Below are positions 1 to 64,000 of a stretch of 64,000 nt of DNA, piece after piece. Source of the DNA: an uncultured Rikenellaceae bacterium (GTDB taxonomy: Bacteria > Bacteroidota > Bacteroidia > Bacteroidales > Rikenellaceae); NCBI GenBank assembly GCA_944321925.1, contig CALUND010000010.1, forward strand, positions 1 through 64,000. The letters run 5' to 3'. Made by a program: the position numbers and the translations under genes. The notes under the pieces were generated by a model. That model searched no databases and was not told the DNA's origin. It worked only from the letters and a program-made list of their open reading frames with translations. How positions within the stretch are numbered: the stretch's first letter is position 1; the number at the start of each line of letters is the position of its first letter.

Positions 1-220
1 CGGTCGGCACAAGGTCGCTGCGCAGCGTGCCCCACGCCTCACGCAGGGTGCCGTCTATCTTGCGAAAGTAGAATCGCACCACCTCGGTGTGCATACGACG
101 CACGAGATTGAAATTTCGCCAAGCGAGTTTCAGGCACTCGGCAAAGACCCGGCGGGTCGTGCGGTAGAACCGCCACGCCATACACATGATAGTTGAAAGG
201 TCGGTCGTTTTCATGGTCAT
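1..220 (-). CDS. SH3-barrel-like small protein (DUF2693/WYL_2-like), partial
   Basis: An open frame runs from an ATG at 220 (a second in-frame ATG at 214) leftward off the window with no stop. The visible 73 residues start MTMKTTDLSTIM, have a basic helical segment rich in Trp and Arg, then a beta-like stretch VVRFYFRKIDGTLREAWGTL. That last pattern (V-x-F-x-F-x-K-x-DGT-x-REA-x-GT) resembles the DUF2693/WYL_2 small SH3-barrel family found in Bacteroidota mobile elements. Function is unknown. It is co-directional with the next small gene, 7 bp away. The family call rests on recalled pattern only. Confidence 0.55.
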   Translation of the reverse strand, partial: MTMKTTDLSTIMCMAWRFYRTTRRVFAECLKLAWRNFNLVRRMHTEVVRFYFRKIDGTLREAWGTLRSDLVPT

Positions 221-227
221 ATTTTGA

Positions 228-515
228 TTAGTTCAACATCTTTTGCAGAAACTCGGCGGCCTCTTTGTCCTCGCCGTCATCGGTCATAAGCGATTCGACG
301 GTTGTCTGTTCACTTACCAACTCGGGGACCATCTCCCAAATGCCGCAATAACTGTCACCGCCTCTCACCATCTTATACTCTGCCTCGTAGTTGATGCAGG
401 CCGTGAAGCTCTCGGTCTCGACCTCGAACGTGTCGCTCTCGCCGTTCAGCTTCGTAATATAGTCAGCGGCCAGCTTTGCAATGGTTAGCAGCTCGTTATG
501 TGTGGTGGTTTTCAT
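228..515 (-). CDS. Small acidic hypothetical protein of the element
   Basis: A 95-residue acidic protein starting MKTTTHNELLTIAK. The open frame extends ten codons further upstream to 545, but the ATG at 515 is preferred because its N-terminus (MKTT) matches that of the neighbouring gene and because the sequence upstream is AT-rich and promoter-like. It contains an N-terminal helix, a mixed central part with two cysteines, and an acidic C-terminus. I recognise no domain. Its place beside the SH3-like gene suggests an accessory early protein of the mobile element, possibly an anti-restriction or regulatory protein; that is guesswork. Confidence 0.6.
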   Translation of the reverse strand: MKTTTHNELLTIAKLAADYITKLNGESDTFEVETESFTACINYEAEYKMVRGGDSYCGIWEMVPELVSEQTTVESLMTDDGEDKEAAEFLQKMLN

Positions 516-614
516 GGTTGTAAACCTTTTGTTATCTTTTGACAATGCAAAGTAAACAATAATTATTCACACGTGCAAATATTTTGACAACTTTTTATTA
601 TCAAATAAATAATA

Positions 615-646
615 TTTGTTTACTATATGTTTAATTTTTATATTTG
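615..646 (+). promoter_or_regulatory. Bacteroidota-type promoter for the XRE regulator
   Basis: TTTG at 615-618 and TATATTTG at 639-646 are separated by 20 bases, matching the Bacteroidota -33 TTTG and -7 TAnnTTTG consensus. The start codon of the XRE gene is 15 bases downstream of the -7 box, so the leader is very short. Confidence 0.6.
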
Positions 647-660
647 CAAAACAAAACAAT

Positions 661-924
661 ATGTTTACATCTATGGATAACGAGTTTAGGATCGCCGAAA
701 TCCTCAAAGAGAATGGGATGACGCAAACAGATTTGGCAGAACGGATCGGCATTTCTCGTGTCGGGCTATCAAAAGCGATCAACGGAAATACAACTATCAC
801 AACTCTCCGTAAAATCGCCGTTGCCCTTGGGGTTACGGTTCCGGAGCTTTTCGCCCCGCAGCCGACTAACACGATCACCTGCCCGCATTGCGGAAAAACA
901 ATTAAAATAGAGAAAGGGGAATAA
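661..924 (+). CDS. XRE-family helix-turn-helix regulator with C-terminal Cys-x2-Cys
   Basis: An 87-residue protein. Residues about 8-60 form a classic Cro/C1-type helix-turn-helix (ILKENGMTQTDLAERIGISR, then a second helix and the hydrophobic core I-x-VALG). The tail holds CPHCGK, a single zinc-knuckle-like pair that could bind metal on dimerisation. The start at 661 is chosen because the promoter -7 box ends at 646, which rules out the longer frame from 616; a second ATG at 673 is possible. It is divergent from the small minus-strand genes to the left, so it may control the switch between them. Likely a repressor of the element; target sites were not identified. Confidence 0.8.
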   Translation: MFTSMDNEFRIAEILKENGMTQTDLAERIGISRVGLSKAINGNTTITTLRKIAVALGVTVPELFAPQPTNTITCPHCGKTIKIEKGE

Positions 925-998
925 CCTCAACTGTACCGATTTATATAGTATTTTGCAAAATAAATTCGCAAAATATCGAATTTTTCCAAAATATGCGT

Positions 999-1006
999 TA
1001 TATTTG
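999..1006 (+). promoter_or_regulatory. -7 box of the higBA promoter
   Basis: TATATTTG matches TAnnTTTG and lies 23 bases before the higB start codon. No good -33 TTTG was seen; a T5 run at 981-985 is the nearest candidate. Confidence 0.5.
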
Positions 1007-1029
1007 CATTATGATACTGAAGTGACACA

Positions 1030-1347
1030 ATGTACATCGAGTTCGACAAAGAGTATTTGCGTGAATTGTTCGAGCAAGGGAGAACCAGCGACAAGAAGCA
1101 TCGTTACCAGCCGGAGGTGATACGGGGGTATCAGAAAGCGGTTGTCGTACTCGGTTCGGCGAATTGTATCCAAGACCTTTACCCCATCAATGCGCTGAAT
1201 TACGAGGTATTGGAGGGTGACAAGGCTGGCATATCGTCCGTTCGCATCAACCGTAAATACCGCCTTGAATTTACTGTCAGGGAGGAAATGAACGAACAGA
1301 TAATCACCGTGTGCCGACTGTTGGATATCAGCAACCATTACAAATGA
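1030..1347 (+). CDS. higB: HigB-like toxin of a type II toxin-antitoxin pair
   Basis: A 105-residue protein of the RelE/HigB fold. The diagnostic core is NALNYEVLEGDKAGISSVRI followed by N-R-KYRLEF, the HigB (plasmid maintenance killer) signature that includes the basic residues used for ribosome-dependent mRNA cleavage. It is followed 4 bp later by a HigA-type antitoxin, so the order is toxin first, as is usual for higBA. It sits inside the mobile element and could stabilise it. The N-terminal third is longer than in minimal HigB proteins but contains nothing else recognisable. Confidence 0.85.
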   Translation: MYIEFDKEYLRELFEQGRTSDKKHRYQPEVIRGYQKAVVVLGSANCIQDLYPINALNYEVLEGDKAGISSVRINRKYRLEFTVREEMNEQIITVCRLLDISNHYK

Positions 1348-1351
1348 CGCT

Positions 1352-1687
1352 ATGGAAACGGCAAAAAAAATCTACTCCCCCCACGAGTTGATCCCTTCAA
1401 CCCCCATACATCCCGGCGAAATGATCAAGGATGAATTGCAGGCCCGTGGCATATCCCAAAAGAAATTCGCCGAGATCATAGCGGTTTCCCCGACTGTCCT
1501 CAACGAAGTCTTGAACGGGAAACGGCCCGTAACGACCGAATACGCCTTGAAAATCGAGGCGGCCACGGGTATTCCAGCCTATATATGGATCAATATGCAG
1601 TCGGACTACAATATGCAGACCGCCCGCCGGGATACCGGCCTTTCTGCTGTATTGGATCAGATACGCAAAGCAGTTGCCGTGTTGTAA
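1352..1687 (+). CDS. higA: HigA-like antitoxin (XRE helix-turn-helix)
   Basis: A 111-residue protein with the HigA hallmark HPGEMIKDELQARGISQ at about residues 20-36, leading into an XRE helix-turn-helix (FAEIIAVSPTVLNEVLNGKR). The C-terminal part contains the typical WINMQSDYNM segment. It should neutralise the preceding toxin and autoregulate the pair by binding the promoter near 1000. The start codon follows the toxin stop by 4 bp, implying translational coupling. A stem-loop lies 30 bp after the stop. Confidence 0.88.
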   Translation: METAKKIYSPHELIPSTPIHPGEMIKDELQARGISQKKFAEIIAVSPTVLNEVLNGKRPVTTEYALKIEAATGIPAYIWINMQSDYNMQTARRDTGLSAVLDQIRKAVAVL

Positions 1688-1718
1688 CCCAAACAATAAG
1701 CCCATCCAGTAAACAGAG

Positions 1719-1740
1719 CAGCCACCCATCAAGGTGGCTG
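1719..1740 (+). terminator. Stem-loop after higA
   Basis: CAGCCACC pairs with GGTGGCTG across a 6-nt loop and is followed by TTCTGCTTCT, a weak T-rich tail. It could end higBA transcription from the left and small-gene transcription from the right. Confidence 0.45.
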
Positions 1741-1752
1741 TTCTGCTTCTGA

Positions 1753-1917
1753 TTAATGCCGTGCCCATAAGGATTGCTCCCGGAGTTGATACTGTGCGCA
1801 CCGATGCCGTATCTGTTCCAATAAGACGGCCAACTGGCGGCGGTTGAGATCAATCGTTATGCAGCTTTCATCCCGTACCCCGCCCCGCCGTTTCTCATTC
1901 GGTCTTGCTTTGCTCAT
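1753..1917 (-). CDS. Small basic hypothetical protein
   Basis: A 54-residue basic protein starting MSKARPNEKRRGG and ending with two Arg-rich helices. The ATG at 1917 follows a GGGAG sequence eight bases upstream, an acceptable ribosome site; the open frame extends to 1986 but the upstream part looks non-coding. It lies downstream of the small-terminase-like gene on the same strand with a 75-bp gap. No family recognised. The composition is protein-like, but it could be a chance frame. Confidence 0.4.
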   Translation of the reverse strand: MSKARPNEKRRGGVRDESCITIDLNRRQLAVLLEQIRHRCAQYQLREQSLWARH

Positions 1918-1992
1918 TTTTCTCCCGATTTGATTAATTTTGCGTGTCTGATATAAACCAACGAGGCGGAGGCTTTCAGGGGGCACAAGCCG

Positions 1993-2450
1993 CTATTTTC
2001 GGCCAATACGGGCGTTTTGCTGCAGGCGGTCTCTCTCCCACTCACGAATATTGATCGACCCTCGAAGATGAACGTCTGCGGCGATCTCGGAGCGTTCAAC
2101 ATATCCACGGCTTTTACCTCGGGTTTTCAGGGTAAAGATGATTGCCGTCTCCGAAGGGCGCTCTATCCATCCCAAAAATCGCTTGTTCCCGTTTTCGTCG
2201 GTTTCGATAGCCGGAACACCGGCTACAAGTTTGCGCAGGTTGCTTTCGGCCAGGTCGATGAATTGCTCACGTGCATCGTTAAGCGCCTGTCTGAACTCGG
2301 GATATTTGCTGCACCACAGGTAAACCGTCGATCGTCTTACCCCCAGCGTCGAGGCGATACCCCCGATAATGCCGGCATCGGCTTCGCAAACTTGGCGGAA
2401 CAACTCTCTCGACGGTCGTTTGCCGTTTTGCTTTTTTTAACAGTGTCCAT
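1993..2450 (-). CDS. Phage small-terminase-like HTH protein, apparently frameshifted in a 7-A run
   Basis: The main frame (stop at 1993, open up to a stop at about 2437) carries a helix-turn-helix (GIASTLGVRRSTVYLWCSK), then a helical region and ERPSETAIIFTLKTRG, a layout typical of phage small terminase / packaging HTH proteins. Its only in-frame start is a TTG at 2403, which would clip the N-terminus. An ATG at 2450, 3 bp after the stop of the preceding gene, opens MDTVKK in another frame; adding one A to the A7 run (complement of 2432-2438) fuses it perfectly to KQNGKRPSRELFRQ of the main frame. So the gene is either broken by a homopolymer error or mutation, or it relies on slippage. Confidence 0.65.
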
Positions 2451-2453
2451 TTT

Positions 2454-2756
2454 TTACAGCATTTTTCGGGTTTCTTCATCAACTCTGCGAATCAGCACCC
2501 GGCCATCGTCCGTGTCATATTCGGCCCGCTTGCCTTGTCCGAGGACAGTGCCTACACGCACAACCGTTCCACCGGCCAGCCGGACGTACCCGTTACCGAG
2601 GTCTGTTCCTTTCTGCGATGCAGGCTGCTCCGAGTTGTAAAACTTCTTCCAATACTCCTCGTTCTTGTGGATCGAGCGTTGAATTTCGCTCTCCCTTGCC
2701 AGACGCTCAGCTTCCCGGCGCTCTTCCACGATTTGATAGATACTTTTTTCTTCCAT
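2454..2756 (-). CDS. Hypothetical protein with N-terminal coiled coil
   Basis: A 100-residue protein starting MEEKSIYQIVEERREAERLA. The N-terminal half is a charged helix likely to form a coiled coil; the C-terminal half has a beta-rich stretch (YVRLAGGTVVRVGTVLGQG, then RVLIRRVDEETRKML). The longer frame from 2834 is rejected because it would overlap the dnaB-like gene and begin in AT-rich non-coding sequence. It lies between the helicase and the small-terminase-like gene and is probably in their operon. No family recognised; function unknown. Confidence 0.6.
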   Translation of the reverse strand: MEEKSIYQIVEERREAERLARESEIQRSIHKNEEYWKKFYNSEQPASQKGTDLGNGYVRLAGGTVVRVGTVLGQGKRAEYDTDDGRVLIRRVDEETRKML

Positions 2757-2830
2757 GATGTTAAAGTTAAATGGTGAATAATTTGATTTATAGATTGGCG
2801 GTATTCCGTGCACTAAAATCGCTTGTTTTT

Positions 2831-4258
2831 TCAAAATGGGTCGGATTTAGTCTCGGAGTTTACTCCGGGACTGTCGTAGTCGTAAATTCGGGTCATGCTG
2901 GAGTTGTGCCGGAAATAAACGTTTCCGGTTGCACCATCGCGGTTCTTGGCAACGATCAGCCGTCCGACGCCCTCCGCGGGGATTGTCCCGTAGCGGTTTG
3001 TCGTGATGGTCTGCATCCCGTACATAGCCGGACGGTCGATAAAAAGCACCATATCGGCGTCCTGCTCAATGGCTCCAGATTCCCGAAGGTCGGAGAGTAA
3101 CGGTGTTTTATCAGCCCGTTCCTCAACTTTGCGGGATAACTGCGACAATAGAATCACCGGCACATCGAGCTCCTTTGCCAGCAACTTGGCCGAGCGGCTC
3201 GCAGCGGCGATCTCTCGTTCCCGGGTATCGCTCCGATTCGCCGTTGTCGTGTCGAGTAGTTGCAGGTAGTCCACAACGACCATTCCGCACCGACCACGTC
3301 GACACATCGCCTTACTTTGCGACCGGATGGATCGCATCGAAAGATTGGCCCTATCGTTCAAAAAGACCGGCATTGCTGCCAGGTCGGACCCGGCAAGTTC
3401 CAGTTGCATCCATCCCGAGACATCCACCTCGCCGGTACGAAACGCCCCGGCATCTACGCCCGAGGCGCCGACAAGCATCCGGCCGATCAGTTGCTCGGTA
3501 GGCATTTCCAGTGAGTATATGCACACCGGAATACCGGAGGCCGCTGCAGATCGGGCGAAATGGAGCATAATGGCAGATTTTCCCATAGCCGGACGGCCCG
3601 CCAAGACGATAAGCTGGCCACCTCTCCATCCGCCGGTGAGAGCGTCGAGCCGCAGCAATCCGGTAACAACCCCGACACAACCGCCGTGCTGTCGGGCCTG
3701 CTGACGTTTCTCCAGCGTGTTGAGCGTAGCACGAACGGCATTATCCATCGCCACAAGATCAGCGGTTCGCGCCGATGCATCCGAAATCGTCGCCAGCTGC
3801 CCGGTGATCCATTCCGCCGTATCTTCCGACATCGAATCGCCCGAGGCGGCCCGAGCTGCCAGCTCGTTTCCCAGCAGCACCAGCCGACGACGATTCTCAA
3901 TCTCGCGGAGCTGCCGAGCGTGATCGAAGAGGTTTGCCCCCGAGCCCACCGCAGAGGTGAGTCCCGCAAGATAGGCGGCAGGACGTTCGATATTCGGCAG
4001 CCCTTTGCACCGGAGCGAAAGCGTGTAAAGATCGATTGCCACACATTCGGAAAGCATCGAAAGCATCACATCGAATATTTGACCGTTCACCTGGTCGCAA
4101 AAGGAATCCGCCGTGAGTATGTCCGCCACATCAGGCAGCAGGGAGGGCTCGAGGATCAGCGCGCCGAGGATCGCCCGTTCAAGCTCTGGAGCCTCCGGCA
4201 ACAATATTTCGGCAGCGGGCAGGTTGTTATAGGTCTTTGTATGTTGAGGCAATATCAT
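2831..4258 (-). CDS. Replicative DNA helicase, DnaB family (element-encoded)
   Basis: A 475-residue hexameric helicase. The N-terminal DnaB domain covers about residues 20-125 (PELERAILGALILEPSLL) and the RecA-like domain starts near 195. Walker A is GRPAMGKSA at about 221-229, Walker B is VVVDYLQLL near 327-335, and the conserved SDLRESGAIEQDAD follows. It unwinds DNA at the replication fork. The extra copy belongs to the mobile element and presumably drives its own replication with the DUF4373 protein; its start overlaps the end of that gene by 32 bp. It is about the usual DnaB length. Confidence 0.93.
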   Translation of the reverse strand: MILPQHTKTYNNLPAAEILLPEAPELERAILGALILEPSLLPDVADILTADSFCDQVNGQIFDVMLSMLSECVAIDLYTLSLRCKGLPNIERPAAYLAGLTSAVGSGANLFDHARQLREIENRRRLVLLGNELAARAASGDSMSEDTAEWITGQLATISDASARTADLVAMDNAVRATLNTLEKRQQARQHGGCVGVVTGLLRLDALTGGWRGGQLIVLAGRPAMGKSAIMLHFARSAAASGIPVCIYSLEMPTEQLIGRMLVGASGVDAGAFRTGEVDVSGWMQLELAGSDLAAMPVFLNDRANLSMRSIRSQSKAMCRRGRCGMVVVDYLQLLDTTTANRSDTREREIAAASRSAKLLAKELDVPVILLSQLSRKVEERADKTPLLSDLRESGAIEQDADMVLFIDRPAMYGMQTITTNRYGTIPAEGVGRLIVAKNRDGATGNVYFRHNSSMTRIYDYDSPGVNSETKSDPF

Positions 4259-4922
4259 GGATCTGTGTGTTTGCCGGGTTCTGACGGCAGGCCCACGTCC
4301 GAACGGCAGCCCGCCAGTCCTTCATTTTGTTCGAGCCTACCATCCAGCCCTTCGATTCGTAGAAGTCCACAAATTGACGAGCGTCGACGGTATAGCCTTT
4401 TTCGGAAATATAATCGCTCACCTCTTGGAGCGAGGGAGCCACAAACGCCGTGCGTGTCGTGGCGACTTTCTCTTTACTCTCTTTCTCTTTTACTTTACTT
4501 TCCTTTACTTTAATAGCGAGGCTTTGCGATCGCATTGTAATCGCATTGCGATCCGTTTGCGATGTACCCCACCGGGAAGCGTTTCCCAAACGACCTGCTT
4601 CAGAGCGTTTTGCACGCTTCTCGTTAAAGGCTTGCATCCGGCGATTCAGGCTCTCAGAAAAGAATATGAGATCGTCTTTTACTGTGAAAAGAGCGTAGTT
4701 GTAAACAACTGTTCGAACCTTCTCGGTTGAGGTATTGTAACGACGTGCCAGGGCCGGGATATTGGCCACGGGATAGGTATAATCGGGTTGGTCGCGGAGG
4801 GTCTCGACCAACATCCAATAGATGCCGTAGCCCTCCATTCCAAGCTGTTCGATCATTAGCACGCATTTGGGGTCATCCTTGGCGTTGCTGTCATGCGTGA
4901 AGTAATAACAATCTTTACTCAT
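4227..4922 (-). CDS. DUF4373 (Lin1244/Lin1753-type) replication protein
   Basis: A 231-residue protein. The N-terminal 90 residues (YYFTHDSNAKDDPKCVLMIE, then GMEGYGIYWMLVETLRDQ) match the DUF4373 winged-helix domain found in phage and plasmid replication initiators of Bacteroidota and Firmicutes. The middle is a lysine/glutamate-rich linker, and the C-terminal part (about 165-220) resembles a DnaD/primosome-like helical module ending in the W-x-AAVRTW motif. It probably binds the element origin and loads the adjacent DnaB. It overlaps the next upstream gene by 4 bp (ATGA), so the two are translationally coupled. Confidence 0.85.
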   Translation of the reverse strand: MSKDCYYFTHDSNAKDDPKCVLMIEQLGMEGYGIYWMLVETLRDQPDYTYPVANIPALARRYNTSTEKVRTVVYNYALFTVKDDLIFFSESLNRRMQAFNEKRAKRSEAGRLGNASRWGTSQTDRNAITMRSQSLAIKVKESKVKEKESKEKVATTRTAFVAPSLQEVSDYISEKGYTVDARQFVDFYESKGWMVGSNKMKDWRAAVRTWACRQNPANTQIHDIASTYKDL

Positions 4923-5209
4923 ATCGCGTCGTGGATAAAATACCGTTTGAATCGTCCTCCGTGTTCGCTATTGCACCATTTATCAGAGATGTTCACGCCT
5001 TTTTTTCGCAAACCTCGTATTACGCTGCGGGGATCAGACAAACCCAATGCGATAGATATATCCGCCGCAGAATAGCTACCACCGCGCAACAATAAATTAT
5101 ATACTCGCAGTTGATGGTATCCGAGAGAAAAATAATTACCTTTGTGCAGCGCTTGATATGCCCCTGCACGTCTGCCTCTGACGTCGGGGGCTTGTCTTTT
5201 TTGCTTCAT
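4919..5209 (-). CDS. Small winged-helix/HTH DNA-binding protein
   Basis: A 96-residue basic protein. Residues about 28-75 (FSLGYHQLRVYNLLLRGGSYS, then AADISIALGLSDPRSVIRGLRKKG) look like a winged-helix DNA-binding domain, a pattern found in small phage-encoded proteins placed next to DUF4373 genes. The N-terminal 20 residues are basic and probably disordered. It overlaps the DUF4373 gene by 4 bp and follows the excisionase-like gene by 11 bp, so it belongs to an integration/replication operon. Role unknown; a regulator or replication accessory protein is likely. Confidence 0.7.
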   Translation of the reverse strand: MKQKRQAPDVRGRRAGAYQALHKGNYFSLGYHQLRVYNLLLRGGSYSAADISIALGLSDPRSVIRGLRKKGVNISDKWCNSEHGGRFKRYFIHDAI

Positions 5210-5220
5210 GCCTCCGGCGA

Positions 5221-5577
5221 TTATTTACAGTTGGCACTTTCGGCAATACGCAGCGCAGCAGCCGAGCGGCAGTCCTCTCGGTGTTCGGTGCGGGATTCGA
5301 TCCAGGCAAGGAGTTCTTTTTTCGAGAAGACCACGCGGCGGCCGAATTTCTTGTAAGGGATGGCTTCTTTGCAGATAAGGCCGTATAGTGTCGCCCGCGT
5401 GGTAGGAATGCCCTGTTCGGTCATAAAACGGGCGGCATCCTCGACATTCATTCCGTCGGTCTCGACGGGTTCGTTCTTCCGCCGGAAATCAGCAAGTTTC
5501 GGAAGAATGGCGGCTACTGCATCGTTGATAATCGTTTGCAGTTGCGCCGGGGTTGTTACGATAATTGAATTTTCCAT
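5221..5577 (-). CDS. Excisionase-like helix-turn-helix protein
   Basis: A 118-residue protein with a MerR/Xis-type winged helix at about residues 42-95 (MNVEDAARFMTEQGIPTTRAT, then KEAIPYKKFGRRVVFSKKELLAWIESR). Such HTH_17 proteins next to tyrosine integrases in Bacteroidota act as recombination directionality factors or regulators. The N-terminal region is a coiled-coil-like helix (TIINDAVAAILPKLADFRRK). Its promoter region is the AT-rich gap at 5578-5662. It is the first gene of the run reading toward DnaB. Confidence 0.82.
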   Translation of the reverse strand: MENSIIVTTPAQLQTIINDAVAAILPKLADFRRKNEPVETDGMNVEDAARFMTEQGIPTTRATLYGLICKEAIPYKKFGRRVVFSKKELLAWIESRTEHREDCRSAAALRIAESANCK

Positions 5578-5662
5578 TGCGTCGATATTTTATGGTTTAT
5601 ATCTGACGCAAAGGAGCAAACAAAATAAGCGTCGGACTAAACGTCGGACGCTCCTAAATTTT

Positions 5663-6358
5663 TTATTCTATCCCAATTTTTTTCAGCCATTCGGCAGCAA
5701 TCTTTTTTGCCGATGGTTCCGATTTCTTATAAGCTACGGTATCTTGCGGTCGGGCTTCTATATTTCCGCCCGTTACAGCCTCAACAAAGGCGGCAAGGAT
5801 AGTCTTATCTTTCGATTTTGCCAACCCTAACTTATCAATCAACCCCCAAATTGCCGCAATACGGTGAGTACGAGGAAGCGTTTTATACTTTTTATCATTA
5901 TCAATCGGATATTCAATTTGCCGTGTCCAATTAACAGACGGCAAATCCCATTCACATAACTGTTTTATGTCGATACCCAACTCATTGCTCAAATTATTTA
6001 CAGCCGCAAAGAACTCATGAAGATCCCAATAGATAACATTTCTTAACCCTTCTGATTTATATCCTTCCAAATACATAAAAGGTACATCTTTGGGCAAGTT
6101 GTTAAAATACAAATGAGACATTCTCAATAATCTTTTGAAAATATACCGACAATTATATTCTGATACAGATGTTAGAGTGCGTTCCAATACACGAATATAT
6201 TCATTACATTCTTGTATGTATATAGGTTCATCACAAGGTCCCATTTTCATCTTTTGACTTTCAAGTATGGATTTTGAGTTTATATCACCCATTGATAGCA
6301 ACATCCAGATACGCAATTTCGCATCAACCCAATTGAATACATCGTCGATTCTATTCAT
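5663..6358 (-). CDS. Hypothetical AT-rich cargo protein
   Basis: A 231-residue protein beginning MNRIDDVFNWVDAKLRI. It is mainly alpha-helical, with aromatic-rich segments (YIFKRLLRMSHLYFNN) and a C-terminal basic helix (KKIAAEWLKKIGIE). No motif I recognise. It lies 10 bp after the integrase stop on the same strand and is clearly more AT-rich than the flanking genes, which suggests separate acquisition, as is common for genes inserted beside phage integrases. A defence or exclusion role is conceivable from position only. Confidence 0.7.
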   Translation of the reverse strand: MNRIDDVFNWVDAKLRIWMLLSMGDINSKSILESQKMKMGPCDEPIYIQECNEYIRVLERTLTSVSEYNCRYIFKRLLRMSHLYFNNLPKDVPFMYLEGYKSEGLRNVIYWDLHEFFAAVNNLSNELGIDIKQLCEWDLPSVNWTRQIEYPIDNDKKYKTLPRTHRIAAIWGLIDKLGLAKSKDKTILAAFVEAVTGGNIEARPQDTVAYKKSEPSAKKIAAEWLKKIGIE

Positions 6359-6368
6359 ATATTTATCT

Positions 6369-7598
6369 CTAAAATTTCGTTAATATCTCTGCATTCTTTT
6401 CCCGCTCCTCGCGTTCGAAGCTGGCGAGGTAGTTCTCCGTGGTTTTGAGGTCGCTATGTCCCAGCGATTCGGAGATATAGGCAATGTTCGCGCCGGCCCG
6501 CTTCAATACTGTGGCGAACGAGTGCCGGGCCGTATAGGTCGAAATGGGCCCGATTCCGAGTTGATCGCCGATCTTATTCATGCGCTTATTGATTGTGTGC
6601 GTCAGGTCCTTTGTCTTGTTTTTGGCCTTCATGGCATCCTCTCGGCCAGTCAGTATCGGAAAAATGAATGCGTCCGGACGTCTCGGATTCCCCCAGCGGT
6701 CGATAATCTCCTGCATCGGAGGGGTAAGCACTACTCGAATGTCGCGCAGCGTGCGGAGCGTGTGCTCGGTTTTTTGCCGGATGAAACAGATTTCCCCGTT
6801 GATTATATCCCGATAACGCAACCGTACGAAGTCGGCCACATTGATCCCGTTGCACAAATAGAGGAACAGCCAATAATCCCGATACCTGGCCGTTGTCTGC
6901 CTCCCGTCATCGTAGCGGGCAATCTGCCCGATCTGTTCGAGCGTGAGGGCCATTTTTCGCCCCGTTCCTGCTTGTATGTGGTATTGTCCGGAGCCTCGGC
7001 CAAACGGATATTGCGCCTCGCGGATAACTCCCTGCTGCCTGGCTATGTTAAGGATTGCCCGCAGGGTCCGCAGGTGGATTGCAATCGTTGTCTGCGCCTT
7101 TCCTTCGTCGTGCAGGAACTGGGCATATTTTTTAAGCCACGCCACGGTAATAGAATCAAAGTGAATCCGGGAACCCGCAAACCGCTCCAGCCCTTTCAGC
7201 ACATTGTCGTATATTAACATATTGCCTACCTGCTGGGCTTTTCTTAACGCCTCCATCTTTGCCCGAAATGCCGTGTTTACCGTATCGGATACGGCGCCCT
7301 TCAGTCGGGTATTGAGCGCTCCGAGAGTGAACCGGCCCGAAATGGCCAAATCCTCAACAGCCGATCGGACGATTTGATAACTGCTTTCAATATCCTTGCG
7401 GACCGACGCCAATGTTCGCGCCTTTGTTGTTGGCATCGTCTCCCACTCCTCCGGTGTCAGGTCCTTGCCGGTGGAATAATAGCGGCGTTCGCGATTGCTG
7501 GTAACCCGAATCTTTACGGGATACTTTCCGTCCGATTTCGGACGGCGGGTGTCCAGCATGACGGAAACGGTTATACCATCTTTCGAGTATTGCAGCAT
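6369..7598 (-). CDS. Tyrosine site-specific integrase of the element
   Basis: A 409-residue Bacteroidota-type tyrosine recombinase with Arm-binding N-terminus, SAM-like core-binding domain (about 110-205) and catalytic domain (about 215-400). Catalytic residues seen are Lys about 276 (RQKTEHT), Arg about 358 (YTARHSFAT), His about 381 (GHSDLKTTENY) and Tyr about 390. The first catalytic Arg is absent: that position reads CNGINVADFVRL, as in the IntDOT-like group that is known to lack it. The start at 7598 is chosen because a promoter at 7652-7683 sits over the longer frame's start. It should insert the element at the tRNA-Pro 3' end. Confidence 0.93.
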   Translation of the reverse strand: MLQYSKDGITVSVMLDTRRPKSDGKYPVKIRVTSNRERRYYSTGKDLTPEEWETMPTTKARTLASVRKDIESSYQIVRSAVEDLAISGRFTLGALNTRLKGAVSDTVNTAFRAKMEALRKAQQVGNMLIYDNVLKGLERFAGSRIHFDSITVAWLKKYAQFLHDEGKAQTTIAIHLRTLRAILNIARQQGVIREAQYPFGRGSGQYHIQAGTGRKMALTLEQIGQIARYDDGRQTTARYRDYWLFLYLCNGINVADFVRLRYRDIINGEICFIRQKTEHTLRTLRDIRVVLTPPMQEIIDRWGNPRRPDAFIFPILTGREDAMKAKNKTKDLTHTINKRMNKIGDQLGIGPISTYTARHSFATVLKRAGANIAYISESLGHSDLKTTENYLASFEREEREKNAEILTKF

Positions 7599-7651
7599 CG
7601 GTCTTGGTTTATTCTGTGTGCAAATCCGGGAATTTGCACACGATTTGCACA

Positions 7652-7683
7652 CAAAGATAAAAATTTAATCGAAATAGATCAAA
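7652..7683 (-). promoter_or_regulatory. Integrase promoter
   Basis: On the minus strand TTTG (7683-7680) and TATCTTTG (7659-7652) are 20 bases apart, a full match to the Bacteroidota promoter. It decides the integrase start, because the longer frame would begin inside the -7 box. Confidence 0.6.
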
Positions 7684-7781
7684 GAAAAACGAAATAAAAA
7701 GATTATATTTGCCGTTGAGAAACAGCTATTTGCGCGATAAGAGCAAAAGAAGTTAAAAACCGGCAAAAATCGGCAAATTAC

Positions 7782-7828
7782 GCTTTGGGAGCAGGGGGTC
7801 GTGGGTTCGAATCCCGCTACCCCGACCA
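7782..7828 (+). other. Attachment-site remnant: 3' half of tRNA-Pro(TGG)
   Basis: The sequence holds a Pro anticodon loop (TTTGGGA), the anticodon-stem 3' side, a complete T-arm (GTGGG TTCGAAT CCCGC), the acceptor 3' side TACCCCG, discriminator A and encoded CCA. The 5' half is missing: upstream of 7782 the sequence is AT-rich element DNA. This is the 3' duplication left when an integrase inserts at a tRNA gene; the intact tRNA-Pro should lie at the other end of the element, left of this window. Confidence 0.85.
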
Positions 7829-7832
7829 ATCA

Positions 7833-7864
7833 AAAAAGAGTTGCATCAATATGCAACTCTTTTT
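7833..7864 (+). terminator. Terminator after the tRNA-Pro remnant
   Basis: A perfect 14-bp inverted repeat (AAAAAGAGTTGCAT / ATGCAACTCTTTTT) with a 4-nt loop and a terminal T run. It would have ended the original tRNA-Pro transcript. From here to 7964 nothing else is seen. Confidence 0.8.
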
Positions 7865-7964
7865 ATTTCCCCCACACGCCGGACTTGAAATAACTTTGCA
7901 GAACGACGACTATCCGGCCCACGATCCTACAAAAACCGCACGCACCAAACACCCTCCCGATTGC

Positions 7965-8585
7965 CTAATTTCCCAAAAACGGCGCCAATACCTGTCGCAA
8001 ATCCTCCTTCGGAGCCGGACGATAGGTCTCAAACCCCAACTCCCGGCCTATCGCCACGTTCCGTTCCGCATCATCGATGAAAAGCGTCTCCTGGGGGATG
8101 ATTCCGGAATCGGCAATCATCTTCTCGAAAATGGTCGGCGAAGGTTTCATGTCGTGCATGGCATAGGAGAGGTAGACCTTCTCGAAGTAGTCGGCCGACG
8201 ATCCGCCACGCCGACACAACGAGTGGGCATCGATGTAGGGATAGACGATCTCGTTCGTGTTGCTGAGCAACAACACCCGATAACGACGCCGCAATTCGGC
8301 CAACAGATCGAGTTTATAATCGGGAATCGGATCGATGAACGAGACGCAGGCGGCATGAATCTCGGCCGAAGAGGTATTACGTCCCGATTGTGCCCGCACA
8401 TAGTCGCAAAACTGTTCGCCGGTGATCAGGCCCAGCTCCAATTGTTCGAAAATACCCCGCGGATGCCACGAATCGACCAACGAAGCCATCTCCGGAAATC
8501 CCAACCGGGAAAAGGCCGAAACGCATCTCCGGGGATGCAGATCGACGAGCACGCCGCCCATATCGAAAACAAGGTTCTTTATCAT
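7965..8585 (-). CDS. HAD-superfamily phosphatase (YihX-like)
   Basis: A 206-residue HAD hydrolase. Motif I is VFDMGGVLVD (nucleophile Asp near 8, with Gly at the +2 position as in the DxGNV/DxGGV subfamily), motif II LLLSNTNE near 105-112, motif III Lys in HDMKPSP, and motif IV FIDDAERN near 170. An alpha-helical cap lies between I and II. The substrate cannot be told; YihX relatives act on sugar phosphates. It is the last gene of the four-gene operon with the dehydrogenase, flavin oxidoreductase and 5-alpha-reductase, 18 bp after the dehydrogenase, so it may be a passenger or act on a pathway intermediate. Confidence 0.85.
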   Translation of the reverse strand: MIKNLVFDMGGVLVDLHPRRCVSAFSRLGFPEMASLVDSWHPRGIFEQLELGLITGEQFCDYVRAQSGRNTSSAEIHAACVSFIDPIPDYKLDLLAELRRRYRVLLLSNTNEIVYPYIDAHSLCRRGGSSADYFEKVYLSYAMHDMKPSPTIFEKMIADSGIIPQETLFIDDAERNVAIGRELGFETYRPAPKEDLRQVLAPFLGN

Positions 8586-8603
8586 GATGATCTACATTTT
8601 TGT

Positions 8604-9407
8604 CTATTTCTGAAACCGTTTCGTCCACCTGCGACACAGACGCACCATACCGGCTGGCATCAAACAGAGACCGGGAAGTGCCAAGCGATTCAATACCCCC
8701 GGTATACACTTTTTCTTCCCGGCGAAAAGGGCCTTCAGGGCTATTGCAGCCGTCTGTTCGGGCGTCATGAGGACTCCCACCTTCCGTCCCAACTCCTGAT
8801 AACGGGTTGCAAGACCGTAAAGGCCGGTCGTCACCCCGGCTGGCAACACCACCGTAACGCCCACGCCTTTCTCGCGCAATTCGGCCCACAATGCCTCGGA
8901 AAAGCTTTTCAAATAACCTTTCGTCGCGCTATAGAGGGCCAGTCCCGGCCACGGCATCCAAGCCGAATAGGAGGAGAGATTGAGTATCCAACCATGTCCG
9001 CGGGCAGCCATATCCGCACCGAAAAGACGACACAACAACGTCGGTGTGGTCACATGCAGTCCGAGCATCGTACGAATACGCGTCAGGTCGGTCTCCGCCA
9101 CATCGCGATAGATGAACATGCCCGCATCGTTGACCAGGACCTCCACCGTCAAACCCTCCCCCTGACAAAGGGCATAGAGCCTCTCCGCCTCTCCGTCCGC
9201 CGAAAGATCCATCGCTACGGTACGCACCTCCATCCGGTATTGCACAAAAAACTTGCGCTGCGCAACAAGAAGCTCCTCCGGATCGTTGCTCACCAGCAAC
9301 AAATCGTATCCCCTGCGCGCCAAGCCTTCGGCCAGCGCCAGTCCGATACCGCTGCTACCGCCCGTCACAAGGGCCGTCTTCCTCCCTGCATCCGCTGCAT
9401 GTTTCAT
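8604..9407 (-). CDS. Short-chain dehydrogenase/reductase, candidate 3-hydroxysteroid dehydrogenase
   Basis: A 267-residue classical SDR. The nucleotide site is TGGSSGIG at about 15-22, the NNAG-type motif reads VNDAG near 92-96, and the catalytic Ser is near 145 with YSATK (Tyr about 159, Lys about 163). A hydrophobic C-terminus ends in a basic helix, as in DltE/HSD17B12-like SDRs. The ATG at 9407 lies 2 bp after the stop of the flavin oxidoreductase, giving tight coupling. Together with the two upstream reductases it could act as a 3beta-hydroxysteroid dehydrogenase on bile acids or steroids. The SDR call is certain; the substrate is inferred from context. Confidence 0.85.
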   Translation of the reverse strand: MKHAADAGRKTALVTGGSSGIGLALAEGLARRGYDLLLVSNDPEELLVAQRKFFVQYRMEVRTVAMDLSADGEAERLYALCQGEGLTVEVLVNDAGMFIYRDVAETDLTRIRTMLGLHVTTPTLLCRLFGADMAARGHGWILNLSSYSAWMPWPGLALYSATKGYLKSFSEALWAELREKGVGVTVVLPAGVTTGLYGLATRYQELGRKVGVLMTPEQTAAIALKALFAGKKKCIPGVLNRLALPGLCLMPAGMVRLCRRWTKRFQK

Positions 9408-9409
9408 TT

Positions 9410-10639
9410 TCAAGGCTCCTTTTCCAACTCCTGCAGAATGCTTTTCGGCAGATCGGGGCAGTGCTGACAGCACTTCATATCGATCGAATACATCCGGGCG
9501 ATGCAATAGTTGCGATGGTTGCAATGGCTGCGACAGCCGGCACCCTCCCTGCGCATCCGCTCGACGAAATCGGGTTCATTCACCAACGCCCGGGCCATCT
9601 GCACCAACTGGAACCCGCTGTTCAGCACCCGATCGGCCCCTTCGCGACTGACAATGCCCCCGACATAAACAAGGGGTCCCTTCAACGCCTCACGGAAACG
9701 GAGCGCATCCTCCAGGAAGTAGCACTCCCGGAACGGTACCGAAGGGATCATCATCCGCCCGAACATCCGAACGCCCCACTTCAGCCACCAGCAATCCATG
9801 TAGTGGGTCAACGTTCGGATCGGCATCGCCCCGCGCATCACCTGCATCGGCGCCCGACTGACAAAACCGGCACTCAACACGATGCCGTCGACTCCGAACC
9901 GCTCGATCTCACGGGCGATCTCGATGCTCTCCGGGATCTCGATTCCTCCCCGGAAACCGTCATACATATTGTGTTTGACCAGCACCGCACAACCGGTCGC
10001 CGCCGCGGCCTCCATCACCTCCTGCAGACACATGCGCATGAAGCGCATCCGATTCTCCAACGAACCGCCATACGCATCACGACGATGGTTGGTATAGGGC
10101 GAAAGAAACTGACTGATCAGATAACCGTGACCGGCATGCACCTCCACACAGTCGAATCCCGCTTCGCGCGCCAACCGGACTGCACGGCCGAAAGCCTTCG
10201 CCAACTCCACGATCTCGCTCTCGCGCAGCGCCCGAACGACCGTCGGCGAATAGATGTTGATGCCTCCCGAGGCCGAAACGGGCATCTGTCCCGCCGTACG
10301 CCAATGGGTCATGTTCCCGCAATGGCCGATCTGAATCGATGCGGCTGCACCCTCCGAATGAATCGCATCGGTAATCTCGTGAAGGGCCGGTACAATTTCC
10401 GGGCGCAACCAAAGCTGACGCTCGAAAGAGAGACCGCTACGCGCCACGGAAGCATAGGCCAACGTGGTCATACCGATTCCGCCACGGGCAACACTCACAT
10501 GATAGTCGCGCAGCTGTTGCGTGGGACTGTAACGATCGCCCATGCTTTCGAAGGCGGCAGAACGCACGGTCCGGTTGCGCAGGGTAACCGGGCCCAACTT
10601 ATAAGGGGTAAAAAGTATCGAGTTTTCGGAAGGTTCCAT
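9410..10639 (-). CDS. NADH:flavin oxidoreductase (Old Yellow Enzyme family), candidate 5-beta-reductase
   Basis: A 409-residue FMN-dependent TIM-barrel protein. It begins with LFTPYKLGPVTLRNRTVRSA, has the active-site segment HAGHGYLISQFLSPYTNHR at about 168-186 and YGGSLENR after it, and a C-terminal flavin-site region GGIVSREGA. The tail (about 365-400) carries a cluster of cysteines (CRSHCNHRNYC, then CCQHCPDL) reminiscent of the Fe-S site in 2,4-dienoyl-CoA reductase and BaiH/BaiCD relatives, but the protein lacks their long C-terminal NAD domain. It sits between a 5-alpha-reductase-family gene and an SDR, as 5BR-type genes do in Odoribacteraceae and Parabacteroides. Substrate inferred. 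Confidence 0.87.
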   Translation of the reverse strand: MEPSENSILFTPYKLGPVTLRNRTVRSAAFESMGDRYSPTQQLRDYHVSVARGGIGMTTLAYASVARSGLSFERQLWLRPEIVPALHEITDAIHSEGAAASIQIGHCGNMTHWRTAGQMPVSASGGINIYSPTVVRALRESEIVELAKAFGRAVRLAREAGFDCVEVHAGHGYLISQFLSPYTNHRRDAYGGSLENRMRFMRMCLQEVMEAAAATGCAVLVKHNMYDGFRGGIEIPESIEIAREIERFGVDGIVLSAGFVSRAPMQVMRGAMPIRTLTHYMDCWWLKWGVRMFGRMMIPSVPFRECYFLEDALRFREALKGPLVYVGGIVSREGADRVLNSGFQLVQMARALVNEPDFVERMRREGAGCRSHCNHRNYCIARMYSIDMKCCQHCPDLPKSILQELEKEP

Positions 10640-10658
10640 AACGTTTCAGGGCTTTTCA

Positions 10659-11423
10659 TCAGTAAATAAACGGGATGATCCGTTTGCGGTGCAGGCTGCG
10701 GAACTCATCGCCGAACTCCGTCTCGTATCGACGACGAATCGCATCGGCCCGCGGTGCGAGATTCGCAAAGGTCCACCAGGCGAAAACCGCTCCCGAGAGA
10801 CTCCAGGTCAGGACGGCGAATCCGATCCACTCCACCAGCTCCCCGAAATAGTTGGCCGAAGAGACATACCGGAACATTCCTCCTTGCGGAATATAGTGGC
10901 GCGTATCGCCCGGTTGGCGCAAGCCCCGAATGATGGCATCCGAGTGCTGGTTGACAGCCATGCCGAAGAAAAAGAGCAAGGTCCCGACGATAAATTGCGG
11001 CGTCAGGAACCACGACGTCGGATAGGCCGGTGAAAAATAGAAAATCCATCCGCCCTGCATGAAGGCGTTCATCGTATTGAACAACGCCCCCATCGCCACG
11101 ATGGCGATCGGCATCCGGCCCTTTCCCCGAATCAGGCAGGGAAAGACGAACGAACGGATGAAATAATGGGTCTGGAAAAAGAGGAAGAAGACCAACGGAA
11201 CCGCTTGCCACGTCCGCTCCGAGAAGAGCCAGAGCAACGTCATCGCCACGAAGACGGGCGATTCCATAAGCACCCACCCCCACCTGTTCGGAAGCGACGG
11301 ACCCCACTTGGCGCTGTAAAAAACGCCGTATCCGGCACGCACATAATAAAGAGCCACGAATACGAACAGCCCTATCACTGCCATGACGTAGAGAAAAATG
11401 CGAAAAGATTCTGCCGTTATCAT
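10659..11423 (-). CDS. Steroid 5-alpha-reductase family membrane protein
   Basis: A 254-residue integral membrane protein with about seven hydrophobic segments. The SRD5A signature occupies the C-terminal half: NQHSD (Asn about 158, Asp about 162), LRQPGDTRHYIPQGGMF, VSSANYFGE (Asn about 191, Glu about 195) and a final YETEF-x-DEFRSL and R-x-IIPFIY. The catalytic-type Glu is present in LMESP (about 54). It would use NADPH to reduce a delta4-3-oxo ring. Bacterial members in gut Bacteroidales convert 3-oxo-delta4 bile acids to allo forms. It is first in an operon of four genes, with 19 bp to the next. Confidence 0.9.
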   Translation of the reverse strand: MITAESFRIFLYVMAVIGLFVFVALYYVRAGYGVFYSAKWGPSLPNRWGWVLMESPVFVAMTLLWLFSERTWQAVPLVFFLFFQTHYFIRSFVFPCLIRGKGRMPIAIVAMGALFNTMNAFMQGGWIFYFSPAYPTSWFLTPQFIVGTLLFFFGMAVNQHSDAIIRGLRQPGDTRHYIPQGGMFRYVSSANYFGELVEWIGFAVLTWSLSGAVFAWWTFANLAPRADAIRRRYETEFGDEFRSLHRKRIIPFIY

Positions 11424-11485
11424 TCCTGCAATCGATTTTCAGATTCACGCGGAGCCGAACCGAAGTCCGATCCGAACGGATTATG

Positions 11486-11493
11486 CAAATATA
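11486..11493 (-). promoter_or_regulatory. -7 box of the steroid-reductase operon promoter
   Basis: The minus strand reads TATATTTG, an exact TAnnTTTG, about 62 bases before the 5-alpha-reductase start. No clear -33 TTTG partner was found, so activator dependence is possible. Confidence 0.5.
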
Positions 11494-11635
11494 GAACTTT
11501 TTTCATGAGGCCGCACTCCTTTTCGACCGTTTGAAGAAAACTCTCATCGGATCGGCCTCCCCGGGAAATGGCACGTTTTATGGATGCTACGGAGGATACG
11601 AAAATATCATCTCGTTTCACAAAATCATCAAAACC

Positions 11636-13087
11636 ATGAAAGAAAACACCACAACCAAACGGGCTACGATCGAGACCGCCGTATTCGGCTCCGAAACGAT
11701 GCTTGCCCCGGCTCCCACCGACACCATTCCCCGTCAACCGACCACGCCGGAGATCGCCTATCAGATGGTCAAGGACGAAACGTTTCCACAGACGCAACCC
11801 CGCCTGAACCTGGCCACCTTCGTCACCACCTACATGGACGAATATGCCACCCGCCTGATGAACGAAGCGATCAACATCAACTACATCGACGAGACGGAAT
11901 ATCCGCGCATTGCCGTCATGAGCGGTCGCTGCATCAACATGCTGGCGAACCTCTGGAACTCGCCGGAAAAGGCTCAGTGGAAGGCCGGCGCACTGGCCAT
12001 CGGCTCCTCCGAGGCCTGCATGCTCGGCGGCGTAGCGGCCTGGCTGCGCTGGAAACAGAAACGCAAAGCGCAGGGCAAACCGACCGACAAACCCAATTTC
12101 GTCATCAGTTCGGCCTTCCAGGTGGTCTGGGAAAAATTCGCCCAACTCTGGCAGATCGAAATGCGACAGGTTCCTCTGACGACCCGACACACGACTCTCG
12201 ATCCGGAAGAGGCGCTCAAGATGTGCGACGAGAACACGATCTGCGTCGTGCCGATCGAAGGCGTCACGTGGACCGGGCTCAACGACGACGTCGAAGCCCT
12301 CGACAAAGCCCTCGATGCCTTCAACAAAAAGACCGGATACGACATTCCGATCCATGTCGATGCGGCCTCGGGCGGCTTCATCCTGCCCTTCCTCAAGCCG
12401 GAGCAAAAATGGGATTTCCGACTCAAATGGGTTCTCTCGATCAGCACCTCCGGACACAAATACGGATTGGTCTATCCGGGTCTCGGCTGGGTGATCTGGC
12501 GCGATAAGAAATACCTTCCGGAAGAGATGGCCTTCAGCGTCAACTACCTCGGTGCCAATATCACGCAGGTCGGACTCAACTTCTCCCGTCCGGCAGCTCA
12601 GGTACTCGGACAGTATTACAACTTCATCCGGCTCGGATTCGAAGGCTACAAACAGATTCAGCAAAACAGCATGGAGATCGCCCGCTACTGCCACGAACAG
12701 ATCGCCCGCATGGCTCCGTTCGAGAACTACAGCAAAGAGGTGGTCAATCCGCTCTTCATCTTCTACATGAAACCGAACTACCTGAAGAGCGCCAAATGGA
12801 CACTCTACGATCTGCAGGCTCAACTGCAACAGAGCGGCTGGATGGTTCCGGCCTACACGCTCCCGGCCCAGTTCGAAGAGTACGTAGTGATGCGTATCGT
12901 GGTACGTCAGGGCATGAGCCGCGACATGGTCGACATGCTGCTCACCGACATCCGCAATGCCGTAGCCGAACTCGAAAAGCTGAAATATCCCACCTCCACC
13001 CGACTGGCGCTCGACAAGCACGAACCGGTCAAAGGAAAGGTCTTCACGCACACGCACGACTGCGCACACTGCTCCGGCAAAAAATAG
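11636..13087 (+). CDS. gadB: Glutamate decarboxylase
   Basis: A 483-residue PLP-dependent decarboxylase that converts glutamate to GABA while consuming a proton. Family landmarks are NEAININYIDETEYP in the N-terminal part, GSSEACMLGG, the substrate-site HVDAASGGFILPF and the PLP lysine in SISTSGHKYGLVYPG (Lys about 275). The C-terminus ends in a His/Cys tail (THTHDCAHCSGKK). The start at 11636 gives the usual GadB length; the 35-codon upstream extension lacks family similarity. No glutamate/GABA antiporter (gadC) is adjacent, which is unusual for an acid-resistance locus. It is divergent from the steroid-reductase operon. Confidence 0.95.
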   Translation: MKENTTTKRATIETAVFGSETMLAPAPTDTIPRQPTTPEIAYQMVKDETFPQTQPRLNLATFVTTYMDEYATRLMNEAININYIDETEYPRIAVMSGRCINMLANLWNSPEKAQWKAGALAIGSSEACMLGGVAAWLRWKQKRKAQGKPTDKPNFVISSAFQVVWEKFAQLWQIEMRQVPLTTRHTTLDPEEALKMCDENTICVVPIEGVTWTGLNDDVEALDKALDAFNKKTGYDIPIHVDAASGGFILPFLKPEQKWDFRLKWVLSISTSGHKYGLVYPGLGWVIWRDKKYLPEEMAFSVNYLGANITQVGLNFSRPAAQVLGQYYNFIRLGFEGYKQIQQNSMEIARYCHEQIARMAPFENYSKEVVNPLFIFYMKPNYLKSAKWTLYDLQAQLQQSGWMVPAYTLPAQFEEYVVMRIVVRQGMSRDMVDMLLTDIRNAVAELEKLKYPTSTRLALDKHEPVKGKVFTHTHDCAHCSGKK

Positions 13088-13167
13088 TCCGGCAGCCCAC
13101 GATGCGGCAACAGGTTCGAATCGTTACCGCGACATGATGAACATCGACCCATTTTATCTATTGTTCT

Positions 13168-13296
13168 ATGGAAAAGAGTAAAAAGAGCGGGTGCGGCTGC
13201 GGCAGCAGTTCCACCCCCAAGACGAAAACCTCCGCACAAGGAGGCAAAACACCCACCGGAAGTGCTCCGACAACCGCACAAGGGGTGAAAAAGTAG
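13168..13296 (+). CDS. Tiny Cys/Gly/Thr-rich protein (42 residues)
   Basis: An ATG at 13168 opens 42 codons: a Lys/Ser N-terminus, a CGCG motif at residues 9-12, then a Ser/Thr/Pro/Gln/Gly-rich low-complexity tail ending VKK. It is 80 bp downstream of gadB on the same strand and is followed after 30 bp by a strong terminator, so it is probably co-transcribed with gadB. The paired cysteines could bind metal, like the CHCSG tail of the GadB encoded next to it. No family recognised; length alone cannot exclude a chance frame. Confidence 0.45.
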   Translation: MEKSKKSGCGCGSSSTPKTKTSAQGGKTPTGSAPTTAQGVKK

Positions 13297-13326
13297 TTCT
13301 TTGCGACGTCCGTCGCACATGGAAGA

Positions 13327-13362
13327 GGGATCTTTCCGAAAGGGAAGATCCCTTGTTCTTTT
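13327..13362 (+). terminator. Terminator after gadB and the small gene
   Basis: GGGATCTTTCC pairs with GGGAAGATCCC (one G-U) around GAAA, followed by TTGTTCTTTT. Confidence 0.75.
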
Positions 13363-13502
13363 GTCCGGAAACGTTCTTCGTTTCTTGCTTCGTCCGCCCA
13401 CGAACCTCTCTGAATGCCGGAACCGCCAACCGAACAGCTCAAAAAAAATACTTTCTGGCCATCGAAACGACAATTCCCCGCTGTTTTTTCGCCGGCAATG
13501 TA

Positions 13503-13510
13503 TATATTTG
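13503..13510 (+). promoter_or_regulatory. -7 box for the C1 peptidase gene
   Basis: TATATTTG, an exact TAnnTTTG, lies 113 bases before the start codon, implying a leader of about 105 nt. Confidence 0.45.
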
Positions 13511-13623
13511 TCAACGAAAGAAACGACCCCGGAAAAACGGACTCCTCTCCCGACCGTCTTTCCCGCAGTCGCTTCCTCAAACCCGAAAAATTCATTCAAT
13601 TTTTAACCTGCAAACCATACAAA

Positions 13624-14805
13624 ATGAAAAAACTCATCGTTTCAGTCGCCGTGACACTTCTCTGCTTCACGGTTTCGGCCCAAGAAGAGGGGTACAAATT
13701 CACCGACACCCAAACCGTACCGGTGACATCGGTAAAGAATCAGGCCAGCAGCGGTACTTGCTGGAGTTTCTCCGGCCTCGCTTTTCTCGAGAGCGAAATC
13801 TTAGCCCAAGGCGGTCCCGAGGTCGATCTGGCCGAAATGTGGATCGTCCGCAACGCCTATTTCGAACGGGCCGTGAAATATGTCCGCATGCACGGTAAAG
13901 CCAATTGCGCCGCCGGCGGAGCCACCCACGACGTATTCAACATGATCCGCACCTACGGCATCGTACCCGAAGAGGTCTATCCGGGTCTCAACTACGGCAC
14001 GGACCTCCACAAACACGCCGAAATGGATGCCGTCATCAAATCCTACGTCGATGCGATCGTGTCCAATCCAAACAAAAGCCTGACTACCGCATGGCAGGAG
14101 GGACTGAATGCCATTCTCGATGCTTACCTCGGCAAATGTCCCGAAACCTTCACCTATCAGGGCAAAGAGTACACCCCGCAGAGTTTCGCTGCTTCGCTGG
14201 GCGTCGATCTGGACGACTATATCTCGATCACCTCTTTCTCGCACCATCCCTTCTACGAAACATTCGCGCTGGAGGTGCCCGACAACTGGGCGTGGGGACT
14301 CTCCTACAACCTGCCGCTCGATGAGTTCATGAAGGTCTGCGAAGCGACCGTAGAGGCCGGACATCCGGTGCTCTGGGCTTCGGACGTGAGCGAAAAGGGA
14401 TTCGCGTGGAACAAGGGTTTGGCAATCGTTCCCGAAGCCGACACGGAGAGCATGGAGGGAACCGAACTGGCCAGATGGGTGGCCCTCAGCCAGGCCGACA
14501 AGGATCGGGCTCTCTACAAATTCGACAAACCGGGCAAAGAAAAGGTAATCACGCAAGAGTTGCGTCAGGATGCGTTCGACCGGTATGAGACGACCGACGA
14601 CCACGGCATGGAGATCGTTGGCCTCGCCGTAGACCAGGCCGGCAACAAATATTTCAAGGTTAAAAACTCCTGGGGCGTCGGCAACCACATCTACAAAGGC
14701 TATTTCTACGCCTCCTACCCCTTCGTGGCCTACAAGACGACCAACATCATGGTCAACAAGAACGTACTGCCCAAAGAGGTGAAAAAAGCCTTGGGCATCA
14801 AATAG
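13624..14805 (+). CDS. Secreted C1-family cysteine peptidase (aminopeptidase C/bleomycin hydrolase-like)
   Basis: A 393-residue papain-fold peptidase with a Sec signal peptide (MKKLIVSVAVTLLCFTVSAQ). The active-site Cys is about residue 46 in SSGTCWSFSG, the His about 327 in DDHGMEIVG, and the Asn about 348 in VKNSWG. The insertions between Cys and His fit the bleomycin-hydrolase branch (self-compartmentalising aminopeptidase), but a signal peptide points to periplasmic or lipid-free export, as common in Bacteroidales. The start at 13624 is chosen because it begins the signal peptide; the longer frame reads through the promoter. Confidence 0.92.
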   Translation: MKKLIVSVAVTLLCFTVSAQEEGYKFTDTQTVPVTSVKNQASSGTCWSFSGLAFLESEILAQGGPEVDLAEMWIVRNAYFERAVKYVRMHGKANCAAGGATHDVFNMIRTYGIVPEEVYPGLNYGTDLHKHAEMDAVIKSYVDAIVSNPNKSLTTAWQEGLNAILDAYLGKCPETFTYQGKEYTPQSFAASLGVDLDDYISITSFSHHPFYETFALEVPDNWAWGLSYNLPLDEFMKVCEATVEAGHPVLWASDVSEKGFAWNKGLAIVPEADTESMEGTELARWVALSQADKDRALYKFDKPGKEKVITQELRQDAFDRYETTDDHGMEIVGLAVDQAGNKYFKVKNSWGVGNHIYKGYFYASYPFVAYKTTNIMVNKNVLPKEVKKALGIK

Positions 14806-14832
14806 TCCCGAAACCGAGACATTCCACCATAA

Positions 14833-14868
14833 AACGGCCGGTCACCCGAACTTGAGTGACCGGCCGTT
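14833..14868. terminator. Bidirectional terminator between the peptidase and ridA
   Basis: A perfect 13-bp inverted repeat, AACGGCCGGTCAC / GTGACCGGCCGTT, with a 10-nt loop, between two convergent genes; T-rich stretches are short on both sides. Confidence 0.7.
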
Positions 14869-14919
14869 CTGTCTTTGGAAGAGAGGCCTTTCCAACCTCC
14901 TCCCCGAAGATTCACGCTC

Positions 14920-15294
14920 TTACTTTACCGCTATGGTCTCGATCTCCACCAAAGCTCCCATCGGCAGCTTGGCTACCTGGAAGCAGGCACGAGCCGGCAT
15001 ATCGACCGTATAATAACGGGCATAGATCGCGTTCATGGCACCGAAATCGTTCATGTCGGCCAACAACACGGTAGTCTTAACCACATCGGCGAACGTATAA
15101 CCTGCCGCCGTAAGGATGGCTTTCACATTTTCCAGCACCTGCACCGTCTGCGCCTCGATGCCTTCGGTCATCTTGCCGGTTGCAGGATCGAGCGGAATCT
15201 GTCCCGAAATGTAGAGCGTACCGTTCGCTTCAACAGCCTGCGAATAGGGTCCGACCGCCTTGGGCGCGTCGGGAGTCGAAATAATTTTTTTCAT
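14920..15294 (-). CDS. ridA: RidA family enamine/imine deaminase
   Basis: A 124-residue trimeric cytosolic enzyme that hydrolyses reactive 2-aminoacrylate-derived imines. The family pattern is complete: PDAPKAVGPYSQAV, YISGQIPLDP, the central VLENVKAILTAAGY, and the active-site Arg in PARACFQVAKLP followed by VEIE. The ATG at 15294 gives the standard RidA length; the 40-codon upstream extension is not conserved-looking. It is a single gene convergent with the C1 peptidase. Confidence 0.95.
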   Translation of the reverse strand: MKKIISTPDAPKAVGPYSQAVEANGTLYISGQIPLDPATGKMTEGIEAQTVQVLENVKAILTAAGYTFADVVKTTVLLADMNDFGAMNAIYARYYTVDMPARACFQVAKLPMGALVEIETIAVK

Positions 15295-15587
15295 CTCAAA
15301 CAGTATTTTGGTTCGATATTCGTTACTTAATCGGAGACTTGCGAACCCGACAACGGGAACCCGAAAATCCGAATGTCGGCCACAGGTCTCATCTGCCCGG
15401 TAAAAATAGTGCAAATAGGGATCAGATACAAACGGTTTCGTCTCCTCATTTGCCCCGATAAGAAAAAAACAGGCCTCGATCTTCCGATTTCACCACCGAG
15501 CACGAAAGATCGATGCGGAAAAATAGATAACTTTGTAGCCTCCCCTGCGGGTGAGGATTCGAAATAAATTGATTGATTCGACCGACT

Positions 15588-16040
15588 ATGAAAAATTTCA
15601 TCTGGAGCCTCGTGGTCGTTACACTTCTTGCCGTATCGGCCTGCTGCCCGTGCCGCAAACAGAAATCGACCCCCAAAAACCAGCTCCCGTTGCTCCAAAC
15701 CGAATGGAGCCTCTCCCATCTGCATGCCCGGGGCATCGTTCCCGAGGGGAACTATTGGATCGTCTTCGAGAGCGACTCCACATTCCACGGTGTGGGTGAC
15801 TGCAACCGCTTCTTCGGCAGCTACAGCCAGACGAACGGACGCCTCTCCATTCACGAAAACATCGGCATGACCCGCATGGCCTGTCCGAACGGAAAACAGG
15901 AGAGCGAATTCCTGAAGATGCTCTCCGAAGCCGACAGCTACCGGATCGACGGTTCGACCCTCATGCTGCTCAAAGAGGGCGAGGTAATCGGTGTCATGGA
16001 GGGGAAAACTGCCCCGGAATCGACCGGAAAGGAGCAATAG
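15588..16040 (+). CDS. META-domain (HslJ-like) lipoprotein
   Basis: A 150-residue protein with a lipoprotein signal (MKNFIWSLVVVTLLAVSAC, lipid-anchored Cys about 19). The mature part has the META/HslJ features: Trp in LLQTEWSLSHL, GNYWIVFESDSTFHGVGDCNRFFGSY, MTRMACP, and a final hydrophobic strand. HslJ-type proteins are envelope proteins linked to heat, motility or antibiotic resistance phenotypes; the mechanism is unknown. The ATG at 15588 is preferred over one five codons upstream because it begins the signal peptide. It is monocistronic. Confidence 0.85.
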   Translation: MKNFIWSLVVVTLLAVSACCPCRKQKSTPKNQLPLLQTEWSLSHLHARGIVPEGNYWIVFESDSTFHGVGDCNRFFGSYSQTNGRLSIHENIGMTRMACPNGKQESEFLKMLSEADSYRIDGSTLMLLKEGEVIGVMEGKTAPESTGKEQ

Positions 16041-16249
16041 CCCCTCGAAACACAGCCTCGGCATATACCATCCGCCACAGGCTCCACAGCGACCCGCGGC
16101 GAGAAAAAGTGTCTTGTCGAGAAAAAAATGTCAAGAAAAAAGTTTCGTATCTTCCACCGAGAGTGCCGGAGTCATCTCTTCTCCCCCTCCGACAGGTGTT
16201 TTCGGATCGCACTGCCAATCGGCAGCACAAACAATCGTAAAAAAACGGG

Positions 16250-16275
16250 AAAGCCGGTCGTTTCGGACCGGCTTT
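16250..16275. terminator. Terminator between the META lipoprotein and recR
   Basis: AAAGCCGGTC / GACCGGCTTT with a 6-nt loop between convergent genes, followed by GCCATTTTT on the plus strand and preceded by A-rich sequence that gives a T run on the minus strand. The 295 bp between the two genes hold nothing else. Confidence 0.7.
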
Positions 16276-16335
16276 GCCATTTTTACGATATCCGACTCGC
16301 CTGCATGGCCGAAGACAGAACGACTTCGGTTGCCA

Positions 16336-16944
16336 TCAATCGCTGTTCAGATCGAGTTTCTGTCGATTCTGTATGGCATGCGTGATGGTCAGCTCATCGG
16401 CGTATTCGATCTCATCGCCGAAGCCGATTCCACGCGCGATGCTCGTCACCTTCAGATCGGGGAATCGCCTCAACCTGTTGAGAATATAGAACAGCGTGGT
16501 CTCCCCCTCCACCGTCGTACCGATCGCGAGAATCACCTCCCGCACATCGCCACGCGCGATTCGTTCCTCCAGCAGATCGATCTTCAGATCGGAAGGAGCG
16601 ATGCCCTGCATGGGTGAGATCACACCCCCCAACACATGGTAAAAGCCCCTGTACTGCCTCGTCTTCTCGATCGAAAGCACATCGCCCACCTGTTCCACCA
16701 CGCAGATCGTGGCTCGATCGCGTCCGGGATCGCTGCAGATCGGACAGAGTTCATCGTCGGAAAGATTGTTACACTCCCGGCAATAACGTATCCCCGTCCG
16801 GAAACGGCCGATGGCCTCGATCAATTGCGCCACCTCCTGCTCCTCGGAACGGAGCATGTGCAAGGCGAGCCGGAGAGCGGTCCTTTTCCCGATCCCCGGT
16901 AACTTGGCCAGCTCGCTGACCGCATCTTCCAACAACCTCGACAT
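16336..16944 (-). CDS. recR: Recombination protein RecR
   Basis: A 202-residue protein with helix-hairpin-helix LAKLPGIGKRTALRLALHML at the N-terminus, a four-Cys zinc finger (CRECNNLSDDELCPIC, about 55-70), a Toprim domain starting with ICVVEQVGDVLSIEKTRQY, and the typical HVLGGVISPMQGI. RecR acts with RecO/RecF to load RecA at gaps. It is 6 bp after batE and is the last gene of the batD-batE-recR run. Confidence 0.97.
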   Translation of the reverse strand: MSRLLEDAVSELAKLPGIGKRTALRLALHMLRSEEQEVAQLIEAIGRFRTGIRYCRECNNLSDDELCPICSDPGRDRATICVVEQVGDVLSIEKTRQYRGFYHVLGGVISPMQGIAPSDLKIDLLEERIARGDVREVILAIGTTVEGETTLFYILNRLRRFPDLKVTSIARGIGFGDEIEYADELTITHAIQNRQKLDLNSD

Positions 16945-16950
16945 CTGCGT

Positions 16951-17709
16951 TTAATCGATCTGCTCGATGGATGAGGTATCAATCCACCCCTTTTTGCCGT
17001 CGGCCAACTGAATCTCCCGCCAACCGTTCAACTGGTCCAGGAGCTTTACCTTCGTCCCTTCATGAAGCACGAAAAGGTCTTTGCTTGCAGCATCGGGAGA
17101 ACTCTTTACCGGAGCCGCCCCGCTCATCACGATCGCATACGAGGCATCGATCGCCTCGCGCCGTTCGGTCGAAGCAAAGCCTGCCGCCATCAGAAAAAGC
17201 AGCAGCGCAACCACGCCCGACCAAAAACCCGTCTTGCGAAGAGGTCGCTGCAAGGGCAACAAATAGAGCAGCAGTGCCGCAAGAAAAACCGCGAAAAGAA
17301 CGAGCGATGCGACGGCCCATTCGTTGCTCGAGAGCGAAGAGCGCATGTCGTGCACCCACCGTTTGAGGAAAAACTCGGGAATGGGTTCGATATGGTCTTT
17401 GGCATAACTGCCGGCTACTGTCAGATTATAGGCGATGTCCTCATCCGAGGGGTCGAGCCGTTGCGCCCGGTTGTAATACAGAATCGCCTTGCCGATCTGT
17501 CCCGCCTTGAAATAGGCGTTTCCCATGTTGTAATAGAGGATTGCGCTCTCCTGCCCCGTTACGGCGATGGAGTCGTAACAAGCAATCGCCTCCGGGTAAT
17601 TCTCGTTCACATAGGCGGTGTTGGCGCGATCCCAAAGCGCACGCAGATCGGCGGCCCGAAGACCTACGACCGGTGCGATGACCAGAAACAAAAGAAGAAT
17701 GCGTTTCAT
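16951..17709 (-). CDS. batE: BatE: TPR plus SH3-domain membrane protein
   Basis: A 252-residue protein. A signal-like N-terminus (MKRILLLFLVIAPVVGLRA) is followed by two to three TPR units (about 25-100; ILYYNMGNAYFKAGQIGKAI), two transmembrane helices (about 132-150 and 160-178) and a C-terminal bacterial SH3 domain ending in KKGWIDTSSIEQI. This is the BatE layout of the Bacteroides aerotolerance operon, thought to act in the envelope or periplasm. It starts 2 bp after batD ends. The batABC and moxR genes that normally precede are not here. Confidence 0.87.
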   Translation of the reverse strand: MKRILLLFLVIAPVVGLRAADLRALWDRANTAYVNENYPEAIACYDSIAVTGQESAILYYNMGNAYFKAGQIGKAILYYNRAQRLDPSDEDIAYNLTVAGSYAKDHIEPIPEFFLKRWVHDMRSSLSSNEWAVASLVLFAVFLAALLLYLLPLQRPLRKTGFWSGVVALLLFLMAAGFASTERREAIDASYAIVMSGAAPVKSSPDAASKDLFVLHEGTKVKLLDQLNGWREIQLADGKKGWIDTSSIEQID

Positions 17710-17711
17710 GA

Positions 17712-19544
17712 CTACCTTTTGATTGCCGATTCAAATTTCGAAAGCAGATCGACACCCTCCCTGTAGATGTCGTGCATCTGCGCGGAAGCCACCGGAGAAT
17801 ATTGTGCCTGCTCGCACTCCGCAATAATACGGATGAACCGATCGGCCTGTTCGTCGGGGATATTGCGCGTATAGAGCTCCTCGCGGATGTTTTCACGACT
17901 CAAATCGGCCACGGGAATATCGAGTTTGTCGCTCATGTAGCCCCACAGGGCACGGAGCATCTCCTCGTAGAAGCCGTGCTGATCGCCCTGTTTCATGTAA
18001 TCTTCCGCCGCGCGGAACCTGCGCAGAGCCATCTTATTGGCCCGTCGTCCCCGAACGAAACGATCGTTGCGCATATTCTTCAGGTAGCGATTTCCCACCG
18101 TGTAGGCCACAATGAACAGCACCACGAACAAACCCATCAGACAGAACCACAACGGACTCCACATAAACAACCTTCCTTTGGGTGCGAGTTGCGGCGATGA
18201 GAGCCGGATGAAGCGGATATCCTGTCCCAAAATCTTGATCTCCTCTTTCGTGAGACCGCTCACGATTCCGGAAGAGGTCTGTCCGGCAGAGGTAGAGTCC
18301 CGTGCAATCTCCAATTCCAAGGCGGGAGCGGACAGTATTTCATACTTCGCCGTGCGGGGATCGAAATAGGAGAATTCGATCGCAGGTACCACATAGCGTC
18401 CCTCAGCCCGGGCAATAAAGGGATATTCGAATTGCCGGTAGCCGGAAATACCCGATGTCGTGGTTTTCAGGCTTTCGGTCGTCTTGACATTATACAGTTC
18501 GAAAGAGGTGGGGAACTCCACCTTCGGAGCATTGATGAGCGGCAGATTACCCCGACCCGAGATACGAAGCGTATAGGTGGCAGCCGAATTGGCCGTGATC
18601 GCTCCTTGGGGGGCAGTGGCATCGAGCGAGAATTGCCCGACAGCCCCGTTGAAACTGGCGGGAGCTCCGGAGGGCAAACTCATCACCTCGATGCGCACAG
18701 GAGAGGTGGAGAGTTTGCGTCGCACCTCCTGCACCTCAGGCCCGGCACCGAAAAAGTCATCGAAAACGGACTGCCGACTGCTTTTTATAATGATCTGGGC
18801 GATTACCGTCAGATCGAACGGTTCGATCTGCAGCGTACCCACCTGTTGCGGATAAAGCAGATACTCCCGAATGATACGGCTGTCGTAAACCTTGTTGTTG
18901 TAATTCTCCCGCTGCCACTGATAGTTCTGATCGGACAACTCCTGCGTCCAGAATCCGTTGAAGGAGGGATATTTGGCACTCTCCACCCCACTCATCGGCT
19001 GACGCGTATAGAGTTTGAAGGTAGCCCGTACCGGCTCACCCTTGTAGACCCGACTTTTGTCGACCGTCACCCGCACGAAAATATCATCCTTGGAGATCGT
19101 CGCCTCCGACGATGCAGAACTGCTTCCACCTCCGACCACTGCCGGACGGCTGCTCTGTGCACTTCCCTCATCGACAATCTCCACGGTAAAGGGCTCCGTA
19201 CGGTATTTTTGGCCCTCCACAGTCACCTCTGCCGCCGACACGCTTCCCTTTCCTGCCTCATTACCCTGAAGCACAAAAGTATAGGTGAAGGTCAAGCTCT
19301 TCGTCACATCGCCATTGATGATCTGTATGCTCTGGCTTTTAGCCTCCGTCGGCCCCGCAAGCACATCGAAACCCTGAAAAGAGGGAGGCACGAACCCGCT
19401 CGGTTCCGCATTGAGCGTGAATTCCACCCGGAAAACCTCTCCGCGCGTCACCACCTTCGGCGACAGAGCCTCAAAGGTGACCTCGTCGGCCCTCGCAACA
19501 AAAGCCGACAGCAGCATCACGCCTATCAACAACAATCGTCTCAT
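17712..19544 (-). CDS. batD: BatD: aerotolerance-operon membrane protein
   Basis: A 610-residue protein with a cleavable signal peptide (MRRLLLIGVMLLSAFVARA), several periplasmic immunoglobulin-like beta domains (first block VTFEALSPKVVTRGEVFRVEF; later GRGNLPLINAPKVEFP), a transmembrane helix near 475-500 (WFCLMGLFVVLFIVAYTVG) and a cytoplasmic tail. This matches BatD. The ATG at 19544 is used because it opens the signal peptide. The protein probably forms a membrane complex with BatE and von Willebrand-domain proteins BatA/B encoded elsewhere. It lies about 100 bp after the fumarase gene. Confidence 0.88.
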   Translation of the reverse strand: MRRLLLIGVMLLSAFVARADEVTFEALSPKVVTRGEVFRVEFTLNAEPSGFVPPSFQGFDVLAGPTEAKSQSIQIINGDVTKSLTFTYTFVLQGNEAGKGSVSAAEVTVEGQKYRTEPFTVEIVDEGSAQSSRPAVVGGGSSSASSEATISKDDIFVRVTVDKSRVYKGEPVRATFKLYTRQPMSGVESAKYPSFNGFWTQELSDQNYQWQRENYNNKVYDSRIIREYLLYPQQVGTLQIEPFDLTVIAQIIIKSSRQSVFDDFFGAGPEVQEVRRKLSTSPVRIEVMSLPSGAPASFNGAVGQFSLDATAPQGAITANSAATYTLRISGRGNLPLINAPKVEFPTSFELYNVKTTESLKTTTSGISGYRQFEYPFIARAEGRYVVPAIEFSYFDPRTAKYEILSAPALELEIARDSTSAGQTSSGIVSGLTKEEIKILGQDIRFIRLSSPQLAPKGRLFMWSPLWFCLMGLFVVLFIVAYTVGNRYLKNMRNDRFVRGRRANKMALRRFRAAEDYMKQGDQHGFYEEMLRALWGYMSDKLDIPVADLSRENIREELYTRNIPDEQADRFIRIIAECEQAQYSPVASAQMHDIYREGVDLLSKFESAIKR

Positions 19545-19646
19545 ATAAAATTTACTCTTCGAACCGTCTTTTCGTCTACTCTGAGTCAACGCAAAGACGA
19601 TCAGGAAAATTGTCCTTCCGGGAGCTATTTTTCACGCTCCCGAAGA

Positions 19647-21257
19647 TCAATGTTTGAAATCGGCGAAGAAATCGTTCCCCTTGTCATCGACGATGATGAA
19701 TGCAGGGAAGTTTTCCACGTAAATCTTACGCACCGCTTCCATGCCCAGTTCCGGGAAATCGACCACCTCCACACTCTTTATGCTGTCCTTGGCCAGGATG
19801 GCTGCGGGACCGCCGATCGAACCGAGGTAGAAACCGCCGTGCTTGCGGCAGGCATCCGTCACCTCTTGCGAACGATTGCCCTTGGCCACCATCACGAGCG
19901 AACCGCCCAGGCTCTGGAACAGATCGACATAGGGGTCCATACGGCCGGCCGTGGTCGGACCGAAACTGCCGGAAGGCATGCCTTGCGGCGTCTTGGCCGG
20001 ACCGGCATAGTAGACCGGATGTTTCTTGAAGTAGTCCGGCATCGGTTTGCCCTCGTCGATCATCTGTTTGATGCGGGCATGGGCGATATCGCGAGCCACG
20101 ATCATCGTACCTCTCAGATTGAGGCGCGTCTTGATCGGGTATTTCGAAAGTATTTCGCGCACCTTGTCCATGCCTTCGTCGAGATCGATGTCGACGGCCG
20201 GGGCCATCGCCGGAGCGGTCTTGGGCAAAAAGCGTGCGGGATTCTTCTCCAGCTTCTCCAGCCAGATACCATCGGCATTGATTTTCGCCTTGATATTCCG
20301 ATCGGCCGAGCAGCTAACCCCGATCCCCACGGGACACGACGCAGCATGGCGCGGCATGCGGATCACACGCACGTCATGCACCAGATATTTTCCGCCGAAC
20401 TGTGCGCCGATGCCGCTCTCCTGGCAGATTTTCAGAATACGATCCTCCCATTCCAGATCGCGGAATGCGCGTCCGCCCTCGTTCCCCGAGGTAGGCAAAT
20501 GGTCGAAATAACCGGCCGACGCCTTCTTGACCGCCGCCAGATTGGCTTCCGCCGAAGTTCCACCCACTACAACCGCCAGGTGATAGGGCGGACAGGCGGA
20601 AGTACCGAGGTCCTTGATCTTTTCGCGGAAGAAACGGTCGAGCGATGCTTCGTTGAGCAGGGCCTTGGTTTGTTGATAGAGGAAGGTCTTGTTGGCCGAG
20701 CCGCCGCCTTTGGTAATGAAAAGGAACTTGTATTCCGCGCCCTTCGTGGAGTAGATATCGATCTGAGCAGGCAGGTTGTTGCCGCTGTTCTGCTCGGAGG
20801 TCATCGAGAAAGGAACCACCTGGGAATAACGGAGGTTGCGATCGCGATAGGTCTCGTAAACGCCTTTCGAGATGTATTCCGCATCGTCCACACCCGTGTA
20901 GACATCCTCGCCTTTCTTGCCGATGGCGATGGCCGTACCGGTATCCTGACAGGTGGGAAGCTGACCTTCGGCAGCCACCGTCTGGTTGAGCAACATCGTA
21001 TAGGCCACGAACTTATCGTTGTCGGTAGCCTCTGGATCGTTCAAAATCTTGGCGAGCTTTTCGAGATGCGCCGCACGCAAATAGAACGACACGTCGGCAT
21101 AAGCCTCTCGCGAAAGCAGTTCCAGTCCGGCCGGATCGATCCGAAGAATCTTGCGGTCGCCACACGTTTCAACTTTGACATAGTCTTTGGTAAGCAGACG
21201 ATACTCGGTGGTGTCTTCCCCGAGCGGGAACGGTTCTTGATACTTAAACTCTGACAT
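19647..21257 (-). CDS. Class I fumarate hydratase (iron-sulfur)
   Basis: A 536-residue two-domain enzyme that interconverts fumarate and malate with a 4Fe-4S cluster. Candidate cluster cysteines are in [18 protein letters not shown] and [10 protein letters not shown]. The C-terminal beta domain includes [27 protein letters not shown] and the final [14 protein letters not shown]. It fits the fused FumA/FumB-type class I enzyme used by anaerobes in the reductive branch leading to succinate. Its promoter box is 190 bp upstream, leaving a long leader. batD follows on the same strand. Confidence 0.95.
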
Positions 21258-21445
21258 GGCTCTTTATCTGTTTTGATTTTGTTCGTTCTCTGTGTCGAGA
21301 CTTTCGTGCGAATCTCTGCGGGCCGGACTACAAACCAGAGGAAACAACTCGCATGCCGCACCCTGTCGGTTGCATCGCGCTCCCAGGAGGAACAGCCCGG
21401 ACGCGCAACCCGATAGCGATCCGTCGGATCCGCCGAAACCGAATG

Positions 21446-21453
21446 CAAAGGTA
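21446..21453 (-). promoter_or_regulatory. -7 box for the fumarase gene
   Basis: The minus strand reads TACCTTTG, matching TAnnTTTG, and would give a leader of about 180 nt before the start at 21257. No motif was recognised in that leader. Confidence 0.45.
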
Positions 21454-21558
21454 GGAAATTTAAACCGAAAAACTGTTCCGAAAATAACACAAGCAGAAAA
21501 AAGAGGAATTTTTCCCGCCATCGCCGCGAAAAATAGTGGGGATAACCAAAAAAATCAC

Positions 21559-21566
21559 TACTTTTG
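21559..21566 (+). promoter_or_regulatory. -7 box for fba
   Basis: TACTTTTG matches TAnnTTTG and lies 53 bases before the fba start codon. Confidence 0.5.
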
Positions 21567-21618
21567 CAAATATTTTAATAATGTATCTTTTCAACTTCAA
21601 ATTATAAAACAACGCATT

Positions 21619-22611
21619 ATGGTTTCCTACAAAGATTTGGGCCTCGTGAACACCCGTGAGATGTTCGCCAAGGCAATCAAAGGCGGTTATGCGATTCCTG
21701 CCTTCAACTTCAACAACATGGAACAAATGCAGGCCATTATCCAGGCCTGCGTGGAGACCTCCTCGCCTGTGATCCTTCAGGTTTCGAGCGGCGCCCGCAA
21801 ATATGCGAACCAAACGCTGCTCCGTTACATGGCCCAAGGCGCTACCGAGTATGCCAAGGAGCTGGGCAAGAACATTCCCATTGTGCTTCACCTCGACCAC
21901 GGCGACAGCTTCGAACTCTGCAAAAGCTGCATCGACATGGGCTTCTCGTCGGTCATGATCGACGGTTCGCACCTGCCCTACGAAGAGAATGTGGCTCTGA
22001 CCAAAAAGGTTGTCGACTATGCCCATCAGTTCGACGTAACCGTCGAGGGTGAGCTCGGCGTTCTGGCCGGTGTTGAGGACGAGGTTTCGGCCGAACACCA
22101 CACCTATACCGACCCCGCTCAGGTGGAAGACTTCGTGAAAAAGACCGGCGTCGACTCGCTGGCCATCTCGATCGGCACTTCGCACGGCGCCAACAAATTC
22201 CGTCCCGAGCAGTGCACCCGCAACGCCGACGGTATTCTCGTTCCGCCCCCCTTGCGTTTCGATATCCTGAAAGAGGTCGAGAAACGTATCCCCGGCTTCC
22301 CGATCGTTCTCCACGGCTCGAGCTCCGTTCCGCAGCAATATGTGAAGATCATCAACGAAAACGGCGGCGCATTGAAAGATGCGATCGGTATTCCCGAAGA
22401 GCAGCTCCGCGAAGCAGCCAAATCGGCCGTTTGCAAAATCAACATCGATTCCGACGGTCGTCTGGCCATGACGGCTACGGTCCGCAAGATCTTCAACGAG
22501 AAACCGGCCGAATTCGACCCCCGCAAATACCTCGGCCCGGCACGCGACGAGCTCAAAAAACTCTACATGCACAAGGTGCAAAACGTGCTCGGTTCCGAGA
22601 ACAAGGCATAA
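21619..22611 (+). CDS. fba: Class II fructose-1,6-bisphosphate aldolase
   Basis: A 330-residue zinc-dependent aldolase of glycolysis and gluconeogenesis. Landmarks are YAIPAFNFNNMEQMQAI at the N-terminus, the metal-binding HLDHGDSFELCKSCID (two His and catalytic Asp), VTVEGELGVLAGVED, a further His in GTSHGANKF, and VLHGSSSVP. Length and motifs fit the class IIB branch typical of Bacteroidota. The ATG at 21619 follows the promoter box; the much longer frame from 21292 reads through non-coding sequence. It is monocistronic, with a strong terminator 20 bp downstream. Confidence 0.96.
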   Translation: MVSYKDLGLVNTREMFAKAIKGGYAIPAFNFNNMEQMQAIIQACVETSSPVILQVSSGARKYANQTLLRYMAQGATEYAKELGKNIPIVLHLDHGDSFELCKSCIDMGFSSVMIDGSHLPYEENVALTKKVVDYAHQFDVTVEGELGVLAGVEDEVSAEHHTYTDPAQVEDFVKKTGVDSLAISIGTSHGANKFRPEQCTRNADGILVPPPLRFDILKEVEKRIPGFPIVLHGSSSVPQQYVKIINENGGALKDAIGIPEEQLREAAKSAVCKINIDSDGRLAMTATVRKIFNEKPAEFDPRKYLGPARDELKKLYMHKVQNVLGSENKA

Positions 22612-22630
22612 GGAGACCTTGCGTCTTTTT

Positions 22631-22667
22631 CAACAAAACTCCCGGCCGCAAGCCGGGAGTTTTGTTG
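22631..22667 (+). terminator. fba terminator
   Basis: A perfect 16-bp inverted repeat (CAACAAAACTCCCGGC and its complement) with a 5-nt loop. The following 22668-22988 contains no gene I can support. Confidence 0.85.
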
Positions 22668-22988
22668 TTCGAAGAAAACAGACAAAGACCACCGCGCTGT
22701 TTTTCATGGATTCGATCAGGTCGGGCACGGTCTCCTGAAAAAATCTGGAGAGACCATCCCAATCCGATACAGACCGAACGCCTCACAGCATACGGACCCG
22801 TACATTCAACATCTCGTCGTCGTGTGCCGGAGCATAATAGACGGAGAGAACCTCAGACATCCTTGTTCGTCTCCTTCGATGGGGAGGACGATGGAAAGGA
22901 GTTGAAATGGCAGAAAAATCCGCATTTATCCGAAAGAGCAGCCTGAGAACCGCATCAACATTCCGAAAGGCTTCCGACTCTCCCGACA

Positions 22989-23016
22989 AAAAAACGGACC
23001 GTCCAGTCCGTTTTTT
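22989..23016 (-). terminator. Terminator after the small membrane protein gene
   Basis: AAAAAACGGAC / GTCCGTTTTTT, 11-bp perfect stem with a 6-nt loop; T runs exist on both strands. It lies 70 bp past the stop at 23085. Confidence 0.8.
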
Positions 23017-23084
23017 CACTCCGTATCCGCAGCTTCCGCCACAGAACGGACCAAACCTCCGGGCGATCGGCGCCCGTTTGGCAC

Positions 23085-23315
23085 TCATTTACCACCCTTC
23101 TCCCGGTTCGATCGGCTGTAAAGGCCCAGGACCAGCAACGGAGCCGCCCACTGGCCTATGAAAAGTGCAGCATGTTTGCGTCCCACACATTTCAAGGTAC
23201 CCGAAACGGCCATCGAGAGAAAAGCCGCAGCCAGGTAACAACCCGAAGGGACTCTGGAGATCTGTTTTTCGATGGTCTCAGACCATTCGCATCGGTTCGG
23301 AGCATTCGATTCCAT
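23085..23315 (-). CDS. Small two-helix membrane protein
   Basis: A 76-residue protein: a polar N-terminus (SETIEKQISRVPSG), hydrophobic segment CYLAAAFLSMAVSGTL, a basic turn KCVGRKHA, second hydrophobic segment ALFIGQWAAPLLVLGLYS, and a basic C-terminus. The VPS-x-x-YL...GRKHAALFIGQWAAPLLVLG pattern resembles small conserved membrane proteins of unknown function. It stands alone with its own terminator. Confidence 0.65.
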   Translation of the reverse strand: MESNAPNRCEWSETIEKQISRVPSGCYLAAAFLSMAVSGTLKCVGRKHAALFIGQWAAPLLVLGLYSRSNREKGGK

Positions 23316-23839
23316 AGTTCGATTTCATTTAAAATTTTTCTTGTCGACAATGTCGCATCATCGCTCCGCGAGGTCCAAAAAGCAGGCCAAAACGGGTCGT
23401 TCCCCAAAACAGAAAAACAGCCATTCCCCCAAAATCGTCCGACCGACAGACATACCACCAGATAGACCACACGATGCCATACCTCCGACCTATCCGACCG
23501 GATTCCGTTTTTCATATTGTTCCGAACTGTATTTTCGACGACAACTCCAAGCCGCCGAACTGCGCACGCGGCCCAGGAAACCGTTCATCACGAAACAGGA
23601 CGTCAGCGCGACAACCCAACCCATCCGATCCGTTCGTCCGAAATCCGACAAAAATCGGGCTGACGACGAATCGAAACGGAGCGTCTCCGGGGAAATCGGC
23701 CTCCATGAAGAATTACACCATATCGCGCCACTCCCCGATAAAAACACCCGAGCACCACATGAAGCTCGACAGCAACACCCCCGTCCAAGGAGCCAACAGA
23801 TGGGCACGATCGAAACCCCGTAAAAAAATCCGAACGCCG
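23316..23839. other. Gene-poor stretch, no supported gene
   Basis: About 520 bp between the small membrane protein and the proS terminator. Minus-strand frames contain short hydrophobic pieces (for example WVVALTSCFVMNGFLGRV and LLAPWTGVLLSSFMWCSGVFIGEW) in different frames, which could be the remains of a membrane protein gene, but no continuous frame or start is convincing. Confidence 0.4.
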
Positions 23840-23876
23840 AAAAAAATTCGGGACAAGCGAAAAGGCTTGCCCCGAA
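23840..23876 (-). terminator. proS terminator
   Basis: On the minus strand ATTCGGGGCAAGC pairs with GCTTGTCCCGAAT (one G-U) and is followed by seven T residues; it begins 28 bp after the proS stop. Confidence 0.85.
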
Positions 23877-23903
23877 TCGATCTATCTTGCCAGCGGAATC
23901 GGA

Positions 23904-25388
23904 TCAATAGCTGCGTGCGAACAATACCCGTCGGTGAGACGGCTTGCCGGAGAAGACATCGACGCCCTCCTCGTCCACCGCATCGAACGGGATGCAACGG
24001 ATCGTCGCTTTCGTAGCCTCCTTGATGGCCACTTCGGTCTCGGTCGTACCGTCCCAATGCGCAGAGATGAAACCGCCCTTCTCATCGAGCACCCGAACGA
24101 ACTCATCCCACGTATCGACCCGCGTAATCCGATCGTTGCGGAAACGGAGCGCCTTGTCGAAAATATGCTGCTGGATCTCGTCGAGCAGGCCCGCGATCCG
24201 ATCGGCAAGCCCCTCCTGCGGAACAGTCTCCTTCTCCAGGGTGTCGCGACGCACCAGTTCGATCGTCCCGTTCGCCAGATCGCGCGGACCGAGCGCCAGC
24301 CGTACAGGTACGCCCTTCAATTCGTATTCGGCGAACTTGAAGCCAGAACGGACATTGTCCCGATCGTCGATCTTCACGCTGATTCCCTTCGCCTTGAGCT
24401 CATCGGCGATCTTGCGAAGAACATCCACCGCCTTGCCCAGCTCCTCTTCTCCCTTATAGATCGGAATCATCACCACCTGTATGGGGGCGAGCTTCGGAGG
24501 CAACACCAGGCCGTTGTTATCGGAATGGGCCATGATGAGCGCCCCCATCAGTCGGGTAGAAACACCCCACGAAGTGGCCCAGACGTATTCGAGTTTTCCC
24601 TCGCGATTGGCGAACTGCACATCGAATGCCCGAGCGAAATTCTGTCCGAGGAAGTGCGACGTACCGCTCTGCAAAGCCTTGCCATCCTGCATCATCGCCT
24701 CAATGGTCAGGGTATCTTCCGCCCCGGCGAACCGTTCGTTGGCACTCTTATGCCCCACGATGACCGGAACGGCCATATACTCCTCGACGAACTGCTTGTA
24801 GACTCCGATCATGCGTTGCGCCTCGGCGATCGCCTCTTCGCGCGTTTCGTGAGCCGTATGCCCCTCCTGCCACAAAAATTCGGCCGTGCGCAGGAACAGA
24901 CGCGTACGCATCTCCCACCGCACGACGTTGGCCCACTGATTGCACAAGATGGGGAGATCGCGATAGGACTGTATCCAATTCTTGTAGGTACTCCAGATGA
25001 TGGTCTCGGAGGTCGGTCGGACAATCAGCTCCTCCTCCAGTTTGGCATCGGGATCGACTACCACGCCGCTCCCGTCGGGATTGTTCTTCAGCCGATAGTG
25101 AGTCACCACCGCGCACTCCTTGGCAAAACCCTCCACGTGGTCGGCCTCCCGGCTGAAAAACGATTTCGGAATGAAAAGCGGGAAATAGGCATTGACGTGC
25201 CCCGTCTCCTTGAACATGCGATCGAGTATCTCATGCATCTTCTCCCAAATCGCATAGCCATAAGGTTTTATCACCATGCAGCCGCGCACGGAGGAATTCT
25301 CCGCCAGTCCGGCCTTCACCACCAGATCATTGTACCACTGGGAGTAGTTCTCCTCCCGATTCGTCAACTCTTTGAGCTCTTTTGCCAT
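23904..25388 (-). CDS. proS: Prolyl-tRNA synthetase, archaeal/eukaryotic-type
   Basis: A 494-residue class II synthetase that charges tRNA-Pro. Motif 1 lies around [20 protein letters not shown], motif 2 includes [19 protein letters not shown] and [20 protein letters not shown], and motif 3 is [19 protein letters not shown]. An anticodon domain follows ([15 protein letters not shown]) and the C-terminal zinc-like domain ends in a Tyr (FARSY), as in the ProS3 type. The bacterial-type editing insertion is absent. This type is usual in Bacteroidota. Confidence 0.97.
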
Positions 25389-25417
25389 GATTGCGTTACT
25401 TTTCCGTATTAACCCGG

Positions 25418-25425
25418 CAAAGGTA
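25418..25425 (-). promoter_or_regulatory. -7 box for proS
   Basis: The minus strand reads TACCTTTG, 30 bases before the start codon; the leader would be about 22 nt. Confidence 0.5.
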
Positions 25426-25510
25426 CGCTATTTTTCCGAAATTTCACACCGAATCGGCATCTTTCGACAAGATACGCCGCTCGAAAATTAGCACCTGTCA
25501 CATTTTTTAT

Positions 25511-25518
25511 TACCTTTG
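25511..25518 (+). promoter_or_regulatory. -7 box for the Trp/Gly-repeat lipoprotein operon
   Basis: TACCTTTG on the plus strand, about 200 bases before the lipoprotein start. The sequence between holds nothing else recognised. Confidence 0.45.
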
Positions 25519-25718
25519 TTTTATAGAGTAGCCCGATTCAAAAAACAGCGACGTGCGGGACATCGATCTGCAAAACGTATTCTCGACGATGTCTTCCCCG
25601 CAAATCGCACAAAATCGGGACGTCCGTACAAATGAGAATTAAAGTAGGAAAACATACAACTTTTTGGTATGGTTTTCGTTATTTAATAAAACACTTAACT
25701 ACGAAACGTCGAGATGTT

Positions 25719-26741
25719 ATGAAACAGAGCAGATTGTACACGGCAATTCTCGTATCGGCGCTTGTCGCAACCCTCTCGGGATGCACATCGACCGGATATG
25801 TGACCCTGAGCGACGACCTCTACTCCATACACGACAGAACGGCCATCGCCCAACGTGAAGCGGCCGAAGCCGAATTGGCCGAAGCCCAAGCCCGCGCCCG
25901 TCAGGCAAAATACGAAGCCCTTCTGGCTGAGGCCGAAGCGGATGCAGCCGAAGATCGCTATCGGAACGGCTCTTCGAACGACGAACCGATCGGCAACAGC
26001 GTATATGCACGCAAACTCTATCTCTTCGACTCGCCCGTCTATGTTCTTCCGGCAACGTACTACGACTATCGATACAGCTACTACGACCCCTTCTACGATG
26101 TGGTTGTGGTCGATCCGCGCTACGTAAGTTCGTTGTGGGGCGTATGGAGTCCTGGATTCACCTTCTCCTTCGGCTGGAACAGCTGGTGGGGACCCTCTTG
26201 GAGTTTCGGCTGGGGCAGTTGGTACGATCCTTGGTGGGGCTGGAGACCTGGATGGGGACCCGGTTGGGGACCGGGCTGGGGACCTGGTTGGGGACCTGGT
26301 TGGGGACCTGGATGGAGACCCGATCACCACTATGCAAACGTGACCCATCGTCCGACCTACCACACTTCCGGCAACTACCGGACGTTCAACAACGGTTATC
26401 GTTCGCCCAACAGCCCGATGATCAACAGCGGTACGACCAACCGCCAAAATGTGACTACCAGTCGGCCGAATCGATTCGACAACTATAACAACAGCAACCG
26501 CGGCACAACTACCCAGAACCGCTATAACACCAGCGGAAACCGGACCAATTCGACCGTAGGAACAACCACGAATCGATCGACCAACAATAACAATACGACC
26601 TACCGGCGTGAAAACTCCGGTTCGACAGGAAGCAGTTTCAATCGGGGCAGCTTCGGCGGCTCTACGGGCAGCAGTTCCGGCGGAGGATTCCGAGGAGGCT
26701 CTTCCGGCGGAGGCAGCGGACGGACCGTAGGAGGCCGATAG
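25719..26741 (+). CDS. Surface lipoprotein with PGWG repeats and Gly/Ser/Asn-rich tail
   Basis: A 340-residue protein. It has a lipobox (LSGC, anchored Cys about 20), an Ala/Glu-rich coiled-coil segment (about 40-85), an aromatic region rich in Tyr/Trp/Pro, six tandem four-residue units PGWG/PGWR near 175-200, and a long low-complexity tail of Asn/Thr/Ser turning into Gly/Ser. Such composition suggests an extended cell-surface or periplasmic protein. It precedes a FadL-like porin by 36 bp and is probably co-transcribed. No enzymatic domain. The start at 25719 is chosen because it opens the lipoprotein signal. Confidence 0.8.
   Translation: MKQSRLYTAILVSALVATLSGCTSTGYVTLSDDLYSIHDRTAIAQREAAEAELAEAQARARQAKYEALLAEAEADAAEDRYRNGSSNDEPIGNSVYARKLYLFDSPVYVLPATYYDYRYSYYDPFYDVVVVDPRYVSSLWGVWSPGFTFSFGWNSWWGPSWSFGWGSWYDPWWGWRPGWGPGWGPGWGPGWGPGWGPGWRPDHHYANVTHRPTYHTSGNYRTFNNGYRSPNSPMINSGTTNRQNVTTSRPNRFDNYNNSNRGTTTQNRYNTSGNRTNSTVGTTTNRSTNNNNTTYRRENSGSTGSSFNRGSFGGSTGSSSGGGFRGGSSGGGSGRTVGGR
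26242..26313 (+). repeat. 12-bp tandem repeat, six copies, encoding PGWG units
   Basis: The unit is GGGGACCTGGTT with small variations, repeated six times in frame inside the lipoprotein gene. In-frame length change by slippage would add or remove four residues at a time. Confidence 0.85.
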
Positions 26742-26777
26742 AAAACGGTTCTAAATTCATCAGCAAAACCGTCGATT

Positions 26778-28421
26778 ATGAAAATACATGCATATTTATC
26801 GACCGCCGTCGCTCTTCTGTTCGGAACGGCAGCCGCCATGGCCCAAGGGTCGCAACCGCAAGTCATTGTCGCAGGCAAATTAATGGGAATGAGCAACTTC
26901 GACATCACCGACATGTTGCGGAACTCCCAATACAACTACACCTTCGGCACGGCACGTACAGCCGCCATGGGCGGGGCATTCACCTCACTCGGAGCCGATC
27001 TGTCATCGATGAACATCAATCCGGCCGGTCTCGGCATGTACCAGAGTTCGCAGTTCGGAATCACCCAGGCCATCACCGTGACCACCACAGGAACGGCCCA
27101 CTCCGGAAACGGATCGCTCTACACATTGGACAACACCAATACGAAATACAACCTCAACAACGTGGGATTGGCCCTCAACGTCTTCCAGGGAAGCGGCACG
27201 CTGACCAGCTTCACGATCGGATTCGGATACAACAAGTTGGCCAACTTCAACGCCCTTTCGGGATTCGGTGTCAATGCCGAACGATACGGTATCGGAGACG
27301 TAATGATCAACCAACTCTACGACATGCAACGGGCCGGCATCACCCAAACGGACATGAACAGCAGTTCGGAGCCGTTCCGTAACAGCAACATCTTCGTAAA
27401 CGAATGGGGATCGGTGCTCGCCTACCAGACGGAATTCGTCTTCGGAGAGGAGGACGGCAACTTTACGCTCGACCGTTCGATCAGTGCAAACGCCACGGTC
27501 AATTCCTTCCTTAAGACGCGAATCCGGGGCGGTATCGACGAATACACGATCTCCGGAGGCGTCAACCTGAAGAACATCCTCTATCTGGGAGCCACCATCG
27601 GATTGCAGAGCATCCGCTACGAAGAGACCTGCTGGTATGACGAAAGCTACAACAACAACGAAGCGGCCTATCCGCTCAACTACCTGCTTTACGATCAGCG
27701 CACCCGATATTACGGCACAGGCGTCAACTTCAAATTCGGCGCGGTACTGCAACCCATACCGAGATTGCGGATCGGACTCGCCGTCCACACGCCCACCTTC
27801 ATCTCCCTCACCCAGAGCTATCAGGCAGCCATGGATGCGGTCTATTCCGACATGGAGACCTACAAAGAGACTCCGACCAACAAATTCGACTACAACTTCA
27901 ACTCGCCGACCCGCCTGTTGACCGGCATCTCCTACACGTTCGGTTCGTTCGCTATTTTATCCGTAGATTACGAACGGGCGTGGTATAACGGCATGCGGCT
28001 GACCGATGTAATGGAAAGCGTCAAAGAGGCGTTCAAATACGACGCTAAAACATATCTGACCGGATCCAACATCCTGCGGGCCGGTCTTGAGGTACGCCCC
28101 GTGCCCCAATGGGCCATCCGTGCCGGCGGCGGGTACTACGGCTCCATGGTTCGGACCCGCATCAACGATCTGAGCAATGCCTTCTCCAATCCGGTTCCCT
28201 ACGAGAGCTACAACATCACGGCAGGTCTCGGATACACCTTCGGCGCTTGCACGTTCGATCTGGCCTATGTGTATACCCACTCGAAAAGCAATCCGTTCGA
28301 CCTGTTCTATTACCAGATGATCACCGATGCCGGTCCGGAAGAACCCATCGCCCAAAGCGGTTATTTCGAACAGAAAACCAATCGTCACATGGTCGCCCTG
28401 ACCTTCGGAGTCAAATTCTGA
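26778..28421 (+). CDS. Outer-membrane porin of the FadL/OmpP1/TodX type
   Basis: A 547-residue beta-barrel protein with a signal peptide (MKIHAYLSTAVALLFGTAAAMAQ). The conserved N-terminal plug-like part reads GTARTAAMGGAFTSLGADLSSMNINPAGLGMYQSSQFGITQ, typical of FadL-family hydrophobic-compound transporters; alternating beta strands follow and the last residue is Phe (TFGVKF), as for BAM substrates. In Bacteroidota such proteins are often named hemin receptor without proof. It follows the repeat lipoprotein closely, suggesting a surface pair. Cargo unknown; hydrophobic molecules are likely by family. Confidence 0.87.
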   Translation: MKIHAYLSTAVALLFGTAAAMAQGSQPQVIVAGKLMGMSNFDITDMLRNSQYNYTFGTARTAAMGGAFTSLGADLSSMNINPAGLGMYQSSQFGITQAITVTTTGTAHSGNGSLYTLDNTNTKYNLNNVGLALNVFQGSGTLTSFTIGFGYNKLANFNALSGFGVNAERYGIGDVMINQLYDMQRAGITQTDMNSSSEPFRNSNIFVNEWGSVLAYQTEFVFGEEDGNFTLDRSISANATVNSFLKTRIRGGIDEYTISGGVNLKNILYLGATIGLQSIRYEETCWYDESYNNNEAAYPLNYLLYDQRTRYYGTGVNFKFGAVLQPIPRLRIGLAVHTPTFISLTQSYQAAMDAVYSDMETYKETPTNKFDYNFNSPTRLLTGISYTFGSFAILSVDYERAWYNGMRLTDVMESVKEAFKYDAKTYLTGSNILRAGLEVRPVPQWAIRAGGGYYGSMVRTRINDLSNAFSNPVPYESYNITAGLGYTFGACTFDLAYVYTHSKSNPFDLFYYQMITDAGPEEPIAQSGYFEQKTNRHMVALTFGVKF

Positions 28422-28718
28422 TCGAGTGTTCGGTCAAGCCATTGAACCGAAAAGAGGGCCGTATTTGGGAGCCGTCGAAAAATCGCACCACGATCCTGCG
28501 GCCGACAGAACCGTTCAGTGAATGGCAAAACGCTCTGAGCGTCGGAATGCGCGATCGGAATGATTCCGATCGCGCATCGCTCGGCAGAACCGGGCATGCA
28601 GGAGACAAAGCCACGAAAAAGCCCACACAGGGTGGTAGCGAAAGCGAGAATCGTTCAATCGGAGAGTATCCCGCCATCTCCGTACGAACCGCTCTTCGGA
28701 AGGTTTTGCGAGAAAATA
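28422..28718. other. Intergenic stretch with a 15-bp palindrome
   Basis: No gene is supported here. The only structure is a perfect inverted repeat ATGCGCGATCGGAAT / ATTCCGATCGCGCAT (28547-28577, 1-nt centre), which could be a weak terminator for the porin gene (no T run follows) or a protein-binding site. Confidence 0.6.
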
Positions 28719-28749
28719 TTTGCGCGACAAGATTTTTTCACTACCTTTG
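28719..28749 (+). promoter_or_regulatory. tRNA-Ser(CGA) promoter
   Basis: TTTG at 28719-28722 and TACCTTTG at 28742-28749 are separated by 19 bases, a complete Bacteroidota promoter. The tRNA starts 84 bases after the -7 box. Confidence 0.65.
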
Positions 28750-28832
28750 TTCCGCTTTTCGACAAAGGCGCTTCGAAAATTCCCGACCAAGGGGTCGGCT
28801 GACGAGAGAAGAGAGTCGGAGAGGAACATTTT

Positions 28833-28919
28833 GGAAAGATGCCGGAGTGGTCGATCGGGCCGCACTCGAAATGCGGTGTACGGGTGACTGTACCTAGGGT
28901 TCGAATCCCTATCTTTCCG
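28833..28919 (+). tRNA. tRNA-Ser(CGA)
   Basis: An 87-nt class II tRNA: acceptor GGAAAGA pairs with TCTTTCC, anticodon stem CCGCA/TGCGG encloses loop CTCGAAA with anticodon CGA, a long variable arm follows, and the T-arm is TAGGG TTCGAAT CCCTA. The discriminator is G. CCA is not encoded. A terminator follows 23 bases later. Confidence 0.95.
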
Positions 28920-28941
28920 CACTTTTTTACCTCAGTATGGA

Positions 28942-28971
28942 GGCTGTGACTTTTCGGTCGCAGCCTTTTTT
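28942..28971 (+). terminator. Terminator of tRNA-Ser(CGA)
   Basis: GGCTGTGAC pairs with GTCGCAGCC (one G-U), then TTTTTT. The following 28972-29273 (about 300 bp) holds no supported gene. Confidence 0.8.
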
Positions 28972-29273
28972 ATCGCTGTTTCTTTTATATTTTATCGCAG
29001 CTTCGGATCGGCCATCGGACAACCACACTGCTCGACGCACGGTCACAACTCCTCCATCCACCGGCCCATAACCGATCGCATAAATCCATTCCATTGCAAA
29101 TCGCTCGAAAAACACCGGACTCCCTACCCCATTTGCCCTCTCGGAGCCCATCTCGAAACAAGACATCGCGTTCCTCATCCCGTTCCGCCCGAGGGTTTCC
29201 CGCCGCAAAAAAAAAGCGACACCTCTGATCGGGCATCGCCTTGCTTATGGCAAAAACGCAAAAAGTCAACAAG

Positions 29274-29708
29274 CTATTTTTTCTCTTTTTTCAACAGTTT
29301 GCCATCCTTGTCGAAATTGAGAGAGGTTCCGCTCGAAAGTTTCACCATGTAACCGTTCTGGTTCTTCATGATCTGCATAATCTTAGCTCCGGAATAGTTT
29401 TTCGAGACGTAGGACGTAATATTCGCGGGAACCGTGCTTGTCGGTACGGCTCCGGTCTGCATGTCGATTTCTGTCCAATTGCCCTGGTTATCGAATGCGA
29501 TCATGTTGCCATTAGTAAAGAAAAGAGTGTATTTTTCCGTTTTGTCGGCATTGTGGCCCTTCTCCACGTTTTGGACCTTGTCATTGGAAAAATTCTTCTG
29601 AACGAACTCCTGCGCGGCTTTCGGCATCTTATTGAAAGCCACCTTCTCCTGCGCTCCGGCACCGACAACCGCCAGTGCACAAGCCACTACAAACAATACT
29701 TTTTTCAT
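29274..29708 (-). CDS. PepSY-like (DUF2874) periplasmic protein
   Basis: A 144-residue secreted protein with a signal peptide (MKKVLFVVACALAVVGAGAQ). The mature part has two PepSY-like repeats: FNKMPKAAQEFVQKNFSND with YTLFFTNGNMIAFDNQGNWTEID, and VPANITSYVSKNYSGAKI with GYMVKLSSGTSLNFDKDGKLLKK. The tandem pattern (helix, then two strands ending in F-D-x-x-G) is that of PF11396-type proteins, common and often multi-copy in Bacteroidota. They may act as periplasmic inhibitors or binding proteins; the function of this one is unknown. Monocistronic. Confidence 0.85.
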   Translation of the reverse strand: MKKVLFVVACALAVVGAGAQEKVAFNKMPKAAQEFVQKNFSNDKVQNVEKGHNADKTEKYTLFFTNGNMIAFDNQGNWTEIDMQTGAVPTSTVPANITSYVSKNYSGAKIMQIMKNQNGYMVKLSSGTSLNFDKDGKLLKKEKK

Positions 29709-29980
29709 GATGAAAACTATTTATATAAACGTAAAGTTGGTTTATCCGACATGCAGGACAAATGCCGTTCCACAATCGGACGAAATGGGATTCGAAAAGG
29801 CATTTTCCTGTCGTCACATCGAATCTTCCCCTCTCTGATTCCGCCGTAACCGCAGAGAACACCTGCAATTACCCCGTTTTTACCCTGTTTCAGGTATTGT
29901 CGTTTCGAATCGGTCCGCCTTATTTTGAATCTATTGCACACGATTTGCTGCGCTCTTTACAAACCAATCGACCGAAAACC

Positions 29981-30730
29981 ATGAAAACAATCGTCCTGCT
30001 TCGCCACGGAGAGAGCATTTGGAACCGGGAAAACCGATTCACCGGTTGGACCGACGTCGATCTGTCGGAAAAAGGAATTCAGGAGGCGTATCGTGCCGGA
30101 GAAACGTTGCAAAAAGAGGGGTTCGCCTTCGAAATCGCCTTCACCTCCTATCTCAAACGAGCCGTAAAAACACTCAACGCCGTACTGGACCGATGCGATC
30201 GGGAGTGGATCCCGGTGGAAAAAAGCTGGCGACTCAACGAAAAACACTACGGCGCCCTGCAAGGACTCAATAAAAGCGAAACGGCAGCACGTTACGGAGA
30301 AAAACAGGTTTTACTGTGGCGACGCAGCTTCGATGTAGCGCCCGAGCCCCTGACCGAGGAGGACCCTCGCAATCCCCGATTCGACCCTCGTTACGCCGAA
30401 GTTCCCGACCGGGAGTTGCCCCGCACCGAATCGCTCAAAGAGACGATCGCCCGCCTGATGCCCTACTGGACCGAAAAGATATTCCCTGCCCTGCAACGGG
30501 TCGACCAGATTCTCGTCGTCGCCCACGGCAACAGCCTGCGCGGCATCGTCAAAAAGTTGAAAGGTCTCTCCGACGAAGCGATCGTAACGCTCAATCTCCC
30601 GACCGCCCTTCCTTACGTATTCGAATTCGACCGACATTTGCAACTGCAGCGCGACTACTTTCTCGGAGATCCCGAAGAGGTCAAAAAACAGATGGAGGCC
30701 GTCGCCGCACAAGGACGACAAAAAGCGTAA
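29981..30730 (+). CDS. gpmA: 2,3-bisphosphoglycerate-dependent phosphoglycerate mutase
   Basis: A 249-residue histidine-phosphatase-fold enzyme interconverting 3- and 2-phosphoglycerate. The phospho-acceptor His is about residue 9 in [27 protein letters not shown]. Glu and Arg partners lie in [24 protein letters not shown], and the second His is in [13 protein letters not shown]. Full length, with the insertion typical of dPGM. The gene is monocistronic. Confidence 0.96.
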
Positions 30731-31033
30731 CGACTCCGGAGATCACCGGAGAGACCACAGACGGAGACCGTCCCGGAGAAACGGCGCAAATTTCCACACG
30801 CAATCGGACAAAGGCCCCTCAAACAACGAAACATCGAATGCAGCATTTCCGGCCATAACGGTCCCGGAAAGGATCCGGTCGCGCTGCCGTAATCCCGACG
30901 CACATCAAACCTTCGCCGGGAAAACGTCGATCAGGGAAAGATGTCTCTTTCGGAAAAGATGATCGGAATAGGATCTATTCCCGGATTATGGGCCAAGTAA
31001 CGACAAACCGATCAGGCTCACCGAAACAACCCG

Positions 31034-31245
31034 ACTAAAAAAATGGGAATGCTATGTGGGGAGTGATTGTTGAGAGCACAACGGCACATTCAACACGAAG
31101 TGTTTTCATCAGCAACGGCTCGCCACGCCCATTAAGATTAAAAGAAGATTTATGCTGACGATCGTCGCCCATCGGCTCACAGAACAACATGTCAAGGCAT
31201 ACAGCATATCCACCGGCGAGCCTACCCATTAGCAAATCGAAAGTA
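31034..31245 (-). ncRNA. Candidate structured RNA in a gene-free stretch
   Basis: Nothing coding is convincing in 30731-31326. Within it, the minus strand carries a -7-like TACTTTCG near 31240, an 8-bp long-range pair GGCTCGCC/GGCGAGCC (31215-31222 with 31117-31124), a 10-bp palindrome at 31157-31166, a short hairpin AACAC-TTC-GTGTT near 31091-31103, and a T7 run at 31043-31037. A 92-residue frame covers it, but it has no start site or coding character. The layout fits a small RNA gene; no Rfam family was recognised with certainty. Confidence 0.3.
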
Positions 31246-31289
31246 TCGCGTCTCTGGCAGGAGAAACGGCCAACAACGAACTTCGGATA

Positions 31290-31323
31290 AAAAATTAGGA
31301 TGCTCTTCAGCATCCTAATTTTT
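31290..31323 (-). terminator. Terminator of the small lipoprotein gene
   Basis: A perfect 15-bp stem AAAAATTAGGATGCT / AGCATCCTAATTTTT with loop CTTC, immediately after the stop at 31327. Confidence 0.88.
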
Positions 31324-31326
31324 AGA

Positions 31327-31821
31327 TTATTCAGCGGTAAAGATTCCCTCTAATGCCCGCGTTATCGCAATTCGAATATCATCGGCCTCTGTTGAACCCA
31401 CTCCTTCCGCAGTGCCCGTACAGATGACGTCGTAGTTGTTTGCCGCTAAAATTTGTATCGTGATTTCAATCGTGTATCCCCAGAAAACATTTCGTCTGCC
31501 ACTCTCTCCATAATTGACAATTATTGTCTCATCTGCAATCTCCGGGGTTATTTCAGGGACAATAGAAAACCCATATTTTATGAGAGTCCCCGAAATAATG
31601 TCACTTGGATTGACACTCTTGGTTTGTGCAGCCCCATAGACTCCATTGGTATTGCCATAAACACCACCACTACCTGAGGTTAAGCTGGATGTAGTTGTAA
31701 TATATGCATATTTATATCCGGTGATAGGGCTTTGACGGGATATAGACACAGGCTTTAATGATACACAACTGCTAATGGTTATTGCACACAAGATAGCAAG
31801 CAGTATTTTAAGATTTTTCAT
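31327..31821 (-). CDS. Small lipoprotein of unknown function
   Basis: A 164-residue protein with signal and lipobox (ILCAITISSC, anchored Cys about 19). The mature part includes a Gly/Asn-rich stretch (SGSGGVYGNTNGVYGAAQ), then a region like small outer-membrane-associated lipoproteins (IISGTLIKYGFSIVPE; VNYGESGRRNVFWGYTIEITIQI; a final helix IRIAITRALEGIFTAE). The pattern of strand-strand then amphipathic helix resembles LPP20/DUF4136-type proteins, but I do not recognise the family. The gene is AT-rich relative to the window and its promoter boxes sit in the 97-bp repeat upstream. Confidence 0.75.
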   Translation of the reverse strand: MKNLKILLAILCAITISSCVSLKPVSISRQSPITGYKYAYITTTSSLTSGSGGVYGNTNGVYGAAQTKSVNPSDIISGTLIKYGFSIVPEITPEIADETIIVNYGESGRRNVFWGYTIEITIQILAANNYDVICTGTAEGVGSTEADDIRIAITRALEGIFTAE

Positions 31822-31878
31822 ACGTTTTTGTGAATTGAGAATTACCGCAAATGAATGTATAAAAGGAACAACATATTT

Positions 31879-31975
31879 ACAAATATAGCGAAAGGCGAGC
31901 GCAGAGGCGAATGAAAACCGAAGTTTTCAGGGTCGGCTATGCCGAGCCGCATCCTATTATTCTACAAATATAGCG
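31879..31975. repeat. 97-bp dispersed repeat, copy A
   Basis: The 97-bp element begins and ends with CAAATATAGCGA and contains two internal inverted repeats (GAAAAC..GTTTTC; CGGC..GCCG). A second copy of identical length lies at 41945-42041. On the minus strand each end reads TCGCTATATTTG, which contains the -7 box TATATTTG, so the repeat supplies two promoter-like boxes pointing at the lipoprotein gene 58 bp away. Confidence 0.8.
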
Positions 31976-32098
31976 AATAAATTTCGCTGGTCTCACAGAA
32001 ACCCCAAAATCAGTATCTCAATAATTGATTTTCAATACCCGTAAGCAAATCCTTGCTGATTCCGTTTCGAGTACGAGATCTTGGAGGGAAAAAAGCGA

Positions 32099-32135
32099 AC
32101 ACCCAAACTTACATTTGGAACGTAAATTTGGGTGT
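32099..32135 (-). terminator. Hairpin with T-rich tail
   Basis: ACACCCAAACTTAC / GTAAATTTGGGTGT, 14-bp stem with one mismatch; on the minus strand it is followed by TTCGCTTTTTT. There is no obvious upstream minus-strand gene, so it may be a leftover from lost DNA. The rest of 31976-32177 holds nothing. Confidence 0.4.
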
Positions 32136-32177
32136 AAACCACAATAATTAGTGGAGGAAGATGGATTCTCTAAAGAA

Positions 32178-32417
32178 ATGACAGAAAGTCTTATAGTCAA
32201 GAAAAAAGCCCTGAAATGCAGCGGCAAAATCTATTCAAAGCAGCACAGACGGAATTTCGAAATAAAGGATGATATTTTAAGAGTAGGGAAAAGTTCGGTT
32301 GATGATAATAAATTGGTGCTGACAAATAAGCAGCTAATAGGCGAATGGTTCAAGGGACAGTTTGATAAATTACTGCAAAGCTTACGAAGACCAACAGAAG
32401 AACCGAGAAAAAAATAG
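32178..32417 (+). CDS. Small basic hypothetical protein
   Basis: A 79-residue Lys-rich protein starting MTESLIVKKKALK and ending in a helix IGEWFKGQFDKLLQSLRRP. The frame can be opened from a GTG at 32151, but the ATG is preferred. It contains a possible beta strand pair (KIYSKQHRRNFEIKDDILRVG). It lies in AT-rich DNA with no neighbour in operon distance and no matching domain. It could be a remnant or a chance frame. Confidence 0.35.
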   Translation: MTESLIVKKKALKCSGKIYSKQHRRNFEIKDDILRVGKSSVDDNKLVLTNKQLIGEWFKGQFDKLLQSLRRPTEEPRKK

Positions 32418-32495
32418 GGAAAATTGTAATTGTTAAATCGTTCAAATTTAGAAGACAAGGAATAATCAAATGGATTTTGGGGTACTCTTTTTCAT

Positions 32496-32503
32496 TATCT
32501 TTG
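32496..32503 (+). promoter_or_regulatory. -7 box for the YdeI-like gene
   Basis: TATCTTTG, 31 bases before the start codon. A TTTG at 32476-32479 is 16 bases upstream, slightly closer than usual. Confidence 0.5.
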
Positions 32504-32534
32504 TTGCATTATTGGAAAATTCATAGTTCTACAA

Positions 32535-33116
32535 ATGGAAATACATAATTTATTGAGAGTAAAATCAAGGAGAGAACTACGTGAATGGCTTCTGCAGAAT
32601 CACAATAAAGCAACCGAATGTTGGGTAGTGGTAAAACGGGGAAGACCGAAAGAGGACGGAACTTTCTGGTACATAGATGCTGTAGAAGAAGCCTTGTGCT
32701 TTGGTTGGATAGACAGTACCACCAAAAAACTACCTGATAACACAACTGCACAGAAACTTTGTCCCAGAAAGCCCAAAAGTAATTGGTCTGAACTAAATAA
32801 AGAGCGATGTAGAAGAATGGAGAGATTGGGATTGATGACAGATGCTGGAAGGAAAGTTTTACCGGATATGTCGGACAAAGGATTCGTGATAGATAGTGAC
32901 ATTCTATGCAGATTACAGTCGGACCCTATAGTATGGAATAACTCTCTCCAACTCCCGAAACTTTACAAGAAGGTCAGAATCGATACGATTCAAATTAAAA
33001 AGAATCAGCCGGAACTCTTCAAGAAGCGCCTGAGTAGATTTATTGAAAATACCAGAAAAGGTATTCTTTATGGAGAGTGGAACGATAATGGTAGACTAAA
33101 TCCCAAAACAGAATAA
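32535..33116 (+). CDS. YdeI/OmpD-associated family protein
   Basis: A 193-residue cytosolic protein. The family pattern is clear: RRELREWLLQNHNKATECWVVVKRG, then YIDAVEEALCFGWIDSTTKKL, KLCPRKPKSNWSELNKERCRRM and a C-terminal helical region with the KRLSRFIENTRKG motif. Members are called bacteriocin-protection or OmpD-associated proteins, but no mechanism is known. The gene is AT-rich compared with the surrounding chromosome, which suggests acquisition. It stands alone. Confidence 0.87.
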   Translation: MEIHNLLRVKSRRELREWLLQNHNKATECWVVVKRGRPKEDGTFWYIDAVEEALCFGWIDSTTKKLPDNTTAQKLCPRKPKSNWSELNKERCRRMERLGLMTDAGRKVLPDMSDKGFVIDSDILCRLQSDPIVWNNSLQLPKLYKKVRIDTIQIKKNQPELFKKRLSRFIENTRKGILYGEWNDNGRLNPKTE

Positions 33117-33135
33117 TACAAAACATCCAAACTTA

Positions 33136-33153
33136 TTTTTTTTTGGGGGGGGG
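33136..33153. repeat. T9G9 homopolymer pair
   Basis: Nine T residues followed directly by nine G residues, 20 bp after the YdeI-like stop. G runs of this length are slippage-prone. It is not inside any supported gene. Confidence 0.85.
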
Positions 33154-33159
33154 TATAAA

Positions 33160-33201
33160 AAAAGGGTGTAGATCAAGCATTTGCAAGATTTACACCCTTT
33201 T
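33160..33201 (-). terminator. Terminator of tRNA-Ser(TGA)
   Basis: On the minus strand AAAAGGGTGTA pairs with TACACCCTTTT across a 20-nt loop and is followed by T residues; it begins just after the tRNA 3' end. Confidence 0.75.
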
Positions 33202-33204
33202 CAG

Positions 33205-33289
33205 CGGAGGAAGAGGGATTCGAACCCCCGGAGCCTCGCAGCTCAACGGTTTTCAAGACCGCCGCAATCGACCACTCTGCCATCCCTCC
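33205..33289 (-). tRNA. tRNA-Ser(TGA)
   Basis: An 85-nt class II tRNA on the minus strand: acceptor GGAGGGA / TTCCTCC (one G-U), anticodon loop CTTGAAA with anticodon TGA, long variable arm, T-arm GGGGG TTCGAAT CCCTC and discriminator G. CCA is not encoded. Confidence 0.95.
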
Positions 33290-33518
33290 GGCGCAAAAGT
33301 ATAATCTATTCTCCGCTTTTCCAAATATCTTAAAAGAATATAACGTAAGAAAACAGACGCAAAAAGTGCCTAAAGACACACTGTTATTTCCATAAAAAAA
33401 AATGTTTTAAATAATTTTTTTCCAAAATAATCCACTATTTTCGCATTACATAGTTATTCTTTTTTGAATTTAACAACCCAAAAGAAAAGCCTCAAACTAC
33501 TTACTTTTCAAAACTAAA

Positions 33519-33794
33519 ATGAACAAATCTCAACTTGTCGACGCTATTGCAATGGAAACAGGCATCTCCAAAACAGATGCCCGGAAATGCGTGGACGCAT
33601 TCATCTCCGTCACAGCGGAGGCTCTGCGACAAGGCGAACGAGTCACCCTCGCAGGATTCGGTTCATTCATTATGACCCGAAAAGCAGCACGCATAGGACG
33701 TAATCCGCGAACAGGGATGCAAATACGCATCGCCCCGAGAAAAGTTGTACGATTCCGTTCGGCCATGGATGCCAATGCCGAACCAGAGATCTAA
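33519..33794 (+). CDS. HU-family DNA-binding protein
   Basis: A 91-residue HU/IHF protein: helical N-terminus NKSQLVDAIAMETGISKTDA, dimer core ALRQGERVTLAGFGSF, DNA-binding arm with RKAARIGRNPRTGMQIRIAPRK, and a C-terminal helix. It bends DNA as a homodimer in the nucleoid. Basic-residue spacing and GRNPRTG match HU rather than specific IHF subunits. The gene is monocistronic with its own terminator. Confidence 0.96.
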   Translation: MNKSQLVDAIAMETGISKTDARKCVDAFISVTAEALRQGERVTLAGFGSFIMTRKAARIGRNPRTGMQIRIAPRKVVRFRSAMDANAEPEI

Positions 33795-33801
33795 AAAAAA
33801 G

Positions 33802-33833
33802 AAGAGAGAATCCTGCAAGATTCTCTCTTTTTT
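33802..33833 (+). terminator. HU gene terminator
   Basis: AAGAGAGAATC / GATTCTCTCTT with a 6-nt loop, then a T run. Confidence 0.85.
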
Positions 33834-33853
33834 AACTCTTCTCCTTTCCCTCG

Positions 33854-34099
33854 TTACTTTTGCTCATTGAGGATGCGCATCGCCGCATCGAGAATCGCTG
33901 TGTCATCCAACGTCACGACACCGCCATCGGGGCCCTTCTCAATATGGATGCCGACACTGTTCTGAGCATCGAAATGCCGGCCACCGAAATAGTTACGGAC
34001 CGTCTCCACATCGAGGCCCAATTCATCCGCTATACGCTGCGAGCTCCCGCTTGGCAGCTTATCCTTTATGCGACGGAGTTCATTAAAGGTAATGACCAT
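33854..34099 (-). CDS. Small conserved helix-turn-helix protein
   Basis: An 81-residue protein. The first half is an HTH (ITFNELRRIKDKLPSGSSQ, then RIADELGLDVETVRNYFGG), the second a short beta/helix tail (VGIHIEKGPDGGVVTLDD, then TAILDAAMRIL). The pattern is one I associate with a conserved small protein of Bacteroidales of unknown role. It is convergent with the HU gene and divergent from dnaK, with a 333-bp gap holding the palindromic sites. It could bind those sites, but nothing shows this. Confidence 0.8.
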   Translation of the reverse strand: MVITFNELRRIKDKLPSGSSQRIADELGLDVETVRNYFGGRHFDAQNSVGIHIEKGPDGGVVTLDDTAILDAAMRILNEQK

Positions 34100-34243
34100 A
34101 TGCTTGAAAGTTTAATGAAACATTAATTTTTATCTGTTCTGCATGCTAAATTAAACAAAAAAAAAGATGTGTCAAAATAAACCGGACGAAAAAACGAAGG
34201 GCTTTTGTTAAAAAATGCCTGTCGCCACGAAGCCGTGTCCGGT

Positions 34244-34291
34244 TGTCAGGTCCGCTGTCAGTCGCGACTGACAAAAAAGCACTTTTTGTCA
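34244..34291. promoter_or_regulatory. Cluster of TGTCA/TGACA half-sites upstream of dnaK
   Basis: Four half-sites occur in 48 bp: TGTCA at 34244, TGTCA at 34256, TGACA at 34269 and TGTCA at 34287. The middle pair forms a perfect 18-bp palindrome (TGTCAGTCGCGACTGACA), and TGACAAAAA at 34269 pairs with TTTTTGTCA at 34283. A near-consensus -7 sequence (ACCTTTG, about 34333-34339) lies 40 bp downstream. This is a likely operator or activator site for dnaK or for the divergent small HTH gene. The remainder of 34100-34432 shows nothing else. Confidence 0.5.
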
Positions 34292-34432
34292 TACAAATTC
34301 TCCGAAATCCGTGGAAACAGTGCGTTGGCATAACCTTTGAGAAGAAGGGGTTGAAACAGATGAAACGTAGAGGCTCAACAAAAGAAACCGACACAAAATT
34401 TTAAAGAACAAAACTTAAAAAAATAAACAACT

Positions 34433-36352
34433 ATGGGAAAGATTATTGGTATTGATTTAGGAACGACGAACTCTTGCGTCGCAGTCATGGAGGGCAACGA
34501 ACCGGTTGTCATCCCCAACAGCGAAGGTCACCGCACCACCCCTTCGGTGGTTGCATTCACCGACGGAGGAGAGCGTAAGGTGGGCGACCCGGCCAAACGG
34601 CAAGCTATCACCAATCCCGAACGCACGATCTTCTCGATCAAGCGTTTCATGGGCGAAACATACGACCAGGTTCAGGACGACATCAAACGCGTCCCCTACA
34701 AAGTGGTCCGCGGGGACAACAACACCCCTCGTGTCGAGATCGACGGACGTCAATACACGCCGCAGGAGATCTCGGCCATCATCCTGCAAAAGATGAAAAA
34801 AACGGCCGAAGACTATTTGGGGACCACGGTCGATGAGGCCGTCATCACCGTGCCGGCCTACTTCTCCGACTCGCAGCGTCAGGCCACCAAAGAGGCCGGT
34901 GAGATCGCCGGACTGAAAGTGCGCCGAATCATCAACGAGCCGACAGCAGCCGCTCTCGCATACGGTCTTGACAAAAAGAACAAAGACATGAAGATCGCCG
35001 TCTACGACTTGGGTGGCGGTACATTCGATATCTCGATCCTCGAATTGGGCGACGGTGTGTTCGAAGTGAAATCGACCAACGGCGACACTCACCTGGGCGG
35101 CGACGATTTCGACCACGTGATCATCGATTTCCTGGCCGATCAGTTCCAGAGCCAGCACAACGTCGACCTGCGTAAAGACCCGATGGCCATGCAGCGACTC
35201 AAAGAGGCTGCCGAAAAGGCAAAAATCGAACTTTCGAGCTCCGCATCCACCGAGATCAACCTGCCCTACATCATGCCGGTCAACGGTGTGCCGCAGCACC
35301 TGGTCGTAACGCTTACCCGCGCCAAATTCGAACAACTGGCCGACAAACTGATGCACGCTACCGTAGAGCCTTGCAAACTGGCGCTCAAAGATGCAGGCCT
35401 TACTGCCGACCAGATTGACGAAGTGATTCTCGTGGGCGGTTCGACCCGTATCCCGGCCATCCAATCGCTGGTCAAAGAGATCTTCGGCAAGGAACCCAAC
35501 CGAAGCGTCAACCCCGATGAGGTAGTAGCCATCGGTGCTGCCATCCAGGGAGGCGTTCTGACGGGCGAGGTCAAAGACGTGCTGTTGCTCGACGTGACTC
35601 CGCTGTCGCTCGGTATCGAGACCCTGGGCGGCGTATTCACCAAGCTGATCGACGCCAACACCACGATCCCGACCCGGAAGAGCGAAGTCTTCTCCACGGC
35701 TGCCGACAACCAGCCCTCCGTAGAGATCCACATTCTGCAGGGCGAACGGCCCATGGCCCGCGACAACAAAACCATCGGTCGTTTCCACCTCGACGGCATT
35801 CCCGCCGCTCCGAGGGGCGTTCCGCAGATCGAAGTGACGTTCGATATCGATGCCAACGGCATTCTGAACGTGTCGGCCAAAGACAAAGGCACGGGCAAGG
35901 AGCAGAAGATACGTATCGAGGCTTCGAGCGGATTGACCGAACAGGAGATCCAACGGATGCGCGACGAGGCGAAAGCCAACGAAGCGAAAGACAAGGAGGA
36001 GCGCGAACGAATCGACAAGATCAACACCGCCGACACCCTCATTTTCAGCACCGAAAAACAGCTGAAAGAGTACGGCGACAAGATTCCGGCCGATAAGAAG
36101 AGTGCGATCGAAGCAGCTCTCGGCAAACTGAAAGAGGCCCACAAAGCGGGCAACATTGCCGACATCGATGCCGCTTCCGCCGAGCTCAACAACGCATGGC
36201 AGGCCGCCAGCCAGGACATCTACTCCAGCCAGCAGGCTCAAGGAACCCCCAACCAGGGTCCGGCCGACAACGGAGCCGGTTCGGCTGAGAACAACAACGC
36301 CTCGAAGGGTGGCGACAACGTGACCGACGTAGAGTTCGAGGAAGTCAAATAA
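34433..36352 (+). CDS. dnaK: Molecular chaperone DnaK (Hsp70)
   Basis: A 639-residue Hsp70. The ATPase domain starts [20 protein letters not shown] and includes [38 protein letters not shown] and [13 protein letters not shown]. The linker [19 protein letters not shown] leads to the substrate domain and a helical lid, with an EEVK-type acidic C-terminus. Full-length and canonical. dnaJ and grpE are not adjacent. It is monocistronic, bounded by palindromic upstream sites and a strong terminator. Confidence 0.98.
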
Positions 36353-36378
36353 TCGCTCGTCGAGCTACCGACAGCAAG

Positions 36379-36412
36379 AGCGGGTACGGAACAATTCCGT
36401 ACCCGCTTTTTT
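36379..36412 (+). terminator. dnaK terminator
   Basis: A perfect 13-bp stem AGCGGGTACGGAA / TTCCGTACCCGCT with a 3-nt loop and a T6 tail. Confidence 0.9.
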
Positions 36413-36502
36413 ATTGCAAACCGAAAAAGAGAGAATCATCCTTTTTGATCGCCGCACACTACTTTTTATAAAGGAATGATATGGAAGTTCACAAAAAATT
36501 TA

Positions 36503-36510
36503 TACTTTTG
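36503..36510 (+). promoter_or_regulatory. -7 box for secDF
   Basis: TACTTTTG, an exact TAnnTTTG, 63 bases before the secDF start codon. Confidence 0.5.
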
Positions 36511-36573
36511 CGCTCTAACCGACTGCCCTTTTCTACAAAAGGAATGAACTAAAAACAAATAAAACCAAACACA

Positions 36574-39500
36574 ATGCAGAACAAAGGCGCACTGAAACTT
36601 CTGGCAATCTTGCTAGCAATTGCCTGTGCTTATCAACTTTCGTTCACCCTTGTAACCCAAAGGGTGGAGAAAAAAGCGGAACAATACGCCGCCCAATACG
36701 CTCCCGAGGAGCAGGAGGCGCGTCAACAGTTCTATCTCGACTCGCTCAAGTCAAAAACCGTCTACAATCTCGGGTTCATCCAGTTCACCTACAAAGAGTG
36801 CAAGGAGAAGGAGATCAACCTCGGTCTCGACCTGAAGGGCGGTATGAACGTGATGCTCGAAATCTCGGTCGAGGATGTCCTGAAAGCGCTCTCCAACGAC
36901 AGTAAAGATCCCGTTTTCCGGGAAGCCCTCGCAGCAGCCCGTCAGGCCCAGGCCAACAGCCGCGAAGATTACATCACGCTCTTTGCCAAATCTTACGACG
37001 AGCTTTCCAACGGTGCTCCCCTGGCCTACATCTTCAATACGCCCGAACTGAAGGAGGAGATCTCCCCCTCGAGTACGAACGAACAGGTAATCCGCGTACT
37101 CCGCGAACAGGCCGAAAGCGCCATCTCGAACTCGTTCAACGTGCTGCGTAACCGTATCGACCGGTTCGGTGTGACGCAGCCCAACATCCAACGTCTGGAA
37201 AATTCGGGTCGCATTCTGGTGGAGCTTCCCGGTGTGAAGGAGCCAGAACGTGTGCGTAAACTGCTTCAGGGTACCGCATCACTGGAGTTCTGGGCAACCT
37301 ATGCCAACAGCGAAATCTACCCCATTCTCAACCAGGTCAACCAGGAGCTGATCAAGATCAATCAGGCTACCCAGGCAACCCAAGACAAAGAGAGTGTCGA
37401 AACGATTGAGACCGTGGAAACAGAGGAGGTTGCAGCAAACGACACGACCGACATCTTTGAACAACTCGGAACCACCGACGCCAACGTCGACCCGGCCCTC
37501 GATAACAAACGGCTCGCTGAACAGTATCCGCTCTTCTCGAAACTCCAGCCGATCATCTCCCAGGACGGACAGATCGGCGAAGGTCCGGTTATCGGCGTCG
37601 CACTCTTCAGCGATACGGCTGCTGTGAACGACATCTTCCAGATGCCGCAGATCCGACAGATGCTTCCGCGCGACCTCAAACTGATGTGGGGCGTCAAACC
37701 GATCGACGTGCAGGAGACAACCTATCAACTCTACGCCATCAAGGCCAATACCCGCGACGGGAAAGCTCCGCTTGACGGCGGTGTGATCGTAGATGCCCGC
37801 GAAACCTATACGGAACGGGGCTCCACGGCCGAAGTCGACATGACCATGAACGCCTCGGGCGCTCACACCTGGGCCCGGTTGACCGCCGATAACAAAGGCC
37901 GCTGGATCGCCATCGCACTGGATAGTTACGTCTACTCGGCACCGACCGTACACAATGAAATTACCGGAGGCCGTTCGTCCATCACGGGAGACTTCACCAT
38001 TCAGGAGGCCAAAGACCTCGCCAATGTACTGAAATCCGGTAAACTGCCCGCTCCGGCACATATCATCCAGGATACCGTCGTAGGTCCCTCTTTGGGTCAG
38101 GAGTCCATCCGTTCCGGTATGCTCTCCTTCATCATCGCCTTCGCGCTGGTACTCCTCTACATGGGTCTCTACTACAACACGGCCGGTTGGATCGCCAATG
38201 TCGCTCTTCTGGCCAACCTCTTCTTCCTCTTCGGCGTACTCGCTTCGTTCGGCTCCGTACTGACCCTGCCTGGTATCGCCGGTATCGTCCTGACGATGGG
38301 TATGGCGGTCGATGCGAACGTGATCATCTACGAACGTGTCAAAGAGGAACTCAGAGCCGGTAAGGGCTTCTCCATGTCGGTAGCCGACGGTTTCCGTAAC
38401 GCCTACTCCGCAATCATCGACGGTAACGTCACCACGCTCATCACCGGTATCGTCCTCTTCGTATTCGGTACAGGTCCCGTGCAAGGTTTCGCCACGACCC
38501 TGATCATCGGTATCATCACGTCGCTCTTCTGCGCGATCTTCATTACCCGCATGATCCTCGTATCGATCATGGAGAAGGGCAAAACCGTACGTTTCTCCCG
38601 TCGCTGGAGCGAGAACCTGCTTTATAACACCCATTTCGACTTCATCGGCAAACGGAAATACTCCTACATCATCTCCGGCGTGCTGATCCTGGCGACCGTC
38701 GTTTCGCTCGCTACCCGCGGACTCAACTACGGCGTCGACTTCTCCGGAGGTCGTGCCTATGTGATCCACTTCGACCAACCCGTTTCGGACGATCAGGTAC
38801 GTGACGCCCTTGCTGCGGTCTTCACCGATGAGGACGACAAAAACGGAAGCTACGAAGTGAAACAGTACGGTAGCGACAACGACAAACGTATCGTTACCCA
38901 GTACAAATTCGACGACCAGAGCGACGATGCAACGGCCGAAGTCGACAGCATGCTTCACGAAGCGCTCAACCCGCTCTTCGCAGAAGGGCTGACGCTCGAC
39001 CAGTTCCGCAGCACGCAAGAGACAAGATACGGTATCATCCAGTCGGACAAGGTGGGCCCGAGCGTAGCTCATGACATCAAGGTCAACTCGTTGATCGCCG
39101 TGCTCTTCAGTTTGCTCGCCATCGGCCTCTACATTATCCTCCGATTCAAGAAGTGGCAATGGGGTATGGGTGCCGTGGTATCGTTGACCCACAACGCCCT
39201 CCTGATCTTCGGACTCTTCTCGCTGCTCTACGGATTCCTGCCCTTCACGCTGGAGGTCGACCAGTCGTTCATCGCTGCGATCCTGACGATCATCGGCTAC
39301 TCGATCAACGACACGGTGGTCATCTTCGACCGTATCCGTGAACTCCAGACGCTCTATCCGAAGCGCAACATCCGCGATAACATCAACCACGCCATCAACT
39401 CGACCCTGTCGCGTACAATGAACACCTCGGGCACGACCCTCGTCACACTGCTCGCCATCTTCCTGTTCGGCGGCACGGTGATCCGCGGATTCGTATTCGC

Positions 39501-39630
39501 GTTGATGTTCGGTATCATCGTCGGAACCTACTCCTCCGTATTCGTTGCAACGCCTGTCGCTTACGACATGATGCGCCGCTCGCAAAAAAAGGAGAAAGAC
39601 AATAAAGAGGTGAATACAGCCAAAGCCTAA
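36574..39630 (+). CDS. secDF: Fused protein-export membrane protein SecDF
   Basis: A 1018-residue fusion that uses the proton gradient to complete Sec export. The SecD half has an N-terminal helix, the conserved INLGLDLKGGMNVMLEI, a long periplasmic domain, then a membrane bundle containing GIAGIVLTMGMAVDANVIIYERVKEEL. The SecF half starts near residue 690 with the GVDFSGGRAYVIHF motif and has its own bundle with IGYSINDTVVIFDRIRE. The fusion is the normal form in Bacteroidota. A low-complexity acidic insert (about 265-305) lies in the SecD periplasmic region. Monocistronic, with terminator. Confidence 0.97.
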   Translation: MQNKGALKLLAILLAIACAYQLSFTLVTQRVEKKAEQYAAQYAPEEQEARQQFYLDSLKSKTVYNLGFIQFTYKECKEKEINLGLDLKGGMNVMLEISVEDVLKALSNDSKDPVFREALAAARQAQANSREDYITLFAKSYDELSNGAPLAYIFNTPELKEEISPSSTNEQVIRVLREQAESAISNSFNVLRNRIDRFGVTQPNIQRLENSGRILVELPGVKEPERVRKLLQGTASLEFWATYANSEIYPILNQVNQELIKINQATQATQDKESVETIETVETEEVAANDTTDIFEQLGTTDANVDPALDNKRLAEQYPLFSKLQPIISQDGQIGEGPVIGVALFSDTAAVNDIFQMPQIRQMLPRDLKLMWGVKPIDVQETTYQLYAIKANTRDGKAPLDGGVIVDARETYTERGSTAEVDMTMNASGAHTWARLTADNKGRWIAIALDSYVYSAPTVHNEITGGRSSITGDFTIQEAKDLANVLKSGKLPAPAHIIQDTVVGPSLGQESIRSGMLSFIIAFALVLLYMGLYYNTAGWIANVALLANLFFLFGVLASFGSVLTLPGIAGIVLTMGMAVDANVIIYERVKEELRAGKGFSMSVADGFRNAYSAIIDGNVTTLITGIVLFVFGTGPVQGFATTLIIGIITSLFCAIFITRMILVSIMEKGKTVRFSRRWSENLLYNTHFDFIGKRKYSYIISGVLILATVVSLATRGLNYGVDFSGGRAYVIHFDQPVSDDQVRDALAAVFTDEDDKNGSYEVKQYGSDNDKRIVTQYKFDDQSDDATAEVDSMLHEALNPLFAEGLTLDQFRSTQETRYGIIQSDKVGPSVAHDIKVNSLIAVLFSLLAIGLYIILRFKKWQWGMGAVVSLTHNALLIFGLFSLLYGFLPFTLEVDQSFIAAILTIIGYSINDTVVIFDRIRELQTLYPKRNIRDNINHAINSTLSRTMNTSGTTLVTLLAIFLFGGTVIRGFVFALMFGIIVGTYSSVFVATPVAYDMMRRSQKKEKDNKEVNTAKA

Positions 39631-39650
39631 TCACCACAAAGCCTTTCGGA

Positions 39651-39685
39651 ACATCCGCCAAAATCTTGGCGGATGTTCTTTTTTT
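39651..39685 (+). terminator. secDF terminator
   Basis: ACATCCGCCAA / TTGGCGGATGT with a 4-nt loop and a long T run. It abuts the next promoter. Confidence 0.9.
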
Positions 39686-39687
39686 TG

Positions 39688-39695
39688 TAGCTTTG
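39688..39695 (+). promoter_or_regulatory. -7 box for cdaA
   Basis: TAGCTTTG matches TAnnTTTG and lies 25 bases before the cdaA start. The preceding secDF terminator overlaps the -33 region. Confidence 0.45.
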
Positions 39696-39719
39696 CAGTG
39701 TCGGAAAAGAGGCAAAAAA

Positions 39720-40511
39720 ATGGATTTCATTCATATCACCATCATCGATATCGTCGACATCGTAGCCGTGGCCGCGCTCATGTATTACGTCTATCGCATG
39801 GCCCGAGGCACCAGCGCACCGAATATCATCACGGGAATCATTATCGTCTACATCATCTGGGTAGTGACCAAAGCGCTCAATATGGAGCTACTATCCGGCA
39901 TCCTCGGTAATGTCATCGGCGTCGGCGTCATCGCACTGATCGTCGTCTTTCAACCCGAAATCCGTCAATTTTTGCAGACCATCGGATTGAAAAGCCGACA
40001 CAGGCATCCGAATTTTTTCAGTCGATTTTTCGGCGGAGAGAGCAATGATTCCGTCGATTTGTCTCCCATTGTCAGGGCCTGCACGGAGATGTCGGAAGCA
40101 AAAACAGGTGCACTTATCGTCATTCAACAAGAGAGCGATCTTACGCTGATCGTCGACACAGGCATCGTCATCGACGCACAACTCTCCACCCCCATGCTCG
40201 AAAATCTTTTTTTCAAAAATTCGCCCCTGCACGACGGCGCAGTCATCATACGCAGCAACCGAATCGTCGCAGCCAAATGCGTGCTTCCCTCCACCAAACT
40301 ACAAGTTCCGAAATCGTACGGCATGCGTCACCGTGCAGCACTCGGGATGAGCGAAATATCGGACGCGGTAGTGATTGTCGTTTCGGAAGAGACCGGAGGT
40401 CTCTCGATCGCACATGACGGCGAAATCCGCCGGAACATTCCGGTAGGGACTTTCAAAAACACGCTGGCCCGCACGCTCCGCAATTCACAAGCGTCGGAAC
40501 AAGCGGAATAG
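39720..40511 (+). CDS. cdaA: Diadenylate cyclase CdaA
   Basis: A 263-residue membrane enzyme that makes c-di-AMP from two ATP. Three N-terminal transmembrane helices span about 8-85 and the DAC domain follows. Its catalytic motifs are LHDGAVII (DGA about 172-174) and MRHRAALGMSE (RHR about 203-205). The start at 39720 begins the first membrane helix; the 18-codon extension overlaps the secDF terminator. The usual neighbours cdaR and glmM are absent; it stands alone and is convergent with rmuC. In Bacteroidota c-di-AMP affects envelope stress and osmolyte balance. Confidence 0.96.
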   Translation: MDFIHITIIDIVDIVAVAALMYYVYRMARGTSAPNIITGIIIVYIIWVVTKALNMELLSGILGNVIGVGVIALIVVFQPEIRQFLQTIGLKSRHRHPNFFSRFFGGESNDSVDLSPIVRACTEMSEAKTGALIVIQQESDLTLIVDTGIVIDAQLSTPMLENLFFKNSPLHDGAVIIRSNRIVAAKCVLPSTKLQVPKSYGMRHRAALGMSEISDAVVIVVSEETGGLSIAHDGEIRRNIPVGTFKNTLARTLRNSQASEQAE

Positions 40512-40558
40512 ACAAAACCCGACTGAAAACCAATTCAGAAGATTTCCGAGGCAGGCTA

Positions 40559-41848
40559 TCAGATTTCGGAATCAGGCTCTTCGGTCTCTTCATCCACACT
40601 CTCCTCGATCAGTTTGGCGGGGAGTTTCTTGGATGCCTTCACCCCCAGCGTGACCAACTTTTGCGAGTGTGATACCAGGCTGCCCTTCCCCGAAAGTTGT
40701 TTGTAGGCCTTCTCGTAGTTGCGTTGCAGGGCATCGATACCGCGACCCACATCCTCCAGCGAGGAGACGAATCCGACAAATTTATCGTAGAGCTTGGCCC
40801 CCACGGCGGCAATATCGAGAGCATTGCGACTTTGGGTATCGCGTTTCCAAAGGTCGTCGACAATTCTCAACAACGCAAACAGGTTAGTAGGCGACGAGAT
40901 GATCACCTTCTTCTCATAGGCTTCGCTCCAGATCGTGCTGTCGTGCTGCAGGGCGGTCAGGAATGCCGGTTCGTTGGCCATAAAGAGGATAACGAAATCG
41001 GGCGATTGATTCAGTCCAGGGAGAGTCTGGTAGCTCTTGGCCGCAAGTTCCGCCACGTGAGCCCGCACGGAACGGAGATGTTCCCGCAGGAAAGAGTCCC
41101 TGTCGGCTTCACTCTCGGCGTTCACATACCCCACGAAAGCGGTCAGGGAGACTTTCGAATCGATCACCACCTGCTTGCCCTCGGGCAGATTGAGCACCAC
41201 GTCGGGACGCACGTTCCGGCCCTCTTCGTTCCGGAAATTCTCCTGCACCAGGTAGTGTACTCCCCGCTGAAGATTGGAATTTTCGAGAATCGTCTCCAGA
41301 ATCATTTCGCCCCAATCGCCCTGCACCTTGCCACTCCCCTTGAGCGCCCTTGTAAGGTTGGTGGTCTCCTCGGTAATGCGCTGATTGAGCTTATGGAGCA
41401 TCTCTATCTCGTTCTGAATGGCACCCCGTTGATGGAGATCCTCCGAATGAATCTTCTCCACCCGCTCCCGGAACTCCACCATGCTGTCACGAAACGGTTT
41501 GAGCAACACCTCCAACGACTCCCGATTCGTCGCCTTGAACTGTTTCGATTTCTCCTCGAGAATCTCCCCGGCCAACAATTTGAACTCATGCTGCACGTAA
41601 TCGCGCAACTGCTGCTGTTCGGCCCGCTCGTGTTCCATACGCTCTTTCAACTCCTCCGCCTTCGCTTTCGCACCGGCCAATTCTCCGATCAACACACGCA
41701 ATTGCGATTCGCACGCCTCCTTTTCTCCGCGCAGGTTCTCTCGCTCTTTCGCCAGATGCCGATTATCTCTTAGCAAAGCGGAAGCCCATACCGCTGTCGC
41801 GACCGCGACTACCGCCAATCCTATCGCAAGAATTACACTCCACTCCAT
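40559..41848 (-). CDS. rmuC: DNA recombination protein RmuC
   Basis: A 429-residue protein: an N-terminal membrane helix (VILAIGLAVVAVATAVWASALL), a long coiled coil (about 30-165), then a PD-(D/E)XK nuclease-like core with QGDWGEMILETILENSNLQRG, RPDVVLNLPEGKQVVIDSKVSLTAF and the C-terminal region typical of RmuC. Genetic work in E. coli links RmuC to limiting DNA inversions and rearrangements. It ends 47 bp from cdaA on the opposite strand, with no terminator seen between. Its promoter region overlaps copy B of the 97-bp repeat. Confidence 0.94.
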   Translation of the reverse strand: MEWSVILAIGLAVVAVATAVWASALLRDNRHLAKERENLRGEKEACESQLRVLIGELAGAKAKAEELKERMEHERAEQQQLRDYVQHEFKLLAGEILEEKSKQFKATNRESLEVLLKPFRDSMVEFRERVEKIHSEDLHQRGAIQNEIEMLHKLNQRITEETTNLTRALKGSGKVQGDWGEMILETILENSNLQRGVHYLVQENFRNEEGRNVRPDVVLNLPEGKQVVIDSKVSLTAFVGYVNAESEADRDSFLREHLRSVRAHVAELAAKSYQTLPGLNQSPDFVILFMANEPAFLTALQHDSTIWSEAYEKKVIISSPTNLFALLRIVDDLWKRDTQSRNALDIAAVGAKLYDKFVGFVSSLEDVGRGIDALQRNYEKAYKQLSGKGSLVSHSQKLVTLGVKASKKLPAKLIEESVDEETEEPDSEI

Positions 41849-41944
41849 TTTCGAATCGTTCAGAAATCACACCGCAAAACGTCCGTAGCAAATCCGCAGC
41901 CCATGCAGCAGGGACGCGGCCCTCCAATTCGCACGGTATTTTTG

Positions 41945-42041
41945 CAAATATAGCGAAAGGTGAGAGCAGAGGCAAATGGAAAACCTCTGTTTTCCAATTT
42001 GACTCGGCAGAACCGCATCCTATATTCTGTAAATATAGCGA
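41945..42041. repeat. 97-bp dispersed repeat, copy B, with a degenerate extension
   Basis: The element has the same length, ends (CAAATATAGCGA / TAAATATAGCGA) and order of internal segments as the copy at 31879-31975, with differences mainly in the two stems, where both arms change together (GGAAAAC..GTTTTCC). A weaker third copy seems to follow directly, to about 42150. It sits between divergent rmuC and rpe, and its minus-strand TATATTTG boxes could drive rmuC. The rest of 41849-42194 contains nothing else besides the rpe -7 box. Confidence 0.8.
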
Positions 42042-42167
42042 AAGAATCGCAGGAAAAACTGAAAGCAGAGACTAATTCGGAACAAAGTTTTCCACTTCGC
42101 CCCTACCGAACAGCCGCCCGTCTGCTTATTCTGTAAAATACAGGTATAAAAATTGACAAAATCTCCG

Positions 42168-42175
42168 TACCTTTG
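42168..42175 (+). promoter_or_regulatory. -7 box for the rpe operon
   Basis: TACCTTTG lies 20 bases before the rpe start codon. Confidence 0.5.
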
Positions 42176-42194
42176 CCTTGAAAACAGCACCGCT

Positions 42195-42845
42195 ATGGCC
42201 AGAATCATCTCACCATCCATGTTGTCGGCCGATTTCGGCCATCTCGATCGCGACACCCGCATGATCGACCGCAGTGCGGCCGAATGGATCCACATCGACG
42301 TGATGGATGGCGTCTTCGTGCCCAATATCTCGTTCGGGTTTCCCGTCATGAAGGCCATCCGACAGGCATCGCCGAAATTCATGGACACTCACCTGATGAT
42401 CGTCGAACCGGAACGCTACGTGAAACGTTTCGCAGAGGCGGGCGCCGACCTTATTACGGTACACATCGAGGCTACGAACCAGATCGAAACCTGCCTGCAA
42501 TTGATCCGCGAAAGCGGAGCGAAGGTCGGCGTCTCGATCAAACCCGCCACCCCGGTGAGTCGGATCGAAACACTTCTTTCACAACTCGATCTGGTATTGA
42601 TCATGAGTGTCGAGCCCGGGTTCGGCGGCCAGAGCTTCATCGAAGGCAGCACCGAAAAGGTCCGCGAACTGCGTCGCATGATCGACCGCGGAGGATACGA
42701 TACCCTCATCGAAATCGATGGCGGCGTCTCGGCATCCAACGCCCGGGAACTGTTCGATGCGGGGTGCGATGTTCTGGTCGCCGGAAGTGCCGTCTTCCGT
42801 GCAGCCGACCCTGAAAACGAAATACTCAAAATGCTCCACGCTTAA
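42195..42845 (+). CDS. rpe: Ribulose-phosphate 3-epimerase
   Basis: A 216-residue TIM-barrel enzyme of the pentose phosphate pathway. Motifs are ISPSMLSADFGHL, the metal-binding HIDVMDGVFVPNISFG, DTHLMIVEPERYV, VHIEATN, MSVEPGFGGQSFI and EIDGGVSASNA. The start at 42195 gives standard length; the earlier frame reads across the promoter. It heads a tightly packed operon: its stop is directly followed by the ABC-F start. Confidence 0.97.
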   Translation: MARIISPSMLSADFGHLDRDTRMIDRSAAEWIHIDVMDGVFVPNISFGFPVMKAIRQASPKFMDTHLMIVEPERYVKRFAEAGADLITVHIEATNQIETCLQLIRESGAKVGVSIKPATPVSRIETLLSQLDLVLIMSVEPGFGGQSFIEGSTEKVRELRRMIDRGGYDTLIEIDGGVSASNARELFDAGCDVLVAGSAVFRAADPENEILKMLHA

Positions 42846-44795
42846 ATGATCGCCGTAGACAATCTGACCGTCAGCTTCGGAGGCTGGGACCTTTTCAACA
42901 ACATCTCGCTGCTCATCAACCCGAAAGACCGCATCGGTCTGGTCGGAAAAAATGGTGCGGGCAAAAGCACCTTGCTGAAAGTCATCACGGGCGAACAACA
43001 ACCCACCTCGGGAGCTGTTACCCGCAACGCCGATTGCACGATCGGCTACCTGCCCCAACAGATGAAGGTGGCCGATACGACCTCGCTGGTCGAAGAGACC
43101 GCCAAAGCCTTCGAAGAGGTGATCGCCCTGGAACAAGAAATCGCCCGCATCAACGAAGAACTGATCGTACGCACCGATTACGAAAGCGACTCCTACGAAC
43201 GGCTTCTGCACCGGCTCAACGATGCCACCGACCGATACCACATGCTCGGAGGCGAAAGTCGCGAGGCCGACATCGAAAAGACCCTGCTGGGACTCGGATT
43301 CAAACGGAGCGATTTCGACCGACCGACCAGCGAATTCAGCGGAGGGTGGCGCATGCGGATCGAATTGGCAAAACTGCTGTTGCGTCGGCCATCGATCTTC
43401 CTGCTGGACGAACCGACCAACCACCTCGATATTGAGAGTATCCAGTGGCTCGAAGGTTACCTGAAAGAGTACAGCGGCGCCGTGCTGCTCATTTCGCACG
43501 ACCGCGCCTTCCTCGACAACGTCACCACGCGCACGGTGGAGATCTCGCTCGGCAAACTCTACGACTACAAAGTCCCCTACAGCCGTTACGTGGAACTGCG
43601 TGCGGAACGGAGAGCCCAGCAGCTCGCCGCCTACAACAACCAGCAGCGGATGATCGAAAAAAGCGAAGAGTTCATCGAACGATTCCGCTACAAGCCGACC
43701 AAATCGAACCAGGTGCAGTCCCGCATCAAACAGCTCGACAAACTCGAACGGATCGAGGTCGACGAGGAGGACCTCTCCACCCTGAATATCAAATTTCCTC
43801 CGGCTCCCCGTTCGGGACAAATCGTAGCCGAAGTCAAAAACGTCGGCAAAAGTTTCGGCGAAAAGCATGTCTTCAGCGGGGCCGACTTCACCATCGAACG
43901 CGGCGACAAGATTGCCCTCGTAGGCCGCAACGGCGAAGGAAAAACCACGTTTGCCCGCATGCTCATCGGTCAGCTTTCGCCGACCGAAGGATCGATCCGG
44001 CTCGGTGCAAACGTACGCATCGGCTACTATGCACAAAACCAGGACGACCTGATGGAGGGCGAATTCACCGTCTACGACACGCTCGACCGGGTGGCCGTAG
44101 GCGACATCCGCACCCGTCTGCGCGACATTCTCGGAGCCTTCCTTTTCCGCGGTGCCGACATCGACAAGAAAGTCAAGGTACTCTCCGGGGGCGAGCGCTC
44201 CCGCCTGGCAATGGCCCGTCTGATGCTCGAACCCTGCAACCTGTTGGTGATGGACGAGCCCACGAACCACATGGACATGCGTTCGAAAGACATTCTGAAA
44301 AACGCGCTCCGCAAATACGACGGCACGATGGTCGTCGTATCGCACGACCGCGAATTTCTCGACGGAATGGTCGATAAAGTCTATGAATTCCGCGACGGAG
44401 GCGTCAAGGAGTATCTGGGAGGCATCTACTACTTCCTGGAAAAACGAAAACTGGAGTCGCTGCACGAGGTGGAGCTCAAAGAGAAAGAGGTAAAAGCCTC
44501 CGAAACCGAACGCACTGCCCGGAATCGCGAAGATTACCAGAAAAAGAAAGAGGCCGAAAAGGCCATACGCAAAGTGCAAAATGCCATAGACCGTACCGAG
44601 AAAGAGATCGAACGGCTGGAGCATGAGATTGCCGAATGGGACCTCAAACTATCCGACCCGACCGCCCACGGCATCGATCCGACGGATGGTAAAATTTTCA
44701 CCGAATACAACCGGCTCAAAGAACGGCTCGCCCACGAGATGCACGAGTGGGAGAAATTGGGGTATGAACTGGAATTGCTGCAGGATCAGGCATGA
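42846..44795 (+). CDS. ABC-F family ribosome-associated ATPase
   Basis: A 649-residue soluble protein with two ABC domains and no membrane segments. Domain 1 has Walker A GKNGAGKST (about 36-44), signature FSGGW and Walker B IFLLDEPTNHLD; domain 2 has GRNGEGKTT, LSGGERSR and LLVMDEPTNHMD. The linker between them (about 235-300) is charged and helical, and the C-terminal 100 residues form a coiled coil, as in Uup/YdiF-type members. ABC-F proteins bind the ribosomal E site and help with stalled translation. It abuts rpe and overlaps the next gene by 4 bp. Confidence 0.94.
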   Translation: MIAVDNLTVSFGGWDLFNNISLLINPKDRIGLVGKNGAGKSTLLKVITGEQQPTSGAVTRNADCTIGYLPQQMKVADTTSLVEETAKAFEEVIALEQEIARINEELIVRTDYESDSYERLLHRLNDATDRYHMLGGESREADIEKTLLGLGFKRSDFDRPTSEFSGGWRMRIELAKLLLRRPSIFLLDEPTNHLDIESIQWLEGYLKEYSGAVLLISHDRAFLDNVTTRTVEISLGKLYDYKVPYSRYVELRAERRAQQLAAYNNQQRMIEKSEEFIERFRYKPTKSNQVQSRIKQLDKLERIEVDEEDLSTLNIKFPPAPRSGQIVAEVKNVGKSFGEKHVFSGADFTIERGDKIALVGRNGEGKTTFARMLIGQLSPTEGSIRLGANVRIGYYAQNQDDLMEGEFTVYDTLDRVAVGDIRTRLRDILGAFLFRGADIDKKVKVLSGGERSRLAMARLMLEPCNLLVMDEPTNHMDMRSKDILKNALRKYDGTMVVVSHDREFLDGMVDKVYEFRDGGVKEYLGGIYYFLEKRKLESLHEVELKEKEVKASETERTARNREDYQKKKEAEKAIRKVQNAIDRTEKEIERLEHEIAEWDLKLSDPTAHGIDPTDGKIFTEYNRLKERLAHEMHEWEKLGYELELLQDQA

Positions 44796-45382
44796 ACGTA
44801 TTGATTCTTAACGGATCGCCGCGTCGGAACGGCATCGTCGGCTCCCTGCTGAAGGAGGCCGAGCAGAGCGCTTGCGGGCACGTCGTGGAGCGGATCGATC
44901 TCTACGACTGCCAGATTGTCTCCTGTAGTGGTTGCATGGCCTGCCGAACCTCCGGCCGTTGTTCGCTCCCGGAAGACGACGGTCACCGCCTCGCCGAACG
45001 GATCGCCACGGCCGATCTGCTCGTAATCGGAACCCCAACCTACTGGGGTAACATGAGTGCAAAGCTCAAGTGTTTGTTCGACAGGACAGTACCGGTCTTC
45101 ATGGGCGAAAATCGCATGGGGATTCCTCAACCCCGACGAAAAGGCTGTCGGGCAATCGTCGTCACAACCTGTACCACCCCGTGGCCGTTCAACATCCTCT
45201 TTCGACAGAGCAGCGGAGCCGCCAAGCGTGTGAAAGAGGTGCTCCGCACAGCAGGATACCGTATGCGGAGTCTCCAGGTGGGCGGCACGAAACCGATGCA
45301 CGGTCAGGCTCCCGAACAAGCCATCCGCAAAATGCGACGACTCGTGAAAAAAAGTTTGAAAAAAGAGACAAACAATGGATAA
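44792..45382 (+). CDS. Iron-sulfur flavoprotein-like FMN reductase
   Basis: A 196-residue flavodoxin-fold protein. The FMN-binding loop is NGSPRRNGIVGSLL near 8-20, and GTPTYWGNMSAKLKCLFDR follows near 80-98. Cys 45, 48, 51 and 57 form CX2CX2CX5C, the compact 4Fe-4S signature of iron-sulfur flavoproteins. It probably transfers electrons from FMN to an unknown acceptor. It overlaps the ABC-F gene by 4 bp and the rlmB gene by 8 bp, so expression is coupled to both. The C-terminus is basic. Confidence 0.85.
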   Translation: MNVLILNGSPRRNGIVGSLLKEAEQSACGHVVERIDLYDCQIVSCSGCMACRTSGRCSLPEDDGHRLAERIATADLLVIGTPTYWGNMSAKLKCLFDRTVPVFMGENRMGIPQPRRKGCRAIVVTTCTTPWPFNILFRQSSGAAKRVKEVLRTAGYRMRSLQVGGTKPMHGQAPEQAIRKMRRLVKKSLKKETNNG

Positions 45383-46109
45383 TATCGTCTTCGGGATACG
45401 TCCCGTCATGGAGGCCATCGAGGTCGGGAGACCCGTGGAGAAGCTCTACATCCGCAAGGGAGCGGAGGGACAGTTGTTGTCGGAACTGAAAGCAATCGCG
45501 CACCGGCATCGCATCCCCACGCAGGAAGTTCCGCCTGAAAAACTCGCACGCCTGACCCGCGGCAACCACCAAGGAGTGGTCGCCCGCGTATCGCCCATCG
45601 TCTACGCCGAACTGGAGGAGCTGATCGACCGCCTGTCGGATGAGGATCCCGCTCTGCTGGTGATCCTCGACGGGGTGACCGACGTCCGCAATTTCGGAGG
45701 CATCGCGCGCAGCGCCGAATGTGCTGGGGCCCACGGGATCATCGTGCCAACGAAAAACGGCGCCCCTGCAAACAGCGATGCGATGAAAGCCTCGGCCGGT
45801 GCACTCAACCGGATTCCGGTCTGCCGGGTCGGCAGCATCCGCAACACGATCAAGGCACTGCAATCGGCGGGCCTGCAAATCGTGGGTGCCAACGAAAAGA
45901 GCGAAGAAACTCTCTACGGCATCGACCTCACCCGACCGACCGTCCTCGTAATGGGCAACGAAGAACGAGGCATCTCCCGCGAAGTATTGAAACTGTGCGA
46001 CCACCAAGCCGCCATCCCGCAACGGGGCGAAATCGGATCGCTCAACGTGGGTGCGGCAGCAGCCGTCCTGCTTTTCGAAACCGTCAGACAAAGGACCACA
46101 ACGAAATAG
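45375..46109 (+). CDS. rlmB: 23S rRNA 2'-O-methyltransferase RlmB
   Basis: A 244-residue SPOUT methyltransferase. An N-terminal substrate domain (IVFGIRPVMEAIEVGRPVEKLYI) precedes the knotted catalytic domain with LDGVTDVRNFGGIARSAECAG (motif 1), VMGNEERGISREV (motif 2) and IPQRGEIGSLNVGAAAAVLLFE (motif 3). It methylates the 23S rRNA peptidyl-transferase region (G2251 in E. coli). It overlaps the preceding gene by 8 bp. Confidence 0.95.
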   Translation: MDNIVFGIRPVMEAIEVGRPVEKLYIRKGAEGQLLSELKAIAHRHRIPTQEVPPEKLARLTRGNHQGVVARVSPIVYAELEELIDRLSDEDPALLVILDGVTDVRNFGGIARSAECAGAHGIIVPTKNGAPANSDAMKASAGALNRIPVCRVGSIRNTIKALQSAGLQIVGANEKSEETLYGIDLTRPTVLVMGNEERGISREVLKLCDHQAAIPQRGEIGSLNVGAAAAVLLFETVRQRTTTK

Positions 46110-46117
46110 ATACCACC

Positions 46118-47182
46118 ATGAACGAAGAGACCCTATATCAGGATGCGGTGGCGCTGTTGCGCGACCTGATCCGCACCCCATCCATCAGCCGGGAGGAGGA
46201 GAAGACCGCGGCGCTCATCGAAGCGCATCTGAAAAACCACGGCGTGCGGGAGGTGTTCCGCCACGGAAACAACGTCTGGGCCTACAACGCCCATTACGAC
46301 CCGACGAAACCGACCATCCTGCTCAACTCCCACCACGATACGGTGAAACCCAACAGCGCCTACACACGCGACCCGTTCGATCCGGCCATCGAAGGCGACC
46401 GGCTTTACGGCCTCGGCAGCAACGACGCCGGAGCAAGCGGCGTATCGCTCATGGCGGCATTCCTCCACTTCTACGAACGGACAGACCTGCGGTACAACCT
46501 CTGCGTAGCCATCACGGCCGAGGAGGAAAACAGCGGAAAAAATGGATTGGAAAGCATCCTTCCGATGCTCGGGAAACTCGACTTCGCCATCGTCGGCGAA
46601 CCGACCCTCATGCAACTGGCCATCGCCGAACGGGGATTGATCGTCATCGATTGCGTGGCTCACGGCCGAGCCGGACACGCAGCGCGCGAAGAGGGCGACA
46701 ATGCGATCTACCGCGCCATGCAGGATATCGAATGGTTCCGCACCTACCGTTTCCCGAAAGAGAGCGACCTGTTCGGCGCCGTCAAAATGACCGTCACGAT
46801 CATCTCTGCCGGCTCCCAGCACAACGTCGTGCCGGCCGAATGCCGCTTCACGGTAGATATACGTGTGACAGACCGCTACACCAACGAAGAGGTGGTGGAG
46901 ATCATCCGCAAACACGTGCAAAGCGAGGTGATTCCCCGCTCCACCCGGCTCAAACCCTCCTCCATTCCGGTCGACCATCCGATCGTCCAGGCTGGTCTGG
47001 CCCTCGGACGCACCACTTACGGATCGCCCACCACATCCGATCAGGCCCTGCTCGACATCCCCTCCCTCAAGCTGGGTGTAGGCGACAGCGCCCGTTCCCA
47101 CATGGCCGACGAATTCGTCCACCTCAGCGAAATCCGTGAAGGTATCAGCCTCTACATCCGCATGCTCGAACAGATCCTGTAA
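46118..47182 (+). CDS. M20-family deacylase, ArgE type (N-acyl-citrulline or -ornithine)
   Basis: A 354-residue zinc metallopeptidase-fold enzyme. Metal ligands and catalytic residues sit in LLNSHHDTVKP, GSNDAGASG, AITAEEENSG and VGEPT; a dimerisation domain lies in the middle and a final His in the SHMADEFV motif. In Bacteroides, arginine synthesis uses N-succinyl intermediates and an ArgE-like enzyme that acts on N-succinylcitrulline; placement directly before argH supports that role here, but the exact acyl group cannot be read from sequence. The ATG at 46118 is 8 bp after rlmB. Confidence 0.88.
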   Translation: MNEETLYQDAVALLRDLIRTPSISREEEKTAALIEAHLKNHGVREVFRHGNNVWAYNAHYDPTKPTILLNSHHDTVKPNSAYTRDPFDPAIEGDRLYGLGSNDAGASGVSLMAAFLHFYERTDLRYNLCVAITAEEENSGKNGLESILPMLGKLDFAIVGEPTLMQLAIAERGLIVIDCVAHGRAGHAAREEGDNAIYRAMQDIEWFRTYRFPKESDLFGAVKMTVTIISAGSQHNVVPAECRFTVDIRVTDRYTNEEVVEIIRKHVQSEVIPRSTRLKPSSIPVDHPIVQAGLALGRTTYGSPTTSDQALLDIPSLKLGVGDSARSHMADEFVHLSEIREGISLYIRMLEQIL

Positions 47183-47204
47183 CCGAAAAAAATAGAAAAA
47201 AGAT

Positions 47205-48536
47205 ATGAAACTCTGGCAAAAAAACATCGAAGCAGACAAAGATGTCGATCGCTTCACCGTAGGACACGACCGTGAAATGGACCTGTTGCTGGCCGAAGCC
47301 GATGTGCTCGGTTCATTGGCACACACCCGCATGCTCGCCACCATCGGGCTCATGTCGGAAGAGGATCTGGCACGGGTACAAAAAGAACTTAAAAAGATCT
47401 GGCGCGACATCCGGGCCGGCAATTTCCGCATCGAAGAGGGGGTGGAAGATGTTCATTCCCAGGTGGAGTTCCTGCTCACCGAAAGAATCGGCGAGGCCGG
47501 AAAGAAGATCCACAGCGGCCGCTCACGCAACGACCAGGTTTTGGTCGACCTGCGCATCTTCCTCCGCAAGGAGGTCATGGAGATCTCGCACGAAGCACGT
47601 CGTCTGTTCGACACGCTGCAGGAGCTTTCGGAGCGCTACCGCGACGTTCTCATGCCGGGCTACACCCACCTGCAGATCGCAATGCCCTCTTCGTTCGGGC
47701 TCTGGTTCGGCGCCTATGCGGAGAGTCTGGTCGACGACCTGCAGATGATGCTGGCCGCCTACCGCATCTGCAACCGCAACCCGCTCGGCTCGGCCGCCGG
47801 TTACGGCTCCTCGTTCCCGCTCGACAGGGAGATGACCACCCGCCTGCTGGGATTCGACTCGATGGACTACAACGTGGTCTACGCCCAAATGGGACGCGGA
47901 AAGACCGAACGGGTCGTGGCGCAGGGAATCGCTGCAATTGCCGCTACCGTAGGACGTCTTGCAATGGACAACACGCTATTCCTCAACCAGAACTTCGGGT
48001 TCATCTCCTACCCGCCCGAACTGACCACCGGATCGAGCATCATGCCCCACAAGAAGAATCCGGACGTATGGGAGATCATCCGCGGCAAATGCAACCTGAT
48101 CCAGGCGCTTCCCAATCAGATTTCGATGCTGACGACCAACCTCCCCGTCGGCTACCACCGCGACCTGCAGCTCCTCAAGGAGGTGCTCTTCCCGGCCCTC
48201 TCGGAGATCCGCGACGTGCTCGCCATGGCGAAAATGATGCTCGAACATATCGAAGTGCACAAGGATATTCTGAAAGACCCGAAATACGCCTACCTGTTCA
48301 GCGTGGAGACGGTAAACGAACTGGTGCTGCAGGGCGTCCCCTTCCGCGAAGCCTACAAGAAGGTGGGGCTCTCCATCGAAAACGGCACATTCCAGCCCCA
48401 CACCGAAGTGCACCACACCCATGCCGGGAGTATCGGCAACCTCTGCAACCAACAGATCGCCGCGTTGATGAACAACGTTCTGGCGCAATTCCATTTCGAG
48501 AAGGTGGAAGAGGCCGAACAAAAGCTGACCGAATAG
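47205..48536 (+). CDS. argH: Argininosuccinate lyase
   Basis: A 443-residue member of the fumarase/aspartase superfamily that releases arginine and fumarate. Conserved regions are VEDVHSQVEFLL, GRSRNDQVLVDLRIF, MPGYTHLQIAMP and the signature TTGSSIMPHKKNPDVWEI with the catalytic Ser loop. The C-terminal segment has the HHTHAGSIGN sequence. It follows the ArgE-type gene by 22 bp, giving the last two steps of arginine synthesis together. Confidence 0.96.
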   Translation: MKLWQKNIEADKDVDRFTVGHDREMDLLLAEADVLGSLAHTRMLATIGLMSEEDLARVQKELKKIWRDIRAGNFRIEEGVEDVHSQVEFLLTERIGEAGKKIHSGRSRNDQVLVDLRIFLRKEVMEISHEARRLFDTLQELSERYRDVLMPGYTHLQIAMPSSFGLWFGAYAESLVDDLQMMLAAYRICNRNPLGSAAGYGSSFPLDREMTTRLLGFDSMDYNVVYAQMGRGKTERVVAQGIAAIAATVGRLAMDNTLFLNQNFGFISYPPELTTGSSIMPHKKNPDVWEIIRGKCNLIQALPNQISMLTTNLPVGYHRDLQLLKEVLFPALSEIRDVLAMAKMMLEHIEVHKDILKDPKYAYLFSVETVNELVLQGVPFREAYKKVGLSIENGTFQPHTEVHHTHAGSIGNLCNQQIAALMNNVLAQFHFEKVEEAEQKLTE

Positions 48537-48569
48537 CTTGAAGAAGCGAGCTGAAACCGACCGAACAGT

Positions 48570-49277
48570 TTGAAGAAGATCGTATGCCATCCCCGTCTCG
48601 GCGAGATCACCCTCTCCCGCACGTTGAGAGCCTCCCGCATTACACTCTCCGTGCGTCCCGACGGGAGCATACGGCTCTCTTTCCCCGCTCTGGTCTCCGA
48701 ACGGCGCGCCCTTCGATTTCTGGAGCAGAAGGTGGAGTGGGCGGAACAGGTACGGACAAAACAAAAGGCACAAAACCCCGTCGTATCGCTCGCCGACTCC
48801 TTCCCGACGAGACGACACCGGCTCCGCCTCCTCGCAGGTGACTACGTCCGCATCAGCGTACGGATCACCGAGGAGGAGATCATCGTCCGGTATCCGCACT
48901 CCTGTTCCGCCGACTCGGAACAGGTACAAGAAGCGGCACGCCGCGGGGTCGTGGAAGCGCTCCGTCGCGAAGCCAAAGAGCTACTTCCTCCGTGGGTGGA
49001 CCGGCTGGCTACCCGACACGGATTTCGTTACCGGAACATCGCCATCAAGGCCACTCACAGCAAATGGGGCAGTTGCACCGCACACAACGACCTGAACTTC
49101 TCGCTCTTTCTGCTGCTACTTCCGGATGAATTGATCGAATACGTCATTCTCCATGAACTTTGCCACACGGTGCATAAGAACCACTCGCCCCGATTCCATG
49201 CGCTGCTCGACGAAGTGACGAACGGACGCGACAGGGAACTTGCCCGGGAGATGCGAAAACGACACCCAAGCATTTAA
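48570..49277 (+). CDS. YgjP/SprT-like zinc metallopeptidase
   Basis: A 235-residue protein of the YgjP (DUF45) family. The zinc site HELCH is at about 195-199 with a third His in NHSPRFHALL, and the family's KWGSCT lies at about 165-170. The N-terminal half contains the RRHRLRLLAG and IIVRYP segments also usual in YgjP. Activity in vivo is unknown; relatives act as putative proteases or DNA-protein crosslink factors. It is the last gene of the rpe-argH run, 33 bp after argH. Confidence 0.9.
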   Translation: MKKIVCHPRLGEITLSRTLRASRITLSVRPDGSIRLSFPALVSERRALRFLEQKVEWAEQVRTKQKAQNPVVSLADSFPTRRHRLRLLAGDYVRISVRITEEEIIVRYPHSCSADSEQVQEAARRGVVEALRREAKELLPPWVDRLATRHGFRYRNIAIKATHSKWGSCTAHNDLNFSLFLLLLPDELIEYVILHELCHTVHKNHSPRFHALLDEVTNGRDRELAREMRKRHPSI

Positions 49278-50260
49278 ATACTTTCTGCGCAATCGCATAA
49301 AAAGGTCCGAACTGCACACATCAAAAATAGCAAAGCAATATCAACAGTTCGACCTTTATTAAACAAACCGTTGCAAGAAAAAAATGTTACAGATTTTCCA
49401 AATTATCCCTTTCTACCTTAATATGAGATATGTTCGGTTTTTTAAAAAAGGCGATGTTGTCTCCGTTGAAAACTTATACATATGGTAATAGGGTTTCACA
49501 TATCCATCCAGATATACAGGAGCCGACAAACCGACAAATAGAAATCCGGTCATTTGCAAATGCAGAAGTAGGAGAATCAATCATCGGGTAACAGTCATCA
49601 GAAGGAAAAACAAGAACGGAACCGTCAACTCTTCAATGTGTCTTGTTGCATAAAGTAAACGGCACATCGATCATGACGAAAATTTTGCATTTAAACCGAG
49701 CCTTGGCCGACAGTCATGACAATCATACGCAAATGCATGAATATCAAAATCTTCCTATACAAAAAAGTTTTTATCAATACCTTCAACTACAAACTATAAG
49801 TCTTTGTGTTCGGACTGGGCGCCGAAACCAAACACAACCCGATCTTACTACGTACAAAAAGGTATTGGCCGACTCAGGAACAACATGAAAGTTCCGGGAC
49901 ACCGCAAAAACGGTTTCACAAAAATGCGCCTACTGATCTTCCTCGGTAGGAGATCATCCGGATGTTCAATACCGAGAACCGATCGATTACAGACAAATGC
50001 CGCCGTTTCGCGTAACACATTTGCCCTGCTCCGCAATGTGTAACTGTCGACAGCCAAAGCGTTGAAAAGACAAGTCTCGCAGCATTATGAACGTACACAA
50101 GAACCGCCTAATGTAAACAAACTCGGGCAAGGAACACCGAACGTCTTTTGAGCTTCATTCTCCATTTAATACCGTTTTGCGACATCCATATTGGGAAACT
50201 TATTCTACAATATTTTTTAATTTTACGCCGTCCTTTACAAATTTGCACACGCTGGAGATT
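49278..50260. other. 980-bp gene-poor stretch
   Basis: The sequence becomes AT-rich after the YgjP gene. Only short frames occur (the longest is about 80 codons near 49643-49888), with no plausible start site or family. I see no tRNA, repeat or strong hairpin apart from an imperfect GATCTTCCT..AGGAGATC near 49937. It could hold control sites for the AraC-type gene that follows or decayed DNA. Confidence 0.6.
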
Positions 50261-51466
50261 ATGCCCGATTACGCCAATATTTTGCCGATATTACACACGA
50301 TGGCAACCGTTATCTGTCTGGGCGGTGCGTTCCTTCTCTTTTTGCGCGGACGAAATAATCGTTCCCGCCGCCTACTGGCATTCGTCATGTTGGCATGGGG
50401 ACTTGTCTATGTGGTACGTGTCGTGGGAATGCTTCTGGGGAATCAGGATTTGAATTTCACCCGAACCGACGTGGCAGAACCATTTGTATTGATAACCGGC
50501 AACTTATACCTGATCATCCTGTTGCTCTATCCCTTAGAGGTTGTACGTCCGGGATGGCTCAACCTGAAACGAACAGACATCCTGCTGCTCCCTTATGTGT
50601 CGGTAACCCTGTTTTATTACATCGTCTTGTTCCTGCTCGGACAAAAACCGCTGGCACTGCACGATATGAACCAATTCCGGGAACATCTCGGCGAGTTCAA
50701 CGTCTGGTACCGCCTTTTGATGGGACTCTCCATTGTCGTGTATCTCGCATTTCTGTTCCGATTGACCTGGCGTTATAAAGACGTCTACCGACAATGGTGC
50801 CGTAACAATTATTCCAATGACAAAAACCTGGACATTTTATGGTTGCGTCAATACGGTATCGGAGTGGTACTGATCGCGGTTGCCTATTTTTGGTTGCTTT
50901 TCGACGGAAACACATACTGTTATATTGTACATAACCTCACAGTACAATGTTTCTTCTGCTATACCCTTTACAAAGGACTCTTTCACGATAATCCATACAC
51001 GGAAAATTTTTTCAGTTCTACGCTGGACGAAACAGATGCATGCCAGAAAGCCGAACTCATGGAAGAACAATCGTCCGCCGACAAAGTTTATTTCTCGGAG
51101 AGCGAAAGCGCATTTCTTACGAAATTACCTGCTTACCGCGATGAGATAGCCAGTTGGATGATGAAGGAAAAGCCCTACCTGAACCCGAACCTCAAACTCA
51201 TGGATGTATCGGATATCCTGCCCCTGAACCGGACCTATCTTTCCCGTGTCTTCAACGATGGCTTCGGAGATAGTTTCAGCAACGTGGTGCGCGATTACCG
51301 CATACGCGAGGCGGAATGGATGCTTGCCAACCGCAAGGATATCCCGGTTGGACAAGTGGGCGAACTCTGCGGTTTTTCATCTCCCTCTGTCTTCCACCGT
51401 GCCTTCGTGCAGAGTCACGAAGGACTGACCCCGAACCGCTACCGGAAACAGACGGAAAAAGAATAA
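50261..51466 (+). CDS. Membrane-anchored AraC-family regulator of the fimbria locus
   Basis: A 401-residue protein with about six to seven N-terminal transmembrane helices (first ILPILHTMATVICLGGAFLLF; others within residues 10-240), a linker, and a C-terminal AraC DNA-binding domain at about 300-400 (MDVSDILPLNRTYLSRVFND; VGQVGELCGFSSPSVFHRAF; HEGLTPNRYR). This layout is a single-protein sensor-regulator. The ATG at 50261 has a GGAG seven bases upstream and begins before the first helix. A 21-bp tandem repeat starts 40 bp downstream, directly before a promoter for the fimbria genes, and is a natural candidate for its binding site. Confidence 0.87.
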   Translation: MPDYANILPILHTMATVICLGGAFLLFLRGRNNRSRRLLAFVMLAWGLVYVVRVVGMLLGNQDLNFTRTDVAEPFVLITGNLYLIILLLYPLEVVRPGWLNLKRTDILLLPYVSVTLFYYIVLFLLGQKPLALHDMNQFREHLGEFNVWYRLLMGLSIVVYLAFLFRLTWRYKDVYRQWCRNNYSNDKNLDILWLRQYGIGVVLIAVAYFWLLFDGNTYCYIVHNLTVQCFFCYTLYKGLFHDNPYTENFFSSTLDETDACQKAELMEEQSSADKVYFSESESAFLTKLPAYRDEIASWMMKEKPYLNPNLKLMDVSDILPLNRTYLSRVFNDGFGDSFSNVVRDYRIREAEWMLANRKDIPVGQVGELCGFSSPSVFHRAFVQSHEGLTPNRYRKQTEKE

Positions 51467-51506
51467 TCTTTACGGAATTTTTTGCCTGATAGCCTCCGGC
51501 TCGCCC

Positions 51507-51583
51507 TTTTTACGATTTGTAAATTTATTTTTACAATTCGCATCTTTCTTTTTATGATTTGCAAACTTCTTTTTACAAAAGGG
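51507..51583 (+). repeat. 21-bp-period tandem repeat, 3.6 units, upstream of the fimbria promoter
   Basis: Units start at 51507, 51528, 51549 and 51570 (partial), each beginning TTTTTA and following TTTTTACRATTTGYAAAYTTH. The spacing is exactly 21 bp, two helical turns, so all units face the same side of DNA. The last unit ends 25 bp before the -7 box at 51609. This is the geometry expected for cooperative activator binding, most simply by the AraC-type regulator encoded just upstream. Confidence 0.75.
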
Positions 51584-51608
51584 AAATAATCCGACCGGAA
51601 TTCCCCTG

Positions 51609-51616
51609 TAACTTTG
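51609..51616 (+). promoter_or_regulatory. -7 box for the fimbria-like operon
   Basis: TAACTTTG matches TAnnTTTG. No separate -33 TTTG is seen; the position is filled by the end of the tandem repeat, in keeping with activator-dependent transcription. Confidence 0.55.
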
Positions 51617-51914
51617 TGCAACATTAAAAGTTTATCCAGTTTCTGACAGTTGTAAAACAGCCTGAAACCGAATAAATCACTGAAAATCTTCATGTTTTAT
51701 TTTTCTTAAACGGAAAATACATGGCAGGTTTTCACAAACGAAACACCAACCAAATCATTGGTTTACAAAATAAAAGAGCGAAGAAACCTGCCGAGATGCA
51801 TTTTCTAAAATTAGAAACACCTTCGCCCCATTTTATTTTACCGACCCCCATTTATACCTCGCTTTTATCGGTTCGACCGTTTTAAGCGGCGAAAAAATTG
51901 CATAGCAAACAGGA
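51617..51914 (+). promoter_or_regulatory. Long structured leader of the fimbria-like operon
   Basis: About 290 nt of untranslated leader would separate the promoter from the first gene. It contains a 9-bp stem GGCAGGTTT (51723-51731) with AAACCTGCC (51784-51792) enclosing a smaller hairpin ACCAA..TTGGT. No open frame was seen. It may regulate translation or be a second control region. Confidence 0.4.
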
Positions 51915-53183
51915 ATGAAGAAGTTGATTGTCTTATTAAATATCTTCTTATGGGCATATCAATTATATGCTCAGGAAAATCTTCATGCCTGTGTTCAACC
52001 TTGCATCTTTAAAGACAGTGTATCATATCAACAAAAACAGGCTGACAGTATACTGGTCGTTGTCGGTCGATTCCTCACCCCCGTCATTTTCGATGTCAAC
52101 AGATACCGTATCCGGACAACACCGCAACTGAAAGATGCCATTGATTCGATCCTAAAGAGCCCAAAAACGCTCGCTCGGATATGGATCAAGGGAAGTGCTT
52201 CTCCCGAGGGATCCTCGGAATGGAACCGAAAGCTGGGTCAATACCGGTCGGAAGCTCTGGCCGACTACATCGTCCGAGAAACCGGATTGGATTACAGCCT
52301 GTTCCATATATGCAACCTGGGAGAGGATTGGAAATTATTGGAAGAGGCATTGGAGAAGCGTCCGGATTTTCCGAACAGAGAACGTATTCAAGCAATTCTG
52401 TCCGAGGAGCAGGATAACGAAATCCGTAAGCAAAAAATAGGGAAGCTCGATGGAGGAAAAACGTGGCGGAGATTGATCGATGAACTGTTTCCTCCATTAA
52501 GAAATGCTCGCATGGCCATTGTATCGGCTTATCCCAAACAGCTCCCGATCGCATCCGGGATTACACGAGAGATGCGGCCGGTTGTTCCGATGCTTCCCTG
52601 TGATTTACTGCCTAAAACCATCCCCACGACAGTTAGCAAGCCCAAAGACTCGAAATGGAGCATTGCGATTAAAAATAATCTGCTGTTCGATCTGTTGTTG
52701 GTTGCGAATCTGGGGTTGGAGGTTAGTCCGTGGACGCATTGGTCTTTCGACATCCCGGTATGGTATTCTCCTTACGACATCTCGTCGACCCGCAACATTC
52801 GTCTGCTGGCCGTACAACCCGAGATCCGTTGGTGGTCCAAAAAGGCGATGGTCGGACATTTTGTCGGTCTGCATACCCATGTCGCCGGGTTTAATATTGC
52901 GCTGAATGATGATACGCGCTATCAGGATCCCAATCACGCCCTTTGGGGCTTGGGATTGAGTTATGGCTATGCCTTGTCGCTCGGTAAAAGCAAACATTGG
53001 GGATTGGAATTTACGATTGGAGCCGGATTTGCCCGGTATCAATATGACGCTTATCGGAATGAAAACAACGGCCAGAAATTCAAATCGGGGTCGGGTTGTT
53101 ATTGGGGTATTACTCGTGCCGGCGTGACACTCTCATACAAATGGATACTTTCCAAAAAGAACCGGAAAAACGGAGAGTCATGA
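51915..53183 (+). CDS. DUF3575 outer-membrane protein with OmpA-like N-terminal domain
   Basis: A 422-residue secreted protein with a signal peptide (MKKLIVLLNIFLWAYQLYAQ). Residues about 45-130 look OmpA-like (PVIFDVNRYRIRTTPQLKDAI, then IWIKGSASPEGSSEWNRKLGQYR with the peptidoglycan-binding pattern). The C-terminal 180 residues (WSIAIKNNLLFDLLLVANLG, then WSFDIPVWYSPYD; GAGFARYQYD) match DUF3575, a beta-barrel-type domain usually encoded at the head of Bacteroidales fimbria clusters. It may anchor or assemble the fimbria. It overlaps the next gene by 4 bp. Confidence 0.85.
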   Translation: MKKLIVLLNIFLWAYQLYAQENLHACVQPCIFKDSVSYQQKQADSILVVVGRFLTPVIFDVNRYRIRTTPQLKDAIDSILKSPKTLARIWIKGSASPEGSSEWNRKLGQYRSEALADYIVRETGLDYSLFHICNLGEDWKLLEEALEKRPDFPNRERIQAILSEEQDNEIRKQKIGKLDGGKTWRRLIDELFPPLRNARMAIVSAYPKQLPIASGITREMRPVVPMLPCDLLPKTIPTTVSKPKDSKWSIAIKNNLLFDLLLVANLGLEVSPWTHWSFDIPVWYSPYDISSTRNIRLLAVQPEIRWWSKKAMVGHFVGLHTHVAGFNIALNDDTRYQDPNHALWGLGLSYGYALSLGKSKHWGLEFTIGAGFARYQYDAYRNENNGQKFKSGSGCYWGITRAGVTLSYKWILSKKNRKNGES

Positions 53184-54268
53184 GAATGTTCTGCATATAC
53201 ATATTGTTGGCAAGCAGCCTTCTTGCCTTGTGGGTTTCCTGCGATGCGACCATACACGAATATCCCGCAACGGAAAAGAGTGTTGTGGTTTTGCTTGAAC
53301 TGAATACCGATCGAACTCCTCCGCGGTATTACAAAGAACTGAACTACGACAACACGGGTAATTATGAAGAAACTGAACTTGAAGCCAATTTATCAGAGAG
53401 CTATATTCCGGACGAGCGTCTCGACATGCGTCTTGTTACCGAGCTGTATCAAATAGAGTCTCCGGAGGATAAGATTGACAAGGGGGTCCTTGTCGCTCGT
53501 CGTGAAATTGCGGTAGATCGCTTGAAAGAAGCACCTCAAGACACCTTGCAGTTTCAGGTTCCGGCAGGGATTTACCGGGCCTTGACATGGGCTGATTACA
53601 CGTTGAAAGACAATACGAGCGATTGGCATTTCAAAACCGAAAAACTGGATGCCGTAGAAGTCGATGTGGATCACAAACCACAGAATAATCACCACAAGAA
53701 TTCAGCAGCGGGAAGTTGTAATTTCTCGGTGGTTTTCGATCAGAGCAGAAAGGGTAATCCAATTATTCTGAGTGAAAGACGAGCCGAAACGACGTCCGAC
53801 CATATCGTGCCGGTACAGTTGGAAAGAGCCGTTGGACGGTTTCGGTTGTGGGCAACCGATCTGCAGGAATTTTTAAATAGCGGAAATCGGATAGAAGAGC
53901 TTCGGATTCAAATCATTTATAAGCAATATATCAGTGCCGGTTACAATGTCGATACGGAAACCCCGAATCGTTTTGTCTCCACACGCACCATGGAAACTAC
54001 GCCCACAACCCTCGCAGAAGATGGGTGCGTGTTGTTGGCCTATGATTACGTGCTGACGTCGAGCAATAAGGAGGATCACGTATTGGTCGATGTCTTTGTT
54101 TATGATGGAGATAAGGAACTGAACCATTATCAAGACATTACTATTCCACTACAGAGAAACCGGGAAACAGTGGTCAAGGGGCCCTTTTTGACAAAAAAAA
54201 TCGGTAGCGGAGATATCGGTATTGCCGACGATTTCGATGATGAGTTCGTAGTGGTAATTCCCGACTAA
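53180..54268 (+). CDS. Fimbria-cluster anchor lipoprotein (Mfa2/FimB-like)
   Basis: A 362-residue protein with a lipoprotein signal (ILLASSLLALWVSC; anchored Cys about 21) followed by D-x-TIHEYP, a start typical of fimbrial anchor/minor-subunit lipoproteins. The mature part has beta-sandwich character (SVVVLLELNTDRT; YRALTWADYTLKDN; a second module with ERAVGRFRLWATDL; final strand VVKGPFL). The TWADY and AVGRF motifs recur in FimB/Mfa2-type proteins. The ATG at 53180 overlaps the upstream stop, so translation is coupled. It probably holds the fimbria on the outer membrane; the exact family is inferred. Confidence 0.75.
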   Translation: MRMFCIYILLASSLLALWVSCDATIHEYPATEKSVVVLLELNTDRTPPRYYKELNYDNTGNYEETELEANLSESYIPDERLDMRLVTELYQIESPEDKIDKGVLVARREIAVDRLKEAPQDTLQFQVPAGIYRALTWADYTLKDNTSDWHFKTEKLDAVEVDVDHKPQNNHHKNSAAGSCNFSVVFDQSRKGNPIILSERRAETTSDHIVPVQLERAVGRFRLWATDLQEFLNSGNRIEELRIQIIYKQYISAGYNVDTETPNRFVSTRTMETTPTTLAEDGCVLLAYDYVLTSSNKEDHVLVDVFVYDGDKELNHYQDITIPLQRNRETVVKGPFLTKKIGSGDIGIADDFDDEFVVVIPD

Positions 54269-54307
54269 AAAACGATCAAATCAATCTATTAAATAAAACA
54301 ATAAATT

Positions 54308-56215
54308 ATGAGAAAAGTTTGCAGATTGTTGCTGGGATGTATAACAGGATTCGTACTCTCGGCTTGTTCCCAGGAGCTGGACCAACCGGGTCTCAATCCT
54401 GCTGGGAATTTGGTGCGTATTCAGCTCGATGCTCCGGAAGCGATGCAGTTGACACGCAGTGCTGACGGCACCAATAGCGCGAAAGGTGGTCTGACGAATG
54501 TCGATTGGTCTCAACATGACCTGCGTTACCAGCTTGCCGTTTATTCGGCCGACGGTACAGAGGTGCTTGTCGCTCCTCAATCGAAAGTATATGACACATA
54601 CAGTCCCGCCACCTTCGAATTTCGGCTGACCCCCAACAGCACCTACAAATTCGTTGCCTGGGCCGATTTTGTCGCACAGGGATCAACCGAAGACCTACAT
54701 TACAACACGGCTGATTTCAACAATATCTCGATCATAACCGACGCCGACCGGGATAAAAAGATCAACAATGAAAGCCGCGATGCCTTTTTCATCACGAAAA
54801 ATATCGAAATCGGCCAGACACTCAATGAGTCGCTGACTCTGAAACGGCCTTTCGCCAAAATACGTATCATCACGACCGACTGGGATGACAACAACCGAGG
54901 CATTGCCAAACCGGATAATTTCAAGATCAGCTATTATGACTGCAAGCGTTTTTCCGGTCTGAACGCCGTAAGCGGAGAGGCTGTCGGAGAAACAGATGCA
55001 ACGGCATCGACGGAGTATACTGCAGCGATTGCAGTGAATGAAACCGGGGGTAAATTTTATGCCAAGGGATATGATACCACGGCAACCTACCGGACGCTGA
55101 TCGTCGACTATCTGCTGGCCACGCCGGAACAGCAGGCCATTCACTTCAAACTCGATATGTTGGCCGGTGCAACTCCTGTCATCAGTCGGGATTTTACGAC
55201 CAACATCCCTGTCCAACGAAACTACCTGACCACCCTCATCGGAAATCTGCTATCGGTGAATGGATCGGTAACGATCGACATCGACGAAAATTTTGACGGC
55301 ACAGACAATACAATAGAGGTGAAAGACCCCCAATACATCACCTATACAGCCACTCAGGAGTTGGATTACAACAATCGTTTTGTGGGTAGTGATCTTGTGT
55401 TTGTTGCGGAGCAATGCACCTATAATACTGAAACGGGTGAGGGTAAATGGGCCTATACAGGGACGGTAACAGAGGTTGAATGGAGCGCATTCAATGGCGA
55501 AACTGCCCTGAAAAGCATTGTCCTTCCAGAAGGCGTTACCACTATCGGCAGCAATGCTTTTAAAAACAGCAGCCTTGAGGCAATCACTCTTCCCGAGAGT
55601 CTCGAAGAAATTGCAGAATACGCTTTTTCAAAGACAAAATTAGTCGAGATCGTTATTCCGGCCAATGTGGAACTATTGGGAAGTTCGGCATTTCAAGGAG
55701 CATCAAGTCCAATTTCTCCTCTGAAAAAGGTTGTTTTCGAAGGGAACAAAATTCAAACTATTGATATATGTACATTCCAGGACTGCCAGAATCTGCAGGA
55801 GGTCAAATTGCCGGAAAGCCTGATAACTATCAAATTCAATGCATTCTTAAGATGTTATGCACTGGAAGAAATTACGATACCCGATGCTGTTACCGTCATT
55901 GAAAAACAGGTTTTCAGCCAGTGTGAGGCACTAAAGAGAGTTAATCTCGGCACTCAACTCGAATCGATTGGGAATCATGCCTTCAATGAGTGCTTGGCAT
56001 TGGAAACCATTATATGCCCTGATGAGACACCGGCGACATTGGGTGAAGAAGTTTTCCCGGTTTCAGATGGTTGGGATTATACTGCGGATTATAAGATCTA
56101 TGTTCCGGATGCACAACTCAATACCTACCGGACTTCATGGTCCGCTTATTGGGATGCATCATCCTGGGTACCGACACAAGTCATCTACCCAATGAGTGAT
56201 ATGCCTATCGAATAA
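54308..56215 (+). CDS. Fimbrillin-like DUF6562 lipoprotein fused to BspA-type leucine-rich repeats
   Basis: A 635-residue lipoprotein (VLSACSQ lipobox, Cys about 20). The N-terminal half (about 30-330) is a DUF6562/fimbrillin-like pair of beta domains (YRLQLAVYSADGTEVL-like start, TYKFVAWADFV, LKRPFAKIRIITTDW, NYLTTLIGNLLSV). From about 385 to 600 run five to six BspA LRR_5 units (LKSIVLPEGVTTIGSNAFKN; LEAITLPESLEEIAEYAF; LVEIVIPANVELLGSSAF and so on). LRR_5 domains in oral and gut Bacteroidota bind host proteins. It may be a tip or shaft adhesin of the fimbria. Base use is slightly AT-rich. Confidence 0.83.
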   Translation: MRKVCRLLLGCITGFVLSACSQELDQPGLNPAGNLVRIQLDAPEAMQLTRSADGTNSAKGGLTNVDWSQHDLRYQLAVYSADGTEVLVAPQSKVYDTYSPATFEFRLTPNSTYKFVAWADFVAQGSTEDLHYNTADFNNISIITDADRDKKINNESRDAFFITKNIEIGQTLNESLTLKRPFAKIRIITTDWDDNNRGIAKPDNFKISYYDCKRFSGLNAVSGEAVGETDATASTEYTAAIAVNETGGKFYAKGYDTTATYRTLIVDYLLATPEQQAIHFKLDMLAGATPVISRDFTTNIPVQRNYLTTLIGNLLSVNGSVTIDIDENFDGTDNTIEVKDPQYITYTATQELDYNNRFVGSDLVFVAEQCTYNTETGEGKWAYTGTVTEVEWSAFNGETALKSIVLPEGVTTIGSNAFKNSSLEAITLPESLEEIAEYAFSKTKLVEIVIPANVELLGSSAFQGASSPISPLKKVVFEGNKIQTIDICTFQDCQNLQEVKLPESLITIKFNAFLRCYALEEITIPDAVTVIEKQVFSQCEALKRVNLGTQLESIGNHAFNECLALETIICPDETPATLGEEVFPVSDGWDYTADYKIYVPDAQLNTYRTSWSAYWDASSWVPTQVIYPMSDMPIE

Positions 56216-56240
56216 CGATAGATGTTCATCGTCCAAATTT

Positions 56241-56277
56241 TTCCCAGACCGTATTAAGATATGGTCTGGGAATTTTT
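56241..56277 (+). terminator. Terminator of the fimbria-like operon
   Basis: TTCCCAGACCGTAT pairs with ATATGGTCTGGGAA (one G-U), 4-nt loop, then TTTTT, 25 bp after the adhesin stop. Confidence 0.8.
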
Positions 56278-56810
56278 ATGCAATAATGGCAACTCTATTA
56301 TCTGCTCAAACGTTGAATAACCTTTTTGGAACAGAGAACGTCCAAATCTGGCAGAGTTATTTATCAAAACAGAATCCATTTCGCATTTTTATAATTCAAA
56401 ACATATCCTGTATGGTTGGGTAATAAGACCAATGTCTGAACAAGTTTATCTATTACAACATAGAGCATTTAAAATCATCCGAAATTTTGTACATTTATAT
56501 TCAGAATTGATCTGCGATCATCTCATTCAGGAGATTCATATCATGGCCAATCTTGGACCTGGTAATTTTGGCATAAACTTGAGAAGAAATTTTGCAATTT
56601 CACAAAAGCAAGTAAACGCAGAATATATTACGAACCGACCTTTATCAAGTCATCATTCGTACCGCTTATTACCAAAAGTAGAACAAGTGATCCGTAGCGA
56701 GCAGCCCCATCCCGACCGGCGTTTTATACGCTATTACTCCTCCCCTAATTTTCTAAGGTTACTCCAAGTTATTGGAAAACGACCTTCATTTTTTATTTCC
56801 GCACCAACGG
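56278..56810. other. 530-bp AT-rich stretch without a supported gene
   Basis: A plus-strand frame of 150 codons (56432-56884) runs into the 3' end of lptD antisense and has no coding character. No hairpin, repeat or tRNA was recognised. Confidence 0.55.
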
Positions 56811-59618
56811 CTAATCGTCGCCCAAGCTGTCGAAACGGCTGCTCGACTTGTCGTACTTCAAATCGGAAAGCATGGACGATTTGACCTGAATATTGAAACT
56901 CCAGCTCTTGAAGGCCCCGATCGGATACCACTGGAACGACATCTGCCAACAATGCAGGTCACGGGTCAACGTAATGGCGCTGGCCGAAAGTTTCCGGGTC
57001 TGGAAGTCGTATCCGCCGCTGAACGTGATACCCCATTTGGGCGTCAGGTTCACGCTGCCATTGAACCCTACCGTCTGCGTAACGGTCTGCTTGATACCCG
57101 TATTGGCATACGAAAGCGAATAGTTAATACCCAGGTTCCACGGGATATTGAAATCGTAGTAACTCGTGACCATCATCCTGCGACGCAATTCGTAATCCAT
57201 CGGATAGTTCAGGTTGAACGGATTGACGTAAGCCGATTCATAGGCTCCGCTGTTGATGTCGTTGATCGCCGGCTGATCCGACTTTTTGTTGTTGAACGTA
57301 TAGCCGAACGAGGTGCTCGCCGTAGCGATTCGGCCGAACTTGCCGTGCCCCACATTGAACTGATTGATCCGGCGCCCCTGCTCATTGACTTTGTAGAGAT
57401 CCCACGTGGCATTGATATTCAGACCCAGGTTGCCATAGAGCGTCGTACGCAAGTTGAGCTGAATGATCGAAAGGTTGAGCGAATCGGCGATGAAGTTGTA
57501 ACTGCCGCTGGCTCTCAGGTTATCGATCACCTTGATCTTCTTGTATCCGCTCGTGTCGGTCCGGCTGCGCACCTTCATCTCCACGTTGTTATCGAGACTG
57601 AAGGTCAGCGAAGCCTGCTCGCCACGTCCCGGGACACCGTTGATTCCGCCACTATAGGGCGAATAGACCGTCACCCGACCCGTAGAGTCGCTCTGGATAT
57701 TCTCATAAAAGCCGTACTTCAGATCGCCGAAGTTCGGCGTATAGCTCAAACCGAGTGAAGGGGTCATCACGTGACGAATCGCCTTGATGATCGGATTTTT
57801 CCCCTTGAACTGGAACATACCGTAGACCTTCGTATTGAACGAAGCGGATGTCGAGTAGTTGTAGACCCGATAAAAACCGAACTCCTTCTCCAGTTCGACC
57901 ACCTTCAACTCCACCGGATCCCACTCCTGGCGCGTCCGGGAGAAATACCAGCGTTCGGTATAGTTGAACGAAGTGGAGAGATTGAGGTACTTGAATATCG
58001 TCCACGAAGCGGAGACCGGAATTTTATGGATCACACCGTTCCGCATCTCCATGAGGGTCTCTTTCGTAAACAGATCGCGCTCTTTGGCCGTCACCGAATT
58101 GGAGAGTTGCATCGAATAGCTGAGCGATATTTTTTCGTACCACTTGGCCTTTCCGATCGCCTCCTTGCGCTGGAAAGGATTGATCCGCGTCATGTTGAAC
58201 GAAAGGTTCGGGAAGGAGATCATGATCGTGGAGTCACGCGAGTTTTGCGAATGCTGAATGTTGGTCGACAGGGAGAAGGGCGTACCAGCCCAGTTTTTCG
58301 AATAGGAGATCGAAGAGTTGGTCTGCGTATTGAGGAAATCCTGCAGGTTGTTCGCTGCATACTGGTTATAACCGGAGGTGGAGAAGTTCACATTCGCCGC
58401 AAAGGTCGAGTTGGGCCGGAACTTGGGGTCCTGCTGGTGAGTCCAGTTGATCTGGAAGTTTCCCGAACTGATACGGTCCGATCCCCCCTTCTCTCCCATC
58501 ACCGTCCGGGCATAATTGGCGGAGAACGTGCCGTTGTACTTGTAGCGTTTCACATAGGAGGAGCGTGCGGAAGCCTCCCACGAGCCGAGCGTATAGATTC
58601 CCGCCAACAGGGTCAGGTCGGCATAATCTCCAAAGGTAAAGTAGTATCCGCCGTCACGCAGGAAAAAGCCCCGTCGGCTCTCCTCGCCATAGGTCGGCAT
58701 GATGAATCCCGACTGAGGTCCGCTGCTGATCGGGAAAAATCCCCCCGGCACCCCGAGGAAATAGATCGGGACATCCTCCATTACGAAATAGGCAGGTCCG
58801 GTGATCACCTTTTTGCCAGGGATCACCTTGGCCTTGGTCATTTCGATGTAGAAGTGGGGATGTTCAAGGTTGTCGCAGGTCGTATACTTGCCGTGTGCCA
58901 TGTTGATCGTGTTGTCGCTCATCTTCTTGATCGAACGACCCAACAGATAGCCCTCCCCATCCTGTGTGGCGGCTCCTTTGATCTTCGCCTTGCCGGACCC
59001 CATGTTGTAGGTGATGGTGTCCATCGTGTAATTCGAGCCGCCCTGATTGAACTCCGGACGCGTGGCAACACCTGCCGTATCGAGTTTGCCGTAGGCATAA
59101 ATCTGCTTGGTGTCCATGCTCAGACGCATGTAGTCGGCCTTGAGCTGCATGTTCTGGTACTTCAGATCGCCCTGGTTGTAGATATGGACCTGTTTCAGAC
59201 GTACGTCGTAGATGAGCGAGTCCTTGTTCTTCTCCTCGATGATGTCATCGAAGAACGAACGTTTCTTCTTTTTCACAGGAGCGGTCGTATCGACGGCCAA
59301 TAACATCGTGTCGGCCGACAACGAAAGCGACGAAGGATCGGGCAACAACACCGAATCCACCGCAGGCACAGAGTCGCGACGACCGTTATCCCGACGCTCC
59401 CCACTTCGTCGTTCCGCATCCCGACGCTGTCGGGATTCGCGACGGACCTGACGGAGCGAATCGCGAGAAGAGAGGGTGAGCGTATCCTCCAATGCAATCG
59501 AGATCACTTCGGAAGCACGGGAAACCCCGGCCGAAGAGTGAGGAAAAAGAAATCCTGCCGACAGCAAAACCATAAAAAGCGCCGGCAAGACCCTGTATTT
59601 TTTCGCCCTGTTACTCAA
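56811..59618 (-). CDS. lptD: LPS-assembly outer-membrane protein LptD
   Basis: A 935-residue protein: signal peptide (VLPALFMVLLSAGFLF), an Arg/Ser-rich variable stretch, an OstA-like periplasmic domain (about 135-330; YDVRLKQVHIYNQGDLKYQN, YAYGKLDTAG, AKIKGAATQ, ITGPAYFVMEDVPIYFLGVPGGFFP), then a large beta barrel with PQSGFIMPTYGEESRRGFFLRDGGYYFTFGDYADLTL, which is the LptD barrel-entry signature. It inserts lipopolysaccharide in the outer leaflet with LptE. It is divergent from the Zn amidase with overlapping promoter regions, common for Bacteroidota. Confidence 0.93.
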   Translation of the reverse strand: MSNRAKKYRVLPALFMVLLSAGFLFPHSSAGVSRASEVISIALEDTLTLSSRDSLRQVRRESRQRRDAERRSGERRDNGRRDSVPAVDSVLLPDPSSLSLSADTMLLAVDTTAPVKKKKRSFFDDIIEEKNKDSLIYDVRLKQVHIYNQGDLKYQNMQLKADYMRLSMDTKQIYAYGKLDTAGVATRPEFNQGGSNYTMDTITYNMGSGKAKIKGAATQDGEGYLLGRSIKKMSDNTINMAHGKYTTCDNLEHPHFYIEMTKAKVIPGKKVITGPAYFVMEDVPIYFLGVPGGFFPISSGPQSGFIMPTYGEESRRGFFLRDGGYYFTFGDYADLTLLAGIYTLGSWEASARSSYVKRYKYNGTFSANYARTVMGEKGGSDRISSGNFQINWTHQQDPKFRPNSTFAANVNFSTSGYNQYAANNLQDFLNTQTNSSISYSKNWAGTPFSLSTNIQHSQNSRDSTIMISFPNLSFNMTRINPFQRKEAIGKAKWYEKISLSYSMQLSNSVTAKERDLFTKETLMEMRNGVIHKIPVSASWTIFKYLNLSTSFNYTERWYFSRTRQEWDPVELKVVELEKEFGFYRVYNYSTSASFNTKVYGMFQFKGKNPIIKAIRHVMTPSLGLSYTPNFGDLKYGFYENIQSDSTGRVTVYSPYSGGINGVPGRGEQASLTFSLDNNVEMKVRSRTDTSGYKKIKVIDNLRASGSYNFIADSLNLSIIQLNLRTTLYGNLGLNINATWDLYKVNEQGRRINQFNVGHGKFGRIATASTSFGYTFNNKKSDQPAINDINSGAYESAYVNPFNLNYPMDYELRRRMMVTSYYDFNIPWNLGINYSLSYANTGIKQTVTQTVGFNGSVNLTPKWGITFSGGYDFQTRKLSASAITLTRDLHCWQMSFQWYPIGAFKSWSFNIQVKSSMLSDLKYDKSSSRFDSLGDD

Positions 59619-59637
59619 TTTTTCCGAAAAAAAACGC

Positions 59638-59645
59638 TACCTTTG
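59638..59645 (+). promoter_or_regulatory. -7 box for the amidase operon
   Basis: TACCTTTG matches TAnnTTTG, followed at once by an inverted repeat TTTGCCGAC/GTCGGCAAA (59643-59663). The start codon is about 110 bases on. Confidence 0.5.
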
Positions 59646-59712
59646 CCGACAAAGTCGGCAAAAACCCCGGAACAGATTGGTTGCCTTTGCAATAAATCTT
59701 CCGTTTCGCCGA

Positions 59713-59720
59713 CAAAAATA
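59713..59720 (-). promoter_or_regulatory. -7 box for lptD
   Basis: The minus strand reads TATTTTTG, about 95 bases before the lptD start; its transcript would cross the amidase promoter, so the two promoters face and overlap. Confidence 0.4.
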
Positions 59721-59753
59721 GGTAATTTTTCGCAGATACCCTTTCGTGACGGA

Positions 59754-60881
59754 ATGAATCTTTCCACAAAGACCCTTTTGTTTGCAATAACGACATTCGT
59801 TGTCGGATTGTTGTGCAGCAACGTCTCCGCCCAACACAATCCGAACGGCATACGGACCGTGGTGATCGACCCGGGACACGGAGGCAAAGACCCCGGAGCC
59901 GTACGGGGCAAGTATTTGGAGAAAAATTTCAACCTCGCCGTGGCGCTGAAATTCGGGAAACTGATCGAAAAAAACCTTCCCGACGTAACGGTCAAATATA
60001 CCCGCACGACCGATGTCTATATCGGACTGATGGAGCGCGGCGACATCGCCAACAAGGCGGGGGCCGATCTTTTCATCTCGATCCACACCGATGCCGCCAC
60101 CAATACATCGGCCTCTGGGTCATCGACTTTCGTCATGGGTATGGACAAAAGCGAAGCCAACCTCCGCGAAGCGATGCGCGAAAACGACGTGGTGACCTAC
60201 GAGGAGGATTACACCACCAAATACGAAGGATACGTGCCGGGATCGACCGAGAGCTACATAATTTTTTCGCTCATGCAGTACGCTTACATGGATCAGAGCA
60301 TGGTGTTTGCAGACCTCGTACAAAAACATTACCAACAGCAAACCCCCATGCGTAACCGAGGAACAGGCCAACGGCCCTATCTGGTGCTCTGGAAAACTGC
60401 CATGCCGAGCGTGTTGACCGAGATGGGCTTCATCTCCAACGACGCCGACCGACGCGTGCTCGCCTCGGAAGAGGGACAGGATAAAATCGCTCAGGCGCTT
60501 TTCAACGCCTTCAAAGAGTACAAAACCCGAGTCGAAGGAAATCGAAGCGAAAGTGCGGCCCCCGCAACGGGAAAAGAGTCTCCGAAGCGTGAACAGAAGG
60601 CCGAAACGACGAAAACGACCGTGGAATATTGCGTCCAGCTCTGTTCCTCGAAAAGCCCCATCGCCACCAACAGTTCGCATTTCAAAAGCTACCGGGGCAA
60701 AGTGACCGAACGTCGTATCGACGGTTGGTACAAATACTACCTGGCCGGCTACTCCACCTTCGCCGAGGCGAAAAAAGCCCAAAACGCTGCCCGACGAAAT
60801 TTCAAGGATTGCTTCATCGTGGCATTCGAAGGGAACAACCCGATTTCGCTCGACGAAGCGCGGCGCAAAACCAAAGAATAA
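59754..60881 (+). CDS. N-acetylmuramoyl-L-alanine amidase with SPOR-like domain
   Basis: A 375-residue exported Zn amidase that removes peptide stems from peptidoglycan. A signal peptide (LLFAITTFVVGLLCSNVSAQ) precedes the Amidase_3 domain with VIDPGHGGKDPGAVRG (Zn His), KNFNLAVAL (Zn Glu region), ISIHTDAAT (Zn His) and the catalytic TEMGFISN. The C-terminal 85 residues (VEYCVQLCSSKSPIAT; WYKYYLAGYSTFAEAKKAQNAAR) form a SPOR domain for binding denuded septal glycan, so it likely acts in cell separation. The start at 59754 begins the signal peptide. It leads an operon with the MCE gene. Confidence 0.93.
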   Translation: MNLSTKTLLFAITTFVVGLLCSNVSAQHNPNGIRTVVIDPGHGGKDPGAVRGKYLEKNFNLAVALKFGKLIEKNLPDVTVKYTRTTDVYIGLMERGDIANKAGADLFISIHTDAATNTSASGSSTFVMGMDKSEANLREAMRENDVVTYEEDYTTKYEGYVPGSTESYIIFSLMQYAYMDQSMVFADLVQKHYQQQTPMRNRGTGQRPYLVLWKTAMPSVLTEMGFISNDADRRVLASEEGQDKIAQALFNAFKEYKTRVEGNRSESAAPATGKESPKREQKAETTKTTVEYCVQLCSSKSPIATNSSHFKSYRGKVTERRIDGWYKYYLAGYSTFAEAKKAQNAARRNFKDCFIVAFEGNNPISLDEARRKTKE

Positions 60882-60903
60882 CCAGTGAAAACAGCGTAAA
60901 ACG

Positions 60904-61866
60904 ATGGATAAAATCAATATCAAGCGGGAAGCGAAAATCGGGCTGTTCGCCCTGATCGTCATCGTGTGTTTCTACATGGGCATCAACTTCCTCAAAGGGA
61001 AAGACATCTTCACGAAAGACATCACCTACTACGCCTATTACGACCAGGTGAACGGTCTGCAAAAGTCGTCGCCCGTACTGATGCGCGGCGTGAAGGTGGG
61101 CATCGTGAACAGCATCGATTTCGATCCGTCTGAAAACAGCGAAAAGGTGATCGTCTCGTTGTTGGTAAAGCACACCGTCGGCATCCCGTCCGACTCCTAT
61201 GCCAGTCTCTTCAGCACCAACTTCATGGGCAGCAAAGCGATCGAGATCCATCCAGGCTCCTCCACAACCCTCCTCCAAAAGGGAGATTCGATTCCGACCC
61301 GCATCCATAGCGACCTGTTCGAAAGCATGGGCCAAAATATCGGAACGACGATGGATGAGATCGACATCGCCATCAAACAACTGTCCACTACGCTCGAAAC
61401 CGTCAATACCGTTCTCAACGAAAACGCCGATCCGCTGAAAGGCACGGTAGCCAACCTCGAATCGGTATCGGGACGCATCGACCGGCTGCTGGCCCAGGAA
61501 GACGACCATATCCGCGAAATTCTCGCCGGCATGGGCTCCCTCGCCGAAAACCTCCGCAACAACTCCGACCGGATCGACCACATCATAGCCAACGTGGACG
61601 GAATCTGCGACACGCTCCGTCAAGCCGATCTGTACGGCGTGGTGAACAACCTTGCACTCACCATAGGCGAAATCAACAACCTTATCGCAGGCATCAACCG
61701 CGGCCAAGGATCGGTCGGACAACTCTTCACCAGCTCAGAGCTCCATTACTCGCTCGAAAGAGCCATGAACAGACTGGCGTCGCTGCTCGAGGACCTCGAA
61801 CAACATCCCGAACGCTACGTTCAGTTCTCCCTCTTCGGACGCCGCGACAAGACGAAAAACAAATAG
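60904..61866 (+). CDS. MCE/MlaD-family lipid-transport protein
   Basis: A 320-residue protein with one N-terminal transmembrane helix (IGLFALIVIVCFYMGINFL) and an MCE domain (about 35-125; YAYYDQVNGLQKSSPVLMRGVKVG, then SLFSTNFMGSKAIEIHPG), followed by a long helical region. Such proteins form hexameric periplasmic rings that carry phospholipids between membranes. The ATPase and permease partners (MlaF/MlaE types) are not adjacent. It follows the amidase by 22 bp and precedes mutS2 by 39 bp, in line with a common envelope operon. Confidence 0.92.
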   Translation: MDKINIKREAKIGLFALIVIVCFYMGINFLKGKDIFTKDITYYAYYDQVNGLQKSSPVLMRGVKVGIVNSIDFDPSENSEKVIVSLLVKHTVGIPSDSYASLFSTNFMGSKAIEIHPGSSTTLLQKGDSIPTRIHSDLFESMGQNIGTTMDEIDIAIKQLSTTLETVNTVLNENADPLKGTVANLESVSGRIDRLLAQEDDHIREILAGMGSLAENLRNNSDRIDHIIANVDGICDTLRQADLYGVVNNLALTIGEINNLIAGINRGQGSVGQLFTSSELHYSLERAMNRLASLLEDLEQHPERYVQFSLFGRRDKTKNK

Positions 61867-61868
61867 CG

Positions 61869-61894
61869 ATCTCCTATCCTGATCTCCTATCCTT
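61869..61894 (+). repeat. 13-bp tandem duplication before mutS2
   Basis: GATCTCCTATCCT occurs twice head to tail between the MCE stop and the mutS2 start. Confidence 0.8.
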
Positions 61895-61905
61895 AAGAGG
61901 CGAAA

Positions 61906-64000
61906 TGATCTACCCGACCCATTTCGAGACCAAAGTCGGTTTCGACCGCATCCGCGCACAAGTGGCATCGCTCTGTACCACGGAAGCGGCCCTTGCACTG
62001 CTCGAAGCGGAACAGTTCTCCTCGGACAGCAACGAGGTGATGCACCGCATCACGCTGGCCGATGAGATGCGCACCATCCTCCAAATGGAGAGCGGGTTTC
62101 CCGGCGGAGAATTCACCGACATCGCCCCGCTGATTGCGAAAGCCGCCGTCGAAGGCGCCTTCCTCGAAGCCGAAGAGCTGCTGGCCCTGGGTCATGCACT
62201 GCGCACGGTGGCCGAAATCATCGATTTTCTGGCGGCTCGATCCGAAAGCAGCTATCCTGCCCTGAAAGAGTACAGTCGCGATGTCGACTCCTTTCCGGCC
62301 ATAACCGGACATATCACCACCCTCATCGACCGCTTCGGACAGGTCAAAGACAGCGCCTCTCCGGAACTCTACGAACTGCGCCGCACGATCCGTTCCCGCG
62401 AAGGCGAAGTCTCGAAACGAATGCAACGGATCCTCCAGCAGGCCCAGCAGGCCGGTATCGTCGAAAGCGACGCCTCCCTCTCCGTGCGCGACGGTCGTAC
62501 GGTGATTCCCGTTACGGCTGCCAACAAACGAAAGCTCCAGGGATTCATCCACGACGAATCTGCCTCGGGAAAGACGTTCTACATCGAGCCCGTGGAGATT
62601 GTAGAGATCAACAACGAACTCAAGGAGCTCTCCTATGCCGAACGGCGAGAGGTGGTACGCATCCTCACCGAATTCACGGAGAGTCTGCGTCCGGACCTCG
62701 ACGCCATCGCAAATGCCGGTCGCTATCTGGCCGGAATCGACCTGATCCGTGCCAAAGCCCGTTGGGCTGTCGAAAACAGTTGCGTGAAGCCGATCCTTTC
62801 CGACGACGGGAGGGTCGTGCTCCGACAGGCCCGCCATCCGCTGCTGGCCCAGACTTTGCTCCGGGAAGGCAAACCGATCGTGCCGCTCGACATGCAGCTC
62901 GACCCCGAACAGCGTATTCTCGTGATCTCCGGACCGAACGCCGGCGGCAAATCGGTCTGTCTGAAGACCGTGTCGCTGGTGCAGTACATGTTTCAATGCG
63001 GGTTCCTCGTGCCGGCACTCGAAAACAGCGAATTACCCGTTTTCCGCTCGCTCCTGATCGACATCGGCGACGAACAGAGCATCGACAACGACCTGAGCAC
63101 CTACTCCTCGCACCTGCTCAACATGAAGCAGATGCTGCAGCATGCCGACGAGCGAACGATGATCTTCATCGACGAATTCGGATCGGGAACCGAACCGATC
63201 ATCGGCGGAGCCATCGCAGAGTCGATCCTCGAAAAACTGGTCGAAAAAGGGGCTTACGGCGTCGTAACCACCCACTATGCCAATATCAAATATTTCGCCT
63301 CGACGCACCCCGGCGTCGCCAACGGAGCGATGATGTTCGACGTACAGCAGATCCGGCCGCTTTTCCGGCTCGAACAGGGCAAGCCCGGCAGTTCGTTCGC
63401 CATCGAGATTGCCCGTAAAATCGGACTCCCGGAGGAGATCATCCGTCAGGCCGGCGAAAAGGCCGGCAGCGACCACATCAGCCTCGAGAAACAGCTGCGC
63501 GAGATCGCCCGGGACCGTCGCTACTGGGAACAGAAACGCGACCGGATCAGGCTCGCCGACCGCAAGGTCGAACAACTCGAACAGGACTATGCCGATCGGC
63601 TCACCCGCATCAAAGAGGAGCGTAGCCAGATTATCCGGGCCGCCAAGGAAGAGGCCTCCCGCTTGATGTCGGAAGCCAATCGACAGATCGAGAATACGAT
63701 TCGTACAATCCGCGAATCGCAGGCAGAAAAGGAGCTCACCCGATCGGCCCGACGCGAACTGGAAGCGTTCCGGGAAAAAGTGGAACAGGTCGACGGACCC
63801 GATCCCGAACAGGAGCGGCGAATCGAAAGCGAAATGGAGCGTATCCTTCGTCGAAGAGAGCGTCGGAAAGCCAAGAAAGCAACCGCCAAAGAGGCTGAGC
63901 CGGCCGAACCCGAACCGAAAGAACGCGCGATCGTTCCGGGCAGCAAAGTGCGTCTGCGCGATCAGGATACGGTCGGAGAAGTGGTCTCCATCAAAGGCAA
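61906..64000 (+). CDS. mutS2: Endonuclease MutS2, 3' end beyond the window
   Basis: 698 codons are visible and the frame runs off the right edge. The N-terminal core domains start YPTHFETKVGFDRIRAQVASLC. The ATPase has Walker A SGPNAGGKSVC near residue 342, a Walker B region MIFIDEFGSGTEP near 420, and the TTHYANIK motif. A coiled-coil region rich in Arg/Glu (about 510-650) follows, and the last residues enter the KOW-like segment PGSKVRLRDQDTVGEVVSI. The C-terminal Smr nuclease domain must lie beyond the window. MutS2 restrains recombination and acts on collided ribosomes. The ATG at 61906 is preceded by AAGAGG. Confidence 0.95.

Follow-up and report, generated by a model that had tools for sequence, protein, structure and literature searches.

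A conserved TGNCA dyad before the dnaK genes of Bacteroidales and a candidate sigma-54 activator of heat-shock chaperones

Described systems of chaperone control

In the HrcA/CIRCE and sigma-32 (RpoH) systems, one regulator serves several of the genes dnaK, groESL, clpB, and htpG. The control proposed here would share this property. However, it would consist of an activator acting with sigma-54, and not of a repressor or an alternative factor of the sigma-70 family. Promoters of the sigma-54 type cannot fire without an ATP-driven activator. One of these is PspF, an enhancer-binding protein (bEBP) of the phage-shock response. It combines an AAA+ domain with a Fis-type HTH, has no N-terminal sensor domain, serves a stress target, and represses its own gene through the enhancer sites. 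The candidate bEBP that we describe resembles PspF in its domains, the missing sensor, the stress target, and the proposed negative autoregulation. It differs in its targets, which are cytosolic chaperones. It also differs in carrying before the HTH a linker of roughly 100 residues with a conserved EREILYk-LFDM segment.

The control of Bacteroidota chaperones by sigma-54 was already predicted in 2025. In the portions available of Carrera-Reyna et al. (PMC12316311), DnaK, GroEL/ES, GrpE, IbpA, DnaJ, and proteases are enriched among the PSSM-predicted sigma-54 targets of Bacteroidota, and Hsp90 is likewise enriched in Bacteroidia. The same portions call the GrpE and GroES of B. thetaiotaomicron sigma-54-dependent, and cite for this their reference 80, a paper on nitrogen recycling in Blattabacterium. 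The words "UAS" and "upstream activat" are absent from the main text, and the portions available assign no activator.

A second described system is RprY, proposed to repress groES, clpB, and dnaK in P. gingivalis (PMC3646045, in the portions available). As proposed here, it acts at these promoters in a Bacteroidales species. However, it is a regulator of the OmpR/PhoB type, it does not bind htpG, and it has no defined site in the available portions of PMC3646045 and PMC6032018. The BtModulome study (PMC12596196) contains, among its passages with chaperone or sigma-54 terms, a single one about heat shock, on SigH. In the open-access literature searched, we came across neither this enhancer nor its activator by name. 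Bacteroidota are among the dominant bacteria of the human gut, and the switching of their chaperones seems to be little described.

The half-sites and the promoter of dnaK

We analyzed a stretch of 64,000 nucleotides, here called the window (Table 1). Its dnaK is closest, among named loci, to those of an uncultured Rikenellaceae bacterium (92% identity) and of an Alistipes MAG (88%), which places the window probably in the Rikenellaceae, order Bacteroidales. A previous sequence-only reading had described in it four TGTCA/TGACA half-sites within 48 bp, two of them forming a perfect 18-bp palindrome, between dnaK and a divergent HTH gene. Sites, palindrome, and both open reading frames were found as it described them.

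Table 1. Positions of the features in the window and, where a G000 contig is given, elsewhere in the genome of the window
Feature	Position	Strand	Remark
Gene of divergent HTH protein, 81 aa	33854..34099	-	judged a bystander
Candidate enhancer dyad A, GTGTCCGGTTGTCAG	34235..34249	.	contains half-site 1
Half-site 1, TGTCA	34244..34248	+	within candidate dyad A
Half-site 2, TGTCA	34256..34260	+	left arm of the 18-bp palindrome
Perfect 18-bp palindrome, TGTCAGTCGCGACTGACA	34256..34273	.	formed by half-sites 2 and 3
Candidate enhancer dyad B, CTGACAAAAAAGCAC	34268..34282	.	contains half-site 3
Half-site 3, TGACA	34269..34273	-	within candidate dyad B
Half-site 4, TGTCA	34287..34291	+	starts 38 bp before the -24 element
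Sigma-54-type -24/-12 promoter of dnaK, TTGGCATAACCTTTGA	34325..34340	+	perfect match to TTGGCAYNNNNTTTG
dnaK, 639 aa	34433..36352	+	open reading frame; PF00012 (HSP70), 880 bits
grpE element, copy of the window's genome	G000:C17:131330-131344		
Candidate enhancer-binding protein (bEBP), 404 aa	G000:C11:78764-79975		AAA+ ATPase, Fis-type HTH
Second bEBP (L063)	G000:C2:40895-41395		receiver domain and AAA+; GAFTSA replacing GAFTGA

The whole window contains 66 TGWCA words (TGTCA or TGACA), and the cluster upstream of dnaK, with four in 48 bp, is the densest. In 100 dinucleotide shuffles, the densest 48-bp cluster held two words in 86 cases, three in 14, and four in none. The cluster is not random. 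By itself, the palindrome is less striking. It is the only perfect one of 18 bp in the window, and shuffled windows give 0.35 on average. It occurs once in the 1.9-Mb assembly. With up to two mismatches, TGTCAGTNNNNACTGACA had one further match in the genome, and the reversed-pattern control had equally many. The only loci with the exact palindrome, among all those compared, are copies of that of the window. This restriction led us to reject it as the recognition unit, and it looks like a local pairing of half-sites.

The CIRCE element (TTAGCACTC-N9-GAGTGCTAA) has no match with up to three mismatches in the whole window, in line with the sequence-only reading. CIRCE as the control element of this dnaK was rejected on that basis.

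The predicted promoter of dnaK starts 108 bp before the start codon, and the TGWCA cluster lies 34-90 bp upstream of it. It has the TGGCAY-N5-TTGC-like core and the GG-N10-G[C] spacing, with A replacing the final C. The GG-N10-G spacing and the TGGCAY core are the sigma-54 consensus. A scan of the genome with TTGGCAYNNNNTTTG and one mismatch allowed gave 81 matches, against 71 for the reversed control, and is uninformative by itself. The comparison between genomes says more. With one genome per family of Bacteroidales, a sigma-54-like site (score of at least 19.5) is present in 68/69 dnaK upstream regions and in 1.2% of the shuffles. This sample contains 69 usable genomes of the 79 in the order, the window's included. 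Six were left out with dnaK fragments only (G120, G125, G129, G159, G162, and G165), and so were G131, G153, G172, and the locus L108 (73 bp of upstream sequence). Likewise, 76 of 80 named dnaK loci are above the promoter cut-off. Upstream TGTCA/TGACA words are present at least once in 73 of these 80 loci and at least twice in 59. The named loci overlap with the order genomes (L156 and L332 have identical upstream letters), so the two sets are not independent. The sequence-only reading had proposed a different regulator of heat shock. One other than HrcA or sigma-32 is indeed likely. However, it had missed the class of the promoter, which is of the sigma-54 type.

In the 125-bp zone upstream of this promoter, TGTCA/TGACA occurs in 61 of 68 regions (19.1 expected). 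It shares the top rank among 5-mers with the overlapping word CTGAC/GTCAG. Most of the words fall into two groups, 51-90 bp and 11-40 bp ahead of the -24 element, counted from its first base. The first group is at the usual place of sigma-54 enhancers, and the second is closer than usual; half-site 4 of the window belongs to this nearer group. Half-sites at only 11-40 bp are frequent, which is a point against an enhancer.

In profiles centered on TGTCA, a partner appears at a distance of 8 bp, in the form C-TGNCA-NNN-TGNCA-G. So read, the unit conserved upstream of dnaK is a 15-bp dyad, cTGNCA-N3-TGNCAg, and not the palindrome. In the motif search, a 17-bp seed gave a weaker motif. A 16-bp seed converged on a GC-rich pattern of low information (likelihood 965 vs 910 for the 15-bp dyad), and it was discarded.

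The training set of a first motif was limited to 50 regions of groES and htpG from the window's family, and a dyad was called at 9 bits. With this motif, 63 of the 68 dnaK promoters from other families carry a dyad (2.4% of shuffles), and the other five do not reach the cut-off. Outside the Bacteroidales, the dyad is present in 21/21 named dnaK promoters (3.1% of shuffles), among them those of Flavobacterium, Pedobacter, and Chitinophaga. These loci were chosen by title; those with no more than Bacteroidetes or Bacteroidota in the title were left out, as was one titled Chlorobiota. A second motif was trained on dnaK, groES, and htpG, with the window's promoter left out. It gives at least 11.3 bits to all 14 other dnaK promoters compared from the window's family. 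The promoter and the dyads, their conservation, and their occurrence together are properties of the sequences themselves.

The window itself is less typical. Dyad A has 7.7 bits with the first motif (rank 38 in the window) and 6.4 bits with the second (rank 61). Dyad B has 7.9 bits (rank 35) and 10.4 bits (rank 7), respectively. With the first motif, both are below the cut-off of 9 bits. A combined scan of the window for a sigma-54 site with a dyad gave no match. On the other hand, half-sites 1 and 2 are 12 bp apart, and no other spacing of TGNCA words is as frequent in dnaK promoters (17 pairs). The window thus seems to be a drifted case of a strong pattern, with the step kept but both dyads imperfect.

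Other heat-shock genes and the candidate activator

The genome of the window has strong dyads before sigma-54-like sites of other chaperone genes. That of clpB has 14.1 bits (C1:23058-23072) and that of htpG has 14.6 bits (C11:9887-9939); both genes are outside the training set of the first motif. We found no groES gene in this assembly. Of the 28 groES regions from relatives, 26 are above the promoter cut-off, and these 26, the ones used for the profile, all have at least two TGWCA words. The same number of words, or more, is present in 26/26 htpG loci of the window's family with a located start (27 loci in total). The sequence-only reading had asked whether the palindrome precedes groES, clpB, and htpG. 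Similar sites do precede them, in this genome or in relatives, but the exact palindrome does not.

We also searched 15 genomes of the family, blind to genes, for TGWCA words followed by a gap and a sigma-54 site. There were 93 matches, against 51 for the reversed control. Thirty of them were examined, two per genome. Sixteen precede htpG (8, one site being counted twice), dnaK (5), hsp20 (1), lon (1), and grpE (1). The remaining 14 are before other genes or before none that could be named. For these assignments, htpG, dnaK, and grpE were recognized by their N-termini, and hsp20 and lon by Pfam and NCBIfam. At one locus (L295, G027:C2:179509-179546), the pattern precedes an open reading frame that, by eye, resembles an ECF sigma factor, a possible additional target.

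The likely binder of the dnaK dyads, judging by the sequences, is a bEBP of 404 residues and not the 81-residue HTH protein. It has a Sigma54_activat domain (PF00158, 226 bits) with a GAFTGA loop and Walker motifs, followed by the HTH (HTH_8, 42.5 bits). PF00158 begins at residue 18, which leaves no N-terminal sensor or regulatory domain. In the window's genome, the next gene is presumably LptE-like, a label given by reading its sequence. An orthologue (E < 1e-100) is present in 76/79 genomes of the order, the window's included; G148, G163, and G197 show no clear one. In 30 orthologues, the loop is GAFTGA in 11 and GSFTGA in 19, and TIFLDE is present in all. Their recognition helix, ISERTLYRK, is identical in 30/30.

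The sigma-54 gene, rpoN, was found in 76/79 order genomes. It was not found in the genome of the window (G000), the only member of its family searched, whose assembly is 84.9% complete.

The window's genome encodes two strong PF00158 proteins. The second one, for which Pfam found no HTH domain, could act at the chaperone promoters too. Six genomes of the order have a single strong match, and we analyzed five of them, leaving out G120, which lacks a usable dnaK. In these five (G121, G133, G142, G174, and G189, with 99% completeness), the only PF00158 match over 200 bits is the bEBP orthologue. They have three to seven other matches each, all below 37 bits. They also have rpoN, and dnaK dyads of 12.5-17.7 bits with a motif that was not trained on them. 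In these genomes, the PF00158 search left the bEBP orthologue as the sole strong candidate for opening a sigma-54 promoter of dnaK.

The bEBP genes themselves show half-sites. The sequence TAnnTTTGTCA is upstream of 15/30 of them, with one gene per family (L222-L251). Its first part, TAnnTTTG, we take to be the Bacteroidota -7 box, running into the half-site. These boxes continue with TCA in 15 of 28 cases upstream of bEBP genes, in contrast to 22 of 994 elsewhere. The TGWCA words in these regions are 36 (mean of 10.1 and maximum of 18 in 200 shuffles), and the dyad cut-off is reached upstream of 15/30 genes. The bEBP gene of the window's genome (L222) closely follows another open reading frame and has no TAnnTTTGTCA box. 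The arrangement of box and half-site, by analogy with PspF, suggests negative autoregulation.

We consider it probable that the cluster is the enhancer region of a sigma-54 promoter of dnaK, and that the conserved bEBP, most likely its binder, activates a regulon of chaperones. As a dimer or a higher oligomer, the protein would bind TGNCA half-sites in pairs. The DNA would loop between enhancer and promoter, and the ATPase would open the closed sigma-54 RNA polymerase at the predicted promoter, driving dnaK. Further targets of the bEBP may be clpB and htpG in the window's genome and, in relatives, groES; together with dnaK, these would form a heat-shock regulon under sigma-54. By covering the -7 box, the bEBP would probably also repress its own gene. 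How heat, the presumed signal, might reach it is a guess. Since the bEBP lacks a sensor domain, it may be controlled in trans, either in the way that PspA holds PspF or by chaperone titration.

In this group of gut bacteria, the bEBP and sigma-54 probably switch on the main heat-shock chaperones. Since sigma-54 needs an ATP-driven activator, dnaK, groES, clpB, and htpG would then depend on one AAA+ protein. If so, the supply of chaperones hangs on it. A broader reading is that one ancient bEBP is the master heat-shock activator of Bacteroidota. It would be autoregulated and sensorless, act with sigma-54 through its own dyad, and fill the role that in other bacteria belongs to sigma-32 or HrcA. 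We lean to this reading only slightly. The bEBP has been traced through one order, and the dyads at dnaK also reach outside the Bacteroidales.

Alternative readings of the dyads

The dyads could be operators of another regulator, such as the OmpR-type RprY repressing the chaperones, with the sigma-54 enhancer located elsewhere. In gel shifts, RprY binds the groES, clpB, and dnaK promoters of P. gingivalis (PMC3646045, in the portions available). The same portions report that it did not bind htpG, a gene with at least two TGWCA words in every locus of the window's family whose start was located. The RprY papers, in their available portions, define no binding site. Moreover, the conserved unit in our data is an inverted repeat upstream of a sigma-54 element, and it recurs at the gene of the bEBP. 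We regard operators of this kind as unlikely.

Another possibility is that TTGGCA..TTTG is a housekeeping promoter of Bacteroidota, or some other element, misread as sigma-54, and that the TGTCA words are sites of some unrelated activator. Bacteroidota sigma-A promoters use TTTG boxes too. The grpE genes point in the same direction. They have a conserved TTGGTAY-N5-TTTG, and their 29 regions (L125-L153) contain only 10 TGWCA words and, with the first motif, no dyad (0/29). The regulon is not uniform, since grpE has the promoter variant without the dyads; from the sequences, this gene may use another activator or another class of promoter. However, the spacing and the core before dnaK fit the sigma-54 consensus. 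An independent PSSM study, in its available portions, also finds Bacteroidota chaperone genes enriched among the predicted sigma-54 targets (PMC12316311). A misread promoter seems to us very unlikely.

The sequence-only reading had tied the sites to the divergent gene, and its 81-residue HTH protein might bind the palindrome and control both dnaK and itself. The gene is well kept (112/120 genomes of the family), and its product has no Pfam or NCBIfam family above the cut-off. The window and 11 more loci of the family have it divergent from dnaK. Of these divergent loci, 9/12 have a dyad scoring 9 bits or more in the 250 bp before the HTH gene, in contrast to 2/18 of the rest. The latter are 2/15 without a dnaK start in view and 0/3 on the same strand as dnaK. 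In one of the two with dyads (L004), the contig ends before dnaK could appear. Conversely, the sites stay with dnaK where there is no HTH gene nearby: of 110 loci centered on dnaK, only the window's own and L300 have one within 1.5 kb. The dyads travel with dnaK; judged by this distribution, the 81-residue protein is not their regulator, and we rejected it. Besides, a sigma-54 promoter needs a bEBP and not a small HTH protein. Its role as regulator is scarcely credible.

Finally, a chance cluster without function, for which the frequency of palindromes in shuffled windows and the lack of conservation of the exact palindrome might speak, is practically negligible and was rejected, as it is contradicted by the order-wide conservation of the promoter (68/69) and the dyads (63/68) at dnaK.
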